From NCBI GenBank assembly GCA_947455465.1, contig CANGNS010000006.1, positions 62,001-126,000 of the forward strand: 64,000 nt of DNA, read 5' to 3'. The position numbers and the translations under genes were made by a program. Position 1 is the stretch's first letter. Every line of letters begins with the position of its first letter. The stretch comes from Comamonadaceae bacterium. GTDB taxonomy: Bacteria; Pseudomonadota; Gammaproteobacteria; Burkholderiales; Burkholderiaceae_C. This document shows, in pieces, positions 1 through 64,000 of the stretch. Under the pieces are notes generated by a model, which searched no databases, was not told the origin of the DNA, and worked only from the letters and a program-made list of their open reading frames with translations.

Positions 1-368
1 GAGGCGCTCTGTATGCGCCGACGGTTATTGACCACGTTAGCCCGCAGATGACCGTAGTACGTGAGGAAACCTTTGGCCCGGTTTCGCCCATTATTCGGTT
101 TTCTAGCTTGGACGAAGCCATTGCTTTGGCCAATGGCACGGCTTACGGCCTGTCCAGCGGCGTGTGCACCAACCGGCTAGACGATATCGTTCGTTTCGTT
201 GACGAGTTGCAGATGGGCACGGTAAATATCCGAGAAGTGCCGGGCTATCGCCTAGAACTCACGCCGTTTGGTGGCATCAAGGATTCTGGCCTGGGCTATA
301 AAGAAGGCGTGCAGGAAGCCATGAAAAGCTTTACCAACATCAAAACTTATTCTCTGCCTTGGGTTTAA
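1..368 (+). CDS. phnY: Phosphonoacetaldehyde dehydrogenase, C-terminal part (gene runs off the left edge)
   Basis: This is the last ~120 codons of an NAD(P)-dependent aldehyde dehydrogenase; the first complete codon is at 3. Visible landmarks are the conserved EETFGPV block, the [13 protein letters not shown] segment and the C-terminal [14 protein letters not shown] block followed by a [13 protein letters not shown] tail. Such a tail is what I know from phosphonoacetaldehyde dehydrogenases (oxidation of phosphonoacetaldehyde to phosphonoacetate), and the neighbours support that substrate: an HD phosphonate oxygenase starts 8 bases after the stop, and phnCDE lies nearby. The catalytic cysteine lies outside the window, so activity cannot be judged. 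Another aldehyde dehydrogenase subfamily is possible but less likely. The symbol PhnY is also used elsewhere for an unrelated 2-oxoglutarate dioxygenase. Confidence 0.8.
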
Positions 369-376
369 GGTATTCC

Positions 377-937
377 ATGCAAGTGCTTCCATCACGTTTG
401 GCAGAAATTCGCGATTTGTTTTTTGCCCGTGGGCACTCGCAATACACCGGAGAGCCTGTCAGCCATCTGGAGCACGCCTTGCAGTGTGCGGCCCAAGCCG
501 AGCGTGAGGGCGCCGGTGATGCCCTGATAAGCGCTGCGCTCTTACATGACCTGGGCCATTTACTGCATGACCTGGGCGAGACGCCCAGTGCGCGCGGCCT
601 GGACGACGTGCATCAATATCGGGTCGTGCCGTTTTTGCGGGGTCTATTCCCCGACGCAGTGATTGATGCCATCCAGCGCCATGTCAGTGCCAAGCGCTAC
701 CTGTGTGCTACCCGTCCGCACTACCTGGCCCAATTGTCTGAGGACTCCAAACGCAGCCTCGCCCTGCAAGGTGGCGTTTTTAGTCTCGAGCAAGCGCAAG
801 CGTTCTTGGAGGAACCAGGCGCACATGATGCCGTGCGCCTGCGCGTGTGGGATGATTTGGCCAAACAGCCAGGTCTTGCGACGCCCGACTTAGCGCATTT
901 TTTGCAATGCGCCGCGCGCTGTTCGCTGGCCCATTGA
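377..937 (+). CDS. PhnZ-like HD-domain oxygenase associated with phosphonate degradation
   Basis: A 186-residue HD-domain protein of the phosphonate-operon HDIG group, related to PhnZ, a mixed-valence di-iron oxygenase that cleaves the C-P bond of a 1-hydroxyphosphonate. Candidate metal ligands are H33, H57-D58, H61, H79 and H102. Y23 and E26, spaced as in a YxxE pair just ahead of H33, resemble the Tyr/Glu pair reported to gate the PhnZ active site. I chose ATG 377 because AAGG at 367-370 lies six bases upstream; the longer frame from TTG 359 overlaps the preceding gene. It is likely co-transcribed with the dehydrogenase before it and the permease after it. Substrate is inferred from family and context; a non-oxygenase phosphohydrolase role is the main alternative. 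Confidence 0.8.
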   Translation: MQVLPSRLAEIRDLFFARGHSQYTGEPVSHLEHALQCAAQAEREGAGDALISAALLHDLGHLLHDLGETPSARGLDDVHQYRVVPFLRGLFPDAVIDAIQRHVSAKRYLCATRPHYLAQLSEDSKRSLALQGGVFSLEQAQAFLEEPGAHDAVRLRVWDDLAKQPGLATPDLAHFLQCAARCSLAH

Positions 938-940
938 CGC

Positions 941-1789
941 TTGGTGAACAGTCTCAGCCCGCAGGTCCTGATCGCCGTACTGGTAGGTGCCTTGCTGCAT
1001 GCGGGCTGGAACGCATTGGTCAAGTCCAGCACAGATAAGACCCTAGATACCGCGCTTATCCACGTAATTTGCTCCTTTTATGCCATGCCGGTGTGCTGGT
1101 ATCTGGGTCTGCCCGATCCACAGGTTTGGCCTTTCATCATCGCTTCCTTGCTAGTACATGTGGCCTACTACTTTGCGCTGGCTGGTGCTTACCGACATGG
1201 TGACTTGGGCTTGGCTTATCCCTTGATGCGAGGCACAGCACCTGTCCTGGTGGCGCTCAGCTCTTTCGTGGTGCTCGGAGAGGTACTCACACCGCTCGCA
1301 TGGTCGGGCGTTTTTGGGGTCAGCGTGGGCCTTCTCTGCATGGGTGCTGGGGGAGCGATGCTGCAGCAAAAAAAGGCGCTTGCGTTTGCATTATCTAATG
1401 CGGTTTTAATTGCTATTTATACGGTCGTCGACGCCAAGGGCGCGCGTATGAGCGGCCATGTTTTGCAATACGCGGCGCTCTTGTTTGCTTTGGATGGATG
1501 GCCTTTTGCCTTGCTAACTCTATGGCATCGCAAGGGCGATGTTATGCCTTATGTGCGCGAGCGTTGGCGCGTAGCGGCAGGCGGGGCGGGCGCCTCCTTG
1601 GCTTCTTATTCGATTGCCTTGTGGGCTATGACCGTGGCGCCCGTTGCCCTCATAGCCGCGCTGCGAGAGACATCGGTGCTATTTGCCGCGATTTTGGGCG
1701 CCTGGCTGCTTAAAGAACCGTGGACCCGGATGCGTGTGTTTGGCACCGCGTTTATCGTGATGGGTGTTATGGCACTGCATTTAGCCTAG
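941..1789 (+). CDS. Phosphonate-associated EamA/DMT-type membrane protein
   Basis: A 282-residue integral membrane protein of the drug/metabolite transporter superfamily, with about ten hydrophobic segments and two EamA-like halves. A DMT protein in this position matches the 'phosphonate utilization associated putative membrane protein' group. It begins three bases after the stop of the HD oxygenase gene, with TTG 941 or GTG 944 as start, which implies tight translational coupling. Its role is unknown; it could export a toxic intermediate (phosphonoacetaldehyde, phosphonoacetate) or import a phosphonate not handled by PhnCDE. Family assignment is firm, the transport substrate is speculation. 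Confidence 0.75.
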   Translation: MVNSLSPQVLIAVLVGALLHAGWNALVKSSTDKTLDTALIHVICSFYAMPVCWYLGLPDPQVWPFIIASLLVHVAYYFALAGAYRHGDLGLAYPLMRGTAPVLVALSSFVVLGEVLTPLAWSGVFGVSVGLLCMGAGGAMLQQKKALAFALSNAVLIAIYTVVDAKGARMSGHVLQYAALLFALDGWPFALLTLWHRKGDVMPYVRERWRVAAGGAGASLASYSIALWAMTVAPVALIAALRETSVLFAAILGAWLLKEPWTRMRVFGTAFIVMGVMALHLA

Positions 1790-1848
1790 CGCGTCACCAA
1801 TTGTTTTTGCTCCCGAAGTAAATCTGCAATATTTCTCATGCCTACTTA

Positions 1849-1865
1849 CCGATATTCTTTATCGG
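1849..1865 (+). promoter_or_regulatory. Small hairpin overlapping the phoD ribosome-binding site
   Basis: CCGATA (1849-1854) and TATCGG (1860-1865) can pair around a five-base loop, and the right arm runs into the GGAGG Shine-Dalgarno (1864-1868) of the phosphatase gene at ATG 1873. The stem would partly hide the ribosome-binding site. A 6-bp stem is weak and may be chance. Confidence 0.25.
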
Positions 1866-1872
1866 AGGTTTT

Positions 1873-3618
1873 ATGAGTAATCGTAGGAGTTTTCTTGTTA
1901 AGTCCAGTGCCGCCGCCGCTGTGGTGTCTCTGGATAGTGCTTTAGTCGCCTGTGGTGGTGGCAATTCGACAAAGCCGGCCCAATTTACTTACGGTGTTGC
2001 CAGCGGCGACCCGCTGGCAGACCGGGTGATATTGTGGACTTATGCCAAGATACCTGACAGCACAACGCCTGTAAACCTCACTTGGCAGGTATGTGTCGAT
2101 ACCAGTTTTGCAGCCGGAAAGGTAGTTAGTACAGGGACTTTAGTGGCCGACAGTTCCACTGGTTTCACAGCCAAAGTGGACGCCACGGGTCTGACTCCTG
2201 GAGTGAGTTATTACTACCGATTTGTCGATGGCGCTGGTGTCTCTTCGCCTGTGGGAATTACCCGTACATTGCCGGCTGCCAATGCCAATTCGGTGAAATT
2301 GGCGGTATTTTCTTGCTCTTTGTATTCCGCAGGATTTTTCAATGTATATGACGCAGCGCTTACCTCTGACGCGCAGTATGCGATTCATTTAGGTGACTAT
2401 ATTTATGAGTACGGTGTAGGCGGATTTGGAGACGCATCAGGTACTACAGGGCGTGCCGCTCCCGTTCCAGCGAAAGACATCGTCACCTTGGCAGACTACC
2501 GCGCCCGCTATGCGCAATATCGGTCAGATGCCAATTTGCAGGCTCTGCATGCAAAGATGCCTTGGATTACGGTGTGGGATGACCATGAATTTGCAAATAA
2601 TGCATTTGTTACCGGAGCCCAAAACCATAATGCAACGCAAGGTGATTGGGCCGTTCGTAAGAATAATGCAGCAACCGCTTACCACGAGTGGATGCCTATT
2701 CGGACAGAAAGTAGCAATTTGCTGAAAATCTACCGAAGCTTTGATTTCGGCGGCTTGTTGTCACTACATATGTTGGATACGCGCATAGAAGGTCGTGTCC
2801 AACAATATGGCTTCTACGGTGACCCGGCAAATGCAGACGGGTCAGCTTATAACTATGCAGATTATGTTGGCGGCATTCAAACAGGAGCAGACGCCAATCG
2901 AACCATGATTAGCAAAACCCAATTGGACTGGTTGACTGGACGATTCAACGCGTCAACTGCACCGTGGCAAATACTGGGTAATCAAGACATCATGGGACGT
3001 ATGTGGTTTCCTGCCTCGGTCTTGGGTGCGCAAGCTGCCAAGGGTGCCACAGCGGACTCGGTGGGTCAAGCGGTAGGCGCCTACATCATGGCTAAGGCGA
3101 CTCCGGCTGCAGCACGGTCTGCGGAGCAAGCAGGACTGGCAAATCCTCTGGTCAATCCTCGTTTGCCTTACAACCTCGATTCCTGGGACGGCTATCCCTT
3201 GCAACGTGAAGGAATATTGCGTACCGCTAGTGCCATGAAGAAAAACCTGGTGGCGATTTCTGGCGACTCGCACAACGCGTGGTTCAATAACCTCAGTTTG
3301 TTGGATGGAACCAAAGTGGGTTATGAGTTCGCTGGATCATCTGTCACATCACCAGGTTTTGAAAGTGTCGGCCTTGGCGCATTCGCACCCTTTGTCGATG
3401 GCAGCTATGTGACCAAATCTTACGGGTCGGGGATGGGCTTGGTCGACGATGTCAATTACGCAGATACCTCGCGCCGTGGTTATTTGCTGCTAACTGTCAC
3501 AGCAACTTCGGTAAAGGGTGACTACGTCTTCGTCGATACGATTGGATCATCCAAATATACGGCTACCATTGGTAAATCCATTACCGTAAACCTGGATAAG
3601 TCAGTAAGTTACGCCTGA
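1873..3618 (+). CDS. phoD: PhoD-type alkaline phosphatase/phosphodiesterase, Tat lipoprotein
   Basis: A 581-residue exported phosphatase. The N-terminus has a twin-arginine start (SNRRSFLV, R4-R5), a hydrophobic stretch and a lipobox ending at C27 followed by glycines, so it is probably exported folded by Tat and lipid-anchored. A PhoD N-terminal beta domain precedes the metallophosphatase domain. Metal-site motifs typical of PhoD are visible: LGDYIYEYG (~residue 173), WDDHEFANN (~235), GNQDIMGR and SGDSHNAW (~462). PhoD enzymes hydrolyse phosphate mono- and diesters outside the cytoplasm. It follows the phosphonate permease gene by 83 bases on the same strand, fitting a phosphate-scavenging locus. 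ATG 1873 has GGAGG five bases upstream. Confidence 0.9.
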   Translation: MSNRRSFLVKSSAAAAVVSLDSALVACGGGNSTKPAQFTYGVASGDPLADRVILWTYAKIPDSTTPVNLTWQVCVDTSFAAGKVVSTGTLVADSSTGFTAKVDATGLTPGVSYYYRFVDGAGVSSPVGITRTLPAANANSVKLAVFSCSLYSAGFFNVYDAALTSDAQYAIHLGDYIYEYGVGGFGDASGTTGRAAPVPAKDIVTLADYRARYAQYRSDANLQALHAKMPWITVWDDHEFANNAFVTGAQNHNATQGDWAVRKNNAATAYHEWMPIRTESSNLLKIYRSFDFGGLLSLHMLDTRIEGRVQQYGFYGDPANADGSAYNYADYVGGIQTGADANRTMISKTQLDWLTGRFNASTAPWQILGNQDIMGRMWFPASVLGAQAAKGATADSVGQAVGAYIMAKATPAAARSAEQAGLANPLVNPRLPYNLDSWDGYPLQREGILRTASAMKKNLVAISGDSHNAWFNNLSLLDGTKVGYEFAGSSVTSPGFESVGLGAFAPFVDGSYVTKSYGSGMGLVDDVNYADTSRRGYLLLTVTATSVKGDYVFVDTIGSSKYTATIGKSITVNLDKSVSYA

Positions 3619-3622
3619 TTTA

Positions 3623-4714
3623 TTACAAATAGGTGCCCAAAAAGTTCCGCCCTCGGGCGGAACTTAGTTCATTTATGAGTTGATGACGTCCCGCATCTGT
3701 TGTGCGTAATTCGCGAGGCTCAATACCCACCGCGCAGATCCATTGATGGATCTCTGTCACACCAAAATCGGATGAGTTTTCAAATATCTGGCTTAATGAC
3801 TTTTGGCAATCGGTGCTTGATTTGATCGCAATATCCCAAACCATTGGCAGCCATACGGCGACAGCATGGCCATGTGGCAAATTTTCATCAAGTGTAAGTT
3901 GATAAGAAAGTGCATGGGCCAAAGCAGTTCGGGTTTGCGACATCGCCAGTCCGGCTAACAAACTAGCCCTTGCCAATTCTGTTTGGGCTTCATAATTTTC
4001 ATCGCAATGAAGCAATGCGGGGAGCTGTGCAATCACGGTGCATGCAGCTTCAATAGCCAGCGCTTCGGTGATGGGCGTCCGATTGATATTCCAAAGTGAC
4101 TCTAGCGCATGGGCAAGCGAATCTAAGGCGCAATCTCGGCTCAGCGAAAGAGGACATGATCGGCTCAGGTCTGGGTCAATAATGGCGCGCTCTGCAAAAC
4201 CATTAGTTGGCGACCATGACAATTTTTGGGGTTGGGGTGCCAGCGTATCCCAAAGCGTAGCCCACGGCGTAACTTCACTGCCGGTTCCTGCTGTGCTGGG
4301 GATAAGCCAAAGTGGATGTCGATGAAAGGAATCTGGTAATTGGTTTGTTCGCCAAACTTGTTCGGCGGAAATTTCCGATGGAAGGCGAAATCGGACAGCT
4401 TTGGCTAAATCAAGCGTACTTCCGCCGCCAACTGCAAGGACCAGGCAATCGGGATATTGATCTAAAACCGGCCAAAGGCAATCGCATAGCTCCTTGGCCT
4501 TTTCAACAGAGGCCAACCCTCCTTCAAACCAAGCTATGGATTTGCAATGGTCTTCAAGTAAGCCACGTAGAAATTTTTCGTTTTCGCCACCCAAGGCGCC
4601 CCGATCAGCGATGAGAACCAAGGGTTGATTGAACTGCAATGCGTTAAATGCGCCGCAGCCCCAACTTATCTTTACCGGGTTGTGCCAGCTTAAATGAAGC
4701 GTTTGCGAAGCCAT
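3623..4714 (-). CDS. Phosphonate-associated iron-containing alcohol dehydrogenase
   Basis: A 363-residue group III (Fe-ADH) dehydrogenase. The nucleotide-binding [11 protein letters not shown] segment is at 96-106, the [15 protein letters not shown] block at 139-153, and the iron ligands fit D198, H202, H267 and H281 with the usual 14-residue spacing of the last two. Its start overlaps the phnE stop by 25 bases, so it is the fourth gene of a phnC-phnD-phnE-ADH operon. A phosphonate-operon Fe-ADH family is known, and a related enzyme (PhpC) reduces phosphonoacetaldehyde in phosphinothricin biosynthesis. Here I infer oxidation of 2-hydroxyethylphosphonate to phosphonoacetaldehyde, or detoxifying reduction. 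Direction and substrate are not visible in sequence. Confidence 0.8.
3642..3665 (-). terminator. Terminator-like hairpin inside the 3' end of the iron-ADH gene
   Basis: AAGTTCCGCCC (3642-3652) and GGGCGGAACTT (3655-3665) form a perfect 11-bp stem. Read on the minus strand it is followed by a run of five T (complement of 3639-3643), the classic intrinsic-terminator layout for the phnCDE-ADH transcript. It lies upstream of the ADH stop codon at 3623-3625, inside coding sequence. On the plus strand it lies 24 bases after the phoD stop and could end that transcript too, although the downstream U tract is poor there. Confidence 0.55.
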
Positions 4715-5517
4715 GCAGAAAACATATCAATGAGTGTCACTGTGAGGGCCAGCATAATCAGGACTGCACAAGTCTGCGCATATTGAAAACTGCGAATGAC
4801 TTCGTACAACACCACGCCAATGCCTCCGGCACCGACCATGCCTACCACAGACGCAGAGCGTACATTTGATTCAAACCGGTATAAAGAATAGGAAAGCCAC
4901 AAGGGCATGACTTGCGGAAAAATACCATAAACCACCTCGGCCAATTTATTCGCACCCATGGCGCGTATGCCTTCGACGGGACGCTCGTCAATGGCCTCCA
5001 CCGCTTCGGAAAACAATTTTGCCAAAGTGCCTGTGGTGTGCACGAACAGGGCAAGTACACCCGCAAAGGGCCCCAAACCGACAGCCACGATAAACAACAT
5101 GGCAAAGACCATCTCGTTGATGGCTCGGCATAAGTCCATAAAGCGCCGCACGGGCTGATGCACCCAGGGCGGGGCCACATTGTGGGCGCTCAGCAAACCC
5201 AAAGGTATAGCAGCCACGATGGCCAGAACCGTGCCCCACAGTGCGATGTGAAGGGTAACCACCATTTCATGCAAATAAATGCGCCAATCGTGAAAATTCG
5301 GCGGAAAAAATTCCCGCGCGTACACACGCATATTGTCAGCGTCACGGATGAGGTCCAGCGGACGCATTTCGGCGCCTTGCCAAGCCCAGGCCAGGGTGCC
5401 AAGCACCAAGGCCCAAACCACGGTCGTCGACCAAGTAGAACGACCCCCGCCGGCCTGCATCAGCAAAGCCTCTAGACGCTCTGTGCTGCTGTTTGTCGGT
5501 GGGTTAACGGGGGTCAT
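4690..5517 (-). CDS. phnE: Phosphonate ABC transporter permease PhnE
   Basis: A 275-residue inner-membrane permease with one N-terminal membrane segment (~30-48), an amphipathic region and about five more segments. The EAA-type cytoplasmic loop that docks to the ATPase is visible as [17 protein letters not shown] in the second half, and the [11 protein letters not shown] block near the end is typical of PhnE/PhnT permeases. It lies 18 bases after phnD and overlaps the following dehydrogenase gene, so PhnC, PhnD and PhnE form a complete importer. ATG 5517 is the only reasonable start. Confidence 0.93.
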
Positions 5518-5535
5518 GGGCGCTCGGTTTGGCGA

Positions 5536-6483
5536 CTATTTGGCTAAAGCGCTCAACTTTTTGTCGATGTCAGCCAGCAAGCGCGCTTTTTCTTCAGCGC
5601 TATATTGCTCATCGTTTTCAACTTTGCGGCGGTCTTTGAACAATTCCAACTGGCGAATGGGAATCAACTGGTCATTGGTCGATTCTTTGAAGCCACTGTA
5701 GTTGTAGATATTTTTCAATACTGCTTTATCTGAATCCGTCTTGCCGTAGCCGATTAGGAAGCTCTTCACTTTGGCTTTAACAGCGGGGTCTAGGTCTTTG
5801 CGCCAAACAATGGGATCATTTGGAATGAGGGGACTTTTCCAAATAATTTTCAGCTCTTTGGCCATCTCCGGCTTGCTTTGTTCTAGCTTATCGGTCTCTT
5901 CGGTGTTATTGGTGGCGACATCCACTTGCTTGGCCAAAACAGCTTGAATATTGGCGCCATGGCTGGCATTGCGTATGGTCTTGAAGGCCGTACGTGGATC
6001 CACTTTGTTCATGGCAAAGACGTAATAGCTGGGAACCAAAAAGCCCGAGGTAGATCCAGGGTCACCAATGCCGAAATTAATTAACTTGCTATTTTTTAGA
6101 ACGTCATTGAGGTTGTTGTACGGGCTGTCTTTTTGAGTGATCAATAAGGAGTAATAACCCAATGAGCCGTCCGAGCGCAAGATTTGCGCAAACACCTCGC
6201 CATTGGAGCGGTCCACAGCGTCGATGGCGGCTTTATTGCCATACCAGGCCACTTGCACTTTGTTAAAGCGCATGGCTTCGACCACACCGGCGTAGTCCGG
6301 CGCATAGAAGGCTTTTACTGTGAGGCCTGTCTTTTTCTCCATATCACGAAACAAAGGTTCCCAGCGCTCGCGCTCTACGCTGGCCGAATCGGTCGCGATA
6401 ACGCCAAAGTTAATTTCTTGCGCGGCAGCCAGCATGCTGACCGAGAGGAGGGACAAAGCAAATACATAACGCAATGGTTTCAT
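5536..6483 (-). CDS. phnD: Phosphonate ABC transporter substrate-binding protein PhnD
   Basis: A 315-residue periplasmic binding protein. A Sec signal peptide is obvious (hydrophobic core followed by LAAAQ at ~18-22). The mature start INFGVIATDSA, the FYAPDYAGVVEAMRF segment and the DPGSTSGFLVPSYYVF block near residue 140 match phosphonate/phosphite binding proteins, where the Ser-Thr-Ser turn holds the phosphonate oxygens. It lies between phnC (39-base gap) and phnE (18-base gap). Ligand preference (2-aminoethylphosphonate, hydroxyethylphosphonate, phosphite) cannot be read from sequence. Confidence 0.92.
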   Translation of the reverse strand: MKPLRYVFALSLLSVSMLAAAQEINFGVIATDSASVERERWEPLFRDMEKKTGLTVKAFYAPDYAGVVEAMRFNKVQVAWYGNKAAIDAVDRSNGEVFAQILRSDGSLGYYSLLITQKDSPYNNLNDVLKNSKLINFGIGDPGSTSGFLVPSYYVFAMNKVDPRTAFKTIRNASHGANIQAVLAKQVDVATNNTEETDKLEQSKPEMAKELKIIWKSPLIPNDPIVWRKDLDPAVKAKVKSFLIGYGKTDSDKAVLKNIYNYSGFKESTNDQLIPIRQLELFKDRRKVENDEQYSAEEKARLLADIDKKLSALAK

Positions 6484-6522
6484 GGCAATACTCCAATAGA
6501 AAAAGAAACAAATAATCGGGAA

Positions 6523-7362
6523 CTACACGGGAATAGATAAATCGAGCGATGCATGTGCTGGCGGTGTAAACCCTTCGTCGCGCAGCAGTTCGTCGCTGTG
6601 GCTGCCGTACAGATCGCGTAAGTGGGTATCGGTTAACTCGGTTGGCGAGCCATCAAAGACCACCGCGCCTGAGCGCAGCGCGACGATGCGCGAGCAATAT
6701 TGGCGCGCCATGGCTACGTTATGCAAGCTGACCACCAATGTCATGCCCTTATCCTGGTTCAACTGTTTGAGCAAATGCATGACGCGCCGTGCAGACTCTG
6801 GATCTAGCGAGGCGACTGGCTCATCAGCCAACAATATCCGTGCCCCTTGTAGCAGGGCGCGGGCTACGGCCGCGCGTTGTTGCTGCCCACCAGAAAGAGT
6901 ACTTGCGCGTTGAAATGCATAGGCGGCCAATCCCACCGACTCCAAGGCTTGTAGCGCCTGGATTTTTTGCGCTTTAGTAAACGCACCAGAGACCACCCGC
7001 CACAGCGGCATCTGCGGCAGCAAACCCGTCAGCACATTGCTGATCAAGCTCATGCGACCGACCAAGTTGAACTGTTGAAAAATGATTCCGGTTTGGCGAC
7101 GCAGCGTACGCACCCCATCGCTGAGCGCCCCGTGACCCTGCAGTTGTTGGCCAAATAGTGCGACAGCGCTGTCTTTGCCGTCCAACATCTCCAACCCGCA
7201 GATGCTGCGCAAGAGAGTGGTTTTCCCCGAGCCAGACGCACCTAAAAGCGCTACACATTCACCGGCGCCGATGCGTAAATTGACCCCTGCCAAGGCCTGT
7301 GTGCGACCAAAGCTTTTCTTGGCATGGGTAATGGAAATGGCGTCCGGCAGGCTTGGCAACAT
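6523..7362 (-). CDS. phnC: Phosphonate ABC transporter ATP-binding protein PhnC
   Basis: A 279-residue ABC ATPase with Walker A GASGSGKTT (41-49), Q-loop FQQFN (~95-99), signature LSGGQQQR (156-163), Walker B ILLADEP (176-182) and H-loop His214. The insert around 60-130 and overall length fit PhnC rather than a general amino-acid importer ATPase. It is the first gene of the operon phnC-phnD-phnE-ADH. The start ATG 7362 has only a weak Shine-Dalgarno, and a Pho-box-like sequence lies 23 bases upstream, so the leader would be very short. Confidence 0.93.
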   Translation of the reverse strand: MLPSLPDAISITHAKKSFGRTQALAGVNLRIGAGECVALLGASGSGKTTLLRSICGLEMLDGKDSAVALFGQQLQGHGALSDGVRTLRRQTGIIFQQFNLVGRMSLISNVLTGLLPQMPLWRVVSGAFTKAQKIQALQALESVGLAAYAFQRASTLSGGQQQRAAVARALLQGARILLADEPVASLDPESARRVMHLLKQLNQDKGMTLVVSLHNVAMARQYCSRIVALRSGAVVFDGSPTELTDTHLRDLYGSHSDELLRDEGFTPPAHASLDLSIPV

Positions 7363-7385
7363 GCCCGCTAATGTCGCTTAAGAAA

Positions 7386-7403
7386 ATGAATTATTTATGA
7401 CAA
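7386..7403 (-). promoter_or_regulatory. Candidate Pho box upstream of phnC
   Basis: Read on the minus strand the 18 bases are TTGTCATAAATAATTCAT, which agree at 13 of 18 positions with the E. coli-type consensus CTGTCATAAAACTGTCAT; the first half-site is nearly perfect and the second is weak. The position, just ahead of the phnCDE operon, suits PhoB control under phosphate limitation. A matching -10 element is not clear, and the closeness to the start codon is a reservation. Confidence 0.35.
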
Positions 7404-7440
7404 ATTAGTGTAAAAAAAAGTCATGGGGCTCAGACCAGAA

Positions 7441-7719
7441 CTAGCGCAGCCCCAAATCCAGCGCCCCGCCAGGTAATTCGCCGATGCGCACAAATCGGCG
7501 CTGAACCACGCCCTGGTAGTCCACCATTTCATCAAACATCGCTGCCGGGCGCACCCATAGGCCGTGGGCGCCGTACAGCGCGCGGTAGAGGGTCATGGGC
7601 TCTAAGCTTTCGCTGTGGCGGGTGGTGGCCAGCACCGCGTACATGCCGCCTTTGTAATGGCGGTACAGGCCTGGCGGGGTGCTGATGAGCGCAGGCAGGT
7701 CGTGGTCGCTGGCTGCCAT
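7441..7719 (-). CDS. DUF1653 family small protein
   Basis: A 92-residue cytoplasmic protein with the GLYRHYKGGMYAVL start and the MTLYRALYG...LWVRPAAMFDE segment characteristic of DUF1653, a small domain of unknown function. Its ATG directly follows the TAA stop of trhO with no gap, so the two are translationally coupled. No catalytic residues are evident. A role linked to tRNA modification is only suggested by the neighbour. Confidence 0.8.
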   Translation of the reverse strand: MAASDHDLPALISTPPGLYRHYKGGMYAVLATTRHSESLEPMTLYRALYGAHGLWVRPAAMFDEMVDYQGVVQRRFVRIGELPGGALDLGLR

Positions 7720-8472
7720 TTAGTAGCCTGGCCCTTGCAGCGGTATCGCCTGTAAATCAGGCCCCACCACGCGCCGCTCGTCAAAAACAAAACAACCGCC
7801 GGTGTAATGCTTGGCGTCGGTTTCTTCAAAATACTTGAGGATGCCGCCCTCCAACTGGTAGACATGCTGCAGGCCTTCCTCGCGCATCAGGATGGCCGCT
7901 TTCTCGCAGCGGATGCCGCCGGTGCAAAAACTCACCACGGTCTTGTCCTTGAGCGATTCTTTGTGCGCCCGGAAAGCGTCCGGAAACTCGGTGAACTTGC
8001 TGATGCGCCAATCCAGCGCGCCCTCGAAGGTGCCTTCGTCGACTTCAAAAGCATTGCGCGTGTCCAGCGTCACGACCGGCCGGCCCGCATCGTCCACACC
8101 CGCTTCCAGCCAGCGGCGCACCGTGGCCGCGCTGACCGCTGGTGCACGCCCAGCGGCGGGTTGGATGGCCGGGTGGTTCATGCGGATGATCTCGTTTTTT
8201 ACCTTCACCAGCATTTTCTTGAACGGCTGCGCCTCGGACCAACTCTCTTTGGGCGCCAGGGGGGCAAAGCGCGCGTCTGCTTGGAGCTGGACGACAAAGC
8301 TACGGACATCGTCGGCCGCGCCGGCCAAAAACATATTGATGCCTTCATGGGCCAGCAATACCGTGCCCTTGAGCTGCAAGCCTAACGCGCGGCGCTGCAA
8401 TGTATCGCGCAGCGCGTTGGCATCGGGCAGCGGGGTGAACAAGTAGGCAGAGATATTGAGGATGCTGGGCAT
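7720..8472 (-). CDS. trhO: tRNA uridine(34) hydroxylase, rhodanese-type (TrhO/YceA)
   Basis: A 250-residue protein: an N-terminal ferredoxin-like UPF0176 domain (about 1-95) followed by a rhodanese domain (about 115-210) whose active-site loop is CTGGIRCEKA with C183 and C189. TrhO hydroxylates U34 of certain tRNAs with oxygen, the first step to 5-carboxymethoxyuridine-type wobble bases. A short PGY tail ends the protein just before the DUF1653 gene; E. coli YceA carries a longer C-terminal extension. The start at ATG 8472 gives the expected MPSILNISAYLF opening. Confidence 0.9.
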   Translation of the reverse strand: MPSILNISAYLFTPLPDANALRDTLQRRALGLQLKGTVLLAHEGINMFLAGAADDVRSFVVQLQADARFAPLAPKESWSEAQPFKKMLVKVKNEIIRMNHPAIQPAAGRAPAVSAATVRRWLEAGVDDAGRPVVTLDTRNAFEVDEGTFEGALDWRISKFTEFPDAFRAHKESLKDKTVVSFCTGGIRCEKAAILMREEGLQHVYQLEGGILKYFEETDAKHYTGGCFVFDERRVVGPDLQAIPLQGPGY

Positions 8473-8870
8473 GGGGGCGGGGTTGGTGTGCGGGCGTATC
8501 GGTAGGGTGGGCTTGGACCGTATTTTCGGCTATTTGCCAAAGGCTGCCTTGGCGGGTGGCGCGTGGAAACTGCCCATGGGCTGACCAATGCACAAATAAA
8601 TGTTATCAAAAACGTAATATTTAACGATGTTGAGGCTATAGTGCTCATGCCGAACCCGCTCGCGCATCCAATCGAGCAAGCCGGTGGACTTCAAGGAAGA
8701 GTACCGGGTTTCATGGCAAATTTATACCTGCTTAAAACTACAGTAAACGAATCTGTAAGCCAAGGCGCAAGCGGCTTGCAGCCATCTCATCTAAAAGATG
8801 TATCGACTGTGCCTGGATGTATCAACCGGGTTTTGCGGTCTACATTATGTTAGGCCCCGCAAACACACCT
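8473..8870. other. Gene-free stretch between trhO and the CoiA-like gene
   Basis: About 400 bases without a supportable gene. It is the left edge of an accessory island; base composition falls in 8590-8660 and 8710-8770. The short open frames in it have no recognisable similarity or ribosome-binding sites. A 5-bp stem (CATCT/AGATG near 8790-8802) is too weak to call. Confidence 0.5.
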
Positions 8871-9662
8871 ATGCTGACCGCCCTACGCCAATCCGATTCC
8901 GCAAAGGTGCTGGCACGTGCATCCGAGAAGTCCGAAGCACCGTTCCTCTGCCCTCGATGCTGGCGCGTACTGGTTCTGCGGAAGGGACAAATCAAGATCC
9001 ACCACTTCGCTCACAAACCACCCGTCACTTGTGCGCTCGGAAAGGGAGAGACGGAGCAGCACTTGAAGGCAAAGCTCGAAATCTTTGACGCGCTGCGCAA
9101 CGAGCCCAACATCTCCGACCTTGAACTCGAGAAGGACTTCGGAGTATCCGTAGCAGATATCTTTGCTCGGATATCTGGCGTACCAGTTGCCGTCGAGATT
9201 CAGAGAAGTGCGCTTTCCGTCAACGACATCATCACTAGAACCCGAAACTACCATCGGCTAGGAATTGCGGTCCTTTGGGCTGGACTGCCGAACTCTGACC
9301 TGGCCACGTCCAAGTACAGCCCAAGGGCCTGGGAAAAGTGGTGTCACGCTGCCTACTATGGGCGCGTCTATTTCTGGGAAAGTGGCCAGGTGTTCAAGGT
9401 GATTCACTTCGGTCCGTATCAGATTCATGTGGCCTCAAGTAGCTGGTTCGAGGATGGCGAGGAACGAAGCGCGGGAGGGTATGACCGGACATCCCGCAGG
9501 TGGCGCACACCACGTCCAGGTGTTCCCTGCCTACTCTCCAGCAGTTTTCGTACAAACCGCCGGGCTCCTTGGTCAGGGGGAACAGTCGCCATTCCAGAGT
9601 GCACTTTGTACCTAGACTTTACGCCAAAGTGGTGGAGCGGGGCCCGAGTTGAAGGAACCTGA
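8871..9662 (+). CDS. Competence protein CoiA-like family protein
   Basis: A 263-residue protein with the CoiA-like layout: an MLTALR opening, a CPRC zinc-knuckle-like pair, the KGQIKIHHFAHKPP block, a GETEQHLKAK helix, and then the core AVEIQRSALSVNDI, where E and Q of the ExQ element plus downstream basic residues resemble a PD-(D/E)XK nuclease fold. Distal RTPR and PKWW motifs are present. CoiA proteins promote recombination during transformation in Gram-positives; proteobacterial homologues are uncharacterised and often sit in mobile DNA. I prefer ATG 8871 because family members begin there; ATG 8847 or 8817 would lengthen it. The 3' end runs into a VOC-gene fragment, so the last ~8 residues may be acquired. 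Confidence 0.7.
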   Translation: MLTALRQSDSAKVLARASEKSEAPFLCPRCWRVLVLRKGQIKIHHFAHKPPVTCALGKGETEQHLKAKLEIFDALRNEPNISDLELEKDFGVSVADIFARISGVPVAVEIQRSALSVNDIITRTRNYHRLGIAVLWAGLPNSDLATSKYSPRAWEKWCHAAYYGRVYFWESGQVFKVIHFGPYQIHVASSSWFEDGEERSAGGYDRTSRRWRTPRPGVPCLLSSSFRTNRRAPWSGGTVAIPECTLYLDFTPKWWSGARVEGT

Positions 9663-9747
9663 GACAAAGCCATGGGGGCAAGTTGTCTCATATGTCCGTT
9701 GTCCTGATGGAACTTTGGTTGAAATTTGCTCGCCAGTAGGTGGGTAA
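9625..9747 (+). pseudogene. C-terminal fragment of a VOC (glyoxalase-like) family gene
   Basis: In the frame ending at TAA 9745-9747 the sequence reads LKEPETKPWGQ, VVSYVRCPDGTLVEICSPVGG, which is the C-terminal strand-turn-strand of a VOC superfamily protein (pWG...yvrcPDGtlvEi). Upstream, a segment reading AKVVERG in the adjacent frame looks like the preceding helix, so one base may have been lost near 9640-9646. The rest of the gene is absent; the piece overlaps the end of the CoiA-like gene in another frame. It marks a recombination junction rather than a working enzyme. Confidence 0.6.
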
Positions 9748-9771
9748 ATTGCGGCATAACAAGTCATTCCA

Positions 9772-9936
9772 ATGCCCGTCTCCGAAATGCGCGTGTACAT
9801 TGGCCCTGGCTATCGCGTGTATTTCTCGCGGCGTGCAGAGGTAGTCTATTTGATTCTCGTCGGCGGTGACAAGTCTTCGCAGAAGCGCGATATCGAGCGC
9901 GCCATTGAAATGGCGCGTGCTTTACACAAGGAGTGA
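9772..9936 (+). pseudogene. 5'-truncated RelE/HigB-type toxin gene (HI1419-like)
   Basis: The 54-codon remnant reads VSEMRVYIGPGYRVYFSRR, then VVYLILVGGDKSSQKRDIERA, the C-terminal half of the small toxin that precedes HI1420-type antitoxins. A full toxin is about 95-105 residues; the N-terminal ~45 residues before VSE are missing and are replaced by unrelated sequence next to the VOC fragment. The stop TGA 9934-9936 lies three bases before the antitoxin ATG, the normal toxin-first gene order. It is probably inactive. Confidence 0.7.
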
Positions 9937-9939
9937 ACC

Positions 9940-10227
9940 ATGGCTAAATTTTCCCCCTTCGACGCCGCCGACTACCTAGACGATGAGGAAACCATTGCGC
10001 ACTACATCACTGCTGCATTGGAAGATCCGAATCCTGATGTATTTCTAAGCACGGTGCGTGATGTGGCGCGTGCCCGAGGCATGGCGCAACTGGCCAAGGA
10101 TGCTGGGCTTGGTCGTGAGAGTCTTTACAAGGCGCTTACCCCAGGCGCCAAGCCTCGGTACGACACAATGCTGAAGCTACTTCATGCGCTCGGCGTGAAG
10201 CTCTCGGCTTCGCCCATTCATTCTTGA
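9940..10227 (+). CDS. HTH addiction-module antitoxin (HI1420-like)
   Basis: A 95-residue DNA-binding antitoxin. The N-terminus (FDAADYLDDEETIAHYI) and the central helix-turn-helix (AQLAKDAGLGRESLYKALTPG) followed by MLKLLHALGVKLS are characteristic of the HI1420 group, which is normally encoded just after its RelE-like toxin. Here the toxin gene is truncated, so this antitoxin is likely orphaned, perhaps still acting as an autoregulator or as an anti-addiction factor. AAGGAG at 9927-9932 is the ribosome-binding site. Confidence 0.85.
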   Translation: MAKFSPFDAADYLDDEETIAHYITAALEDPNPDVFLSTVRDVARARGMAQLAKDAGLGRESLYKALTPGAKPRYDTMLKLLHALGVKLSASPIHS

Positions 10228-10234
10228 GCGGGCA

Positions 10235-10489
10235 TCAAGTCGGCACGCTATCCCTGCTGGCGTAGAGCGCCCCGAAGTCGTTTTCGTCGAAAACGTGTTC
10301 AACCACAGAGTAAGGCGGGCCATTCCAGTTGCGCGGATCGCCCTCCAGCTTGATTGCGCAGATGGTACGCGTGCCAACGTCGGTGCAGCGCCAGCACCCG
10401 GTTTCTGTCCAAAATTCACGGCCTATGGTGAAGTCAGCGTGTTCCAGCAAGACCGTGCCGGGGTCAATGAGGGGAACTTCGCGGGGCAT
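10235..10489 (-). CDS. Small conserved hypothetical protein
   Basis: An 84-residue protein of unknown function, rich in Trp, Cys and Asp. The central CWRCTDVGTRTICAIKL segment and the NGPPYSVVEHVFDENDF segment resemble a short conserved hypothetical family I recall from proteobacterial accessory regions. The reality of the gene is supported by AAGGAG seven bases before ATG 10489 on the minus strand. It is convergent with the antitoxin gene. No signal peptide or membrane segment is visible. It is a plausible cargo gene of the island. Confidence 0.6.
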   Translation of the reverse strand: MPREVPLIDPGTVLLEHADFTIGREFWTETGCWRCTDVGTRTICAIKLEGDPRNWNGPPYSVVEHVFDENDFGALYASRDSVPT

Positions 10490-10631
10490 AGGGTCACTCC
10501 TTCAGTGGTAATCGACGATCTCACCTTGGCGGGCGCACTCCCCCGGCGGCTCGGTTTTTGCTCCATATTGCAGACTTGTCCTAAAGAATATATTATCTGG
10601 TTATTGAGCTTTATTTGTTTAAATAACTTTA

Positions 10632-10678
10632 TATAATTCAATTACTTAAGTAAATTCAAGTAGAGGGATCAATGATCC
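10632..10678 (+). promoter_or_regulatory. AT-rich promoter/operator candidate of the AbiE-like operon
   Basis: A TATAAT -10 hexamer lies at 10632-10637 in very AT-rich DNA, with no good -35 at standard spacing. Downstream are a perfect 12-bp palindrome TTACTTAAGTAA (10642-10653) and a perfect inverted repeat GGATC-AAT-GATCC (10666-10678), both before ATG 10691. Characterised AbiEi antitoxins repress their operon by binding inverted repeats near the promoter, so these are natural operator candidates; binding is inferred. Confidence 0.4.
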
Positions 10679-10690
10679 GAAAATGCCCTT

Positions 10691-11092
10691 ATGAATATAA
10701 CCAGCCGCATCAGACGCTCCATTCGTAACCGTTCCGACCTCGTGTTTCGGCCTGCCGACTTTCAGCCATTTGGCAGCGAAGCATCGGTAAAGCGCGCGCT
10801 AAAGGAACTCACGGACATTGGCGTGTTGGTGCGACTAGGCGTGGGCCTCTATGCCAAGGCCAAGCCCAGCATAATTTCCGGAAAACCCATTCCGATCCAG
10901 CCTCTTGAAGTACTCGGCCCGCAGGCGTTGACCAAACTCAGCGTTCGCCTAACGGAGTCGTTCCAAACCGCTGAGTACAACGCGGGCAGAAGTACGCAGG
11001 TACCGACAGGTATCGTTGTCAACATTGGTAAGCAAAGAATCAGCCGAAAAATCGGCTTCAATGGTAAGTTCATCAAATATGAACACGAATGA
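10691..11092 (+). CDS. AbiEi-like antitoxin / DUF6088 transcriptional regulator
   Basis: A 133-residue basic protein beginning with a winged-helix region (IRRSIRNRSDLVFRPADFQPFGSEASVKR in two runs), then the GVLVRLGVGLYAKAK wing and a C-terminal region. This matches DUF6088/AbiEi-type proteins, the antitoxin and autorepressor half of type IV toxin-antitoxin systems. The stop overlaps the next gene's start by ATGA at 11089-11092, the usual arrangement of the pair. Base composition is lower in GC than flanking housekeeping genes. No strong Shine-Dalgarno precedes the ATG; AGAGGG at 10662-10667 is distant. Confidence 0.75.
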   Translation: MNITSRIRRSIRNRSDLVFRPADFQPFGSEASVKRALKELTDIGVLVRLGVGLYAKAKPSIISGKPIPIQPLEVLGPQALTKLSVRLTESFQTAEYNAGRSTQVPTGIVVNIGKQRISRKIGFNGKFIKYEHE

Positions 11093-12057
11093 GAACGCTA
11101 TCCGCTGAGCGCCGAGAACTCATAGAAGCATTGCTTGCCGAGGCAGACATGGGCGGCGTTACCGCAGGCCTGCTTGAAAAAGACGAGCACCTGACTGCCG
11201 CATTGCAGGCGGTTTTTAATCTCAAGTTCGAATATGTTTCCTTGGTTTTTTGCGGCGGAACCAGTCTTTCAAAAGCACATGGGCTCATTGAGCGTATGTC
11301 CGAAGATGCTGACATCAAAATTGTGCTGTCGACGGATGCTGCGCACTGGACTCAGAATAAATTGCGGCGCTACCTTGGCGATGAAGTTATAGGACGAGTC
11401 ATCCAAGCACTTGAACTTATTGGCTTAGTGGAAGATGAAGAGTTTCGGCGTTCATTGAATAACAATCGATATAACCATAGTCAGTGGGTATACCAACGCG
11501 CATATGACGGCCTTGCGGCTTTGCGACCCAATTTGCAGTTGGAGTTGACGGCGCGCAAGCCAGTTAGACCGACAGAAATTGCGCAACTCGGAACCTTGAC
11601 CGACAAATTTGCAGGGCGTAGTGGGACTACATTCACAGCACCCGTTATCTCCGTTGCAGAAACATTGGCGGAAAAGGTTTTATCTTTTTTGAGACGTTTT
11701 GCGCAACATCTGTCTGGTCGAATGCAACAACAATGGGATACAGCACTGGTGCGTCATATTTACGATGTCCATTGCATCGTCTTGAAAAAACCAGAAGTTT
11801 TGGACGATTCTGTTTCCGCTTTTGTTGCCTTAACGGCTGCTGACGTAGACGAGTTTGGCTATCAAGACGCAGCTTTCGCAACGGACCCTAAAACCGTTTT
11901 AAGCACAGCACTCAATCAAATAGGTAACGATAAGCAAACACGTCGTGAATACCATGAGGTGCTACTGCCATTGGTCTACGGCGAAGAGAAGTTTTCCTTT
12001 GAAGAGGCGTGGAGCAGCTTTGGCGCCATAGCCAAGCGACATGTCAATGCGCTTTAG
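11089..12057 (+). CDS. AbiEii-family nucleotidyltransferase toxin
   Basis: A 322-residue nucleotidyltransferase of the AbiEii/AbiGii family. Motif I is CGGTSLSKAHGLI (about residues 57-69) followed by the acidic pair in MSEDADIKI; ETLAEKVLSFLRR (about 190-202) supplies the motif III lysine, and RHIYDVH (about 219-225) the motif IV aspartate. AbiEii toxins transfer nucleotides to a substrate, in mycobacterial relatives to tRNA, and cause growth arrest or phage abortive infection. All four motifs look intact, so the system may be active. Translation is coupled to the antitoxin gene by ATGA. Toxin identity is well supported, the target is not. Confidence 0.85.
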   Translation: MRTLSAERRELIEALLAEADMGGVTAGLLEKDEHLTAALQAVFNLKFEYVSLVFCGGTSLSKAHGLIERMSEDADIKIVLSTDAAHWTQNKLRRYLGDEVIGRVIQALELIGLVEDEEFRRSLNNNRYNHSQWVYQRAYDGLAALRPNLQLELTARKPVRPTEIAQLGTLTDKFAGRSGTTFTAPVISVAETLAEKVLSFLRRFAQHLSGRMQQQWDTALVRHIYDVHCIVLKKPEVLDDSVSAFVALTAADVDEFGYQDAAFATDPKTVLSTALNQIGNDKQTRREYHEVLLPLVYGEEKFSFEEAWSSFGAIAKRHVNAL

Positions 12058-12214
12058 ATGAGTGTGCATTCATGTAATGAAGTGCTTGATAACTTCCTTT
12101 GGCTAGGATGCGGACATTTTTGGGTTCTTTAAATCGCAAGCGCGTTGCAGCTTGACTTTGAAGCTAGCGCACATTACCGTTGAACCAAGCTGCAAACATA
12201 ATAGGAGTAATTCG

Positions 12215-12679
12215 ATGAGCCATTCCATACGCACCTGCCTATGGTTCCGCGACGGTCGCGGGCGTGAGGCCGCAGAGTTTTATTGTTCTCTGATCCCGGG
12301 GAGCCGGGTCGAGGCGACTTTCGATATTTCCGGAGATGGCGCTTCCTGGTTAATTGACTTCACGCTGGGCGGAGTGCCTTATCAGATACTCGATGCCGGG
12401 CCGATGTTCACCCTGACCGAGGCCGCCTCGATTTCGGTCGAGACGGACGATCAGGCCGAGACCGACAGGCTTTGGACAGCGCTCACCACGAATGGTGGCG
12501 AGGAAAGTCACTGCGGCTGGCTCAAAGATCGCTATGGGGTGTCATGGCAGGTTTTCCCCAAGCGCTTAACAGAACTAACCTTGCATGCCGACCGGAGTGT
12601 CTCTGCCAAGGCGTTCGCAGCGATGATGAAGCAAAAAAAGATCGAGATAGCCGACATCGAAGCGGCGGTGCGTGCCTAG
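12215..12679 (+). CDS. VOC family protein, PhnB/3-demethylubiquinone methyltransferase-like
   Basis: A 154-residue VOC-superfamily protein of the group often annotated '3-demethylubiquinone-9 3-methyltransferase domain' (PhnB-like). The opening IRTCLWFRDGRGREAAEFYCS, the FTLGGVPYQILDAGP stretch and the C-terminal GWLKDRYGVSWQVFP are family hallmarks. The enzymatic function of these proteins is unproven; the methyltransferase label is historical. ATG 12215 is chosen because TAGGAG lies at 12202-12207. Its stop overlaps the convergent DMT gene stop in a shared CTAG. Confidence 0.85.
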   Translation: MSHSIRTCLWFRDGRGREAAEFYCSLIPGSRVEATFDISGDGASWLIDFTLGGVPYQILDAGPMFTLTEAASISVETDDQAETDRLWTALTTNGGEESHCGWLKDRYGVSWQVFPKRLTELTLHADRSVSAKAFAAMMKQKKIEIADIEAAVRA

Positions 12680-13551
12680 CGGCGCAGCAAAGCCAGCGGG
12701 TTGACGTTGGACACCAGCAGGCAAGCCAGCACAATCAGGCCGCCACCCACGGCCATCGCCAGGCTGGTGGCTTCGCCCAGCAGCAGCACCGACCACAACA
12801 CGCCAAAGCCGGTGCTCAAAAAATTGGCCGTCATCGAGGCCATAGGCGGCACGTGCTGCATGATGCGCATAAACATCCAGTACGCCAGCCCGGACGTCGC
12901 GATGCCCAGCACAGCTACTGCGCCCAGCGCGCTGGGTGTGAAATGGGCGTTCGGCAAATCGTAGATTGCGCCGGGCAGCAGGAGCACCACGGCGGCGGCG
13001 TGCATGCCAGCGGTGATCGCCAGCGGCTCCATGCGCGAGGTGGCGCGCTTTAAAAACGGCGTTGCAATGCCCGAAAGCGCTGCTGCAGCAACGCACACCA
13101 GGGCCGAGAGCATCAGCGTCGTGCTGGGGTGCACCGGCCCCAGGCGTACCACCAAAGCGGCGCCCAGTAGGCCCAAAAAACAGCCGGCCAGCTTGCCGCG
13201 CGTGAGCGCCTCTTCTTTCAAAAATGCCGAGGCAAAGGCGCCAAACAACACCGCCGTGACCGACAGCAGCGCGCCGTAGCCGCCGGGCAAGTTCAGCGCC
13301 GCCTGCGAATACAAGGCGTGTGGCCCGGCAACGGCCAAAAAGCCGATCAGCATCAGCTCGCGCCAATGTTCCAGCGGCCAGCGGTGTTTGAGCAGGCGCA
13401 TGATCAGCGCCAGCACCACCGTGCCCATGGTCATGCGCAGCCAGGGTGAAAGATTGGGCCCCAACTGCGGCGCCGCAATGCGGGTAAGGATGAAGGACGC
13501 CCCCCACAAAGCCGACAAGCACACCAGCTGCAAAAAATACTTGCTTTGCAT
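12676..13551 (-). CDS. DMT/EamA family permease
   Basis: A 291-residue membrane protein with ten predicted hydrophobic segments and two EamA repeats (SALWGASFILTRIAAP at the start; GLAYWMFMRIMQHVPP in the second half). DMT proteins export metabolites or drugs; the substrate is unknown. It is the last gene of a long minus-strand run and follows trpS by 25 bases, so read-through from trpS is possible. Confidence 0.85.
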   Translation of the reverse strand: MQSKYFLQLVCLSALWGASFILTRIAAPQLGPNLSPWLRMTMGTVVLALIMRLLKHRWPLEHWRELMLIGFLAVAGPHALYSQAALNLPGGYGALLSVTAVLFGAFASAFLKEEALTRGKLAGCFLGLLGAALVVRLGPVHPSTTLMLSALVCVAAAALSGIATPFLKRATSRMEPLAITAGMHAAAVVLLLPGAIYDLPNAHFTPSALGAVAVLGIATSGLAYWMFMRIMQHVPPMASMTANFLSTGFGVLWSVLLLGEATSLAMAVGGGLIVLACLLVSNVNPLALLRR

Positions 13552-13576
13552 GGTGCGTGGCGGCTCGCCCGGCGCT

Positions 13577-14872
13577 TTAGGCCGAGGCGGCGCGCAGGTT
13601 GTCTAAGGCAGCGTCGATATCGGCCGCGCTGGCGCTACCCGCTTGTAAATGCGCTGCGTGCGCGCCCAAGGCGGCGCTGCCTTCGGTCTTGAGCTGGGCC
13701 ATGAGCTGCGCGGCGGATTTGGGGTTGTCAAAACCAGTGCTTTGCAGCAGCAACTGGCCTTTGGCGTCCACCAGTTTGAAGTAAAACTTGCCGTCGTTCT
13801 CGCGGTATTGCTTGAAGCTGGCCACGGCGGCTTTAGCCGCTTTGCCGCTTTCGGCGAGCATGGTAGCTGACAAGGGGCGCAGCCCCACGGCCTGGCGCAG
13901 GCGGGCCATAAACGGGGTGGCTAGCGCGCGCGCCTTGACGGCGCCTTGCAAAAGCAGCGCCTCGACTTGCTGGGGGTTGGCCATCAGCGCCTCGTAGCGC
14001 GCGCGCATGGGGGCGATTTCGCGGTCAATGCGTGCGTGCAGTTTTTCTTTGGCGGCGGCCCAGCTGATGCCCTGGGCAAACTCTTGGGCAAAAGCAGCGG
14101 TTTCTTCGGCGCTGGCAAAGGCCTGGTAAATCTGGAACAGGGCCGAGCCTTCGGTGTCCTTGGGCTCGCCCGGCGCGCGCGAGTCGGTTTTCATGCTGGC
14201 AATCAGCTTTTGCAGCTGCGCGCTCGAGGCAAACATGGGGATGTGGTTGTCGTAGCTTTTGCTCATTTTGCGGCCGTCTAGGCCCGGCAAGAGCGCCACC
14301 GATTCTTCAATGGCGGCCTGCGGCAGCACAAAGTGCTCGCCGTAGCGGTGGTTAAAGCTGTTGGCCATGTCGCGCGCCATCTCGATGTGCTGCACCTGGT
14401 CGCGCCCCACAGGCACGTGCTGGGCGTTGAACATCAAGATGTCGGCGCCCATCAGCACGGGGTACATAAACAGGCCGGCGCTCACGTCCGCATCCGGGTC
14501 CTGGCCGGCGGCGGTGTTTTTGTCCACCGAGGCTTTGTAGGCGTGGGCGCGGTTGAGCACGCCTTTGCCGGTCACGCAGGTCAAAAACCAAGTGAGTTCG
14601 GGGATTTCGGGCACGTCGGACTGGCGGTAAAACACGACCCGCTCCGGGTCCAGGCCCGCGGCCAGCCAGCTGGCGGCAATCTCCAGGGTGGAGCGTTGGA
14701 TACGCTCTGGCTCGTCAATTTTGATGAGCGCGTGGTAGTCGGCCAAAAAGTAATAGCTCTCTACATCGGCGCGCAAACTCGCTTGCACGGCCGGGCGGAT
14801 GGAGCCCACGTAATTGCCCAAATGGGGCGTGCCCGAGGTGGTGATGCCGGTGAGGTAACGTTCAGTGCGCAT
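13577..14872 (-). CDS. trpS: Tryptophanyl-tRNA synthetase
   Basis: A 431-residue class Ic aminoacyl-tRNA synthetase charging tRNA-Trp. The HIGH-type motif is TPHLGNYVG (~16-24), and the KMSKS loop is present as DGRKMSKSYDN near residue 200. The protein is about 100 residues longer than E. coli TrpS, with a C-terminal extension rich in Ala/Lys; this longer form is normal in betaproteobacteria. The M50 protease gene lies 33 bases upstream. ATG 14872 gives the expected RYLTGITTSG start. Confidence 0.95.
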   Translation of the reverse strand: MRTERYLTGITTSGTPHLGNYVGSIRPAVQASLRADVESYYFLADYHALIKIDEPERIQRSTLEIAASWLAAGLDPERVVFYRQSDVPEIPELTWFLTCVTGKGVLNRAHAYKASVDKNTAAGQDPDADVSAGLFMYPVLMGADILMFNAQHVPVGRDQVQHIEMARDMANSFNHRYGEHFVLPQAAIEESVALLPGLDGRKMSKSYDNHIPMFASSAQLQKLIASMKTDSRAPGEPKDTEGSALFQIYQAFASAEETAAFAQEFAQGISWAAAKEKLHARIDREIAPMRARYEALMANPQQVEALLLQGAVKARALATPFMARLRQAVGLRPLSATMLAESGKAAKAAVASFKQYRENDGKFYFKLVDAKGQLLLQSTGFDNPKSAAQLMAQLKTEGSAALGAHAAHLQAGSASAADIDAALDNLRAASA

Positions 14873-14905
14873 AGGTATGAGAAAGCGTCCAACAAAAAAA
14901 GGTTT

Positions 14906-15592
14906 TCAGGCGCCGCCCGCGCCCGACTGCAGCAACAGGCGCAAGGGGCTGAGCAGCGCGTCCAGGGCGTCAAAGCTCAGGCCCATAAGCGGCAGCATCC
15001 AAAAAGTGTTGATGATCTTGGTCAGCACCAAAGCCATCACGATAAAAAAGCCCCAGGGCTCTACCCGTGCCAGCCAGTAGGCCTGGCGGTAGGGCAGAAG
15101 GCCCACCAAAATGCGCCCGCCATCCAAGGGCGGCAGCGGAAAGAGGTTGAACACACACATCACCACATTGGTCAGCACGCCGCCTTGGCACATTTTGATG
15201 AAAAAAGGCTCGCTCACCTCGCCCGCTTGCAGCAGGTACAGGGCCGCGCCCCAGACCAGGGCCTGCGCAAAATTGATGGCCGGGCCGGCCAGCGCCACCC
15301 AGACCATATCGCGCTTGGGGTGGCGCAAACGCGCAAAATTGACCGGCACCGGTTTGGCATAGCCAAATAAAAACGCCCCCGAGGTGCTGAAGTACAGCAA
15401 AAGCGGCAGCACGATGGTGCCCATAGGGTCGATATGGCGCATCGGGTTGAGCGAGACGCGGCCCAGCGCCCAGGCCGTGGTATCGCCGAAGTACAGCGCC
15501 GCATAGCCATGCGCCGCCTCGTGCAGCGTGATCGAAAAAATCACCGGCAAGGCGTAAATGCTGACGGTTTGGATGAGATGGGCAATGTCCAC
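14906..15592 (-). CDS. Site-2 protease (M50) family membrane metalloprotease
   Basis: A 228-residue polytopic membrane protein with the zinc motif HEAAH at 24-28 in the first membrane segment and the second active-site motif NLFPLPPLDGGR in a later one. These are the S2P/M50 hallmarks of the short, PDZ-lacking subfamily found next to trpS and sua5-like genes in many betaproteobacteria. Substrate is unknown; related proteases cleave membrane-bound regulators. The start is GTG 15592, as no ATG fits before HEAAH. Confidence 0.85.
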   Translation of the reverse strand: MDIAHLIQTVSIYALPVIFSITLHEAAHGYAALYFGDTTAWALGRVSLNPMRHIDPMGTIVLPLLLYFSTSGAFLFGYAKPVPVNFARLRHPKRDMVWVALAGPAINFAQALVWGAALYLLQAGEVSEPFFIKMCQGGVLTNVVMCVFNLFPLPPLDGGRILVGLLPYRQAYWLARVEPWGFFIVMALVLTKIINTFWMLPLMGLSFDALDALLSPLRLLLQSGAGGA

Positions 15593-15622
15593 AGCGTGCT
15601 TTCTAGGCGGGCTGGCGCACCG

Positions 15623-16246
15623 CTACAGGCCCAGGCGGGCCGGATCGCCAGCGCCTTGGCGGATGATCTCGGGCTCGGCGCCGCTCAGGTCCACCACGGT
15701 GGTGGGCTGCAGGGCGCAGGCGCCCGCGTCGATAACGGCGGCCACCTGGTGCTCAAAACGCGCGCGGATATCGGCCGCGTCATTGAGCGCCTCGGTCTCG
15801 CCTGGCGGTATCAAGGTGGTGGCCAGCAGCGGGGCGCCATGCATTTCCAAAAGCGCTTGCAGGCACACATGGGCGGGCAGGCGCAGGCCGATGGTTTTGC
15901 GCGAAGGGTGGCTCAGGCGGCGCGGCACCTCTTTGCTGGCTTCCAAAATAAAGGTAAACGGGCCGGGCGTGGCCGACTTGAGCAGCCGAAACTGGCGGTT
16001 GTCCACGCGCGCATAGTTGGCCAGCTCGCTCAGGTCGCGGCACAAAAGCGTCAGGTGGTGTTTGTCGCCCACACCGCGCAGCTGGCGCAGGCGGTCGGCA
16101 GCGGCTTTGTCGTCCAGGTGGCAGACCAGCGCGTAGCTCGAATCGGTGGGCACGGCCAGCACGCCGCCTTTTTCGAGCAGCGCCACGGCTTGTTTGAGCA
16201 GGCGACCTTGCGGGTTGTCCGGGTGGACATCAAAAAACTGGGCCAT
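15623..16246 (-). CDS. Sua5/YciO/YrdC-family L-threonylcarbamoyladenylate synthase-like protein
   Basis: A 207-residue YrdC-fold protein: the ALLEKGGVLAVPTDSSYAL opening, the KHHLTLLCRDLSELA segment and the TPGPFTFILEASKEVPRR block with the basic RNA/ATP-binding patch. The family makes threonylcarbamoyl-AMP for the t6A37 modification of tRNA. The SSYAL and RKTIGLRLP variants point to the YciO subgroup, whose contribution to t6A is weaker or disputed. It lies 8 bases after the PHP gene in the same direction. Confidence 0.85.
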   Translation of the reverse strand: MAQFFDVHPDNPQGRLLKQAVALLEKGGVLAVPTDSSYALVCHLDDKAAADRLRQLRGVGDKHHLTLLCRDLSELANYARVDNRQFRLLKSATPGPFTFILEASKEVPRRLSHPSRKTIGLRLPAHVCLQALLEMHGAPLLATTLIPPGETEALNDAADIRARFEHQVAAVIDAGACALQPTTVVDLSGAEPEIIRQGAGDPARLGL

Positions 16247-16254
16247 GGCGCGCT

Positions 16255-17112
16255 TTACTGGATGCGGCTAGACAGCAGTTCCCACACCGGCGTGAGCGCG
16301 CCAGGCAGGTAGGGCAGGGTGCCCAGTTCGGTATGGCTCTCGTCGGGGCTGTGGAAATCGCTGCCACGCGAGGCGGCCAGCCCAAACTCCTGCGCCACGG
16401 CGGCGTAGCTGACGTACTCGGCTGCCGAATGGCTGCCCGTGACGACCTCGACGCCGCGCCCGCCATGGCCTTTGAACTCGGTAAACAGCGCAAACTCTTC
16501 GTTGGCCGTGAACTTGTAGCGCGCCGGATGCGCCACGATGGCCATGCCATCGGCCTGGGTGATCCACCGCACGGCGTCTTGCAGCGTGGCCCAACGGTGC
16601 TCGACGTAGCCGGGCTTGCCCTCGGTCAGGTATTTGCGAAACACCTCGTTGGTGTCTTTGCACACGCCAGTTTCCACCAAATGGCGGGCAAAGTGGGTGC
16701 GCGAGATCAGGTCCGGGTTGCCCACATAGCGCAGCGCCCCCTCAAAAGCGCCCCGGATGCCCACGCGGGCTAAACCGTCGCTCATTTCCTGGGCACGCAG
16801 GCGTCGCCCGCCCCGGGTGCGCTCCAGACCCTCGCGCAAGGCGGTGTTCTCCGGGTCAAAGCCCAGGCCGACGATGTGCACCGTTTTATTCAGAAAGGTG
16901 ACCGAAATTTCCACGCCACACAGGTAGCCCATGCCGCAGGCTTTGGCAGCGGCAGCGGCGCGGGCTTGGCCGCCGATTTCATCGTGGTCGGTCAGGGCCC
17001 ACAGTTCGACACCATTGGTTTTGGCTCGCTCGGCCAGGGCTTCGGGCGTCAGGGTGCCGTCGGATACCACGGAGTGGCAGTGCAGGTCGGCGTTGAGGAT
17101 GGAGGTCACCAA
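16255..17112 (-). CDS. PHP-domain phosphatase/nuclease (RNase AM / YciV-TrpH type)
   Basis: A 285-residue PHP-domain metallohydrolase. Metal ligands are in DLHCHSVVSDG (H11, H13), ALTDHDE, the middle AHPARY and a C-terminal SDFHSPDE. E. coli YciV hydrolyses 3',5'-bisphosphonucleotides and acts as a 5'-3' exonuclease (RNase AM) in rRNA 5' maturation; the family match supports the same role here. Length fits the family. The start is TTG 17112 or GTG 17109; no ATG is available in frame. The conserved genome pairing with the Sua5/YciO-like gene is kept. Confidence 0.85.
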   Translation of the reverse strand: MVTSILNADLHCHSVVSDGTLTPEALAERAKTNGVELWALTDHDEIGGQARAAAAAKACGMGYLCGVEISVTFLNKTVHIVGLGFDPENTALREGLERTRGGRRLRAQEMSDGLARVGIRGAFEGALRYVGNPDLISRTHFARHLVETGVCKDTNEVFRKYLTEGKPGYVEHRWATLQDAVRWITQADGMAIVAHPARYKFTANEEFALFTEFKGHGGRGVEVVTGSHSAAEYVSYAAVAQEFGLAASRGSDFHSPDESHTELGTLPYLPGALTPVWELLSSRIQ

Positions 17113-17144
17113 GGCATTTTAGGCGCTGGGCGCCGTGGCATGGT

Positions 17145-17807
17145 CTAAAACGGTGCAGGGCAGTGCCATTGCAGACTTTGCCCGGTGCGCGGATGCGCCA
17201 AGGCCAGATCACAGGCATGCAAATGCAGCCGCGCCGCCATGGCTTGCACCGGCGCTGGGGCGTACAAAGCGTCGCCCAGGATGGGGTGGCCCAGGGCCTG
17301 CAGGTGCAGGCGCAGCTGGTGGCTGCGCCCGGTCAGCGGCTGCAGCTCCAGGAGGCTGGTCTGGCGTTGTAGGTCTTGGCTAATGCAGCGCCAAAGTGTT
17401 TGGCTGGGTTGGCCCTCGGGGTGCACGATGCGCAGGGGCCGGCGCGGCCAGTCCGGGGCGATGGGCAGGTCGATCAGCTGCCATGGCGCCTCTGGCGCGC
17501 ATGGCGCGAGCAGACCGGCCACGTCGGCCACATAACGTTTATCCACTTGCCGCTGCGCAAATGCGGCGCTCAGGGCACGCTGCATGGCGATGCCGCGCGC
17601 CATCAGCAACAGGCCCGAGGTGGCCATGTCCAGCCGGTGCACCACCAGCGCGTCATCAAAGCGGGATTGAACGCGGGCGCTCAGGCAGTCTTGCTTGTCG
17701 GGGCCGCGCCCCGGCACGCTTAATAGCCCGGCGGGCTTGTTCAGCACCAACAGGTCGTCATCCTCATAGAGCAGGCTGATGCCGGGCTCTGTGGCGACCT
17801 CGTTCAC
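17145..17807 (-). CDS. RluA-family pseudouridine synthase
   Basis: A 220-residue pseudouridine synthase lacking an S4 domain. The catalytic loop is HRLDMATSGLLLMA with D60, and the C-terminal RSHQLRLHLQALGHPILGD segment is the RluA signature. The short single-domain form suggests an RluA-like enzyme modifying 23S rRNA and/or tRNA; the exact site is not predictable. It starts at GTG 17807, overlapping the preceding cytochrome gene stop by four bases (GTGA), an unusual partner for a cytochrome. Confidence 0.88.
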   Translation of the reverse strand: MNEVATEPGISLLYEDDDLLVLNKPAGLLSVPGRGPDKQDCLSARVQSRFDDALVVHRLDMATSGLLLMARGIAMQRALSAAFAQRQVDKRYVADVAGLLAPCAPEAPWQLIDLPIAPDWPRRPLRIVHPEGQPSQTLWRCISQDLQRQTSLLELQPLTGRSHQLRLHLQALGHPILGDALYAPAPVQAMAARLHLHACDLALAHPRTGQSLQWHCPAPF

Positions 17808-19087
17808 GGCCGGCCTTGTGCGCCGCGCAGCTGCTGCACTTGCAAGCGGCTGACAGGTGCGGCGGCATTGCCCCAGGAATTGCGCACATAGTTGAGCACC
17901 TGGGCCACTTCTGTGTCGCTGAGCGTGAGCATGAAGGGCGGCATGCCAAAGGGGCGCGGCTGGCCGGAGGTGCTAGGCGCAAAGCCGCCGTGCAGCACGC
18001 TCAAAATCGCGTTGTGGGGCTGCTCCATCAGCACGGCGCGGTTGCTCGCCAGCGCAGGGTACACGCCAGCGCGGCCTTGGCCCGCTTCGCCATGGCAGGC
18101 GGCGCATTGGTCGCCATATATTTGGCGGCCTGGGGCATCGGGCGGGCTAGAAGGGGTCACTGCAGCCGCCGGTGGCGCTGTCTTCACCAACGATTGCAAG
18201 TACAGCGCCATGGCCTGCGTATCAGCACTGCGTAAGTGCTGGGTGCCGTGGAGCACGATCTCGGCCATGGGGCCGGTCACAAAACGGCCGCCGGCCTGCC
18301 CGGTTTGCAACAAGGTGGCGGTTTGCGCAGCGTCGGTGACGCCGGCCTGGCGCGCGTCGCGCAGCGAGGGCGCCCACCAGGGTGTGCCTGGCATCGTGCC
18401 GCCGTCGCCGCGCGCACCCCAGCGGATGGCGCCCAAGGCATTGCGCGGGCTGTGGCATTCCTGGCAATGGCCCAGGCCCTCGACCAGGTAGCGCCCACGG
18501 GCCAATGCCTCGGTCTCGGCCAGCGCTTGGGGCGCGGCTGGTTGAAAAAACAGGGCTCGCCACACCGCCAAAGCCCAAGGCTGGCCCAGCGGCCAGGGCA
18601 GGGCGTGGGCTTTATTGGGCTGGGCCACCGGGGGTTGGCTTTGTAAAAAGTCCCAAAGCGCGTCGGCGTCATTGCGGCTGATATGGGTGTAGCTGGTGTA
18701 GGGAAAAGCCGGCACCAGCGGCTTGCCGTCCGGACGCGTGCCCAAGTGCAGGGCCTGCCAAAAATCGTCCCGGCTCCAGCGCCCCAGGCCGTGGGTCGGG
18801 TCGGGGGTGAGGTTGCTGGCGTACACCGTGCCAAACGGCGTTTCGATGGCCCGTCCGCCTGCCAGCGGCGCCCCGCCGGGGGCGGTGTGGCAAAAAATGC
18901 AGTTACCGACGCGCGCCAGGTAGCGCCCCTCTTCCATGCGGTCGGGCACGGTCTGCGCCTTGGTTTGCGTTGTTGGCACAGCGCGCGTGACTGCGCCGTA
19001 ATAGGCGTCAAAGCCCCAGAAGGCCCAGGCCATGCCGGCCAAGGCCAGGGCGAGCAATGCAGCGGCGCTGCGGCGCACGGTCACCAT
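17804..19087 (-). CDS. Triheme c-type cytochrome, dehydrogenase-subunit type
   Basis: A 427-residue membrane-anchored cytochrome c with three heme-binding CXXCH motifs: CIFCH (63-67), CQECH (208-212) and CAACH (328-332). An N-terminal hydrophobic segment (8-25) serves as signal or anchor. The architecture is that of the cytochrome subunit of alcohol, gluconate or aldehyde dehydrogenases, which passes electrons from a periplasmic dehydrogenase to the quinone/oxidase chain, but no catalytic subunit lies next to it. ATG 19087 is chosen; the frame stays open far upstream to 19369 only because it overlaps the preceding gene. It overlaps the diheme gene by 7 bases. Confidence 0.85.
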   Translation of the reverse strand: MVTVRRSAAALLALALAGMAWAFWGFDAYYGAVTRAVPTTQTKAQTVPDRMEEGRYLARVGNCIFCHTAPGGAPLAGGRAIETPFGTVYASNLTPDPTHGLGRWSRDDFWQALHLGTRPDGKPLVPAFPYTSYTHISRNDADALWDFLQSQPPVAQPNKAHALPWPLGQPWALAVWRALFFQPAAPQALAETEALARGRYLVEGLGHCQECHSPRNALGAIRWGARGDGGTMPGTPWWAPSLRDARQAGVTDAAQTATLLQTGQAGGRFVTGPMAEIVLHGTQHLRSADTQAMALYLQSLVKTAPPAAAVTPSSPPDAPGRQIYGDQCAACHGEAGQGRAGVYPALASNRAVLMEQPHNAILSVLHGGFAPSTSGQPRPFGMPPFMLTLSDTEVAQVLNYVRNSWGNAAAPVSRLQVQQLRGAQGRP

Positions 19088-19809
19088 GGCGCGCTCCCGC
19101 AGCGCAGGTCTTTTGCGCCCGGTGGCAGGGGCGCGCGCTGGGTAGCCGCCCGAGGCTGCGCGGGCAAAGGCTGGCTGGCCAGCCAGTTGCGCAGGGCATG
19201 CACGTCCGATTCGCTCAGGCGCTTGGCGATGGCGGCCATGCAGTCGGGCGCTTGCGCTTGGCGCAGCCCGTTTTGCCAGCTGCCCAATTGGGCGTTGAGG
19301 TAATCGCGCGGCAGGCCCAAGAGGCCGGGGACCGAAGGCGCCACCCCGGTCAGTGCCTGGCCGTGGCATTGCATGCAGGGCGGGATGTTCAAGGCGGCAT
19401 CGCCCTGGCGCGCCAGTTGGGCGCCGCGTGCCAGCAGCGCCGGGTCGCGGCTTTGTGCTACCGGCGGTGGGTAGGGGATTTCCAGGTCCGAAAAATACTG
19501 GGCGATTTCGCGCAGATAGCCCGCATCCAGCGGGGCCAGCAGGTTTTGCATCAGCGCGTAGTGGCGCCGGCCTTGCTGGATGTTGAGCAGCTGGTTGTAC
19601 AAATAGCCGGCCGGTTTGCCCGCCAGGCGCGGGTAGTAGCCGTCGGGCCCGGAGCGCCCTTGCGGGCCATGGCAGCCGCTACAGGCCAGCGTGCGCTGAG
19701 CCATGCTGTCCTCAAAAGGGGCGCTGTGGGCACTGGTGGCCAGAACCCACATACCCAGCAGCAAGCACCAGCGCGCTGCCTGCTGGCCAAAGATAGTGCG
19801 TAGTCCCAT
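19081..19809 (-). CDS. Diheme c-type cytochrome (cytochrome c4-like)
   Basis: A 242-residue periplasmic cytochrome with a clear signal peptide (cleavage after SAHSA, ~30) and two CXXCH motifs, CSGCH (43-47) and CMQCH (145-149), in two similar halves as in cytochrome c4. GYYPRLAGKP and the second PGLLGLPRDYL are the usual heme-distal loops. It shares a 7-base overlap with the triheme cytochrome gene, so both are likely made together and may form one electron-transfer relay to a terminal oxidase. ATG 19809 or 19815 can start it. Confidence 0.88.
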   Translation of the reverse strand: MGLRTIFGQQAARWCLLLGMWVLATSAHSAPFEDSMAQRTLACSGCHGPQGRSGPDGYYPRLAGKPAGYLYNQLLNIQQGRRHYALMQNLLAPLDAGYLREIAQYFSDLEIPYPPPVAQSRDPALLARGAQLARQGDAALNIPPCMQCHGQALTGVAPSVPGLLGLPRDYLNAQLGSWQNGLRQAQAPDCMAAIAKRLSESDVHALRNWLASQPLPAQPRAATQRAPLPPGAKDLRCGSAPW

Positions 19810-19955
19810 GGGCACAGCTTAACGGCAAAGGCAAGCCCCTGCGGCCCAAGGGCCCGAATGGCCCGAATGGGTTCTAGGCTTGTGGGCGCTAGGCCCCCTG
19901 GACGGCGGGCCAATGCTGCGACAATTGCGCCCTTCCTGTATTTCTGCATTGATTC

Positions 19956-20483
19956 ATGTCCAGTAACTCTGTTTTCCCCGTGCGCCCGGCTGTGCTGCGC
20001 GATGCCAAGGCGATTGCCGAACTCCATAACGCCACCGTGCGCGCCGCCTTTGCCGGTGAGCTCGAGGGCGCGCAATTGCCGGTGATGGCGCTCGATAAGC
20101 GCCAGGCCTATTGGCGCGAGGCCATCGAATACGCCGAGCCGCAGGTGCTGGTGGCCTTGCACGGGGATCGCATTGTTGGTTTTGCTGGCTTTGACCGCAG
20201 CCGCGACGAGGGCACGCAACAAACCATGGGCGAGATTTGGGATATCTACGTCGATGCCGACTTTCAGGGCTTGGGCGTGGGCCTGTCTTTGTGGAACGCG
20301 GCCCGCGAAGGCTTGTTTGAAGAGGGCTGCACCCATGTAAGCATCTGGCTGCCCGCCAGCAACGCCACGGCGCTGCGCTTTTTTGGGTTGGCAGGTTTTG
20401 CCCGCGAAGCCGGCGCCGTCAAAACGGTGCGCGTCGGTGCGGTAGAGATTGACGAGTTGCGCCTGCAGCGCAGCCTGATTTAA
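19956..20483 (+). CDS. GNAT family N-acetyltransferase
   Basis: A 175-residue single-domain acetyltransferase. The acetyl-CoA binding motif A is visible as IYVDADFQGLGVGLSLW (pyrophosphate loop QGLGVG), followed by the WLPASNATALRFFGLAGF motif B. The substrate (amine of a metabolite, drug or protein) cannot be inferred. It is divergent from the cytochrome genes and convergent with the KAS III gene; two similar ~17-base segments (AGGCAA...TGCAGGG) follow its stop at 20484-20522. Confidence 0.85.
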   Translation: MSSNSVFPVRPAVLRDAKAIAELHNATVRAAFAGELEGAQLPVMALDKRQAYWREAIEYAEPQVLVALHGDRIVGFAGFDRSRDEGTQQTMGEIWDIYVDADFQGLGVGLSLWNAAREGLFEEGCTHVSIWLPASNATALRFFGLAGFAREAGAVKTVRVGAVEIDELRLQRSLI

Positions 20484-20542
20484 AGGCAAACTCTGCAGGG
20501 TTAGAGGCAAGCCCTGCAGGGCCTGCGCGTCAGGGCAGGCGC

Positions 20543-21661
20543 TCAGGTTTTTTGCACCACCACGCTGCCTATCGAATAGCCGGCGCCAAACGAGCAGATC
20601 ACGCCGGTTTGGCCGCTTTGGACGTCGGCCTTGTTGCGGTGAAACGCGATGATGGAGCCCGCCGAGGCGGTGTTGGCAAACTCATTGAGGATGACCGGTG
20701 CCTCGTCATCGTTGGCGTCGCGGCCTAGCAAGCGGCGCACGATGAACTGGTTCATCGACAAATTGGCCTGGTGCAGCCAGAAGCGGCGCATATCGGTAGG
20801 CGCAAAGCCCAAGCTCTTCAGATGGTTTTCGATGTGCTCGGCCGCCATCGGGCACACTTCCTTGAACACTTTGCGGCCTTCTTGGCGAAAGAGTTGGTCG
20901 CGGTCCTCGGGGTCGCGGTCTTCGGCGCGCGACATAAAGCCCTGGTTATTGCGGATGTTGTTGGAAAAGGTGCTGAGCAAACGCGTGCCCAAAATCTCGA
21001 ATGCGCCAGCAGGCGCCAAGTCCAGGCGCTCGACCAGGATGGCGGTGCACACATCGCCAAAAATAAAGTGGCAATCGCGGTCTTTCCAGGCCAGGTGCGC
21101 CGAGGTGATTTCCGGGTTCACCACCAGCACCGCCCGCGACTGGCCTGTGCGCACGGCGTTATAGGCCAGTTCAATCGCGAAAGTGGCCGAGGAGCAGGCC
21201 ACGTTCATGTCAAAGGCGTAGCCGTTGATGCCCAGCGCGGTCTGGATTTCCACGCCCATGGCGGGGTAGGGGCGCTGCATATTGGCGGCCGCACAGATCA
21301 GTCCATCCACGTCGGCAGCGGTTTTGCCGGCGGCAGTGAGCGCGTCCTGGCAGGCTTTGACGCCGATTTCGGCCATCAGTGAAATCTCGGTATCGGGGCG
21401 GGGCGTGAACCGGGGGCGCATGCGCTCGGGGTCTAAAACGCCTTGTTTTTCAAGCACATAGCGGCTTTGGATGCCCGAGGCTTTTTCGATGAATTCGACG
21501 CTGGAGTCGGTCAGCGCCACCTGCGTGCCAGCCGCGATGGCCTGGGCGTTGCGCGCGTTCTCCAGCGCGGCGTAGCGGTTGTAGGCGTGGACCAGCTCTT
21601 CATTGCTGATGGTTTCGGGCGGGACAAAAATCCCGGTGCTGCTAATGGCTACGCGGTGCAT
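20543..21661 (-). CDS. Beta-ketoacyl-ACP synthase III, long form
   Basis: A 372-residue thiolase-fold condensing enzyme. The catalytic triad is visible as Cys in NVACSSATF (~155), His in FWLHQANLS (~305) and Asn in LNEFANTASAG (~335). It is about 50 residues longer than housekeeping FabH owing to an extended N-terminal region (about 25-90). Long FabH-like enzymes of this kind accept acyl-CoA primers in pseudomonads; that substrate here is an inference. It is the last gene of a probable unit DUF1993, core-MetE, SDR, HCCA-isomerase-like, KAS III. No other fatty-acid synthesis gene is adjacent. Confidence 0.85.
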   Translation of the reverse strand: MHRVAISSTGIFVPPETISNEELVHAYNRYAALENARNAQAIAAGTQVALTDSSVEFIEKASGIQSRYVLEKQGVLDPERMRPRFTPRPDTEISLMAEIGVKACQDALTAAGKTAADVDGLICAAANMQRPYPAMGVEIQTALGINGYAFDMNVACSSATFAIELAYNAVRTGQSRAVLVVNPEITSAHLAWKDRDCHFIFGDVCTAILVERLDLAPAGAFEILGTRLLSTFSNNIRNNQGFMSRAEDRDPEDRDQLFRQEGRKVFKEVCPMAAEHIENHLKSLGFAPTDMRRFWLHQANLSMNQFIVRRLLGRDANDDEAPVILNEFANTASAGSIIAFHRNKADVQSGQTGVICSFGAGYSIGSVVVQKT

Positions 21662-21713
21662 AAGCGTCTTTCAATACGGTGCATTCAATCCACAGGGCGC
21701 AAGGCGCCGAACC

Positions 21714-22304
21714 TTAGGCCAGCGCTTTGCGCACAAAGTCCAGCCGGTCTTGGCCGAAAAATAATTTTTCGCCTACGAAAATTGTAGGCGCACCAAAAGT
21801 GCCCCGGGCGACGGCCTCTTCGGTGTTGGCGATGAGGCGGGCTTTGACCTCGGCATCGGCCACCCACTGCATAAAGGTCGGCGCCGAAAATCCGGCCGCT
21901 TCCAGCACGGAGGTCAGCACCTGGGCATCGCCCAAGTTGTGGGGTGCGATCCACATCGCGTGAAAGACTGCCTGCAAGTAGCGCTCGAAGTCTTGGGGCG
22001 CATGCATTTGCACGCCGCAGGCCCCGCGCATCAGGGTCAGGGTGTTGATCGGGAAATGCGGGTTAAACGCAAAGGGCACGCCGTAGTGCTGCGCCCACAG
22101 GGGCAGGTCTGTGCCCATCCAGCGCGCTTTGGCCGCGATGGTGACGGGGCTGGCATTGCCCGTGGCCTTGAATACGCCGCCCAGCAGCATGGGTTTGTAA
22201 ACCAGTTGCGCGCCGGTTTCGCGGGCGATCTGGGGCAGCTGGGTGAAGGCCAGGTAGGTGGTGGGGCTGCCGAAGTCAAAGAAAAATTCGAGTGTTTTGG
22301 CCAT
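21714..22304 (-). CDS. 2-hydroxychromene-2-carboxylate isomerase-like (DsbA/kappa-GST fold)
   Basis: A 196-residue DsbA-fold protein. The opening EFFFDFGSPTTYLAF contains the serine that replaces the thioredoxin Cys in HCCA isomerases and kappa-class GSTs; FGAPTIFVGEKLFFGQDRL at the C-terminus carries the cis-proline. The characterised relative (NahD) isomerises 2-hydroxychromene-2-carboxylate in naphthalene catabolism with glutathione, but no naphthalene genes lie nearby, so the true substrate is open. The longer frame to 22511 is an artefact; ATG 22304 fits the family start. Confidence 0.85.
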   Translation of the reverse strand: MAKTLEFFFDFGSPTTYLAFTQLPQIARETGAQLVYKPMLLGGVFKATGNASPVTIAAKARWMGTDLPLWAQHYGVPFAFNPHFPINTLTLMRGACGVQMHAPQDFERYLQAVFHAMWIAPHNLGDAQVLTSVLEAAGFSAPTFMQWVADAEVKARLIANTEEAVARGTFGAPTIFVGEKLFFGQDRLDFVRKALA

Positions 22305-22329
22305 TGCAAGGGCTCCAAAGAAAGGGGGT

Positions 22330-23058
22330 TTACCAGGTTTCGCACCAGGGGCGCAGGTCCAGCTCGTGGGTCCAGGCGCTGCGCGGTTGGCGGTGGAGTT
22401 GCCAGTAGCTCTCGGCGATGTGCTCGGGGTTGAGAATGCCCTCGTGCGCCTTGGTGGCGTAGCGCTCAGGGAAGTTTTGGGCAATAAAGGCGGTGTCAAT
22501 GGCGCCGTCAATCACGGTGTGCGCCACATGGACGCCCTGGGGGCCGAGCTCGCGCGCCATGCTTTGGGCCAGCGCGCGCAGCGCATGCTTGGCGCCGGCA
22601 AAGGCGCTAAAGCCCGCAGCCCCGCGCAGGCTGGCCGTGGCGCCGGTAAAAATAATCGTTCCCTGCCCGCGCGTGAGCATGGCTTTGGCCACTTCCCGGC
22701 CGAACAAAAAGCCCGCCAGCGCCGCCATTTCCCAGACCTTGCGGTACACGCGCTCGGTGGTATCCACCACCGAGAAGCGCACATTGGCGCCGATATTGAA
22801 AACCGCCGCCTCGATAGGCGCGATATCGGCCTCGATGCTTTGCACCAGTTCGATCACCGCCGCTTCGATGCGCGCATCCGAGCCAAAGGCATGGGCGCGG
22901 CCGCCTTCGGCCTCGATGAGGGCCACCAAAGGCGCCAGCTTGTCGATTTGCCGCCGCGTCACGCAGGCGATCAGGCCCTCGCGGGCAAAACGCCGGGCAA
23001 TGGCGCCGCCGGTGGCATCCCCCGCCCCGACAACCAGGACCGATCGTGCATCATGCAT
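22330..23058 (-). CDS. SDR-family oxidoreductase with Phe at the catalytic Tyr position
   Basis: A 242-residue short-chain dehydrogenase/reductase. The Rossmann GAGDATGGAIARRF motif (11-24) binds NAD(P). At the place of the catalytic YxxxK it reads FAGAK in SAFAGAKHALRALAQ, so the usual tyrosine is phenylalanine, while the lysine is kept. Similar FxxxK members exist among unclassified SDRs. It lies 20 bases after the core-MetE gene and 25 bases before the HCCA-isomerase-like gene. Catalysis by a different mechanism, or a non-enzymatic role, is possible. Confidence 0.82.
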   Translation of the reverse strand: MHDARSVLVVGAGDATGGAIARRFAREGLIACVTRRQIDKLAPLVALIEAEGGRAHAFGSDARIEAAVIELVQSIEADIAPIEAAVFNIGANVRFSVVDTTERVYRKVWEMAALAGFLFGREVAKAMLTRGQGTIIFTGATASLRGAAGFSAFAGAKHALRALAQSMARELGPQGVHVAHTVIDGAIDTAFIAQNFPERYATKAHEGILNPEHIAESYWQLHRQPRSAWTHELDLRPWCETW

Positions 23059-23078
23059 AGTCTTCTCCCCGCCGCGCT

Positions 23079-24110
23079 TTAGGCGTAGCGCTGGCGCGCC
23101 AGCGCGGCGCCCTGGGCCAGGGCCTGGAGCTTGCGGGTGGCGATGTCGCGGCGCATGGGTGCCATGCCGCAGTTGGTGCAGCCGATCAAGCGCATTTTGG
23201 GCACAAACTGCAGCGCCCGGCCGATGGTGTCGGCCACCTCTTCGGGCGTCTCCACCTGGTCAGAGGCCACGTCGATCACGCCGACCATGACGTCCTTGTT
23301 TTCCAGCAAGCCCATCAAATCCATAGGCACGTGCGAATGCGCGCATTCCAGGCTGACTTGCTGAATGCTGCTTTTGGACAGCGCGGGGAACACTTTTTCG
23401 TACTGGCGCCACTCATGGCCCAGGGTGTTTTTCCAGTTGACGTTGGCCTCGATACCGTAGCCGTAGCAAATATGGACGGCCGTGGTGCAGCTCAGGCCCT
23501 GCACGGCGCGCTCCAGCGCTTGCACGCCCCAGTCGGCCGCCTCGTCCATGTAGACATTGAAAGCCGGTTCGTCAAACTGGATGATGTCCACGCCGTCGGC
23601 CTGTAAGGCCAGGGCCTCGGCGTTGAGCAGCTCGGCAAAAGCAAAAGCCATTTTGATGCGCCCCTCGCGCCCGCCGCCGTAATAGCTGTCGGCCACGGTG
23701 TCGACAATCGTCATCGGGCCGGGCAAGGTGAATTTGAGCTTGCGCTGGGTGTGGGCGCGCGCCAACTGGGCTTCCATGGCGTGGACGCGGCCCTTCAGGC
23801 GCAGCGGCCCGACCACCTGCGGCACCATGGCGTCGTAGCGGTTGTCGCGTATGCCCATGCGCACTTTGTTGTCAAAGTCGATGCCCTCGACCTGCTCCAC
23901 AAAACCATGCACAAAGTGCTGGCGTGCCTGCTCGCCGTCGCCAATGATGTCTAGGCCCGCGTCCTCCTGGGCTTTGATCCACAAGAGTGTGGCGTCGGCC
24001 TTGGTTTGTGCCAGGGCCTCGCCGCTGGCGCGCCACTGCGGCCAGAGCTTTTGTGGCTCGGCCAGCCAATCGGGTTTGGGCAAACTGCCGGCAATCGCGG
24101 TGGGGAACAT
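23079..24110 (-). CDS. Core-MetE type methionine synthase (MesD-like)
   Basis: A 343-residue protein equal to the catalytic C-terminal domain of cobalamin-independent MetE. Zinc ligands are conserved: H and C in AVHICYGYG, E in SLECAHSHV and C in GCTNCGMAP. The opening TAIAGSLPKPDWLAEP and the EWRQYEKVFPALSKS segment resemble the MesD class of short methionine synthases, which need the partner MesX (DUF1852) and a still unclear methyl donor. No DUF1852 gene is next to it; a DUF1993 gene lies 48 bases upstream. ATG 24110 is chosen because GAGGAG precedes it at about eight bases. Confidence 0.85.
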   Translation of the reverse strand: MFPTAIAGSLPKPDWLAEPQKLWPQWRASGEALAQTKADATLLWIKAQEDAGLDIIGDGEQARQHFVHGFVEQVEGIDFDNKVRMGIRDNRYDAMVPQVVGPLRLKGRVHAMEAQLARAHTQRKLKFTLPGPMTIVDTVADSYYGGGREGRIKMAFAFAELLNAEALALQADGVDIIQFDEPAFNVYMDEAADWGVQALERAVQGLSCTTAVHICYGYGIEANVNWKNTLGHEWRQYEKVFPALSKSSIQQVSLECAHSHVPMDLMGLLENKDVMVGVIDVASDQVETPEEVADTIGRALQFVPKMRLIGCTNCGMAPMRRDIATRKLQALAQGAALARQRYA

Positions 24111-24158
24111 GGTCTTTCTCCTCAAGTCTCTTTATTTGCGCTTGCCGGCCAAGGCGGC

Positions 24159-24665
24159 CTAGGGCTTGCCCAGGTAGTCGCGCTTGCCGACGGCGACGCC
24201 ATTGTGGCGCAAGATGCTGTAGGCCACGGAGCTGTGGAAATACACATTGGGCAAGGCGTGGCCCAGCAAAAACTGCATGCCTTTGTAGTGGGTTTGTTTC
24301 TCGCCCCGGGTCACGACAATGTCTTTGTCCTCGGTGCCGTCGATTTGGGCGGCACTAAAGCCCTCAATGTAGGCGATGGTTTTGGCAATGCGCTCTTGCA
24401 ACTCGGCAAAGCTTTGCTCTTTGTCCTCAAAGACCGGGCCTTCCACGCCGGCCAGGCGGGCCACGACGCCTTTGCAGGTGTCGCAGGCAATTTGCACCTG
24501 GCGTTTGAAGTCCAGCATGTCCGGGAAGAGCCGGAAGTTCAGGATGGCGTCGGGGTTGATTTTGTGGGTCTCGACATGGGTTTGTGCCAGGCTGAGCAGG
24601 TGCGCCAAATTGGTCAGGGCGTTGGCCAGGCGCGGAACGCTGGCAGAAAACATGGAAATCGTCAT
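24159..24665 (-). CDS. DUF1993 domain-containing protein
   Basis: A 168-residue helical, cytoplasmic protein of the DUF1993 family, which has a DinB-like four-helix-bundle appearance. NFRLFPDMLDFKRQVQIACD, KGVVARLAGVEGP and the C-terminal FLLGHALPNVYFHSSVAY segment, with several His and Asp that could bind metal, are conserved features. Function is unknown. It heads the probable five-gene unit ending in KAS III and sits directly upstream of the MesD-like gene. The start MTISMF at 24665 fits the family; the longer frame to 24701 is less likely. Confidence 0.82.
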   Translation of the reverse strand: MTISMFSASVPRLANALTNLAHLLSLAQTHVETHKINPDAILNFRLFPDMLDFKRQVQIACDTCKGVVARLAGVEGPVFEDKEQSFAELQERIAKTIAYIEGFSAAQIDGTEDKDIVVTRGEKQTHYKGMQFLLGHALPNVYFHSSVAYSILRHNGVAVGKRDYLGKP

Positions 24666-24792
24666 GGTGATGGGTTTCTCGGGTTGTTGCGGTGGCGCCA
24701 AGGCGGCGCTGCACTATCTTAAGTGCGGCGGGTGCGGATCGGCGCTATGCTCTTGGTTTGGCCTGTCCGCTACCTGACACCGGAGTTTGCCC

Positions 24793-26211
24793 ATGAACGC
24801 CCCTGCCGCTCCCTATTTGCCCACGATTGCGCTGCGCCCGATCGATCCGGCTTTTGTGCCGGCTTTGCAGGCGCGCTTTGGCGCGCAATGCTCCACCGCC
24901 CTGGCGGTACGCGAGCAGCATGGGCGCGACGAGTCGCCGCTGGATGCGCCCCCGCCGGTGGCCGTCGTGTTTGCCCAGTCCAGCACCGACGCGGCCGACG
25001 CCGTGGCGCTGGCGGCCCGCTACAAAGTGCCGGTCATTCCTTTTGGTGTGGGTTCTTCCCTGGAGGGGCATTTGCTGGCGGTACAGGGTGGCATCAGCCT
25101 GGATGTCTCGCGCATGAACCAGGTGCTGGCCGTCCAGGCCGAGGACTTGACGGTGCGGTTGCAGTCCGGCGTGACGCGCAAGCAGCTTAACGAGGCGCTC
25201 AAGTCGCACGGATTGTTTTTCCCCATCGATCCCGGCGCCGACGCCAGCATCGGCGGCATGTGCGCCACGCGCGCCAGTGGCACCAATGCAGTGCGCTACG
25301 GCACCATGCGTGAGAACGTGCTGGCACTGGAGGTGGTCACCGCCAGCGGCGACATCATCCGCACTGGCACCGGCGCCAAAAAATCCTCGGCCGGCTACGA
25401 CCTCACGCGCCTGATGGTGGGCAGCGAAGGCACGCTGGGCGTGATCACCGAAGTAACGCTCAAGGTCTACCCGCTGCCCGAGGCCGTGATGGCTGCCACC
25501 TGCGCTTTCGCCACGCTGGCCGACGCGGTCAGCACCACGATTGCGATCATTCAAATGGGCGTGCCCATTGCCCGCTGCGAGCTGCTCGACGGCAACACGG
25601 TGCGCATGGTCAACCAGCACTCCAAGCTCAGCTTGACGGAAGCGCCGATGCTGCTGATGGAGTTCCACGGTTCGCCGGCCGGCGTGCAAGAGCAAATTGC
25701 CACGGTGCAAGACATCGTCACTGAACACCGGGGCCAGGCATTTGAATGGGCGGCAACGCCCGAGGAGCGCACCCGCCTGTGGACCGCGCGGCACAACGCT
25801 TACTTTGCCGGTGTGCAGTCGCGCCCGGGCTGCCGCTGCATCACCACCGATACCTGCGTGCCCATCTCCAAACTGGCCGATGCCTTGCTCGACTCCGTGG
25901 CCGAGGCCCAGGCTGCGGGCATCCCCTACTTTATGGTCGGCCATGTGGGCGATGGCAATTTCCACATGGGCTATTTGATCGACCCGGCCAATAACGACGA
26001 ACGCGCCCGCGCCGAGCATCTCAATGCGCTGCTGGTCGAGCGCGCTCTGCGCTTGGGCGGCACCTGCACCGGCGAGCACGGGGTGGGCCTGCACAAAATG
26101 GACTTTCTGGTCAACGAGGCCGGCCACGGCGCAGTGGCCATGATGCGTGCCATCAAGCAAGCGCTGGACCCGGACAACATCCTGAACCCGGGCAAGATAT
26201 TTGCCCTTTAG
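24793..26211 (+). CDS. FAD-binding D-2-hydroxyacid dehydrogenase (D-lactate dehydrogenase/GlcD-like)
   Basis: A 472-residue flavoenzyme of the vanillyl-alcohol-oxidase fold. The PCMH FAD domain shows VPVIPFGVGSSLEGHLLA (about 78-95) and DPGADASIGGMCATRASG; the C-terminal cap ends with the FAD-linked ENGIGxxK-like TGEHGVGLHKMDFL and DPDNILNPGKIF. It most resembles D-lactate dehydrogenase (cytochrome)/glycolate oxidase GlcD, oxidising D-lactate or glycolate and passing electrons to the respiratory chain. There is no GlcE/GlcF partner, which favours a D-lactate-type single-subunit enzyme. ATG 24793 has GGAG eight bases upstream. Confidence 0.87.
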   Translation: MNAPAAPYLPTIALRPIDPAFVPALQARFGAQCSTALAVREQHGRDESPLDAPPPVAVVFAQSSTDAADAVALAARYKVPVIPFGVGSSLEGHLLAVQGGISLDVSRMNQVLAVQAEDLTVRLQSGVTRKQLNEALKSHGLFFPIDPGADASIGGMCATRASGTNAVRYGTMRENVLALEVVTASGDIIRTGTGAKKSSAGYDLTRLMVGSEGTLGVITEVTLKVYPLPEAVMAATCAFATLADAVSTTIAIIQMGVPIARCELLDGNTVRMVNQHSKLSLTEAPMLLMEFHGSPAGVQEQIATVQDIVTEHRGQAFEWAATPEERTRLWTARHNAYFAGVQSRPGCRCITTDTCVPISKLADALLDSVAEAQAAGIPYFMVGHVGDGNFHMGYLIDPANNDERARAEHLNALLVERALRLGGTCTGEHGVGLHKMDFLVNEAGHGAVAMMRAIKQALDPDNILNPGKIFAL

Positions 26212-26246
26212 GAGCGGCGCTCGCCCGTTGTGGCACAGTGGAGGGC

Positions 26247-27152
26247 ATGACGACGTACCGCACCCTCTCCGAACTCATCGGAAACACGCCCTTGGTGGCT
26301 TTGCAGCGCATAGGCGCAGCCCAAAATACCGCCCGTAACACCATTATTTTGGGCAAGCTTGAAGGCAATAACCCCGCTGGTTCGGTGAAAGACCGTGCCG
26401 CCCTGTCCATGATCAGCCGCGCCCAGGAGCGCGGCGACATCAGCCCTGGCGATACGCTTATCGAGGCCACCTCGGGCAATACCGGCATCGCACTGGCCAT
26501 GGCTGCGGCGATGTTGGGCTACCGTATGGTGCTCATCATGCCCGAGGACTTGTCCATAGAACGCGCCCAAACCATGAAGGCCTTTGGCGCCGAGCTCATT
26601 CTCACGCCCAAGGCCGGCGGCATGGAATACGCCCGCGACCTGGCCGACCAAATGCAGGCCCAAGGCAAGGGCAGGGTGCTTGACCAGTTTGCCAATGCCG
26701 ACAACCCACGCATCCATTTGGAGACCACCGGCCCGGAAATCTGGCGCGACACCGCAGGCGGCATCACCCACTTTGTCAGCGCCATGGGCACCACCGGCAC
26801 CATCAGCGGGGTGGGGCGCTACCTGAAGGAACAAAACCCGGCTGTGCGCATCATTGGCGCCCAGCCCGCCGAGGGCTCGCGCATTCCAGGCATCCGCAAA
26901 TGGTCGCCGGAGTATTTGCCCAAAATTTATGACGCCAAGTATGTGGACGAAATCCGCCTGGTCAGCCAGGCCGATGCGGAAGAAATGGCCCGCCGCATGG
27001 CGCGCGAAGAGGGCATTTTTGCGGGCATCTCGGCAGCCGGGGCCTGCTGCATTGCCCAGCAAATCGCCAGCGAAGTGCGCGATGCCACCATTGTTTTTAT
27101 TGTCTGCGACCGGGGCGACCGCTACTTGTCGACGGGCGTTTTCCCCGCCTAA
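26247..27152 (+). CDS. cysM: Cysteine synthase B
   Basis: A 301-residue PLP enzyme making cysteine from O-acetylserine and sulfide or thiosulfate. The PLP lysine is in EGNNPAGSVKDRAA (~40-53), the substrate loop is TSGNTGIA, and the glycine-rich phosphate loop is MGTTGTISGVGR. The shorter length and the LEGNNPAG and QRIG features fit CysM better than CysK. It starts 35 bases after the FAD dehydrogenase gene. ATG 26247 is preferred to GTG 26238, although GGAGGG lies very close to the ATG. Confidence 0.92.
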   Translation: MTTYRTLSELIGNTPLVALQRIGAAQNTARNTIILGKLEGNNPAGSVKDRAALSMISRAQERGDISPGDTLIEATSGNTGIALAMAAAMLGYRMVLIMPEDLSIERAQTMKAFGAELILTPKAGGMEYARDLADQMQAQGKGRVLDQFANADNPRIHLETTGPEIWRDTAGGITHFVSAMGTTGTISGVGRYLKEQNPAVRIIGAQPAEGSRIPGIRKWSPEYLPKIYDAKYVDEIRLVSQADAEEMARRMAREEGIFAGISAAGACCIAQQIASEVRDATIVFIVCDRGDRYLSTGVFPA

Positions 27153-27166
27153 AGCGACACCTGCCC

Positions 27167-27724
27167 ATGAGCACCTTATTTAAATACTGCCCGCAATGCG
27201 CCGCGCCGCTGGCCTGGCGCAGCCAACTCGAAGACGGCGGCGAAAAATCGCGCCTGCGTTGCCCTGCCTGCGATTACACCCATTGGAACAACCCCACGCC
27301 GGTGCTCGCCGGCGTTGTGGAAGTAGACGGCCGCATCCTGCTGGCGCGCAATGCCGCCTGGCCGGGCAAGATGTACGCGCTTATTACCGGCTTTATGGAG
27401 GCCGGAGAAACGCCACAAGAGGGCATTGCCCGCGAAATTGCCGAAGAGACCAACCTGGCCACGGACGAGCTGAACCTGATCGGCGTTTACGACTTCCAGC
27501 GCATGAACCAGGTGATCATCGCGTTTCATGCAGTCTGCCACGGCGAGGTGCGCCTCTCGCCCGAGCTGGTCGATTACCGGCTGTACGAGCCCCAGGCCAT
27601 TAAATGCTGGCCCTCGGGCACCGGTTACGCCATGGCCGACTGGCTGCGCTCGCGCGGGCACACGCCGCAATTTATCGAATGGGCTAAGCGCGATGAAAAC
27701 GCCGCGCCGCGCACTGAAGGCTAA
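27167..27724 (+). CDS. Zinc-ribbon Nudix hydrolase
   Basis: A 185-residue Nudix hydrolase. The N-terminus has a zinc ribbon (C8, C11, C32, C35), followed by the Nudix domain with box elements GFMEAGETPQEG and REIAEETNL, giving the GX5EX7REUXEE pattern. The zinc-ribbon Nudix architecture is that of the NADH pyrophosphatase NudC family, but the protein is shorter and lacks NudC's N-terminal domain; substrate could be NADH/NAD-capped RNA, ADP-ribose or another nucleoside diphosphate. It is 14 bases after cysM. Confidence 0.85.
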   Translation: MSTLFKYCPQCAAPLAWRSQLEDGGEKSRLRCPACDYTHWNNPTPVLAGVVEVDGRILLARNAAWPGKMYALITGFMEAGETPQEGIAREIAEETNLATDELNLIGVYDFQRMNQVIIAFHAVCHGEVRLSPELVDYRLYEPQAIKCWPSGTGYAMADWLRSRGHTPQFIEWAKRDENAAPRTEG

Positions 27725-27739
27725 AAAATTAAACCCACC

Positions 27740-27979
27740 ATGCGTACCGAATACACCATCGCCAAAGAAGTGGACAGCCGGGGCCTGAACTGCCCGCTGC
27801 CCATCCTCAAAGCCAAACGTGCCCTGGCCGATATGCAAAGCGGCGAAGTGCTCAAAGTGATCGCCACCGACCCCGGCTCGCTGCGCGACTTTCAGGCTTT
27901 TGCCAAGCAAACCGGTAACACTTTGCTGGACCAGCAAACCGTGGACAAGGAATTTATCCACCTCATGCGCAGGCGCTAA
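27740..27979 (+). CDS. TusA/SirA-like sulfurtransferase
   Basis: A 79-residue sulfur-carrier protein with the TusA signature SRGLNCPLPILKAKRAL, catalytic C18 in CPxP. TusA proteins receive persulfide sulfur and pass it to tRNA thiolation or other acceptors. It is 15 bases after the Nudix gene and close to cysM, suggesting a sulfur-related plus-strand operon (cysM, Nudix, TusA-like). Confidence 0.9.
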   Translation: MRTEYTIAKEVDSRGLNCPLPILKAKRALADMQSGEVLKVIATDPGSLRDFQAFAKQTGNTLLDQQTVDKEFIHLMRRR

Positions 27980-28006
27980 ACGGGCTCAGGGGGCTGAAGG
28001 CGCTGT

Positions 28007-28060
28007 TTGGCCTCACGGCCGCTGGGCTATACTTGTGAAATGTAACCACATGTAGTCACA
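28007..28060 (+). promoter_or_regulatory. Promoter and palindromic operator candidate of the Phd/PIN module
   Basis: TATACT at 28028-28033 is a good -10, with a poor -35 candidate (TTGGCC, 28007-28012) 15 bases upstream. Immediately downstream, TGTAACCACATGTAGTCACA (28041-28060) is a near-palindrome matching its reverse complement at 16 of 20 positions and ends at the CGGAGG ribosome-binding site of the antitoxin gene. Phd/YefM antitoxins repress their own promoter by binding such palindromes. Confidence 0.45.
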
Positions 28061-28072
28061 CGGAGGTGCGGT

Positions 28073-28318
28073 ATGGAAACGGTGCAGATTCGCGAGGCCA
28101 AGGCCAGTTTTTCTGCCTTGGTCGCAGCAGCAGAAAAAGGCCAGCCCACCTTGGTCAGCCGCCATGGCAAGCCCTGTGCCTTGATCGTGCCGGTGGCCGA
28201 TGGTGCGCGCTTGTACCCGCTGGAGATGCCCAATCTGGCCAATTACCTTTTGGCCATGCCCGAACCGCTAAGGACCGAGCGCGACGCCACACCGTTGCGG
28301 GGTGTAGATTTTGCATAA
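28073..28318 (+). CDS. Phd/YefM-type antitoxin
   Basis: An 81-residue antitoxin. METVQIREAKASFSALVAAA is the typical Phd/YefM start (beta strand then helix forming the DNA-binding dimer), followed by RHGKPCALIVPV. The C-terminal ~30 residues would wrap the toxin. Its stop overlaps the PIN toxin start by a few bases. CGGAGG at 28061-28066 is the ribosome-binding site. Confidence 0.9.
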   Translation: METVQIREAKASFSALVAAAEKGQPTLVSRHGKPCALIVPVADGARLYPLEMPNLANYLLAMPEPLRTERDATPLRGVDFA

Positions 28319-28778
28319 AGGCTATTTGCTTGATACGAGTGTGGTGTCGGTTCTCACGCCGGGACGGGAAGCTTTTATTCCTGAACATTTGCGCCAATGG
28401 CTGCAGGCCCACCATGAAAAGCTGTTCATCCCCTGCATTGCCATTGCCGAATTGGCGCAAGGCATTGGTAAGTTGCGCCGCGCGGGCGGGGCAGAGCGGG
28501 CCGATCGTTTGGATCGCTGGCTGGACGGCCTGCTGAGCGCATACAGCGACCGCATATTGCCGCTGGATGCGCAGGCGGCACGCCTGGCGGGGCAAATGTC
28601 AGACGCTGCCATGGCCCAGGGCCGCCATCCGGGCTTTGCCGACGTTGCTATAGCAGCCCTGTCGCAAAACGCCCAGTTGGTATTACTCACCGCTAACCTG
28701 AAGCACTTCAAGCCTTTGGGTGTGGCTTGTTGGGACCCATTAAGCACATTGCCTACGGATGCCTCAGCCATCCCATAA
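28311..28778 (+). CDS. PIN-domain (VapC-type) toxin ribonuclease
   Basis: A 155-residue PIN-domain RNase. Acidic residues expected in the Mg-binding site are present: D in YLLDTSVVS (about residue 8), E in IAELAQGI (~47), and the pair in PGFADVAIAALS (~114-118). VapC toxins cleave specific tRNAs or rRNA. It starts at TTG 28311, overlapping the antitoxin stop (28316-28318); no ATG is available before the first catalytic Asp. All motifs look intact, so the pair is probably functional. Confidence 0.85.
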   Translation: MHKGYLLDTSVVSVLTPGREAFIPEHLRQWLQAHHEKLFIPCIAIAELAQGIGKLRRAGGAERADRLDRWLDGLLSAYSDRILPLDAQAARLAGQMSDAAMAQGRHPGFADVAIAALSQNAQLVLLTANLKHFKPLGVACWDPLSTLPTDASAIP

Positions 28779-28788
28779 TTCACTTCCC

Positions 28789-29349
28789 ATGCCAAGCCCG
28801 ACCCACTTTTCAATTTGCGTGTACTGCGGTTCTCGTCCTGGCACTGATCCGCGCTTTGCCCAATCGGCTCGCTGTACCGGCGCTTGGATCGGAAGCCAGG
28901 GCTGGGAACTGGTGTACGGAGGCGGCAAAGTCGGGCTGATGGGCATGGTGGCCGACGCCACGCTGGCCGCAGGCGGCACGGTGTATGGCGTGATTCCGCA
29001 AAATCTGATGGACAAGGAAGTGGGCCATACGGGCCTGACCGAACTGCATGTGGTGGACACCATGCACACGCGCAAAACCATGATGTTTGAACGCGCCGAC
29101 GCGTTTGTGGCCCTGCCTGGTGGTATAGGCACTTTCGAAGAGCTGTTCGAGATCTGGACCTGGCACCAACTGGGCGTGCACCGCAAGCCCTTTGGGCTGC
29201 TCAATGTGGGCGGCTATTACGACCCGCTGATCGCCATGCTGGACGGCATGGTGGCGCAAGGCTTTTTGAGCCCGCAGGTACGCGAGTTATTGCAGGTGGG
29301 GACGGATGCGGCATCGCTCTTGCAGCGACTGGCTGACGCTGCATCCTAG
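28789..29349 (+). CDS. TIGR00730/LOG-family Rossmann-fold protein (nucleoside 5'-monophosphate phosphoribohydrolase)
   Basis: A 186-residue LOG-family protein. It opens with FSICVYCGSRPG and carries the PGGIGTFEELFEIWTW motif (GGxGTxxE) and the MHTRKTMMFERADAFVALP substrate segment. LOG enzymes release the base from nucleoside 5'-monophosphates, in plants activating cytokinins; bacterial homologues act in purine turnover. ATG 28789 is preferred to 28759, matching the family N-terminus. It converges with valS, 12 bases apart. Confidence 0.88.
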   Translation: MPSPTHFSICVYCGSRPGTDPRFAQSARCTGAWIGSQGWELVYGGGKVGLMGMVADATLAAGGTVYGVIPQNLMDKEVGHTGLTELHVVDTMHTRKTMMFERADAFVALPGGIGTFEELFEIWTWHQLGVHRKPFGLLNVGGYYDPLIAMLDGMVAQGFLSPQVRELLQVGTDAASLLQRLADAAS

Positions 29350-29361
29350 GCCAACTCGGTA

Positions 29362-32361
29362 TCAGGCCAGCCGCGCAAACTGCCCCTGTACCTTGCCTAA
29401 GGTGCTCTCAAACTCGGCCAGTCGCGCGCGCTCCTGGGTAATCACCGCAGGCGGCGCTTTCGCCACAAAAGCTTCGTTGGACAGTTTGCCGTGGGCCTTG
29501 GCAATTTCACCTTCCAGGCGTGCGATTTCTTTGGACAGACGCGCTTTTTCGGCGGCCACGTCCACCTCGATGAACAGGCACATGCGGATATCGCCGACCA
29601 CGGCCACCGGCGCGGCTTGGGCGGCGGCTTGCCAGGCCGTCTCGTCATCAAACACTTTGACCTCGCTGAGCTTGGCCAGGGCCTGCAAGGCCTTGGCGTT
29701 GGCGCGCATGAATTCGGCATTGCCCAGGGCAAACAAAGGCATTTTGGTGGCGGGCGAGACGTTCATCTCGCCGCGTAAATTGCGGCAGGCATCCACCAGC
29801 GCCTTGAGTTGGCTGATGCTGGCCAGCGCCGCGGGGTCGACTTTGTCTAATTGCGCCTCGGGGTAGCGGGCGATGCTGACCGACGGGCCGGCCAGACCGG
29901 CCACGGGCGCCACTTTCTGCCAGAGTTCTTCGGTGATAAACGGGATCACCGGGTGCGCCAGGCGCAAGATGGCTTCCAGGGTGCGAATCAATGTGCGCCG
30001 GGTGGCGCGCTGTTGGGCCGCGTCGCCGTTTTGGATTTGCACTTTGGCAATTTCCAGGTACCAGTCGCAGTATTCGTTCCAGACAAACTCGTAAATAGCA
30101 GTGGCCACGTTGTCCAATCGGTACTCGGCAAAGCCTTTGGCTACCTGGTCTTCGGTTTGCTGCAAAAGCGAGCTGATCCAGCGGTCGGCCTGGCTAAATT
30201 GCATATAGCCGTGGGCTTTGCCGCCGGGCTGGCAGTCGGCTTTGGTGTGGTCCATGAGGCCGCAGTCCTGGCCTTCGCAGTTCATCAGCACAAAGCGGGT
30301 GGCGTTCCACAGTTTGTTGCAAAAATTGCGGTAGCCCTCGCAGCGCTTGCTGTCAAAGTTGATGCTGCGCCCCAGCGATGCCAGTGCGGCAAAGGTAAAA
30401 CGCAGCGCGTCGGCGCCGTAGGCGGGGATGCCTTCGGGAAATTCTTTTTGGGTGTTTTTGCGCACCTGGGGTGCGGTTTCGGGTTTGCGCAGGCCTTGGG
30501 CACGTTTTTCCAGAAGGGGCTCCAGGGCGATGCCGTCGATCAGGTCCACCGGGTCCAGCACATTGCCTTCGGATTTGCTCATCTTTTTGCCCTGCGCGTC
30601 GCGCACCAGGCCGTGGATGTAGACGTGTTTGAAGGGCACTTTGCCGGTGAAGTGGGTGGTCATCATGATCATTCGGGCGACCCAAAAGAAGATGATGTCG
30701 TAGCCTGTTACCAATACGCTGCTGGGGAGATACAGGTCGTAGTCTCGCGGCGCGCTGGCGAGGGTGCCGGAATCGGCCTGGCTCATACGCGCTTCGCGCG
30801 CAAAATCGCTGCGTCCGACTCCGGCACCCTCGCCAGCAGCGTCCGGCCAGCCCATGGTGCTGAACGGAACCAAGGCGCTGGAGTACCAGGTGTCCAGGAC
30901 GTCTTCATCGCGTCGCAAGGTTTTGCCGGGCGCCTGGGCCTGGGCTTCTTCGGCGTTGCGGGCCACATAGACCTGGCCGTCTTCGTCATACCAGGCCGGA
31001 ATTTGGTGGCCCCACCACAGTTGGCGGCTGATGCACCAGTCTTGGATGTTGTTCATCCATTGGTTGTAGGTGTTGACCCAGTTCTCGGGCACAAACTTCA
31101 CTTCGCCCGATTGCACGGCATCAATCGCTTTTTGGGCAATGCTTTTGCCGCTCGGGTCGTGGTCGCTGACCTTGTTCATGGCGACAAACCACTGGTCGGT
31201 CAGCATGGGCTCGACCACCTGGCCGGTGCGGGCGCAGATAGGCAGCATCATGGTGTGGGCTTTGATCTCCAGCATCAGGCCCAGGGCTTCGAGGTCGCGG
31301 TTGACGGCTTTGCGCGCTTCAAAACGGTCCAGGCCTTGGTAGGCGGCCGGGCCGTTCTCGTTAACTTTGGCGTCCAGCGTAAAGATGGTGATCAGCGGCA
31401 AGCCGTGGCGCTGGGCGCAGGCGTAGTCGTTGAAGTCGTGTGCGCCGGTGATCTTGACGCAGCCCGAGCCGAAGGCGCGGTCCACGAAATCGTCAGCGAT
31501 GATGGGGATTTGCCGGTTGCACAAGGGCAGATCAACCATTTTGCCTACCAAGTGCGCATAGCGCTCGTCCTCGGGGTGCACGGCCAGGGCGCCGTCGGCC
31601 ATCATGGTTTCGGGGCGGGTGGTGGCAATCGTCATACCTTTTTGCAGCACCCCATCGATCTGCTGGGGGCCGTCGGCAAAGGGGTAGCAGATGTAGTGCA
31701 TCTTGCCGGCCGACTCGGTGGCTTCCACCTCCAGGTCGGAGACCGCGCTCATGAGCACCGGATCCCAGTTGACCAGGCGTTTGCCCCGGTAAATCAGGCC
31801 TTGTTCGTACAGGCGTACGAAGGTGTCGGACACGACGGCGCTGAGCTGCGGGTCCATGGTGAAGTATTCGCGGCTCCAGTCCACGCTGTCGCCCATGCGG
31901 CGCATTTGCTCGGTGATGGTGTTGCCCGACTGCTCTTTCCACTCCCAGACCTTGGAAATAAAGTTTTTGCGCGCCAGGGCCGGCGTCTCGCCCATGGCGT
32001 GGCGGCTGATGCCCTGGGCCTGGAGCTGGCGCTCCACCACGATTTGGGTGGCAATGCCGGCGTGGTCGGTGCCGGGCACCCAGACGGTGTTGTGGCCGCG
32101 CATGCGGTGGTAGCGCGTCAGGCTGTCCATGATGGTTTGGTTGAACGCATGGCCCATGTGCAGTGTGCCGGTCACATTGGGGGGCGGCAACTGAATGCAA
32201 AAGGCCGCTTCGCCCGCCTTGGCGGCGCCGCTGCCACGGTGGCCGGCTGCGCCGTAGCCGCGTTTTTCCCACTCGGGGCCCCAATGGGCCTCCAAAGCGG
32301 CGGGCTCAAAGGACTTGGAGAGGGATTGCAAACCAGGCTGGTCAGGAGGCGTATTGGACAT
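29362..32361 (-). CDS. valS: Valyl-tRNA synthetase with in-frame palindromic insertion
   Basis: A 999-residue class Ia synthetase charging tRNA-Val. The HIGH motif is in [14 protein letters not shown] (~55), and KMSKS is in [13 protein letters not shown] (~585). The editing domain follows the first Rossmann half, and a C-terminal coiled coil (about 930-999) is present. Residues 509-536 ([12 protein letters not shown] through SGTLAS) are an extra segment after FSTMGWPD, coded by an 84-bp inverted-repeat element (30754-30837). Without it the protein would be about 970 residues, near the family norm. ATG 32361 is the start; the open frame beyond it to 32823 is an artefact. Confidence 0.95.
30754..30837. 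repeat. 84-bp palindromic element inserted in frame in valS
   Basis: Terminal arms GCTGGCGAGGGTGCCGGA (30754-30771) and TCCGGCACCCTCGCCAGC (30820-30837) are exact 18-base inverted repeats, and pairing continues past one mismatch for four more bases. Inside, CGCGC-TTC-GCGCG (30788-30800) forms a second hairpin. The total is exactly 28 codons without a stop in the valS frame. The layout recalls Rickettsia palindromic elements, which insert in frame in genes, or REP/MITE-like elements. I saw no second copy in this window. Confidence 0.8.
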
Positions 32362-32457
32362 GGGACTTTGTGTGGGGCGGCGCGCCGGGGCGCCTGGCCG
32401 TGGGGATAAGAGGCCCAATTTTACAGAGCCGGGGGCGCTGCCCGTTACCATTGCGCC

Positions 32458-32721
32458 ATGGAAAACCCCGCCCCCCCTGCGCCCCGCTGGCGCAAACTGC
32501 CTGCGCGCTACGCAGCCGTGGTGCTGCCTTTGTTCCTCTCGTGCATCATGACCTGTCTGATTTCGGGCATCAGCACCCTGCGCGGCGTCGGCCTGGCCCC
32601 CGGCGTTTTGCAGCTGTGGCTGGGTTCCTGGGGGATTTCCTGGCTTTGTGCTTTTCCCGTGTTGCTGGCGGTTTTGCCCCTGGTGCGGCGCCTGACGGCC
32701 GCCGTGGTGGAAATGCCCTAA
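32458..32721 (+). CDS. DUF2798 family small membrane protein
   Basis: An 87-residue inner-membrane protein with two hydrophobic segments (about 19-42 and 50-72). The short N-terminal basic region and the [19 protein letters not shown] segment fit DUF2798, a family of unknown function with two membrane helices. It is divergent from valS; its ATG 32458 is 97 bases from the valS start. It lies 36 bases before yaaA on the same strand. Confidence 0.75.
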
Positions 32722-32757
32722 GGCCGCCCTGAAATTGCGCGATTTACACCCCTCACC

Positions 32758-33537
32758 ATGCTTTTTGTACTTTCCCCCGCCAAATCCCTGGATTACGAGA
32801 CGCCGCTGGCCACCGACGCCCACACGCCGCCCCTGTTTGTCAAAGACTCCAAAGCCTTAATTGAGGTGCTGCGCGGCTATTCACCAGCGCAGATTTCCGC
32901 GCTGATGGACCTGAGCGACCCGCTGGCCGGCCTGAACGTGGCCCGTTACAAGGCCTGGTCGGCGCGCGCCAGTACCAAAAATGCCCGCCCGGCCCTGCTC
33001 GCTTTCAATGGCGACGTCTACGATGGCCTGGGCGCCCGCCAGCTCGATGAAGACGCGCTGGCTTGGGCCCAGGACCATATTTGTGTGCTCAGCGGCCTGT
33101 ACGGCGTGCTGCGTCCGCTCGACCTGATGCAGCCCTACCGCCTGGAAATGGGCACGCGCCTGCCCACCGCGCAGGGGGCCGATCTGTACCAGTTCTGGGG
33201 CAGCCGCATTACCGACTACCTCAACACCCGCCTGCGCGGACACGCCGAGCCGGTGCTGGTCAACCTGGCCTCGCAAGAGTATTTCAAGGCCGTCAAGCCC
33301 AAGGCCCTCAAAGCCCGGGTCATCGAATGCGTGTTTGAGGACTACAAAAACGGCGTCTACAAAATCATCAGCTTCAATGCCAAGCGTGCGCGCGGGGCCA
33401 TGGCGCGTTTTGCGATTGATCAGCGGCTGAGCGATCCGACTGCGCTGCAGCAATTTCGGGGCGATGGCTATGCCTACGCGCCCAAGGCCTCCACCCCCGA
33501 GCGCCTGGTTTTTCGGCGCAAGCTGCCCGGAGCCTGA
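32758..33537 (+). CDS. yaaA: Peroxide stress protein YaaA
   Basis: A 259-residue cytoplasmic protein of the YaaA (DUF328) family. The [16 protein letters not shown] start, the FNGDVYDGL segment, [20 protein letters not shown] and [20 protein letters not shown] are strongly conserved. In E. coli YaaA lowers free iron and limits oxidative damage to DNA under OxyR control. Length equals that of the E. coli protein. queF follows after five bases, suggesting joint transcription. Confidence 0.94.
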
Positions 33538-33542
33538 ACACC

Positions 33543-34409
33543 ATGGCGCACAACAGCCCCCTGACAAGCGTGCCCGAGCAGTCCGAGTTGGGCAAGGCCT
33601 CGCGCTATGTGGACCACTACGACGCGTCTTTGCTCTTCCCGCTGCCGCGTGTTGATAAGCGCGCTGAACTGGGCCTGGGCGAAGCCATGCCATTTTTTGG
33701 TGCCGATATCTGGACCGCCTACGAGCTGAGCTGGCTCAATGCACGCGGCAAACCGCAGCTGGCACTGGCGCACATTACCGTGCCCTGCGAGAGCCCCAAC
33801 ATCATCGAGAGCAAGTCCTTCAAGCTCTACCTCAACAGTTTTAACAACACCGTGTTTGCCGACGAACAAGCGGTTGTGGCCTGTTTGCGCGAGGACCTGG
33901 CGCAGGCGCTGTGGCGCGGTGCCAGCGCGCCGGGCTCGGTGGGCGTGCGCCTTTTGGGCCCCGAATGGTTTGACCGCGAACCGGTACACGAGCTGGACGG
34001 CCTGAGCCTGGACCGCCTGGACGTGGAATGCCGCCGCTACACGCCAGCGCCCGATTTGCTCTCGGTGCTGCCCGGTGACGCGCCGGTGTCCGAGGTGCTG
34101 GTGAGCAATTTACTCAAGAGCAACTGCCTGGTCACCGGCCAGCCCGATTGGGGCAGCGTACAAATCAGCTACACGGGCGATGCCATAGACCAGGAGGGTC
34201 TGCTGCAGTACCTGGTGAGTTTTCGTAACCACAACGAGTTCCATGAGCAGTGCGTGGAGCGCATCTTTATGGACATTTGGACGCGTTGCAAACCGCTCAA
34301 GCTGACGGTGTACGCACGCTACACCCGCCGTGGCGGGCTCGATATCAATCCGTTTCGGACCAGCCATCCTCAAAAATTGCCGGCCAATATCCGTACGGCG
34401 CGGCAATAA
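33543..34409 (+). CDS. queF: NADPH-dependent 7-cyano-7-deazaguanine reductase
   Basis: A 288-residue long-form (YqcD-type) QueF that reduces preQ0 to preQ1 in queuosine biosynthesis. The NADPH-binding motif [15 protein letters not shown] is at ~93-107, and the catalytic cysteine is in [16 protein letters not shown] (~195). Both T-fold halves are present. The gene is downstream of yaaA with a five-base gap and no preQ1 riboswitch is visible. A hairpin (34434-34451) follows the stop. Confidence 0.95.
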
Positions 34410-34433
34410 GCCGCACCAGCGCAGGGCGGGGCA

Positions 34434-34451
34434 GGGCAGGGCTGCCTGCCC
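34434..34451. terminator. Hairpin between convergent queF and enoyl-CoA hydratase genes
   Basis: GGGCAGG (34434-34440) pairs with CCTGCCC (34445-34451) around GCTG. It lies in the only 45 bases between two convergent genes, so it may end both transcripts, but no U tract follows on either strand. Confidence 0.35.
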
Positions 34452-34454
34452 GGT

Positions 34455-35297
34455 TCAGGCCAGATCGGTGAAGGACTTGAGTTCCACCAGGTCCGGGAAG
34501 TTGCCGCTGCGTTTACCTTGGAAGGCCATGACGGCCTCGCCGACATGGCGGTTGCTCCAGATGGCCGCTTGCAACCAGCCCATTTGCTTGAGCGACTCGT
34601 CTACCGTGTGGTCACGCGCATAGTGCACCGCTTGCTTGGTACCCCAAATAGCCACCGGCGGCTTGGCGGCGATCTCTTGGGCGCACTGCAAGGCGGCCGC
34701 CACCGTTTGCTCAGGCGTGTCAAACACGGCATTGAGCAGGCCATAGCCCAGCGCTTTTTCGGCGCCCATGCGCCGGCCGGTGTAGGCCAGCTCTTTGACT
34801 ACCGCCAGGGGCACCAGCTTGGGCAGTCGCTGCAAGGTGCCCACATCGGCCACCATGCCGATATTGATTTCCTGGATGCAGAAAAATGCGTCTTTGCTGC
34901 CGTAGCGGATGCAGCAGGCGGTCACCATGTCCACTGCGCCGCCAATGACGCCACCTTGCAAAGCCGCGATCACCGGGATGCGCAGGGTTTCCAGCTTGGT
35001 GAAGGTGGCCTGCATGGCGGACAGGTTGTCGAACATGGCGGCACGGCCTTCGGGCGACTGGTCGTCCATCTGGATGGCGCCGGCAAAGGTGTCCAAGGCC
35101 ATGCCAGCGCTGAAATGCTTGCCGGTGCTGCTAATGACCAGCACCCGCGCGGTATTGCTTTTGTGTAAATCGCTCAGTACGGTGTCTAGTTCGGCCCAAA
35201 AGCGCGGGCCCATGGTGTTGAGGGCCTCGGGGCGGCTGAGCACCAGATGGGCGATGTGGTTCTCAATCGTCAGGGAAAAGCAGTGCATTGCGGTCAT
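34455..35297 (-). CDS. Enoyl-CoA hydratase/isomerase family protein
   Basis: A 280-residue crotonase-fold enzyme. The N-terminal LVLSRPEALNTMG, the oxyanion-hole region HFSAGMALDTF, and the central ALQGGVIGGAVDMVTACCIRYG are visible. The acidic residue pattern in AFFCIQEINIGMVADVGTLQ resembles dienoyl-CoA isomerase-type members rather than classical hydratases; the substrate is unknown. ATG 35297 has AAGGAG ten bases upstream and lies 35 bases inside the end of dinB, so the two genes overlap and are probably coupled. Confidence 0.87.
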   Translation of the reverse strand: MTAMHCFSLTIENHIAHLVLSRPEALNTMGPRFWAELDTVLSDLHKSNTARVLVISSTGKHFSAGMALDTFAGAIQMDDQSPEGRAAMFDNLSAMQATFTKLETLRIPVIAALQGGVIGGAVDMVTACCIRYGSKDAFFCIQEINIGMVADVGTLQRLPKLVPLAVVKELAYTGRRMGAEKALGYGLLNAVFDTPEQTVAAALQCAQEIAAKPPVAIWGTKQAVHYARDHTVDESLKQMGWLQAAIWSNRHVGEAVMAFQGKRSGNFPDLVELKSFTDLA

Positions 35298-36474
35298 CGG
35301 GGATCTCCTTGTCTGAGGGCAATAGCTTAGCTTGCTCCGCCGGCAGCAAAGACCCGACCCTGACACCGAGGAGACGCAGGCGCTTTTGCAGCGGCGCGCG
35401 CTTGAGGCTCTGGCCGGCCGCCTGGCGGATCTCCTGGGCCTGTGCGGTGTAGTGGTCCAGCGTATGGTCGCGGGTGGCGATCTGAAAATCGGCGTAGCGC
35501 AGCTTCACACCAATGGTTTTGCCCACATAGCCTTTGCGCTGCAAATCGGCGGCCACTTGTTCGCACAAGCGGGTGAAGATGGTGCCCAGCTCGGCGCGGT
35601 CGCGCACCGCGTCCAGGTCGCGCTCAAAGGTGGTCTCGCGGCTCATGCTGATCGGCTCGCTCTCGGTGACCACCGGGCGGCTGTCGCGGCCCCAGGCGGC
35701 GTCATGCAGCCATGCGCCGGTTTTGCTGCCAAAAACTTCTTTTAACCACAGCGGCTCGGCCTGCGCCAACTGGCCGATAGTCTGAATGCCATGCTTTTGC
35801 AGCTTCTCGTCCGCCTTGGGGCCGATGCCATTGATCTTGCGGCAGGCCAGTGGCCAGATCAGGGGCTGCAGGTCTTCGTCCAAAACGATGGAAATACCAT
35901 TGGGCTTGTTAAATTCGCTGGCCATTTTGGCCAGCAGCTTGTTGGGCGCCACGCCGACCGAGCAGGTCAGGCCGGTGTCCTCAAAAATCGCTTTTTGGAT
36001 CAGGCGCGCCAGCACCCGCCCGCCTTCGCGCTGGCCACCGGGCACTTCGGTAAAGTCGATGTACACCTCGTCCACCCCCCGGTTTTCCATCAGCGGGGCG
36101 ATGTCGGTGATGATGGATTTGAAGCGCTGCGAGTAATGCCGGTACTGCGCAAAGTCCACCGGCAGCAGCACCGCTTGCGGGCACAGCTTGGCCGCTTTCA
36201 TCAGGCCCATGGCCGAGCCCACACCGAACTGGCGCGCCGCGTAGGTGGCGGTGGTGATGACGCCGCGCCCGGTGTAATCGCGCAGCAGCGGAAATTCGGA
36301 AACCGCGATGTCGTGCAGAGCGCGGCTGGTATCTCCCAGCATCAAGTCTTCATCGATCTTGCGCCGCCCGCCACCGATCACCACCGGCAAGCCCTTGAGC
36401 TGCGGGTAGCGCAGTAACTCCACCGACGCGTAAAACGCGTCCATATCCAGGTGGGCGATGCGGCGCAAAGACAT
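35263..36474 (-). CDS. dinB: DNA polymerase IV
   Basis: A 403-residue Y-family translesion polymerase. The opening HLDMDAFYASVELLRYP carries the first catalytic Asp, and GVDEVYIDFTE carries the second acidic pair (D and E). The SVGVAPNKLLAKMASEFNKP palm/fingers motif, the helix-hairpin-helix KINGIGPKADEKLQ and a little-finger domain follow. There is no clear beta-clamp motif at the extreme C-terminus. It synthesises across damaged DNA, usually under SOS control; no convincing LexA box was found upstream, as the alpha-hydroxy-acid gene ends only 31 bases away. Confidence 0.94.
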   Translation of the reverse strand: MSLRRIAHLDMDAFYASVELLRYPQLKGLPVVIGGGRRKIDEDLMLGDTSRALHDIAVSEFPLLRDYTGRGVITTATYAARQFGVGSAMGLMKAAKLCPQAVLLPVDFAQYRHYSQRFKSIITDIAPLMENRGVDEVYIDFTEVPGGQREGGRVLARLIQKAIFEDTGLTCSVGVAPNKLLAKMASEFNKPNGISIVLDEDLQPLIWPLACRKINGIGPKADEKLQKHGIQTIGQLAQAEPLWLKEVFGSKTGAWLHDAAWGRDSRPVVTESEPISMSRETTFERDLDAVRDRAELGTIFTRLCEQVAADLQRKGYVGKTIGVKLRYADFQIATRDHTLDHYTAQAQEIRQAAGQSLKRAPLQKRLRLLGVRVGSLLPAEQAKLLPSDKEIPDDRNALLFPDD

Positions 36475-36505
36475 GCCGGATGCGGCCAGGCAGGTGCCCA
36501 GGCCT

Positions 36506-37660
36506 TCAGGCTTGCGGGAAAGTGCCCGGCAGCAAAATCGACTTGTCTACGTTTTGGAGCTGGGTGTGCCCGCAAAAAGCCATGGTGATGTCCAGCTCTT
36601 TGTGGATGATCTCCAGCGCCTTGGTCACGCCCGCCTCGCCCATGGCGCCCAGGCCGTAGACCATGGCGCGGCCGATCAAGGTGCCGCGCGCGCCCAAGGC
36701 CCAGGCCTTGAGCACGTCCTGCCCACTGCGGATGCCGCCGTCCATCCAGACCTCGATCTGGTCGCCCACTGCCTCGACGATGGGCGGCAGCGCGTGGATG
36801 CTGGACTGCGCGCCGTCCAGTTGGCGCCCGCCGTGGTTGCTGACCACGATGGCGTCGGCGCCGCTTTGCACGGCCAGCTTGGCGTCCTCCACGTCCTGGA
36901 TGCCTTTGAGAATGAGCTTGCCACCCCATTGTTCCTTGACCCAGGCCACATCGGCCCAGGACAGGCGCGGGTCAAACTGCTCGTTGGTCCAGGAGGCCAG
37001 GGAGTTCATGTCGCTCACCGCTTTGACGTGGCCCACCAAGTTGCCAAAAGTATGCCGGCGCGTGCCCGCCATGCCCAGACACCAGCGCGGCTTGGTCAGC
37101 AGGTTGACGATGGTCGAGAGGGTCGGTTTGGGCGGTGCGGTCAGGCCGTTTTTGAGGTCTTTGTGGCGCTGGCCGATCACTTGTAGGTCCAGGGTCAGCA
37201 CCAAGGCGTCGCAGCCGGCTTTGCGGGTACGCTCAATCATGTTCACCATGGCCTGGCGGTCGCGCATCATGTAGAGCTGGAACCAAAACGGGCGGCTGGT
37301 GTGCGCGGCCACGTCTTCGATGGAGCAAATGCTCATGGTCGATAGGATAAAGGGGATGCCAAACTTCTCGGCCGCCCGGGCGGCCTTGATTTCGCCGTCG
37401 GCGCTTTGCATACCGGTCAGGCCCACCGGGGCGATGGCCACCGGCATCTTGACGTCCACGCCCACCATGCGCGTGGCGGTGCTGCGGTTTTCCATGTTGA
37501 CGGCTACGCGCTGGCGCAGCTTGATGGCCTGGAAATCTTCGCTATTGGCGCGGTAGGTGCCCTCGGTCCAGCTGCCCGAGTCGGCATAGTCATAAAACAT
37601 GCGCGGCACGCGCTTTTGCGCCAAAACGCGCAGGTCTTCGATATTGGTGATGACAGGCAT
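36506..37660 (-). CDS. FMN-dependent alpha-hydroxy-acid dehydrogenase (L-lactate dehydrogenase type)
   Basis: A 384-residue FMN enzyme of the LldD/glycolate oxidase family. The FMN barrel starts with MFYDYADSGSWTEGTYRAN; the catalytic His-Gly-Gly-Arg block is VVSNHGGRQLDGA (~270), and the FMN phosphate site is WMDGGIRSGQDVLKA. The length and the LTLDLQVIGQRHKDLKNG segment fit L-lactate dehydrogenase LldD or a relative oxidising other L-2-hydroxyacids. It forms a possible L-form counterpart to the D-type enzyme at 24793. ATG 37660 is chosen; the longer frame runs through the tRNA region and is an artefact. Confidence 0.88.
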   Translation of the reverse strand: MPVITNIEDLRVLAQKRVPRMFYDYADSGSWTEGTYRANSEDFQAIKLRQRVAVNMENRSTATRMVGVDVKMPVAIAPVGLTGMQSADGEIKAARAAEKFGIPFILSTMSICSIEDVAAHTSRPFWFQLYMMRDRQAMVNMIERTRKAGCDALVLTLDLQVIGQRHKDLKNGLTAPPKPTLSTIVNLLTKPRWCLGMAGTRRHTFGNLVGHVKAVSDMNSLASWTNEQFDPRLSWADVAWVKEQWGGKLILKGIQDVEDAKLAVQSGADAIVVSNHGGRQLDGAQSSIHALPPIVEAVGDQIEVWMDGGIRSGQDVLKAWALGARGTLIGRAMVYGLGAMGEAGVTKALEIIHKELDITMAFCGHTQLQNVDKSILLPGTFPQA

Positions 37661-37781
37661 AGTGCACTCGGGCTGTAATTTCGATGCGCCATGGTAGCGG
37701 GCCGGGACGGGCCACCGCGTGAAAAGCACGGGGGCGGGCCTGAAAAATTTGATGGTCGACCGGCTGCACAGGCAGCGTCGC

Positions 37782-37816
37782 AAAAAGAAACGCCCCAGGG
37801 CCCGCAAAAGGGGCGC
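37782..37816 (-). terminator. Intrinsic terminator of tRNA-Leu
   Basis: On the minus strand, just after the tRNA 3' end, CGCCCC (complement of 37810-37815) and GGGGCG (complement of 37791-37796) pair and are followed by a T-rich tract TTTCTTTTT (complement of 37782-37790). Position and form fit a Rho-independent terminator of the tRNA transcript. Confidence 0.7.
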
Positions 37817-37834
37817 TGAGGCGTACTTGAATCC

Positions 37835-37919
37835 TGGTGCCCGGGGCCGGAATCGAACCGGCACGCCTTGCGGCGGGGGATTTTGAGTCCCCTGCGTCTA
37901 CCAATTTCACCACCCGGGC
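37835..37919 (-). tRNA. tRNA-Leu (anticodon CAA)
   Basis: An 85-nt class II tRNA. The acceptor arms GCCCGGG/CCCGGGC pair with discriminator A and an encoded CCA. The D-loop reads TGGTGAAATTGGTAGACGC, the anticodon stem GGGGA/TCCCC encloses CTCAAAA (anticodon CAA, reading UUG), a long variable arm follows, and the T arm GCCGG-TTCGATT-CCGGC is normal. It is a single gene between the alpha-hydroxy-acid dehydrogenase and the potassium-channel locus. Confidence 0.96.
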
Positions 37920-37939
37920 AGTGTGCAGCGAAGCGCCGG

Positions 37940-37945
37940 ATTATG
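37940..37945 (-). promoter_or_regulatory. -10 element candidate of tRNA-Leu
   Basis: CATAAT on the minus strand lies about 20 bases upstream of the tRNA 5' end, a normal distance. No good -35 was found at 16-18 bases. Confidence 0.35.
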
Positions 37946-38173
37946 ACACAGCCCAAAGTGCGCCGGTCCGCCGCCGCCTGGCTTGCTGGCGCGGGGTCAG
38001 GCCGGCACCGTGGGGCCGCACACTGATTTCTTGCCAGGGGAAAACCTTTGCGCTTAGACCGACTGTGCGGCTGGTATGCGCGTCTGGGTTGATCCGAGTG
38101 GGCCTGGCCAGTACAGCGCAAGCCTTGGACACAGACCTTAAAGGCGCGCGCCATAGGCGACGCGGCGAAGCCT

Positions 38174-39039
38174 TCAAACCGGGTAAATGTCGTCGATTCG
38201 ATGCAGGTCGATGGATGATTGGCCGGTGAATGGGTCTTCGGTAAACATGTCCTTAAACCGATGCCCCCACCGGATGTCAGTACAACGATAGGCGTAGTTC
38301 GCGTGGACGGTTTGCGAAATAGTTTCATCCAAGCCGTTGATGGTCGCCACCAGGGCAATATCGGAATTTAGCAAAGATTCCTCAGTCTGGCCAAACAGCG
38401 GACTTCCCTTCACGATCGGATGAAAAATCAACCAAGTCAAAGACAGCATGGGGTGACGGCTACGAATCAGTGCAAGGTCGTAAATGCGCCGAATACTCAG
38501 TCCCTCTGGGCTGGTCTCGCGCATGAATAAACTGAGCGCAATCTCTGCGCCAATAATGGTATTTTTTCGTTCATTGGCGACGCGAATCATCAGGGTGGGA
38601 ACGCCTTCAAAATCTGCGATGACCGCGGTGTTACTGAAAATAATGCGCGACCGCGGAATCGACAGCCTTGCAAAAGCGATTGCCGCAAAAACTCCCAAAC
38701 CCAGCAAACCTACCATCGCCTCGATGGTGACCAGGACGTCGGCGTAGAGTGTTTGCGGAAACTTATTGCCATAACCAATGGTGGCCAGTGTCTGTACGCT
38801 AAAAAAGAAGTATTCCCAATAGGATGCGCCGTTAAGGCCACCAATGGCGTTGTCACCCAGGTAGTACAGCAGCCAAACGTGGCGTTGATTAAAACAAATG
38901 CTGCGGCAAAAACAGAAAAATAGGCCGTCCAACCCATTGAAACGACCGAATGGTAGAGGTCGACCCGGCTGTTGGAGGTGACTTCAATGGTCGATCCGCG
39001 AATGAGATTTTTCTTGGTTTTTTTGCGCGAAAAAATCAT
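38174..39039 (-). pseudogene. Inward-rectifier (KirBac-type) potassium channel gene with a frameshift
   Basis: The reading from ATG 39039 gives a cytoplasmic basic N-terminus, the slide-helix/outer helix start DLYHSVVSMGWTAYFSVF and FVLINATFG; it then leaves frame near 38873-38877. The rest continues in the frame ending at 38174: WLLYYLGDNAIGGL, the pore with filter TIGYGN (~residue 105), the inner helix LLGLGVFAAIAFARLS and the cytoplasmic immunoglobulin-like Kir domain. One missing base after TTT restores a FxLLYYLG joint. KirBac filters are usually TxGYGD; here N replaces D. Pseudogene, programmed shift or sequence error are all possible. Confidence 0.8.
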
Positions 39040-39331
39040 GGGATTTACATTATTGGAGAACTTAGACAGGCTTTTTCTGAACTAGTGGCCCGCTTTACCC
39101 TTCCCAGCAAAGTCGCTTGGGCTAGCAAAAAGTCAATACATCCGGAATCTTTATTGGCCGCAGGGTGCAGTTGGAGTAATCAACTTTCACATGCAAATAT
39201 GTGTGCCTGAATTTTCGCAATAAATCGCTCATTGAGCTTGCGCCAGTGGTTTACCGTATAGGCCACTGACCTGCGTGACCAATCCCCAGGCCGTCGCCCG
39301 GGGTATGAAAATTGATTGGGGTCCGCCGTAA

Positions 39332-40639
39332 TTACTTGCTGGCAGCGATAGTTTCGGCGGCCATGCGCTGCAAAGAGGCGGCATTGGTGGGCGAGATGCC
39401 CAACTCTGCAGCCACGGCATCGGTGGAGCCCAGTGTCGTGGGGTTCACGCCGGTGATCGTTCCAAAGAGGACCAAAGCGGCAAGATAAGAGCCATACACG
39501 CTGGGGTGCGTGCGGTCTATCCACCACAGATCGACCGGGTTACCGCCGGTGTCATAGGTGCCTTGGGCGTTATAAAAGCCGGATGCTTTGGCCAGGCCAT
39601 TGTCTACCGTGCGCTGGAATGCTTCGCCTACGGGTGCCACACCCTTAATTTTGGGGTTCGAGGTGGCAAGCGACTTAAAGGCATCGCGCATGTCGTTGGT
39701 CATGTCCCGCAAATTGTCGGCAGTTTGGGCCTTGCTGGTGTAATAAATCGTATTTTGGCCCGTGGCGGCGCTTCCGTTGGCCCCGGTGGAGCAGGTGGGG
39801 TCCACTTTAGGCGCGCCGTTCATCGTTGTCAGGTCAGCGGCGGTGCACAGGTGCGGCTCGACCATGTCGGGGCGAGCCCAGGTTTGGTACAAATAAATAC
39901 GCGCGTCCGGATTGGCATTGGTATTATTTGGAATATCGCGAACCGTTGTACAGTTGCCTGAACTCAAACCTGGCCCAGGGACTGTGGCCGTAACGGCTGT
40001 GGTGCAATTGGCCAGTCCACCAAATATATCGGCTTCGGTAGTGCTGCCGCCTTTGCCCACGGTGATGTAGTCGACTATTTTGTTTACGTAAGTGCGCCAG
40101 GAGACCGGATTTCCATTTTTAGCTTTGGCAGGTGACAGCGGCTCATCACTTTGGGCTTGTAAGACCACCACATTCCATTTATTTGAAGCAATATTCCCGC
40201 GCAAATCCCAATCCGCGTTGGCGGTATTGAGAAACTGCCCACGCATCGTGGCTGCATTACGGGCCGACATGGAGACGTTGTAGCGCAGGCCTGCAATATC
40301 AGTGAATTTCTTGAAAATACCGGGCACGCCGCCCCAAGGATGCGGCTCAAAGCAACCTACACCCGCCTGGGCGCAGGGTGAGGGCGGCAGGCCTGTCCCA
40401 ATGGGGTAACTATTGCCGCCCGAAGGGTTTTTATCATTAAAAGCAGCAGTTAAGTCAGAAATCGCCTTGGCGTTGTATTGCAGAGCAGGTGCGATGCGCG
40501 CAAAGGTATAACTATTGCCCACAAAAAGTATGTTGACGGGCTCGGGAAATGATCCTACTGCGACCGGCGAAGTCCCCCCGCCGCAGGCTGCAAGCAAAGA
40601 AAGGGAAAGTGCGGTGGTGATGGTTTGATGTCTTTTCAT
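39332..40639 (-). CDS. SGNH-hydrolase-like exported lipoprotein
   Basis: A 435-residue lipoprotein: the signal MKRHQTITTALSLSLLAACG has a lipobox ending at C19. The mature part has SGNH-like blocks: ILFVGNSYTF (nucleophile Ser in GNSYT), a later NVVVLQAQSDEP, and the terminal WWIDRTHPSVYGSYLAALVL with the Asp-x-x-His pair. Long Asn/Thr/Gly-rich insertions lie between. It could be an esterase or carbohydrate deacetylase acting in the envelope. The divergent neighbour at 40860 shares the first and last motifs. The start at ATG 40639 is set by the signal peptide. Confidence 0.72.
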   Translation of the reverse strand: MKRHQTITTALSLSLLAACGGGTSPVAVGSFPEPVNILFVGNSYTFARIAPALQYNAKAISDLTAAFNDKNPSGGNSYPIGTGLPPSPCAQAGVGCFEPHPWGGVPGIFKKFTDIAGLRYNVSMSARNAATMRGQFLNTANADWDLRGNIASNKWNVVVLQAQSDEPLSPAKAKNGNPVSWRTYVNKIVDYITVGKGGSTTEADIFGGLANCTTAVTATVPGPGLSSGNCTTVRDIPNNTNANPDARIYLYQTWARPDMVEPHLCTAADLTTMNGAPKVDPTCSTGANGSAATGQNTIYYTSKAQTADNLRDMTNDMRDAFKSLATSNPKIKGVAPVGEAFQRTVDNGLAKASGFYNAQGTYDTGGNPVDLWWIDRTHPSVYGSYLAALVLFGTITGVNPTTLGSTDAVAAELGISPTNAASLQRMAAETIAASK

Positions 40640-40859
40640 GGGGTATTGACTACGTGTAATGGTTATCGCTAAGCTTTTTAATTTGAGCATGGATGCCACG
40701 TGTCCCGGCTAGAGGGAAACCCTCGTTATGCCGGCAATGAAAGCCAGCCCTGTGGCATTTGCCAGTGAATCATGAAAAACATAGGCTGCAATTGGCGTGC
40801 TGGCAGCCTAGAATTTGCAGCAAATTGCACGATTCACCATTGTCGAAAGGCGCTTCCCC

Positions 40860-41666
40860 ATGAATACCTGGATGTATGCAAAAAGACTGCTAGCGATGTG
40901 CGCGGCTTTCGCCTCGATGCTTGTTATGGCGGAGTGGGCGCCCGCGAGGACGGAGCCCGGCCTTGCCCCGAAGGCCATATTGTGGGTCGGGCATAGTTTT
41001 TTTTATTACAACAACAGCATGCACAACCATTTCAGCCAGATTGTGCGTGAAGGCCTTCCCGGCCAAAGCGTTCGCAGTACGTCTGTCACGATTGGCGGCG
41101 CCGGTTTGGATTGGCACGATATGGAGTCCTTGTTAAGGCCGCAGGGTATTGGTCGCTATTCCTTTGTGGGTGACAACGAAATTGTCTTTAATAAATCAGG
41201 CAAGCAGTTTGACTCGGTCATCATGATGGACTGCAGTCAATGCCCTGTGCATCCGCAGTTGCAGCCTATTTTTCATGAATATGCAAAAAAGCATTCGCAG
41301 ACCATACTGCGCCATGGCTTACGTCCGATTTTGTTCATGACTTGGGCTTATAAAGATAAGCCGGCCATGACGCTGCCTCTGTCCGATGAATATACAAAGG
41401 CAGGGAATGAAAATGACGCTTTGGTCATTCCTGCGGGTCTGGCATTTGCCCTTTCGATTGCAAAGAAACCAGAATTGGAGTTATACCAAGCCGATAAACG
41501 GCATCCTAGTTTGGCGGGCACTTATTTGGCGGCACTCACCACGTTTTCAGCTTTGTATGGCAAATCCCCGGAGGGGATTCAATATGACGCAGGCCTTGGA
41601 AAAGAAACCGCGAGATTTCTTCAGCAAATAGCCTGGGAATCCACCCAGACGTACTTCAGGCGGTAA
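40860..41666 (+). CDS. SGNH-hydrolase-like exported protein
   Basis: A 268-residue exported protein with an N-terminal signal (about 1-30). WVGHSFFYYNN is the GDSL-like block with Ser, SVIMMDCSQCP is a central strand, and DKRHPSLAGTYLAALTTF carries the Asp-x-x-His element. It resembles the divergent lipoprotein at 39332-40639 in its terminal motif, so both belong to the same broad SGNH/DUF4886-like group. Substrate is unknown. ATG 40860 fits the signal peptide; the upstream frame to 40815 lacks support. Confidence 0.7.
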   Translation: MNTWMYAKRLLAMCAAFASMLVMAEWAPARTEPGLAPKAILWVGHSFFYYNNSMHNHFSQIVREGLPGQSVRSTSVTIGGAGLDWHDMESLLRPQGIGRYSFVGDNEIVFNKSGKQFDSVIMMDCSQCPVHPQLQPIFHEYAKKHSQTILRHGLRPILFMTWAYKDKPAMTLPLSDEYTKAGNENDALVIPAGLAFALSIAKKPELELYQADKRHPSLAGTYLAALTTFSALYGKSPEGIQYDAGLGKETARFLQQIAWESTQTYFRR

Positions 41667-41766
41667 GGTCCATCGAATGCCGTCGAGGGGAATGGCAGGT
41701 CTACGACCTACAAGAATTTTCCCTTCACAGCACGCCGGCAAGAGATGCCCAAAGAGCCCGCGCGCC

Positions 41767-42108
41767 TTAGCGCGACGAAGACGACGGTGGGGATCCAAAC
41801 AGCGCTTGAACGGTGGATTCGTCAAAGCCCTGCGATCGTGCAAAGTCGGCCAGGGTACTTACGTCGGGAACGGCGGCGTTGCTGGTGATTACGTTCATGG
41901 TCTTTCCCAAGGGGACGACCTGCAAACCGGCTTGGGCGCTTGGTAAGTCGCTGAGCCCTTGCTGCTGTGCCTTGAACATCTGCCCGGACATGACCTGGGA
42001 AAAATCACTCGCTGGCGATTTCGTATCCGGCTTTTTGGCGGCGGGCACCTTTTGCCCTGCACTGGGGGAAGCAGGTGTTGGCGTCAAATAGTTGAGTTTT
42101 GTTTCCAT
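41767..42108 (-). CDS. Small hypothetical protein, possibly related to flagellar hook-length-control N-termini
   Basis: A 113-residue soluble protein, rich in Pro/Ser/Lys at the start, with a helical C-terminal motif ADFARSQGFDESTVQALFG and a serine-rich end. That motif resembles segments I associate with long FliK-like proteins of betaproteobacteria, but the FliK C-terminal domain is missing and no flagellar genes are near, so it may be a fragment. The start is ATG 42108; the frame opens further to 42171. I do not recognise a definite family. Confidence 0.45.
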   Translation of the reverse strand: METKLNYLTPTPASPSAGQKVPAAKKPDTKSPASDFSQVMSGQMFKAQQQGLSDLPSAQAGLQVVPLGKTMNVITSNAAVPDVSTLADFARSQGFDESTVQALFGSPPSSSSR

Positions 42109-42247
42109 TGATTCACCATTATCGAAATTTGTACACGGTGTGGCGCGTCCTGAATATAAAGCAATATTCAAATGCCATGCCTACCGTGCCGCTATAGTGG
42201 TATTTTCTGATTTGTCAAGGTGACAACGCACATAGGTAACAGGTCGC

Positions 42248-42805
42248 ATGCGTCAAAAAATCATCCATACCGAACGACTCGAACTGCATCATATTGATGC
42301 GCCCGATCTGATCGCGCTTTATGAGGCGCAGGACGACCGGCCGGCTTTGGCTGGGTTAGATATTCAAAACCCGCACCGCGTGCTGCTGGAGTCTAAGGGG
42401 CCTTTGCATTGGCGGGTTCCCCAGGTGAAGCAGGACCCGGCTGTAAACCAATGGTTTGTTCGGTGGATTGTCCTGCGGGACACCCGAGTTATTGTTGGCA
42501 GTATTAGCTTTCATGGCCCGCCCGCTGACAACGGGATGATGGAAATTGGTTTGGGCATTGAACCGCTCTTTCAAAACCAAGGTCTGGCTAAAGAGGCGTT
42601 GCTGGGTATGTGGCGCTGGGTTTTGGAGTTTCCAAAAGTCCACATTTTGCGTTACACCGTGAGCCCGAACAATGCGCCGTCTATGGCGTTGATTAGGTAC
42701 TTTGGCTTCCCTTCGGTGGGTAGCCAAATCGACGAAGTCGATGGGGTGGAAGAAATCTATGAAATCGATCGGAAGGGATTTATCGCGCTGTGGGGCGCGC
42801 AATAA
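42248..42805 (+). CDS. GNAT family N-acetyltransferase (RimJ/RimL-like)
   Basis: A 185-residue acetyltransferase of the RimJ/RimL type. It opens IIHTERLELHHIDAPDL (typical TxRLxL start), has the core IGLGIEPLFQNQGLAKEAL with the acetyl-CoA loop QNQGLA, and ends with NNAPSMALIRYFGFPSVG. Members acetylate N-terminal amines of ribosomal proteins or small molecules; the specific target is unknown. No operon partner is apparent. Confidence 0.83.
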   Translation: MRQKIIHTERLELHHIDAPDLIALYEAQDDRPALAGLDIQNPHRVLLESKGPLHWRVPQVKQDPAVNQWFVRWIVLRDTRVIVGSISFHGPPADNGMMEIGLGIEPLFQNQGLAKEALLGMWRWVLEFPKVHILRYTVSPNNAPSMALIRYFGFPSVGSQIDEVDGVEEIYEIDRKGFIALWGAQ

Positions 42806-42892
42806 GTCTGCTCTTTCTCAGAGCGATTGGTTTCGTTCGGAATTCCACGGCGGTATTTGGTAGCCTGTAACCAGCGCTGCGGGTGACAGGGC

Positions 42893-43975
42893 TCAAGGAA
42901 CCAGGGTCAAAAAGAGAAAGCTGGCGAATAACACCAAGTGGATCGCCCCCTGCATAACGTTGGTGCGCCCCGAACTGAGCGTGATGGACCCAATTAAAAA
43001 GGTCAGCATCAGTAAAGTTAAATCTTTAGGGTCCAAGCCTAACGTGAGAGGCAACTTGAATACCACGCATGCCGCGACGACGATGGGAATGGTCAGGCCA
43101 ATGCTGGCCATCGCCGATCCGATGGTTAAATTCATACTCGTTTGTAACCGGTCCGCATTGGCTGCGCGAATGGCAGCCCAGGCCTCGGGTAATAGCACGA
43201 TAGCCGCAATCACAATACCGGCCAAGGCTTTGGGTGCCTTGGCCAACTCCATTGCAAAATAGATGGAAGGCGAAAGCAGCTTGGCAGAACCCACCACGCA
43301 CACTAATGAAATACACAGCAGAAAAAAGCTGGAAATGGCCTTGCGCTGGGACGGCGGAACTGCATGCACGGACTCGTCAAAAGCGGATTCATTCGGCAAA
43401 AAATAGTCACGATGGCGGATGGTTTGAATGAATACAAATACCAGCCACAGGCTCAATGACGACAGGGCTACAAATATCAATTGCGAATTGGTGTAAGTGC
43501 CTTCTGGCGAGCTGGTGGTATATACGGGCATCACCAGAACCAAAACACACATGGTTGCTAGCGCCGCAAACCCCGGTCCAGTGCCCTCGATGCGGAAAAA
43601 TTGCTCCTTGTGCCTTATGCCACCCAACAAAAGGCAAATACCCACCACCCCATTGCATGCAATCATGACGGTGGCATAAATGGTGTCACGCGGCAATAGC
43701 GCATTAGCGGTGCTGGCCGAAAACATCACCGCCAAAATAAGCGCTGTTTCAATCACAGTAACGGCCAGGGCCAATATCAAGGTGCCAAAGGGTTCTCCCA
43801 CCCGATGGGCGATGATCTCTGCATGGTGAACGCTGGCTACGACCGCAGTCATCAAGGTCAGCGCGAGGAATACTTCCCTGAGATACAAAGCATCTGCCCG
43901 CAGCAAAAAGGTGAGCAAAGCCGCCAAAATAATGGGTACAAATTCAGGCCAGTAGCGCTTGATTGCATTTTTCAT
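42893..43975 (-). CDS. Ca2+/H+ (cation/proton) antiporter, ChaA-like
   Basis: A 360-residue membrane protein of the CaCA superfamily with about eleven hydrophobic segments. The two alpha-repeats that line the pore are visible: GEPFGTLILALAVTVIETAL in the first half and VLLPEAWAAIRAANA with SMNLTIGSAMASIGLTIP in the second. This matches ChaA-type antiporters, which extrude Ca2+ or Na+/K+ at alkaline pH. TetR gene 43992-44678 lies 16 bases upstream on the same strand and may be co-transcribed. Confidence 0.87.
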   Translation of the reverse strand: MKNAIKRYWPEFVPIILAALLTFLLRADALYLREVFLALTLMTAVVASVHHAEIIAHRVGEPFGTLILALAVTVIETALILAVMFSASTANALLPRDTIYATVMIACNGVVGICLLLGGIRHKEQFFRIEGTGPGFAALATMCVLVLVMPVYTTSSPEGTYTNSQLIFVALSSLSLWLVFVFIQTIRHRDYFLPNESAFDESVHAVPPSQRKAISSFFLLCISLVCVVGSAKLLSPSIYFAMELAKAPKALAGIVIAAIVLLPEAWAAIRAANADRLQTSMNLTIGSAMASIGLTIPIVVAACVVFKLPLTLGLDPKDLTLLMLTFLIGSITLSSGRTNVMQGAIHLVLFASFLFLTLVP

Positions 43976-43991
43976 AAAGCTAGTCTAACCA

Positions 43992-44678
43992 TTACGTGGT
44001 ATCGGTATGGGCCGGCCTTAGGCAACCCATGGCCATAGCCACCAAACTATCCAATAAGGCAGGCGACTCCAATTGGTCCGGCAGGTCTTCCAGCATCGAG
44101 CGAATAACGCTGCGCAATCCTTGGCCGAGTAAGTACGCAGCTAATTGGGGGTGGGGTGTGGATAGCTCATCGCGGTAAATTTGCAAAAGCGGCAGCCAGG
44201 TGGCGTCAATAAATTCGGTTTTGTTTTGATAAGGGCCGCGCCACATACCCAAATGCAGTGCATTGTGGTAGCGCAAATGAAAAGCCTGGTTCAATTTAAA
44301 CAAGCGCAATTCCACACGAATAATATTGGCCAATATCTCGCGCAAGGCCGTGGCCAAAGGCATGCCCACCAGCCGCGCTTGCATGCCTTGCAAATGCGCC
44401 GATTCTTCATCCAGAACCTGCTCGTAGAGCAAGGCGACGATGGCGTCTTTGTTGGGGAAGTACTGATAAATCGAGCCCACCGCCGCGCCCGATACTTCTG
44501 CAATGCGGGCGACGGTCAGGGCCTCGTCACCCCCTTCGTCCAGGATGCGCAGGCTGGCTTGGGCCACGGCGTTGACCAAGGCGCGTGAGCGCGACTGGTT
44601 GGGGCGTTTACGCAGCGTGGGAAGCTCTTTGGGCGAGGCCCATTCCACGGCCGGTGCGAGTTTGGATGGCTTAGTCAT
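43992..44678 (-). CDS. TetR-family transcriptional regulator
   Basis: A 228-residue TetR repressor. The DNA-binding region is RIAEVSGAAVGSIYQYFPNKDAIV (in two parts: helix-turn-helix about 60-83), preceded by RSRALVNAVAQASLRIL; the C-terminal ligand domain is helical. It is divergent from the TauD-like/aldolase pair across a 188-bp AT-rich gap (44679-44866) that contains an imperfect dyad around 44727-44745, a plausible operator. It may control the pair and the antiporter; this is inferred from position. Confidence 0.88.
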   Translation of the reverse strand: MTKPSKLAPAVEWASPKELPTLRKRPNQSRSRALVNAVAQASLRILDEGGDEALTVARIAEVSGAAVGSIYQYFPNKDAIVALLYEQVLDEESAHLQGMQARLVGMPLATALREILANIIRVELRLFKLNQAFHLRYHNALHLGMWRGPYQNKTEFIDATWLPLLQIYRDELSTPHPQLAAYLLGQGLRSVIRSMLEDLPDQLESPALLDSLVAMAMGCLRPAHTDTT

Positions 44679-44866
44679 GGAAATGCGAGTGCTGTCGGTC
44701 CAAATAGGAGGAAAACAGAAAATCAGTAATTAAATCATTGACTTAAGTGCCCCATTGCCTGCCGAAAAATGCGACTGGCGCAAAGCGGGGCTGCTTTCTA
44801 CACTTTGGCCGATCGACCTGGTGGATTGCACCACACATTCCCTTGGCATTTATTTGGAGATAGCCT

Positions 44867-45706
44867 GTGTCTACAAACTTTACTGTGCGCCCCTTGGGGC
44901 CTGCGATTGGCGCAGAAATTCTGAACCTCGACCTCCGCGCGGGGTTTTCCCCAGAAATACTCCAAAGTCTGGAGGCGGCATTGGTTCAACACGAGGCGAT
45001 TTTGATGCACGTGCCGGACTTAACACCCGAGCAGCATTTGGTACTTGCGCAATATTTTGGCGATCCCGAAGTGCATACCTTTTATCCCAATCTGGGAAAA
45101 GGGTTTGAGGAAATCACCATTATTGATTCCAAATTGGGCGACCGGGCCGATATGTGGCACCACGACGAGACCTTCCTGCCAAGCCCGCCCATCGTGACGA
45201 TGACCCAGGCCAAAATACTGCCGCCCACCGGTGGTGATACATGCTGGATCAGTATGACCACGGCCTACGACGCGCTGTCGCCACGCATGAAGGATTATGT
45301 GAACGGCTTGTCCGCCTGGCATGATATGAATTGCCCGATGACGGCCGCCTTGCGCCATAACGCCGTGACCCATGAGAGATATTTGCAGGTGGTCAATATG
45401 GCGAAACGCCATTTGCACCCCATGGTTTTGACGCATCCGATTTCAGGCAGAAAAGCCTTGTACATCAGCCCGACTTACACCACCCATATCGAAGGCATAG
45501 ATCCTGCCGAGAGCAATGCGATTCTGGCTTATTTGCATGCGCACTGCCAGCATGTCAAATTTGTACACCGCCACCGCTGGCAGGTGGGCGATATGATGAT
45601 TTGGGATAACCGCAGCGTTATCCACCACGCGATTCTCGATTACCAACCGCACCAACGCCGGATGCACCGCGCCTCGGTGTTTGCACGCGCGCCGCATACG
45701 GCGTAA
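44867..45706 (+). CDS. TauD/TfdA-family Fe(II)/2-oxoglutarate dioxygenase
   Basis: A 279-residue 2-oxoglutarate-dependent oxygenase. The iron-binding HxD is H98/D100 in MWHHDETF, the distal histidine is in WDNRSVIHHAILDY, and the 2-oxoglutarate arginine is in QRRMHRASV. The family hydroxylates taurine, alkylsulfonates, 2,4-D and other acids; the substrate here is not evident. The start is GTG 44867 with GGAGA seven bases upstream. A class II aldolase gene follows after 19 bases, so the two may act in sequence on one substrate. Confidence 0.87.
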   Translation: MSTNFTVRPLGPAIGAEILNLDLRAGFSPEILQSLEAALVQHEAILMHVPDLTPEQHLVLAQYFGDPEVHTFYPNLGKGFEEITIIDSKLGDRADMWHHDETFLPSPPIVTMTQAKILPPTGGDTCWISMTTAYDALSPRMKDYVNGLSAWHDMNCPMTAALRHNAVTHERYLQVVNMAKRHLHPMVLTHPISGRKALYISPTYTTHIEGIDPAESNAILAYLHAHCQHVKFVHRHRWQVGDMMIWDNRSVIHHAILDYQPHQRRMHRASVFARAPHTA

Positions 45707-45725
45707 TTGGCAAGGACTTCATCGT

Positions 45726-46493
45726 ATGAAAAACGACATTAACCGCCAATTACTGGCGCAATATGCCCCCAGGCCCGGCAGGCGCCCCTTGCTGCCCGAA
45801 CTCACTGCGCGGCAGCAGGTGGCTTTGTTATGTCGGGTATTGCACCGCGAGGGCTATAACGACCATATCGCAGGACATATCACGGTCAAGCAAGAAGATG
45901 GTAGTTTCTTGGCCAATCCCTGGGAGTTGACCTGGGCCGAGGTGACGGCCTCGGATATTTTGCACTTGGATTCCCAGGGAAAAGTCATTGCTGGAGATTG
46001 GAATATCACACCTGCCATTAATCTGCACGTGGATGTGCATAACGCCCGCCATGATGTCGAGGTGGTTATTCACAACCACCCGGCCTGGGGATCGGTCTGG
46101 TCTGCGGTGCATCGCATCCCGCCGATTTATGACCAAACGTCCGCCCTGGTAGATACCGATCCGATTCTTTACGACGAATATGGCGGCACCGTGGAAGACG
46201 GTGCCCTGGGCCGCGCGGCGGCGGCCTCGCTGGGACAAGAAAAATGGGCCTTGTTAGCCAACCACGGCGTGCTATTGGTGGCCAATGGTATTCGCCAGGC
46301 ACATCTGCGTGCCATCACCCTGGAGTGGCGTTGCCGTATGGCCTGGAGGGTGGAGATGCTGGGCGGCGGCAAACCCTTGTCGGCCCGCGTGGCGGCCAAC
46401 ACCGGCCAGCGAACCGATGCCAATGGTTTCCCATTTTTGTGGGAGGCCATGGCGCGCGAGGAAATTCGCCAGGACCCCTCGGTTTTGTCCTAA
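45726..46493 (+). CDS. Class II aldolase/adducin family protein
   Basis: A 255-residue zinc-binding class II aldolase/adducin domain. HIAGHITVKQ supplies the first part of the active site, HNHPAWGSVW carries the H-x-H zinc pair, and ANHGVLLV carries the third His. Members are aldolases (fuculose-phosphate type), epimerases, dehydratases or decarboxylases acting on hydroxy acids. It is co-directional with the TauD-like gene, with AAGGA about ten bases before ATG 45726. The hairpin at 46516-46531 follows the stop. Confidence 0.85.
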   Translation: MKNDINRQLLAQYAPRPGRRPLLPELTARQQVALLCRVLHREGYNDHIAGHITVKQEDGSFLANPWELTWAEVTASDILHLDSQGKVIAGDWNITPAINLHVDVHNARHDVEVVIHNHPAWGSVWSAVHRIPPIYDQTSALVDTDPILYDEYGGTVEDGALGRAAAASLGQEKWALLANHGVLLVANGIRQAHLRAITLEWRCRMAWRVEMLGGGKPLSARVAANTGQRTDANGFPFLWEAMAREEIRQDPSVLS

Positions 46494-46515
46494 ACACCGG
46501 GCCGAATCGCGGTCA

Positions 46516-46531
46516 GTGGCCCTTGGGCCAC
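46516..46531 (+). terminator. Hairpin after the class II aldolase gene
   Basis: GTGGCCC (46516-46522) and GGGCCAC (46525-46531) form a perfect stem, extended outward by CGCGG/CCGCG with a short bulge, 22 bases after the stop. There is no U run, so Rho-independent action is doubtful. The remaining intergenic DNA to 46788 shows no other clear element. Confidence 0.35.
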
Positions 46532-46788
46532 CGCGATAAGCGGCGGTTATGACGCCATTCTCGGGGGGGGGCTTTTTACCGGTAGCCCAAAAGGCCCAAG
46601 GGTAATTACTTAGCTAATCGTCTTGGCCAAGCCGCACAAATACAGCGGTAGGTGTTATCTTTTGCTGCATCTCTTGGGTCGCGCTGCCGCATTGGGGCCG
46701 ATACCACTGTGGAGATGGTGGCGCGCCCTTGGCGGCAACCCACTGGTGCGGTTTATAAGGTCATCGTATTAAAAGCTGGAGACATTGA

Positions 46789-49101
46789 ATGAAAAAATGG
46801 TTAAAAGTCATCGCAATACCTGCGGTTTCCGTGTTGGCCGCTTGCGGCGGTAGCGGCAACAGTGGTCCGGGATTTCTTCCAAGTTGGCCGTTTCCCTTGC
46901 CGGTCATCCCGGTATCGAAGTCCGCCATCGTGATTCCGGAGTTGGGAGACGCCTGCCCGATTACCAATTCGAGTATCGAGTCCCTGGTGACCAAGGGAAC
47001 CGGCCTGGCATTTAATGGCGCCAGCTTTGGAAGTGTGGGTACTTATTCCTATATCTTGGCCGAGGCGACCGGTAAAGTCGCTGCCAACGATTACTGCGCG
47101 CCCACTATTGTGGATTTACGCAATGCGGCCGACGCCAGCGGCATCGTGCGCTATAAGTTTGACGTCGTCGTGCTGATGCCTACCGAGGCAGCCAAGTCCA
47201 GCGGGAGCTTGCTCTATATCGTGAATAACCGCTCAAGCACCAGTTCACTGGAGAAGCTGGTCGACGGCTCCTCCAACGATTTGTATTCCGCCGTGGCACC
47301 CGTGATTCCAACAACCGGAGCGCCCGCTACCGCGGGAACCGGTTCAGGCAATGGTTTCCTGATGAAGCAAGGCATGACGATTGTCTTCTCAGGCTGGCAA
47401 GGCGACCGTTACCAGACGCTTAACGTGCCTAGCGCTGCTATTACTAGCAGCACTAAGTGGTACGCCCCGGGCATGACGCTCCCGGTGGCCAAAGATTTGG
47501 CCAATGGCGGCGTCTCTATCACCGGCGTGCAACAAGACGAGTTCATTGCCGACAATGCGACCAGCAGTTTGTTGGGCACTTATTACACCCGCGCGCCCAA
47601 TACGGCGGCCACTTTGACCATTCGCAAGACCGCCATGTCTGCGCCTATCGTGGTGGATCCCTCGTATTGGACCTATACCGCCGGCAATGCCACCTTGGAA
47701 GGCGGCAACACCACCACGTCGGGCTACGGTTTTGTCACGATCAACCGGGCCAAGGTGGTTGCTGACCCGACACTGAGCGCCGCTTTGGATGCTGGCAGCG
47801 ACAACGGCTCGATCTACCACTTCAACTACACCGCGATCGACCCGCGCCCCATGGGCCTGGGCTTTTTGGGTGTGCGTGACCTGATCTCATTTTTCCGCAA
47901 CGAGACCAAAGACGGGCAGGGCAATGCCAATCCCCTGGCCGGCCGCGTGAAAGTGACTCTGGCCACCGGTATTTCCCAGTCGGGCCGTTTCCTGCGCGAC
48001 TTCCTGTGGCAAGGCTTTAACACCGATGCCAAGATGAAACCGGTTTTTGACGGCATGCTGCCTTTGGTAGGCGGATCGCGCAAAACCTATACCAACTACC
48101 GTTGGGCCAAGCCAGGCGATTATTCGCGCCAGCACGAGACGCATTACACGCCGGGCGACCAATTCCCCTTCGCGTATTCGACGATCACCGACCCCCTGAC
48201 CGGAAAAAGCGACGGCTTATTGAAGAAATGCACGCAGCTCAACACCTGCCCCAAAGTCTTCCAATACGACAGCCCGATCGAGTTTGGCGGCGCGCGTGCA
48301 TCGCTGACGGTGACCGACGGCAAAGGCAACGATATCGCCATTCCTAGCAATGTGCGCATGTTCTACGCGGCAGGTACCTCGCATGGCCCGACCGTGCTCA
48401 GCGACAACGCCGTTTCGCAGCCGGACTACACGGTGGACCGCGCAGTGTCGGCAACGGCGGTGTCCAGCTCGCCGGGTGCTTTGATTGCGAGCAGCGCCTT
48501 GTTCCGCTCCTTGCTGGTGAACCTGGAGGGCTGGGTCAAAGGCACGGCAACGCCGCTGGACAGCAATTTCCCCAAAGTGGCCGACGGCACGATGGCCGTT
48601 CCCACATCGGACCCCAAGAGCCTGGGTGCGCCAGACCTGTCCGGTATAGGCCTGGGTTTCAGCGCTGCATACAACACGCTGAGTGTGAACGACGAGTCGG
48701 TGATTCCGTCTAAACCATCGACACAGTTCTACACTGTGCTGCTGCCGACCTCTGATGCGCAAGGCAATGACAAGGGTGGCGTGCGCATGCCCGATCTGTC
48801 GGTGCCGTTGACGACGTCCAAGGGCTACAGCATCCGTAAATCGGGCTTTGTGGCGGGTGACCAAAACGGCCTGAGCAGCTCGCAGCTGGCCTTTGCGTTA
48901 TTGACGGCTTCCAAAAATCCGCTCGATCCGCGTAAGAGCGTAGAGGAGCTCTATACCAACAAAGCCGGCTACCTGGCCCAATGGAATGCCGCGGTGGATG
49001 CCTTGGCTGCCAAGGGCTTGCTGCTGCCCGACGACGTGACCCTGTACAAAAATCGGGGCCTGATGCAATCTTTGCAGCCTAACTTCTCCAAACTTCCCTG
49101 A
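46789..49101 (+). CDS. Alpha/beta hydrolase domain lipoprotein (Abhydrolase_10-like)
   Basis: A 770-residue exported lipoprotein. The signal MKKWLKVIAIPAVSVLAACG has a lipobox ending at C19, followed by a Gly/Ser/Pro-rich linker. The body is an alpha/beta-hydrolase-like protein with nucleophile elbow GISQSGRFLRDFLW (~403-416); RMFYAAGTSHGPTV near 520-535 could supply the catalytic His. The N-terminal half (about 60-330) is a beta-rich region. Such proteins are annotated only by domain; esterase or polyester/lipid hydrolase activity is likely. The ribosome-binding site GGAG lies before ATG 46789, and a strong terminator follows. Confidence 0.8.
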   Translation: MKKWLKVIAIPAVSVLAACGGSGNSGPGFLPSWPFPLPVIPVSKSAIVIPELGDACPITNSSIESLVTKGTGLAFNGASFGSVGTYSYILAEATGKVAANDYCAPTIVDLRNAADASGIVRYKFDVVVLMPTEAAKSSGSLLYIVNNRSSTSSLEKLVDGSSNDLYSAVAPVIPTTGAPATAGTGSGNGFLMKQGMTIVFSGWQGDRYQTLNVPSAAITSSTKWYAPGMTLPVAKDLANGGVSITGVQQDEFIADNATSSLLGTYYTRAPNTAATLTIRKTAMSAPIVVDPSYWTYTAGNATLEGGNTTTSGYGFVTINRAKVVADPTLSAALDAGSDNGSIYHFNYTAIDPRPMGLGFLGVRDLISFFRNETKDGQGNANPLAGRVKVTLATGISQSGRFLRDFLWQGFNTDAKMKPVFDGMLPLVGGSRKTYTNYRWAKPGDYSRQHETHYTPGDQFPFAYSTITDPLTGKSDGLLKKCTQLNTCPKVFQYDSPIEFGGARASLTVTDGKGNDIAIPSNVRMFYAAGTSHGPTVLSDNAVSQPDYTVDRAVSATAVSSSPGALIASSALFRSLLVNLEGWVKGTATPLDSNFPKVADGTMAVPTSDPKSLGAPDLSGIGLGFSAAYNTLSVNDESVIPSKPSTQFYTVLLPTSDAQGNDKGGVRMPDLSVPLTTSKGYSIRKSGFVAGDQNGLSSSQLAFALLTASKNPLDPRKSVEELYTNKAGYLAQWNAAVDALAAKGLLLPDDVTLYKNRGLMQSLQPNFSKLP

Positions 49102-49120
49102 AGTGAGTGGCGCTCTCTCA

Positions 49121-49155
49121 AGCCCCTGGGCCTTGCCGGCTCAGGGGCTTTTTTT
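49121..49155 (+). terminator. Strong intrinsic terminator
   Basis: AGCCCCTG (49121-49128) and CAGGGGCT (49142-49149) pair around a 13-base loop and are followed by seven T (49149-49155), 20 bases after the stop of the hydrolase lipoprotein gene. Confidence 0.92.
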
Positions 49156-49183
49156 ATGGCCTGTGGCCTCAGGTCCAGGCTAT

Positions 49184-50302
49184 TTAAAGCCGCTGCACAA
49201 ACCACAGCCCCGCCAAGCCAATCGCCGCGCCCATGGCTATGGGGCGCAACCACCGAAAAGCACTGGCATGGCCCCAGCGTGCCAGCATTGCCAAAAGCAG
49301 CGTAAAGCAGGCGGCGATCGTGATTTGCACCAGCTCAATGCCCAGATTAAAGCCCAGCAAACTCCAGCCCACGGTGCCCGGGTCCAGGCCGATTTCCGTA
49401 AGGGCCGACGCAAAGCCCAGGCCGTGGACCAAGGCGCACGCAAACACCAGTGCCATTCTTTGGGCGGCGGGGATGGGAATCGCCCGGCGGCGCGCGCGCT
49501 CGTCCAGTAGCGCCATCAGAATGATGGTGAGGGCGATGGCGGGCTCGGCCAATGCGGGCGAGACCGTCCATTGCGCCAGCACGCCCAGGGCCAGCGTGCT
49601 GGCGTGGCCCAGGGTGAAGGCGCTAAGTGTCAGCACCAGGGTGCTCCAAGCCATGCCGGTAGCCAGTACCACCAGCAAAAAAAGCAAATGGTCGGGTCCG
49701 TCCAGGATGTGCCGCGCGCCCAGCACCATATAGTCCACCAGCACTGCACCGGCGCTGGGGAATAGGCGCTGCGCCTGGCGCCCGGCGCTAAAGACCATGT
49801 TTTGCTGCTGCACGGTGCTGCCGTCTTCAGCCTGGCGGGTCACCTTGGCCTGTAGTGCGTAGGCGCTGCTGCCTTCGGGCCAAAAGGCCAGAGACCAGTC
49901 GGTGGGCAGTGCGCCGGGACGCAAGGTAAATTTACCCATCGCGGTAATGCCGGCCTGCTGCGCACCGGAGACGGTGTGCGCCTCCATCTGCACAAACAAG
50001 GCCTCCAGCGCCAATGCGCCTTGGCCGTCGCGCAGCTGGGCGCGCTGGCTAATCGCGTCTTGTATTTGCGCCCGGTGCGCCTGCAATTCGGCGACCGACA
50101 CCGTGCCGTCGCCATCATCGTCCAGCGCCAGGTCGGCCAATGCGGCAGGCGCCAGGGACAAGACCATGTAGGCGCCATCACCGCGTACATTCAGGCTGGC
50201 GCGGTCCAGCGCCAGCACATGGCTATGGGCTGCAGGCCAGACACCCAGCCCCAGCACAAGCGTGGTCAGCAGCCGGCCTAAAACATGGTTTCCTAATTTC
50301 AA
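49184..50302 (-). CDS. HupE/UreJ-like membrane protein with an N-terminal EF-hand
   Basis: A 372-residue protein with a signal peptide (about 1-28), a ~170-residue extracytoplasmic domain and a C-terminal HupE/UreJ-type domain of six or seven membrane segments carrying HILDGPDHLLFLL and ALVHGLGFASAL. In the exported domain residues 61-72 (DDDGDGTVSVAE) are a canonical 12-residue EF-hand loop with ligands at positions 1, 3, 5, 12 and Gly at 6. HupE/UreJ proteins are linked to nickel uptake, but this long exported form is uncharacterised. TTG 50302 overlaps the YHYH stop (TTGA) and follows AAGGAAAG; no suitable ATG exists. Confidence 0.72.
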   Translation of the reverse strand: MKLGNHVLGRLLTTLVLGLGVWPAAHSHVLALDRASLNVRGDGAYMVLSLAPAALADLALDDDGDGTVSVAELQAHRAQIQDAISQRAQLRDGQGALALEALFVQMEAHTVSGAQQAGITAMGKFTLRPGALPTDWSLAFWPEGSSAYALQAKVTRQAEDGSTVQQQNMVFSAGRQAQRLFPSAGAVLVDYMVLGARHILDGPDHLLFLLVVLATGMAWSTLVLTLSAFTLGHASTLALGVLAQWTVSPALAEPAIALTIILMALLDERARRRAIPIPAAQRMALVFACALVHGLGFASALTEIGLDPGTVGWSLLGFNLGIELVQITIAACFTLLLAMLARWGHASAFRWLRPIAMGAAIGLAGLWFVQRL

Positions 50303-51327
50303 ACCAACTTTCCTTTTACGCAGCGCTGCAAATAAGGGTAGCTCTCCGTGGCCACATAGTAGTACGTGCCTTTGGGGAACTCGGGCGTCACGCCTGTGCG
50401 GCCATTGCATTCGTCCAGGTCGCCGCCATTGCTCGCGCTATAGGCCCAGTCCTGGCGGAAGGTGCCCAGCGGAAAAACGCTTGCCGTGGGCCGCAGGCTC
50501 GATAAAGTGGCGACCGCGTTGGGTTTGTAATTACCCACCAATTTTTTCAGCGGTGTTGTCGCGTCATTGGCCACGGAATAGCCGTACTTGTAATAGATGG
50601 GAAAGCCGTCCGCGGCCCAGCCGATGATTTGCATTTTGTTCGCTGTGCTGGCCGTTTCTGTGCCGCCAAGGGCCTTAAAGACACCGGTAGGCGCGCCATG
50701 GTAATGGTATTCGCCGGTCGGCTGCACATGGGCGTTGTTGAAGTCAGCGCCAAAGTCAAATGGGCTGCCCGGCACGATCGCCTCCAGGCTCCAGTCGCCC
50801 CCGCCTAAATAGGTGCATTGGGTTGCCGAAGAAGGGATGCCGGGGCCCTGGGTAGCTGCCGAGGTGGCGTTGTTCTGGCAGGCGCCGCCGGTGTTGGGGT
50901 CCAACTTAACGCCGTTGAGCGCATAGCCGACGATAGGCACAGCTTTGACCGTATCAAGCGTCGGCGCCAAGGGGCCGGACTGGTTGACGTTATAGGGCGC
51001 GATGGTATTGGGGTTATTGGCGTTGGGGAAGGTGCCAACCACGTGGTTGGGTACACCGTTTGCGATGATGGTGCGTGAAGTGGCGGTGCACGACCAGCTA
51101 AATTGATAGGGCAGGCTGGTGTTGTCGGCGATTTTGGTGACCGTGGAGCCCGCGCCCTGGAGGTCGCATAAAACGCCGGTTGCTCCCGCGCTGGTTTCGC
51201 TGCCCGTCGATGCGCTGGAGGTGCCGCCGCCACCGCCGCAGGCAGTGACTACCAACAACGCCGATACCCATGCCGATAGTCTTAGCATAGCCTGGGGGCA
51301 AAAAATAGATGGACTTACATGAGGCAT
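50299..51327 (-). CDS. YHYH-domain lipoprotein
   Basis: A 342-residue exported lipoprotein. The signal ends in a lipobox (VVTAC) and is followed by a Gly/Ser-rich spacer. The core carries the signature GEYHYHGAPTGV (His-rich YHYH), IIGWAADGFPIYYKYGY and DECNGRTGVTPEFPKGTYYYV, all hallmarks of the YHYH family, often encoded in phosphate-, copper- or calcium-related exported clusters with unknown role. The His and Asp clusters suggest metal binding. ATG 51327 has AAAGGAG six bases upstream. Its stop overlaps the HupE-like start, so both are made together. Confidence 0.85.
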   Translation of the reverse strand: MPHVSPSIFCPQAMLRLSAWVSALLVVTACGGGGGTSSASTGSETSAGATGVLCDLQGAGSTVTKIADNTSLPYQFSWSCTATSRTIIANGVPNHVVGTFPNANNPNTIAPYNVNQSGPLAPTLDTVKAVPIVGYALNGVKLDPNTGGACQNNATSAATQGPGIPSSATQCTYLGGGDWSLEAIVPGSPFDFGADFNNAHVQPTGEYHYHGAPTGVFKALGGTETASTANKMQIIGWAADGFPIYYKYGYSVANDATTPLKKLVGNYKPNAVATLSSLRPTASVFPLGTFRQDWAYSASNGGDLDECNGRTGVTPEFPKGTYYYVATESYPYLQRCVKGKLV

Positions 51328-51464
51328 GTTCAACTCCTTTAGACAACAAGAAAACGGCGTAGGGCAGCGCTGATGCCTGAATTCTTGTCCAAGAATGTAT
51401 TTAATTCTTGAATGAATCGGTAAGTTTGAGTAAAGTCAAAAAACTATTGATCAGTAGAGGCGTT

Positions 51465-52037
51465 ATGGCAATCCAATTAATTCAACCCAGTGCTCAGTAT
51501 CTCGATGCGTATCTGGAGACGCTGGCCCATGGCTGGAGTCCCTCGAGTTTTCTAAAGAGCGCCGAGCCTCTACAGGCTGAGATAGACGAGGTAAATGCCA
51601 ATCATGTTCAGTTTTTCAAAAACAATCTCAATATGACCGGCGGCGGTGAGCCGATTGCTTTGCCCGATGGTACCTCTGTGGAGCGCTTGCCACAAATTAC
51701 AAAATGGATGTGGGATGGTCAATTTGTCGGAAAAATTCAATTTCGTTGGCAGCATAAAACAGTAGCGCTTCCGCCCACTTGCCTGGGGCATATTGGGTAT
51801 GGCGTCGTACCTTGGAAGCGTGGCCAAGGCTATGCCACGAAAGCCCTTGAGTTGTTACTGCAAGATATTCACTATTGCGGCTTACCTTATGTGGAGCTTA
51901 TTACAGCCGCCGATAATTTCATCTCGCAGCGCGTGATTGCGCGCTGCGCAGGAAAATTTGTGGAGGACTTTGAAAAACTGTCGGCCAATGGCGGCGGCCC
52001 GGCCAAGCGCTTTCGGATCGATCTGGCCCAGGCCTAG
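51465..52037 (+). CDS. GNAT family N-acetyltransferase
   Basis: A 190-residue acetyltransferase-like protein. HIGYGVVPWKRGQGYATKAL is the acetyl-CoA-binding motif A (RGQGYA loop), preceded by the strand VGKIQFRWQH. The N-terminal part (HGWSPSSFLKSAEPLQ) belongs to a subgroup of predicted acetyltransferases of unknown substrate. ATG 51465 has AGAGG five bases upstream; the open frame to 51408 lacks a start signal. It is divergent from the YHYH gene. Confidence 0.82.
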   Translation: MAIQLIQPSAQYLDAYLETLAHGWSPSSFLKSAEPLQAEIDEVNANHVQFFKNNLNMTGGGEPIALPDGTSVERLPQITKWMWDGQFVGKIQFRWQHKTVALPPTCLGHIGYGVVPWKRGQGYATKALELLLQDIHYCGLPYVELITAADNFISQRVIARCAGKFVEDFEKLSANGGGPAKRFRIDLAQA

Positions 52038-52087
52038 GGGGCAGGGCGTTCCAGTCACTAAAATAGGGCCAAAGCTTGCCTTGCCCT

Positions 52088-52333
52088 ATGCCCCGTTTGC
52101 CGCCCTTCATCTTTTTTTGCCTGATGGCATGGGCCCCGGTGCAGGCATGCACCAGTGAATTTAAGCCGGTGTGCGGATATTGGATGCATTCGCCTCGCAC
52201 CCAAACCTTCCCCAACCGCTGCCAAATGGCCCAAGCCGGAGCCCGATGGCGCCACGACGGCACCTGCCAGGATAAAACGGCCAAGCCCACCTCTGCCAAA
52301 GCCGCGCCCGCCGAAAAGAAATTAGCAAAATGA
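52088..52333 (+). CDS. Small exported Kazal-like domain protein
   Basis: An 81-residue protein with a signal peptide (about 1-20, cleavage after VQA) and one Kazal-like domain: C-x-SEFKPVCG, then TFPNRCQMAQAGARWRHDGTC, in which four of the usual six cysteines are seen, followed by a Lys/Ala-rich tail. Kazal domains inhibit serine proteases; bacterial four-cysteine forms are poorly studied. It may protect against secreted or host proteases. ATG 52088 is preferred over TTG 52076. Its TGA overlaps the ATG of the outer-membrane protein gene (ATGA, 52330-52333). Confidence 0.65.
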   Translation: MPRLPPFIFFCLMAWAPVQACTSEFKPVCGYWMHSPRTQTFPNRCQMAQAGARWRHDGTCQDKTAKPTSAKAAPAEKKLAK

Positions 52334-53187
52334 TTGGAATACCTATGGCTCCCTATGGTTTGAGTATCCGTGTCGCAGCCTTTTTGGTGGCCGTGCTTAT
52401 TAGCCCCATTTCGCAGGCGCAAGAGCTGGGCAATGACAACTGGTATTTCTCTTGGGGCTACAGCCGCCAGCAATATGCGCCCTCGGATATCCATGTGTCC
52501 CAGCCCAGCTTGGGCAACGACTTTACGGTGCGCCAGGCATCGGCCAGTGATTTCCCGGCGACGTTCCAAGAAACCCTGGACTCCATCGGCAGCCTGGACG
52601 TCACCACCCCCCAGGAAAATCTGCGCATTGGCCGCTACATGAATGCCGAGAAAACCTTTGCGCTCGAGTTTTCCGTGGACCACACCAAATACAACACCCA
52701 TTTGTACCAAACAGCTACCGTCAATGGCACCATCGCCGGCCAGCCCTATAACGGGCCTATGGTCTTAAGTCCGCAAAATTTTTACTACGCTTTGCACAAC
52801 GGCTTAAACCACATCATGGTCAACGGCGTATGGTTGCAGCATTTGTATGGCCCGGAAAAGCAAGTCGGGGCGCTGCAATTGATTAGCCGGGTGGGCGCAG
52901 GAATTTTGTTGCCCCATGCCGAGAATACGATTTTGGGCAATGCCAACCAGGTAGGCCCGAAAAACCAAAATGTCTGCTGCTTTTCCAGTAACGACTGGTG
53001 GCAGGTGAACGGCTGGACCGCCGGTGTCGAGGTCGGGCTGCGCTACCGCATCTACAAATCCATGTACCTGGAACTCACCTCCAAGTGGGCTTATGGCGCG
53101 CTGCGCGGTGTGCCGGTCTACCAAGGCAGCGCCGATCAAACTATTTGGATGTCCGAGCAGGTCTTGTCCACCGGCTTTCACTTTTAA
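52330..53187 (+). CDS. Outer-membrane beta-barrel protein (unclassified)
   Basis: A 285-residue exported protein with a signal peptide (about 1-30, cleavage near ISQAQ). Alternating hydrophobic strands, aromatic girdles (WYFSWGYSRQQY, FYYALHNGLNHIMV, WWQVNGWTAGVEVGLRYRIY) and the C-terminal GFHF ending in Phe indicate an outer-membrane barrel of roughly eight or more strands. I do not recognise a specific family; an acyloxyacyl hydrolase or lipid A-modifying barrel is possible since several His/Asp/Ser are conserved-looking. It overlaps the Kazal-like gene by ATGA. Confidence 0.7.
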   Translation: MIGIPMAPYGLSIRVAAFLVAVLISPISQAQELGNDNWYFSWGYSRQQYAPSDIHVSQPSLGNDFTVRQASASDFPATFQETLDSIGSLDVTTPQENLRIGRYMNAEKTFALEFSVDHTKYNTHLYQTATVNGTIAGQPYNGPMVLSPQNFYYALHNGLNHIMVNGVWLQHLYGPEKQVGALQLISRVGAGILLPHAENTILGNANQVGPKNQNVCCFSSNDWWQVNGWTAGVEVGLRYRIYKSMYLELTSKWAYGALRGVPVYQGSADQTIWMSEQVLSTGFHF

Positions 53188-53270
53188 GCCACTGCGCTGG
53201 GCCTTGGCCTAGGTCCGCCGCCAGGCGTGCAAAATGGCCCCTATTACTACATTCGTTGGATCGGGGCTGT

Positions 53271-54059
53271 ATGTCTGGGACTTTTTTCGGCTTGCGCCGG
53301 GCCGTTTTGCACGTTTTTTTCGGAAGTTTGCTGGTGATGCTCTCGCCCAGCCTCTGGGCCTGGGGCGGGCAAGGCCATCAAGCGCTTGCCCAAGTGGCCT
53401 GGCAGCGCCTCACGCCCCAGGCCCGCGCGGGTGTGGGCAAGCTGCTGGCTCTGGAGCCCGGCCAAACTCTGAGCTCCATCGCCAGTTGGGCCGACACCAT
53501 TCGCGACCCGCTGACCGCGCCGTGGCATTACGTTAACTTTCCCAGGGGGGACTGCCATTACAAGCCCGAGCGTGATTGCCCGGATGGCAACTGCGTGGTG
53601 CGGGCTATCGAGCAGCAAGAGGCCATTCTGGCGGGGACTGGCCCGGACGAGGAGCGGCTGCGGGCGCTCAAATTCGTGGTGCATTTTGTGGGCGACATTC
53701 ACCAGCCGTTGCACGCCGGTTACCGCGATGACCGGGGCGGCAATACGGTGCAGCTGCGCTTTTTACTGCGCAACAGCAATTTGCACGCCTTGTGGGATTC
53801 GGGCCTGGTCGGCCAGCAGGCACCCGACGTGCCCGCTCTGACCCAGATGCTTGATGCCTTGGTGCCGCCCAGTGCGCAGGCGGTGCCCGCTGCCGGCGAA
53901 ATCGCCGAGGAATCCTGCCGCATCGTGGGCACCCCCGGCTTTTACCCGCCCGGTGATATCGATGAAGCCTACGCCAAGCAATTTACGCCCACGGCCATGG
54001 GCCGCCTCGCGCTGGCCGGTGCCCGCTTGGCTGCGATTTTGAATCGCAGCTTTCCGTAA
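53271..54059 (+). CDS. S1/P1-type single-strand nuclease
   Basis: A 262-residue secreted zinc nuclease. The signal peptide is cleaved after A30, making W31 the N-terminal residue; in S1/P1 enzymes the free amino group of Trp1 binds zinc. Further ligands match: WGGQGHQ (H), IASWADTIR (D), PWHYVNFP (H), HFVGDIHQPLH (H, D, H) and NLHALWDSGL (H, D). Such enzymes degrade single-stranded DNA/RNA in the periplasm or outside. About 260 residues is normal. ATG 53271 follows from the signal peptide; the longer frame to 52998 overlaps the preceding gene. Confidence 0.9.
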   Translation: MSGTFFGLRRAVLHVFFGSLLVMLSPSLWAWGGQGHQALAQVAWQRLTPQARAGVGKLLALEPGQTLSSIASWADTIRDPLTAPWHYVNFPRGDCHYKPERDCPDGNCVVRAIEQQEAILAGTGPDEERLRALKFVVHFVGDIHQPLHAGYRDDRGGNTVQLRFLLRNSNLHALWDSGLVGQQAPDVPALTQMLDALVPPSAQAVPAAGEIAEESCRIVGTPGFYPPGDIDEAYAKQFTPTAMGRLALAGARLAAILNRSFP

Positions 54060-54065
54060 AAAACC

Positions 54066-55778
54066 TTAAGACGCGCTGGCCAGGGCCTTGGCCCGCAGGC
54101 CCGACAGCGTGGCGCTGGGGCTGACTTGCTCCGGGTCGTTGCGCACATGGATGAGCATGGGCCCGGTACCGGCAAGTCCCTCGACGACGGCCGCGCACAG
54201 CTGCGCCACCGTCTCCACTTGGATGCCTTTGGCGCCGAACGCGCGGGCCAGGGCGGCAAAGTCCGGGTTGTGCAAGGCGGTGCCGTACACGTTTTGCGGG
54301 AACCACTTTTCCTGGTGCATGCGGATGGTGCCAAACATCTGGTTGTCAAACACCACCACCACGATGCGCAGCTGCAGGTGCACGGCGGTGGCCAGCTCGT
54401 GGGCGCTCATCATGAAGCAGCCGTCCCCTGCCAGGCACAGCACCGGGCGTTCGGGGTGGGCCATTTGGCTGCCGATGGCCGCCGGTAAACCGTAGCCCAT
54501 GGCGCCGCTGGTCGGTGCGACCTGGCTGCCGAAATTGGGATAACGGTAGTAGCGGTGCGCCCAGGCGGCGTAGTTGCCTGCGCCGTTGGTGACCACCGTG
54601 TCCGCAGGCAGCACCTCGCGCAGCGCCAGCCAGGCCTCGGTCATGGCCAAGGTGCCCTGCGTGGGCGGGGCCGCGGGTGTGCCTGCAGGCGCGTCGCTAA
54701 AGGCCTCGTAGCTGCTGCGCAAGCGCTGGCGCCAGGCTTGCAGGCGCGTGGGCATGTCGATGGGCAGGGGCATGGCAGCCAGGCTGGCGGCCATGGCGGG
54801 CATACCCGCCACGATGCCCAGCGCCGGGTTGTAGACCCGGCCCAACTCGCTGGCGCAGGGCATGCAATGCACCAAAGTTTGCCCAGGCTGGGGCACGTCG
54901 ATCAAGGTGTAGCCGTTGCTGGGCACTTCGCCCATGCGTGCGCCCAGCAAAAACAAAACGTCGGCCTCTTGCACGGCCTGGTGCAGCACCGGGTCCGCGC
55001 CCAGGCCGAGCAGGCCGACGTAATGCGGGTCGCGGTGGTCAAACAAATCCTGCCGGCGAAAAGAGCAAGCCACCGGCAGCCCGCTGGCGTGGGCAAATTG
55101 CGCGATGTCGGCTACGGCTTGCTGCGTCCAGCCGCTGCCGCCCAGTACCAAGACCGGGCGCTGCGCCTGGCCCAGCCATTGGGCCAGCGTGTGCAGATCG
55201 GCGCTGCTGGGCACGGCGTGCGCGATGCGCACCGCCTTGGCGGTGGCCGGCGTGGGCAGGCTTTGGCTGAGCACATCCTCGGGCAGCGCCAGCACGACGG
55301 GCCCCATGCGGCCCGACAGCGCGGTATGAAAGGCGCGGCTCACCATTTCCTGCATGCGCCCGGCGCTTTCGATTTGCGCCACCCATTTGCTCATGGGGCC
55401 AAACATCTGCCGGTAATCGACTTCCTGGAAGGCGCCGCGCTCCATGAAATGGCGGTTGACCTGGCCGATAAACAAAATCAGCGGCGTGCCGTCCTGGTGC
55501 GCCGTGTGCACGCCGATCGAGGCCTGGGTGGCGCCGGGGGCGCGCGTCACAAAGCACACGCCGGGCTTGCCGCTGGCTTTGGCGTAGGCCTCGGCCATGA
55601 AGGTGGCCGAGCCTTCGTGGCGGCAGACTACCAAGCGGATGCGGTCGCGGTAGGTGTACAGCGCGTCAATGGCGTCCAAAAAGCTTTCGCCGGGGACACA
55701 AAAAACGGTATCCACGCCCTGGGCGTGCAAGGCGGCGATCAAAACGCGCGCGCCGGTGGTCTGTGTGGTCGTGTTCAT
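54066..55778 (-). CDS. Thiamine-diphosphate-dependent enzyme (acetolactate synthase large-subunit-like)
   Basis: A 570-residue ThDP enzyme with the three-domain plan: an N-terminal pyrimidine-binding domain with [15 protein letters not shown] (catalytic Glu ~31), a middle domain with VLVLGGSGW, and a C-terminal PP domain with the ThDP motif [17 protein letters not shown]. The family includes acetolactate synthases, glyoxylate carboligases and decarboxylases. No ilvN-like small subunit is nearby, so a catabolic role is more likely than valine/isoleucine synthesis. ATG 55778 is chosen on the family start; upstream ATGs exist. Confidence 0.85.
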
Positions 55779-55882
55779 CAGCCTATTGTGGCACTGGCAA
55801 ACCAGCATTGACAGAGGCGCTTGGCGGCACCAAGATGCGCAGCCAAGCGGCTTGCGTTGGAGTCGCTGCAAAGGACGCACCT

Positions 55883-56893
55883 ATGACATGGAATCTCGGA
55901 TCTGCCGCATCGGCCCTGCTGCGCATGGGCGCCTTGCTTTTGGTCGGCCTGCCGCTGGCCTACGGGCAAACCGCCGCAGGCTGGCCCAACCGGACCGTGC
56001 GTATCGTGGTGCCTTTCGCCCCCGGCGGCACCACGGATATTTTGGCGCGGGCTGTTGCGCCTGAGCTGGCCAAAGCCCTGGGCCAGACTTTTGTCGTGGA
56101 CAACCGCGGCGGCGCGGGCGGCAATATTGGCGCCGAGCAGGTGGCCAAGGCAGCCCCGGACGGCTATACCCTGCTCATGGGTACGGTGGGCACCCATGGC
56201 ATCAACAAGTCGCTCTACGCCAAACTGCCTTACGACCCGCAAAAGGATTTCGCGCCCGTCACCTTAGTCGCCGGAGTGCCTAATGTGATGGTCATGAACG
56301 CCGACAAGGCCAAGGCCTTGGGCATCCAAAGCGTGCCCGACTTTATTCGCTACGCCCGCAAACACCCGGGGCAGCTCAATATGGCCTCCAGCGGAAGCGG
56401 CACCTCTATCCACTTGGCGGGCGAATTGTTCAAGTCCATGACGGGCATTTATATGACGCACATCCCCTATGGTGGTTCGGCGCCGGCTTTGCTGGGCTTG
56501 GTCTCGGACCAGGTGGATGTGATGTTTGACAACCTGCCGTCTTCCATGGCGCTGATCAAGGCGGGCAAGCTCAAAGCCTTTGCCGTGACCTCGGCGCAGC
56601 GATCGGGTGCCTTGCCGGATATTCCAACGATGGAGGAGGCCGGGCCCATCAAAGGGTTTGAGGCGAGCAGCTGGTTTGGTTTGTTAGCACCGGCGGGCAC
56701 ACCGCCCGAGGTGGTGCGGCTGCTGCAGCAAGAGACAGCCAAGGCGCTCAATTTGCCTGCCGTCAAAGCCAAGCTATTGGCGCAAGGGGCGATTCCCAGT
56801 GGCAATACGCCGGAGGAATTTGCTGCGCTGATTGACGCGGAGATTCGCAAGTGGGCGCCGGTGGTCAAACACTCTGGCGCTAAGGTGGACTAA
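55883..56893 (+). CDS. Bug-family (TctC-like) periplasmic solute receptor
   Basis: A 336-residue periplasmic binding protein of the Bug family, which is greatly expanded in betaproteobacteria. It has a signal peptide (about 1-30), [23 protein letters not shown] (in two parts), the [20 protein letters not shown] domain-1 motif and the [14 protein letters not shown] segment. Bug proteins bind carboxylates or related solutes for TTT-type transporters, but most are orphans, as here: no tctA/tctB is adjacent. The ligand is unknown. It is divergent from the ThDP enzyme gene, 104 bases away. Confidence 0.9.
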
Positions 56894-56912
56894 GCCGCAG
56901 GCATGCTGGGCG

Positions 56913-56937
56913 AAGGCCGGCCGCGCAGACCGGCCTT
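56913..56937. terminator. Bidirectional hairpin between Bug receptor and HU genes
   Basis: AAGGCCGG (56913-56920) pairs with CCGGCCTT (56930-56937) around nine bases, 20 bases after the receptor gene stop and 10 bases before the end of the convergent HU gene. It has short TT tails on each side only. Confidence 0.5.
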
Positions 56938-56946
56938 GATACGCAA

Positions 56947-57219
56947 TTAATTAAGCGCGTCCTTCAAAGTTTTGCCAGGACGAAAACGTGGCACTTTGGC
57001 TGCCTTAATTTTCAGGGCTGCGCCCGTCTTGGGATTGCGTCCGGTGCGGGCTTTGCGCTTGGTCACGCCAAACGAGCCGAATCCCACCAAACTGACCGTG
57101 CCGCCTTTTTTCAGCGTCTTGGTGACTGCCTCGATCATGCTTGCCAACGCGCGCCCAGCCGCCGCTTTTGAAATTTCGGATTTGTTGGCAATGTGATCGA
57201 TCAGTTCTGACTTATTCAT
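56947..57219 (-). CDS. HU-family DNA-binding protein
   Basis: A 90-residue HU-type nucleoid protein. [19 protein letters not shown] is the helical start; [13 protein letters not shown] is the central strand; [14 protein letters not shown] is the DNA-embracing arm with the intercalating proline. HU/IHF-type proteins bend DNA and condense the chromosome. AAGGAG lies nine bases upstream of ATG 57219 on the minus strand. Confidence 0.94.
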
Positions 57220-57341
57220 GGCGTAGCTCCTTCTTTATGGGGTTATGGGGAAACAACATTTTAGCCACACCCCAGCGCGCTGTGGGGCTCCCCGGGGGGC
57301 TTAAACTGCGTCTTTTGATTCCCAAGGACAGGCGCCGCCCC

Positions 57342-58259
57342 ATGACCCATCACCCTGTGCGCGGGATTATTTACCTCTGCCTGGGGGTGCTGGTTTTTTC
57401 GGTGCAGGACGCCATCATCAAACGCTTTAGCGCCGGCTATCCCCTGACCGAAGTGGTCTTTATCCGATCTTGTGTGGCCGCCCCGATCCTGATGGCTTTG
57501 GTCTGGCGCGAGGGCAGCTGGCGCTCTTTGATGGGCGGGCATTGGGGCACGCTCACTTTGCGTGCACTGGTCATGTTTGGTGCCTACACGGCGTACTACA
57601 TGGCTTTTCCAGCCTTGCCCTTGGCTGACGCCGTGGCCCTGTATTTCACCGTGCCTTTGTTTGTGACCGCGCTGGCCGGGCCCATGCTGGGCGAGCGCAA
57701 CCCCTGGGTGGTTTGGGCGTCGGTGCTGCTGGGATTTGTGGGCGTGATGGTCATGCTGCAGCCGGGCACCGGGCTTTTTGAACCGGCCGCTTTGCTCTCT
57801 TTACTGGCCGCTGCGCTGTATGGCCTGGCCATGCTCTTGGCGCGCAAGCACGGCGCTGACCTGTCGGCAGCCGTGATGGGTTTTTACCAAAACGGATTTT
57901 TCATGCTCGGTTCGGGCCTGGCTGCTGCCGTGCTGGCGGCCCTGGGTATTGACCATGCGGTGCATCCCAGTCTGCAGTTTTTGGTGCGCCCGTGGATACT
58001 GCCCAGCGCCGACGATGCCAGCCTGATCGGCCTGTGCGGCGTGGTGGCCTCAGCGGGCATCATGCTGCTGACCAATGCCTACCGCGTGGCCCGGGCCAGC
58101 ACGGTGACGCCCTTCGAATACACCGGTATTTTGTGGGCGCCTTTGTGGGGCTTTTTGTTCTTTGGCGAGGTGCCCCGGCACACCACCGTGGCCGGCGCGT
58201 TGATCATTGTGGCGGCGGGCCTGATCGCCTTGCGCCTGGCCCGGCGCGACACCGAATAA
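57342..58259 (+). CDS. DMT/EamA family transporter
   Basis: A 305-residue permease with ten hydrophobic segments and two EamA repeats (GVLVFSVQDAIIKRFSAGYP and YTGILWAPLWGFLFFGEVP). The motif ALPLADAVALYFTVPLFV is typical of the S-adenosylmethionine/RhaT-like branch. The substrate is unknown. ATG 57342 is the family-consistent start. A thioredoxin-like gene follows nine bases after the stop. Confidence 0.86.
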   Translation: MTHHPVRGIIYLCLGVLVFSVQDAIIKRFSAGYPLTEVVFIRSCVAAPILMALVWREGSWRSLMGGHWGTLTLRALVMFGAYTAYYMAFPALPLADAVALYFTVPLFVTALAGPMLGERNPWVVWASVLLGFVGVMVMLQPGTGLFEPAALLSLLAAALYGLAMLLARKHGADLSAAVMGFYQNGFFMLGSGLAAAVLAALGIDHAVHPSLQFLVRPWILPSADDASLIGLCGVVASAGIMLLTNAYRVARASTVTPFEYTGILWAPLWGFLFFGEVPRHTTVAGALIIVAAGLIALRLARRDTE

Positions 58260-58268
58260 GGACGCACG

Positions 58269-58589
58269 ATGACTTTGACCTACCAAGCAACTGCATTGAG
58301 CCTGCCCGAGGTGCAAGCACTGAGCCGCCCTAAGGTGCTGCAATTTGGCACCTCTTGGTGCGGCCATTGCCAGGCGGCGGCGCCCTTGGCCGATGCAGCT
58401 TTGGCGGGCCTGCCGGCGGGAAGCCGTATTTTGGTAGAAGACGGGCCCGGCCGCGCGCTAGGCCGCGCATTTCGCGTCAAGTTGTGGCCGACGCTGGTGT
58501 TTATGAAGGACGGGCAAGAGGTGGCGCGCGTGGTGCGACCCACCGATGTGGCGGCTATTGAACAGGCACGCGCGCTGCTAGGCGCCTGA
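58269..58589 (+). CDS. Thioredoxin-fold protein (WCGHC)
   Basis: A 106-residue single-domain thioredoxin-like protein without signal peptide. The redox motif is SWCGHC (C31, C34), and the cis-proline is in KLWPTLVFMKDGQEV. It can reduce disulfides in the cytoplasm; the WCGHC form, rather than WCGPC, is shared with thioredoxin-like proteins and PDI, and indicates a more oxidising couple. It lies nine bases after the DMT gene. Confidence 0.88.
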   Translation: MTLTYQATALSLPEVQALSRPKVLQFGTSWCGHCQAAAPLADAALAGLPAGSRILVEDGPGRALGRAFRVKLWPTLVFMKDGQEVARVVRPTDVAAIEQARALLGA

Positions 58590-58609
58590 GTTTGGTTTTT
58601 AGGCTGCGA

Positions 58610-59014
58610 TCACCGGCTGTTTTGGCAGACGAAATTGAACTGCGCAATGTCCAGCTCGGTATTGGCCACCGGGAAAAACTCGGGCCCGGACCCAAAGGTG
58701 TAAAGCACCTCGCCCTTGCCGCCGCGCCCGGCCACGATGACGGTTTTGATGGTGCGGTGCTGACCGCGCGCGCAGTCAAACTCTTTTTGTTCTTTGACGG
58801 AATCGTATTTCACCCACAGCACGGGCGGTGGAAAGCGTTGCGACTGGGTTTGGCGGTAATCGCCCATCACCCAGGCGCTGGCGATATTGCCACTGCGCCG
58901 CATCGATTGGGTGTCGACATACATCGTAAATTCGGCCGATTTGCCGACGGGCGACCAGTTTTCCGCCCAGACCGACCCACTCAAGAGCAATAAGCCCCAT
59001 AAAAAACGCCGCAT
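58610..59014 (-). CDS. Surface-adhesin protein E-like exported protein
   Basis: A 134-residue protein with a signal peptide (MRRFLWGLLLLSGSVWA, cleavage near 17). The body (MYVDTQSMRRSGNIASAWVM, QKEFDCARGQHR, NFVC) with a Cys pair matches the small surface-adhesin protein E domain of betaproteobacteria, which forms a beta-barrel-like exported domain of unknown role. It is convergent with the thioredoxin-like gene. The start at ATG 59014 is set by the signal peptide. Confidence 0.78.
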   Translation of the reverse strand: MRRFLWGLLLLSGSVWAENWSPVGKSAEFTMYVDTQSMRRSGNIASAWVMGDYRQTQSQRFPPPVLWVKYDSVKEQKEFDCARGQHRTIKTVIVAGRGGKGEVLYTFGSGPEFFPVANTELDIAQFNFVCQNSR

Positions 59015-59116
59015 AGCGCTACTCCATGCGAGGCCTGCGCCTACGCAAAAGTTCAATTGCCCGCTGGATCTGGCGCACAGGCCCGCCAAACATACAAAAT
59101 GTTGGCGCCGCAGGGT

Positions 59117-60595
59117 CTACTTCAGGATATCCCCGATGCACAGGTATTTGATTTCCACGTAATCGTCCATACCGAAATGCGAGCCTTCGCGTCCCAGTCC
59201 GGATTGTTTGACGCCACCAAAAGGTACGTGCTCGGTAGCCAATATACCGACATTGATACCCACCATGCCGTATTCCAGCGCTTCGGCCACACGGTAGATA
59301 CGCCCAATATCGCGGCTGTAGAAATAGCTGGCCAGGCCAAACTCGGTGTTGTTGGCCGCGTCGATGGCCTGCTGCTCGGTCTCAAACTTGAACACCGGCG
59401 CAAACGGGCCGAAGGTTTCTTCGGTGGCGCACAGCATGTCGGCGCTCGCGCCCGAGATCACGGTGGGCTCAAAAAACTGGCCATGCAAGGCGGCTCCGCC
59501 GGTCTCGACTTTGCCGCCCCGGGCGATGGCGTCGGCCACATGGCGGCGCACTTTGGCGACGGCGGCGTCCTCGATCAGCGGGCCTTGGGCCACGCCCTCG
59601 TCAAAGCCATTGCCCACTTTCAAGGCCTTGACCTTGGCGGTGAACTTGGCCACAAACGCGTCGTACACGCCCGCTTGCACATAAAAGCGGTTGGCGCAGA
59701 CGCAGGTTTGGCCGGCGTTGCGGTATTTGCTGGCCATGGCGCCTTCGACGGCCGAATCCAGATCGGCGTCGTCAAACACGATAAAGGGCGCGTTGCCGCC
59801 CAGTTCGAGTGACATTTTTTTCACCGTCGGTGCGCATTGCGCCATCAGGATGCGGCCCACTTCGGTGGATCCGGTAAAGCTGAGGTGGCGCACCGTGTCG
59901 CTGGCGCAAATGACCTTGCCCACGGCGATCGAGTTGTCGGCATCGGCGCTCACCATATTGAGCACGCCTGCCGGAATGCCCGCACGCAGCGCCAGTTCGG
60001 CAGCGGCCAGCGCGGTCAGCGGCGTCAGCTCTGCTGGTTTGATGATCACCGGGCAGCCCGCAGCCAGGGCTGGCGCCACTTTGCGGGTGATCATGGCCAG
60101 CGGGAAGTTCCAGGGCGTAATGGCGGCGCACACGCCGATGGGCTGTTTGATAACCGAGAGGCGGCGGTTGTTGTCAAACTGGGGCAGGGTTTCGCCATTG
60201 ATGCGCTTGGCCTCCTCGGCAAACCATTCCACAAAGCTGGCGCCATAGGCGATTTCGCCTTTGGCCTCGGGAAAAGGTTTGCCCTGCTCAGCGGTCATGA
60301 TGCGTGCCAGGTCGTCCTGGTTGGCCATCAGCAAATCAAACCATTTGCGCAAGATGATGCTGCGCTCTTTGCCCGTCTTGTTGCGCCAGGCGGGCCAGGC
60401 GGCATCGGCTGCGGCTATGGCTTGCGTCGCCTCGTTGGGACCCAGGTTGGCGACGTCGGCAAGTTTGGCGCCGGTGGCGGGGTCCAGGACGTCAAAGCGG
60501 CTGCTGCCGGCCACCCATTGGCCGTTGATCAGCGCATCGGTTTTGAACAGGCTGGGGTCTTTGAGCAAAAGCAGAGGTGAGGGGTTCTGGGTCAT
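59117..60595 (-). CDS. gabD: Succinate-semialdehyde dehydrogenase (NADP+)
   Basis: A 492-residue aldehyde dehydrogenase. Features of GabD are TPWNFPLAMITRKVAPALAAG (cofactor/substrate region), LELGGNAPFIVFDDAD with the general-base Glu, and the catalytic Cys in GQTCVCANRFYV. Length matches the family. It oxidises succinate semialdehyde to succinate. The divergent neighbour (60775) is a 4-hydroxybutyrate-dehydrogenase-like enzyme that would make succinate semialdehyde, so together they form a route from 4-hydroxybutyrate to the TCA cycle. ATG 60595 fits the family start; the ORF extends further upstream. Confidence 0.93.
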   Translation of the reverse strand: MTQNPSPLLLLKDPSLFKTDALINGQWVAGSSRFDVLDPATGAKLADVANLGPNEATQAIAAADAAWPAWRNKTGKERSIILRKWFDLLMANQDDLARIMTAEQGKPFPEAKGEIAYGASFVEWFAEEAKRINGETLPQFDNNRRLSVIKQPIGVCAAITPWNFPLAMITRKVAPALAAGCPVIIKPAELTPLTALAAAELALRAGIPAGVLNMVSADADNSIAVGKVICASDTVRHLSFTGSTEVGRILMAQCAPTVKKMSLELGGNAPFIVFDDADLDSAVEGAMASKYRNAGQTCVCANRFYVQAGVYDAFVAKFTAKVKALKVGNGFDEGVAQGPLIEDAAVAKVRRHVADAIARGGKVETGGAALHGQFFEPTVISGASADMLCATEETFGPFAPVFKFETEQQAIDAANNTEFGLASYFYSRDIGRIYRVAEALEYGMVGINVGILATEHVPFGGVKQSGLGREGSHFGMDDYVEIKYLCIGDILK

Positions 60596-60774
60596 GGTGC
60601 GGGCCGGCAGGAGGTGAAAAACAAAGGCCGGAGCCCATGGCACCGACCAAAAACCGCATCATACGATGGCATGTGACCCGGCCTTGAACACGTCGATGCC
60701 TTCCTGGCACCGGGGTGCGTCTAGCGGGTACAGTGCGCTTTAGACACTTTTTGCCCCGCCAGCATGAGGGATTT

Positions 60775-61923
60775 ATGGCCTTGATCAACTACATCACCCA
60801 AATCAACCTGGACTTTGGCGCTTTGGCGCTCTTGCGCGCCGAGTGCGAGCGCGTGGGCATGCAAAAACCACTGATCGTCACCGACGCTGGCGTGCGCGCC
60901 GCCGGTATCCTGGACCGGGCGGTGGCGGCGCTGGGCAACATCCCCCACGCGGTGTTTGACCAAACGCCGTCTAACCCCACCGAGGCGGCGGTGCGCGCCG
61001 CCGTGGCGGTCTTGGAGGCCCATGGCTGCGACGGGCTGATCGGCGTGGGCGGCGGCTCTAGCCTGGACTTGGCCAAGGGCGTGTGCATTGCCGCTACGCA
61101 CCCCGGCCCGCTCAAAACCTACGCCACGATTGAAGGGGGCAGCCCCAAAATCACCGAGCGCGTGCTGCCCCTAATAGCAGTGCCCACCACCGCAGGCACC
61201 GGCAGTGAAGTAGCGCGTGGCGCTATCGTCATCTTGGACGATGGGCGCAAAGTGGGTTTTCACAGCTGGTATTTGGTGCCCAAGGCTGCGATTTGCGACC
61301 CCGAGCTCACCCTGGGCCTGCCTGCCCAGCTGACGGCGGCCACCGGCATGGATGCGATTGCCCATTGCATGGAAACCTTTATGGCCCCAGCCATCAACCC
61401 GCCGGCCGACGGCATCGGCCTGGACGGCCTGGCGCGTGGTTGGGCGCATATTGCCCGCGCCACCGCCAACGGCGCCGACCGCGAGGCCCGCTGGAACATG
61501 ATGAGCGCCAGCATGCAAGGCGCCATGGCCTTCCAAAAAGGCCTGGGCTGCGTGCACAGCCTTAGCCACAGCCTGGGCGGCGTCAACCCGCGCCTGCACC
61601 ACGGCACGCTCAATGCTTTGTTTATGGCTGCCGTGGTGCGTTTTAACGCCTCGGCTCCCTCGATTCAGCAGGAAAACCGCCTGCAGCGCATGGCCAGCGC
61701 CATGGGCATGGGTTCCTGCGACGCCCAGGGCGATGACATTGCCCTGGCCATCGCCGACATGAATGCCCGCCTGGGCCTGCCCAGCGGCCTGGCCGCCTTG
61801 GGGGTGACCCAAGACCTGTTTGAGCGGGTGATTGACGGCGCCATGGCTGACCATTGCCACAAAACCAATCCGCGCATGGCCACCCGCGAGGATTACCGGG
61901 ACATGCTGGCCGCCTCTATGTAG
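60775..61923 (+). CDS. Iron-containing alcohol dehydrogenase, 4-hydroxybutyrate dehydrogenase-like
   Basis: A 382-residue group III (Fe-ADH) dehydrogenase. GVGGGSSLDLAKG (90-102) binds the cofactor, [13 protein letters not shown] is conserved, and the metal ligands fit D193, H197, H261 and H275. The ATG 60775 has GAGGG five bases upstream. Subfamily features and the divergent gabD suggest oxidation of 4-hydroxybutyrate to succinate semialdehyde; lactaldehyde, butanol or other alcohol substrates cannot be excluded. It ends 107 bases before alaS. Confidence 0.82.
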   Translation: MALINYITQINLDFGALALLRAECERVGMQKPLIVTDAGVRAAGILDRAVAALGNIPHAVFDQTPSNPTEAAVRAAVAVLEAHGCDGLIGVGGGSSLDLAKGVCIAATHPGPLKTYATIEGGSPKITERVLPLIAVPTTAGTGSEVARGAIVILDDGRKVGFHSWYLVPKAAICDPELTLGLPAQLTAATGMDAIAHCMETFMAPAINPPADGIGLDGLARGWAHIARATANGADREARWNMMSASMQGAMAFQKGLGCVHSLSHSLGGVNPRLHHGTLNALFMAAVVRFNASAPSIQQENRLQRMASAMGMGSCDAQGDDIALAIADMNARLGLPSGLAALGVTQDLFERVIDGAMADHCHKTNPRMATREDYRDMLAASM

Positions 61924-62030
61924 GCGGCAAAGGGCAGGGCGGCGGCGATAATGCGGCCTAGCGCGCCAGCCCTGTGGGGCCTGGCGCACCGACTCCAATT
62001 TTTCTGATTACCGTTTCGGGCAGCACCCTT

Positions 62031-64000
62031 ATGAGTTCCACCAGCAACAGCGCCGTGATGAGCGTCGCCGAGATCCGCAAGACTTTCCTCGATTTTTTCG
62101 CCTCCAAAGGCCACACCGTGGTGCAAAGCAGCCCGCTGGTGCCGGGCAATGACCCGACGCTGATGTTCACCAACTCGGGCATGGTGCAGTTCAAGGACGT
62201 GTTTCTGGGCACGGACAAGCGCTCCTATGTGCGCGCCGCGTCCGTCCAGGCCTGCTTGCGCGCTGGCGGCAAGCACAACGACCTGGAAAACGTGGGCTAC
62301 ACCGCCCGCCACCACACGTTTTTCGAGATGCTGGGCAACTGGAGCTTTGGCGACTATTTCAAGCGCGAGAGCCTGAAATGGGGCTGGGAGTTGTTGACGC
62401 AGGTCTATAAATTGCCCCCTGAGCGCCTGATGGTCACCGTCTACATTGATGATGACGAGGCCTATGACATCTGGCACAAAGAAATCGGCCTGCCCGCAGA
62501 CCGCATCGTGCGCATCGGCGACAACAAGGGCAAAAAATACGCCTCCGACAACTTCTGGATGATGGCCGACACCGGCCCGTGCGGCCCGTGCTCCGAGATT
62601 TTTTACGACCACGGCGCGCACATTCCCGGCGGTCCGCCCGGCAGCCCGGAGGAAGACGGCGACCGCTTCATCGAAATCTGGAACCATGTGTTCATGCAGT
62701 TCGACATGCAGGCCGACGGCAGCCTGCACAAACTGCCTGCGCCCTGCGTGGACACCGGCATGGGCCTGGAGCGCATCGCCGCCATCTTGCAGCATGTGCA
62801 CAGCAACTACCAGATCGACATCTTTGACCAACTGATCCAAGCCGCCGGCCGCGAAACTGGCTGCGCCGATCTGCAAAACAACTCGCTCAAAGTCATTGCC
62901 GACCACATCCGCGCCACGGCGTTTTTGGTCAGCGACGGCGTGCTCCCCAGCAACGAAGGGCGCGGCTATGTGCAGCGCCGCATCGTGCGCCGCGCCATCC
63001 GCCACGGCTACAAGCTGGGGCAAAAGGCCCCGTTTTTCCACAAGCTGGTGGCCGACCTGGTGCGGCTGATGGGCGAGGCCTACCCCAAGCTGCGCAGCGA
63101 AGAAAAGCGCATCACCGAGGCGCTGCGGGTGGAGGAAGAGCGCTTTTACGAGACGCTGGAAAACGGCATGGGCATTTTGGACACGGCAATAAGTGAATTG
63201 TTTCTGGCAGAGACCGCAAAAGCAAAAATTGCAGAGGGCCAGCCACTTCCCTTTAAGTTCAGCGGTGACCTTGCCTTTAAGTTGCACGACACCTACGGTT
63301 TTCCGTTGGATTTGACCCAAGACGTTTGCCGCGAGGTAGGGCTGGAAGTGGACACCGAAGGCTTTAACGCCGCCATGGAGCGCCAAAAATCCCAAGCCCG
63401 CGCGGCAGGCAAGTTCAAGCAAGACCGGGGCTTGGAGTACAGCGGCGCCGGTAATGAATTCGTTGGCTACGATCACCTAAGCCAAAGCAGCACCGTGCTG
63501 GCGCTGTACTTGGATGGCGCGGAAGTGAACGAACTGGCCGCCGGCCAAAGCGGCGTAGTGGTGCTGGCTTCGACGCCGTTTTACGCCGAAAGCGGCGGCC
63601 AGGTGGGCGATGAAGGCACGATCAGCAGCGCCAATAGCATGTTTGCCGTGGCCGACACCCAAAAAATCAAGGCCGATGTGTTCGGCCACCACGGCAGCGT
63701 GTCGCACGGCACCTTGAAGGTGGGCGATGCGGTGCAGGCCCAGGTCAATGCCGCAGTGCGTGCGGCGGCCATGCGCAACCACAGCGCCACGCACTTGATG
63801 CACGAGGCCTTGCGCGAAGTGCTGGGCGACCATGTGCAGCAAAAAGGCTCTTTGGTCAATGCCGAACGCACCCGCTTTGACTTTGCGCACAACGCGCCAG
63901 TCACCGACGCGCAAATCCGCGCTATCGAAACCAAAGTCAATACCCAAATTTTGGCCAATAGCGCCACCAAAGCCGAGTTGATGGACATCGAGTCTGCCAA
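62031..64000 (+). CDS. alaS: Alanyl-tRNA synthetase, N-terminal part (gene runs off the right edge)
   Basis: The first 656 codons of class II alanyl-tRNA synthetase. Motif 1 ([18 protein letters not shown]), [18 protein letters not shown], the [14 protein letters not shown] motif 2 region, the catalytic [16 protein letters not shown] and [16 protein letters not shown] are visible, and the editing-domain HSATHLMHE begins near residue 588. Between [12 protein letters not shown] and FKLHDTYGF an AT-richer segment (about 63183-63260) makes the protein longer than E. coli AlaS. The start is ATG 62031 or the in-frame ATG 62058. It charges tRNA-Ala. Confidence 0.95.

Follow-up and report, generated by a model that had tools for sequence, protein, structure and literature searches.

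The window, the whole stretch of DNA analysed here, comprises 64,000 nucleotides from a Comamonadaceae bacterium. On its minus strand, the essential gene valS (29362..32361, read from 32361 to 29362) encodes a valyl-tRNA synthetase of 999 amino acids, as judged by its translation and by a phmmer match to the ValRS 1gax (E = 9e-186). The gene contains an 84-bp hairpin element (30754..30837, minus strand), which constitutes codons 509-536 and was delimited by its inverted arms, its fold, and profile and covariance models. The element's own plus strand is the minus strand of the window, that is, the same orientation as valS (here called F). A sequence-only reading had described a stop-free, in-frame palindrome of 28 codons, and both the arms and the translation of valS bear this out, every one of the 28 codons in the 84 bp being whole and a sense codon. 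The exact 18-base arms of that reading are present, but only as the outer part of longer ones: an inverted-arm search placed the 5' arm of the stem at 30815..30837 and the 3' arm at 30754..30776 (element strand, minus in the window), each 23 nt long, complementary at 22 of 23 positions (96%) and spaced 38 nt apart.

Between the arms, family alignments place a core region (30782..30807, minus strand; family pattern GAYTTGGCRAGCGNAGCGNNTNTGAG), from which the window copy deviates in having T at core position 6 and C at position 10. The loop had been said to hold a hairpin of its own, and RNA folding indeed gives a GCGAAGC mini-hairpin with a GNA triloop (30791..30797, minus strand), the variable N of which was counted across copies. 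Mini-hairpins with GNA triloops are unusually stable in DNA. Folded as DNA, a 104-base stretch that includes the element reaches -43 kcal/mol, compared with -26.7 (SD 2.6) for shuffled sequences (z = -6.2), and none of 200 shuffles folded as well. The 84-bp sequence had no match in the plasmid collection. Adjoining valS are two ORFs (28311-28778 and 28759-29349) that by eye resemble a PIN-domain protein and a LOG-family protein, respectively.

The ValS stretch that precedes the insert located valS in 77 of 103 genus genomes, the window's genome among them. The 76 other valS regions were taken, and the linker site was wholly readable by script in 67. Between FSTMGW and the DLYLPSS block, the linker at these 67 sites is 5 amino acids (PEKTQ-like) in many relatives, 9 to 23 in others, and 32 to 117 where a repeat is present. 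The linker of the window's ValS is 34 amino acids, a net gain of 29 residues over the 5-residue form, and alignment to 1gax puts the insert between residues 472 and 475 of that protein. Insertion into a tolerant linker, as had been proposed, thus agrees with the aligned relatives, many of which do without the insert. An AlphaFold model of the window's ValS had a mean pLDDT of 56.8, with residues 485-676 below 50, values too low to bear on the position of the insert.

A profile search (nhmmer matches with E up to 1e-4) found 40 copies of the element in valS, spread over 30 of 103 genus genomes, and all 40 keep the 84-nt register with no insertions or deletions. Thirty copies run in the direction of valS (F) and 10 against it (R). 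Genes carry one to three copies, nine genomes having two or three per valS, and an additional valS copy, from G084, was found on L167. Frame 0 is open on both strands in all 40, and the R copies translate as GLAPTRFARNVAAPGSG and similar; thus, either strand of the element can be translated. Frame 0 was open in 49 and 61 of 75 non-valS copies (two strands), where stem starts vary and the frame is therefore not identical, and in 409 and 484 of 800 shuffled controls. Three further matches (L003, L006, and L017) were judged by eye to be chance coding matches and were rejected as copies. A different ValS loop, after a YVARNEAEA-like stretch, holds an unrelated longer sequence in L121, L123, L124, and L125.

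The state of the valS linker has changed repeatedly. A ValS tree built without the linker, with four states of the linker distinguished, requires 26 or more transitions between them, the tree having been made by a quick method with SH-aLRT support only, with 29 of 100 inner branches below 80. It has 105 rows from 109 loci, as three loci gave no site and L250, which lacks the upstream part, was omitted. Near relatives differ in the linker; for example, one locus with the element (L103) and one with an 11-amino-acid linker (L087) are 80 to 100% identical in 30-nt windows on both flanks. In other pairs that differ in the linker, the adjoining DNA has diverged too, and exchange of linker alleles is therefore as likely as fresh insertion. 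Comparison of linker alleles gave no target-site duplication and no exact empty site, and the alleles differ also beside the insert. This place in valS can also hold another in-frame palindromic repeat, E2, which stands there instead of the element in L070 (G012) and L068 (G083) and together with it in L167, L186, and L251. Thus, the ValS linker accepts unrelated in-frame repeats. Of 26 genomes searched, E2 matched 13, all within the genus, with up to 47 matches in one genome, and it often forms direct tandem repeats about 80 nt apart.

The element belongs to a family with a core of about 26 nt (GAYTTGGCRAGCGNAGCG..T.TGAG) that includes the GNA mini-hairpin and a stem of about 23 bp. A covariance model of the 40 valS copies had matches in 51 of the 103 genus genomes (E up to 0.01, strict filters). 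Strong matches (E up to 1.4e-11) lay at valS by coordinates, and weaker ones lay mostly outside it, apart from the valS copy of G006 (2.2e-7) and a few valS copies echoed on the opposite strand; twenty regions with matches were retrieved for inspection. A second covariance model matched at least 61 of 397 genomes of the bacterial family and at least 28 of 126 genera, both of which are lower bounds because 12 candidates per genome were scored. A deeper search of four genomes with this model yielded 11, 11, 18, and 12 sites. For the window's genome, the model returned the valS copy plus two weak matches (E = 0.005 and E = 0.006) that by eye are only partly family-like. The sequence-only reading had suggested a repeat-like element. 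Copies at other places in other genomes support the suggestion, but with one strong and two weak matches the element is not multicopy here.

An exact scan for the core in a collection of 84,980 species returned 113 stretches. The 80 of these that were listed are titled Rhodoferax, Limnohabitans, Polaromonas, Giesbergeria, Hydrogenophaga, Hylemonella, or Comamonadaceae or bear unspecific titles (Burkholderiales, Burkholderiaceae, beta-proteobacterium, Pseudomonadota, or bacterium), with outside titles for a Sulfuritalea MAG (L248) and a Verrucomicrobia MAG (L226), the latter having the core and no stem. Among the matches listed, the hairpin family is seen mainly in Comamonadaceae. Grouping of 107 copies by flanking DNA gave 31 in valS, 18 beside mutL, 17 between argG and murB, 10 before pyrC, 6 between coaBC and pyrG, 5 between argC and recX, and the remainder in smaller groups and 8 singletons, of which L250 and L251 are likewise in valS; gene names were checked at one locus per group and otherwise assigned by eye. 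The valS group covers titles of several genera, and the other large groups have Limnohabitans and unspecific titles. The opposite picture, in which all relatives carry the segment, the arms are unconserved, and there are no other copies, was checked and does not hold.

In the twenty retrieved regions, copies outside valS are intergenic pairs or lie inside uvrA-like ORFs. In five of these regions, copies lie within long ORFs that have a UvrA-like start and are stop-free through the elements. Where complete, these ORFs are of double length, at 2229, 2113, and 2158 amino acids (L151:1244-7933 with four elements, L152:2326-8667 with four, and L162:1210-7686 with two), and those of L153 and L161, with three elements each, are truncated by the edge of the region. 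Twelve of the 16 elements are antisense to the gene, and the one ORF checked, that of L151, is UvrA by NCBIfam. Close pairs are mostly arranged head to head, as in 17 of 22 pairs in set A5, 7 of 9 in A4, and 11 of 14 in A2 (the sets share genomes). All nine multicopy valS genes have a head-to-head pair, and G019 has a direct pair as well. At argG-murB, some strains (L281, L222, and L258) have a head-to-head pair about 45 nt apart, whereas in L238 (1379-2469), L273 (2049-3973), and L244 (4546-6968) two elements flank about 1 to 2 kb. The small genes so enclosed differ, one encoding a 193-amino-acid protein and others a helix-turn-helix protein among others, and in L244 the 3' end of argG is repeated.

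The loop is conserved, and the stem varies in sequence while remaining paired. The cleanest test of the stem rests on copies found through the core alone, 90 of which have full flanks. Stem scores exceeded the 99% point of controls (12) in 82 of the 90, with a median of 21 versus 7, the controls being 6544 flank pairings across different locus groups (mixing within the same locus gave a 95% point of 19). Scores fell below 11 in four copies, L226, L235, L239, and L256, and the stem segment had a median of 23 and a range of 7 to 37 over the 90 copies. Among 107 model-aligned copies, 94.0% of stem cells were paired and covariation was 0.938, against 0.192 (SD 0.010) in shuffles, with 0 of 500 as high, figures that come from alignments fitted to the structure and from stem cells that are not independent events. 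All 23 pairs changed on both sides somewhere, but 149 of 500 shuffles equaled this, and we give it no weight. In the mutL group, which is orthologous and intergenic, comparison of 8 copies shows changes in both partners at 9 of the 23 pairs. Stem sequence varies freely even inside one genome (G079). The triloop of the GCGNAGC mini-hairpin is GAA in 71 of the 107 copies, GCA in 26, GTA in 4, GGA in 1, and other or absent in 5. A conserved loop on a hypervariable yet self-complementary stem suggests that selection acts on a single strand in its folded form.

Which strand is folded is suggested by the mismatches. G.T on one strand corresponds to A.C on the other, and a pair can change via G.T. 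Read on the element strand, 92 exact-core copies have 162 G.T and 28 A.C cells, which are not independent events, and 87 and 27 remain when a given column and type may contribute a single count per locus group; the pyrG and argG groups are near even (6:4 and 7:4, respectively). In valS, the ratio is 55:13 for F copies and 40:1 for R copies. The element strand also folds better in 103 of 107 copies as RNA and in 97 of 107 as DNA, including all 10 R copies and 29 of the 30 F copies in valS, an asymmetry in fold energy to which the fixed core contributes part. Because the G.T excess persists in R copies, in which the mRNA is the other, unfavored strand, the constraint is one on the element and not on valS mRNA. 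We infer a constraint on a single strand of the element, either as single-stranded DNA or as an RNA of its own.

Alternatively, the hairpin might be kept near-perfect by neutral upkeep, with template switching or conversion between the arms maintaining a functionless element, an account we consider rather unlikely. Such upkeep has been proposed for coding palindromes in the mitochondria of Nematomorpha, which likewise have paired arms within coding genes and are gained and lost (PMC6649704). Moreover, one member of the mutL group, L237, combines the 5' arm of L282 with the 3' arm of L207 and leaves three pairs unmatched, which indicates that arms or alleles have been exchanged and that such exchange of arms can occur. 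Neutral upkeep, however, predicts neither a one-strand excess of G.T over A.C nor a near-fixed core, and neither a conserved loop core nor strand asymmetry is reported for Nematomorpha in the part of that paper covered here.

That the element is an ordinary member of a described family, whether GTAG/CGTC REP, Rickettsia RPE, or BRE, seems quite unlikely to us. According to PMC3733652, REPs form head-to-head dimers, have G.T pairs in their stems, and occur both between and within genes, including in frame in uvrA and tRNA-synthetase genes, all as seen here. The sequence-only reading had held that a betaproteobacterial element within an aminoacyl-tRNA synthetase gene would be noteworthy; as stated, that view is not supported, as in-frame palindromic repeats in tRNA-synthetase and repair genes outside Rickettsia are already published for GTAG/CGTC REPs there. 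REP stems are, however, 5 to 13 bp and tagged, whereas the present stems are about 23 bp, of free sequence, and essentially without tags: across the 6 nt that adjoin the best stem segment externally, GTAG occurred in none of 83 copies on the 5' side, CGTC in none on either side, and CTAC in one of 84 on the 3' side. The family thus differs from REPs in both tag and stem. RPEs are palindromic and lie in frame within protein genes (same source, in part), like the copies in valS and the long uvrA-like ORFs, but their arm identity is said to fade with time (PMC6649704, in part), whereas here the arms stay complementary by paired changes, the core is near-fixed, and the hosts are of another class. 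BREs, of 75 to 91 bp, are similar in size, GC content, and host group, being found in Rhodoferax and Polaromonas with some copies wholly coding, but they are arranged as tandem repeats with few nucleotides between copies and are frequent in Bordetella (PMC3110155, in part). The close pairs of the element are instead mostly inverted, no Bordetella title is among the 80 of 113 core stretches listed, and the tandem repeats of BRE better suit E2, which is direct tandem. The family is like REPs and RPEs in its in-frame tolerance and head-to-head pairs, with RPE and BRE judged by their published descriptions. Literature searches found no description of this hairpin family.

Very unlikely, in our view, is a structured RNA by which the valS mRNA would be regulated in its translation or stability. 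The hairpin is strong, three-quarters of the 40 copies (30/40) are sense, and the valS site is common to several genera. The 10 antisense copies and the wobble pairs on the antisense strand argue against it, as do the many relatives with a 5-amino-acid linker or another repeat and the copies that are intergenic or within uvrA-like genes. Moreover, nothing reached gathering score in Rfam among eight loci, the window site having weak matches below it. Finally, that the insert was selected as protein, as a useful ValS linker, is most improbable despite the open frame of all 40 copies on both strands, as open frames merely show that stops are not tolerated and linkers range from 5 to 117 amino acids with F, R, both, or the unrelated E2.

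With moderate confidence, we favor the reading that a short, noncoding hairpin of a Comamonadaceae-centered family inserted itself in frame at a ValS linker that tolerates it, where its translation merely adds a harmless spacer of 28 residues. In-frame copies may be kept in valS because the length and sequence of the linker are free there. The constrained form would be one element strand, either a single-stranded DNA hairpin that presents the core and the GNA mini-hairpin or an RNA of that strand. A putative protein would recognize the core and require merely a stable stem of any sequence, and stems could drift by compensating changes because any stable stem would suffice. Perhaps the core-reading protein is an HUH-type single-strand transposase or recombinase, which would spread the element as head-to-head pairs or singles. 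No mobilizing enzyme, such as the RAYT gene associated with REPs, came to light: all 22 genomes tested have Y1 transposase (Y1_Tnp) genes, whether or not they carry elements, and by eye none of the listed Y1 genes is adjacent to a listed element. The shared positions suggest stable sites rather than active mobility.

The conserved core, compensating stem, both orientations, strand asymmetry, and shared positions go beyond what the sequence-only reading had claimed. Tentatively, they may define a class of hairpin that is conserved in structure only, in which a protein that recognizes the core works on one single strand with any stem, the element spreads and persists at shared sites, and the ValS linker is a protected in-frame home in both orientations. 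What moves in-frame palindromic repeats, and whether the hairpin matters within the gene, is an old question. Here, across many species, a single gene site is found with the element sense, antisense, doubled, replaced by an alternative, or absent, and the asymmetry of G.T and A.C distinguishes selection on the element from selection on host mRNA, which makes the question testable.
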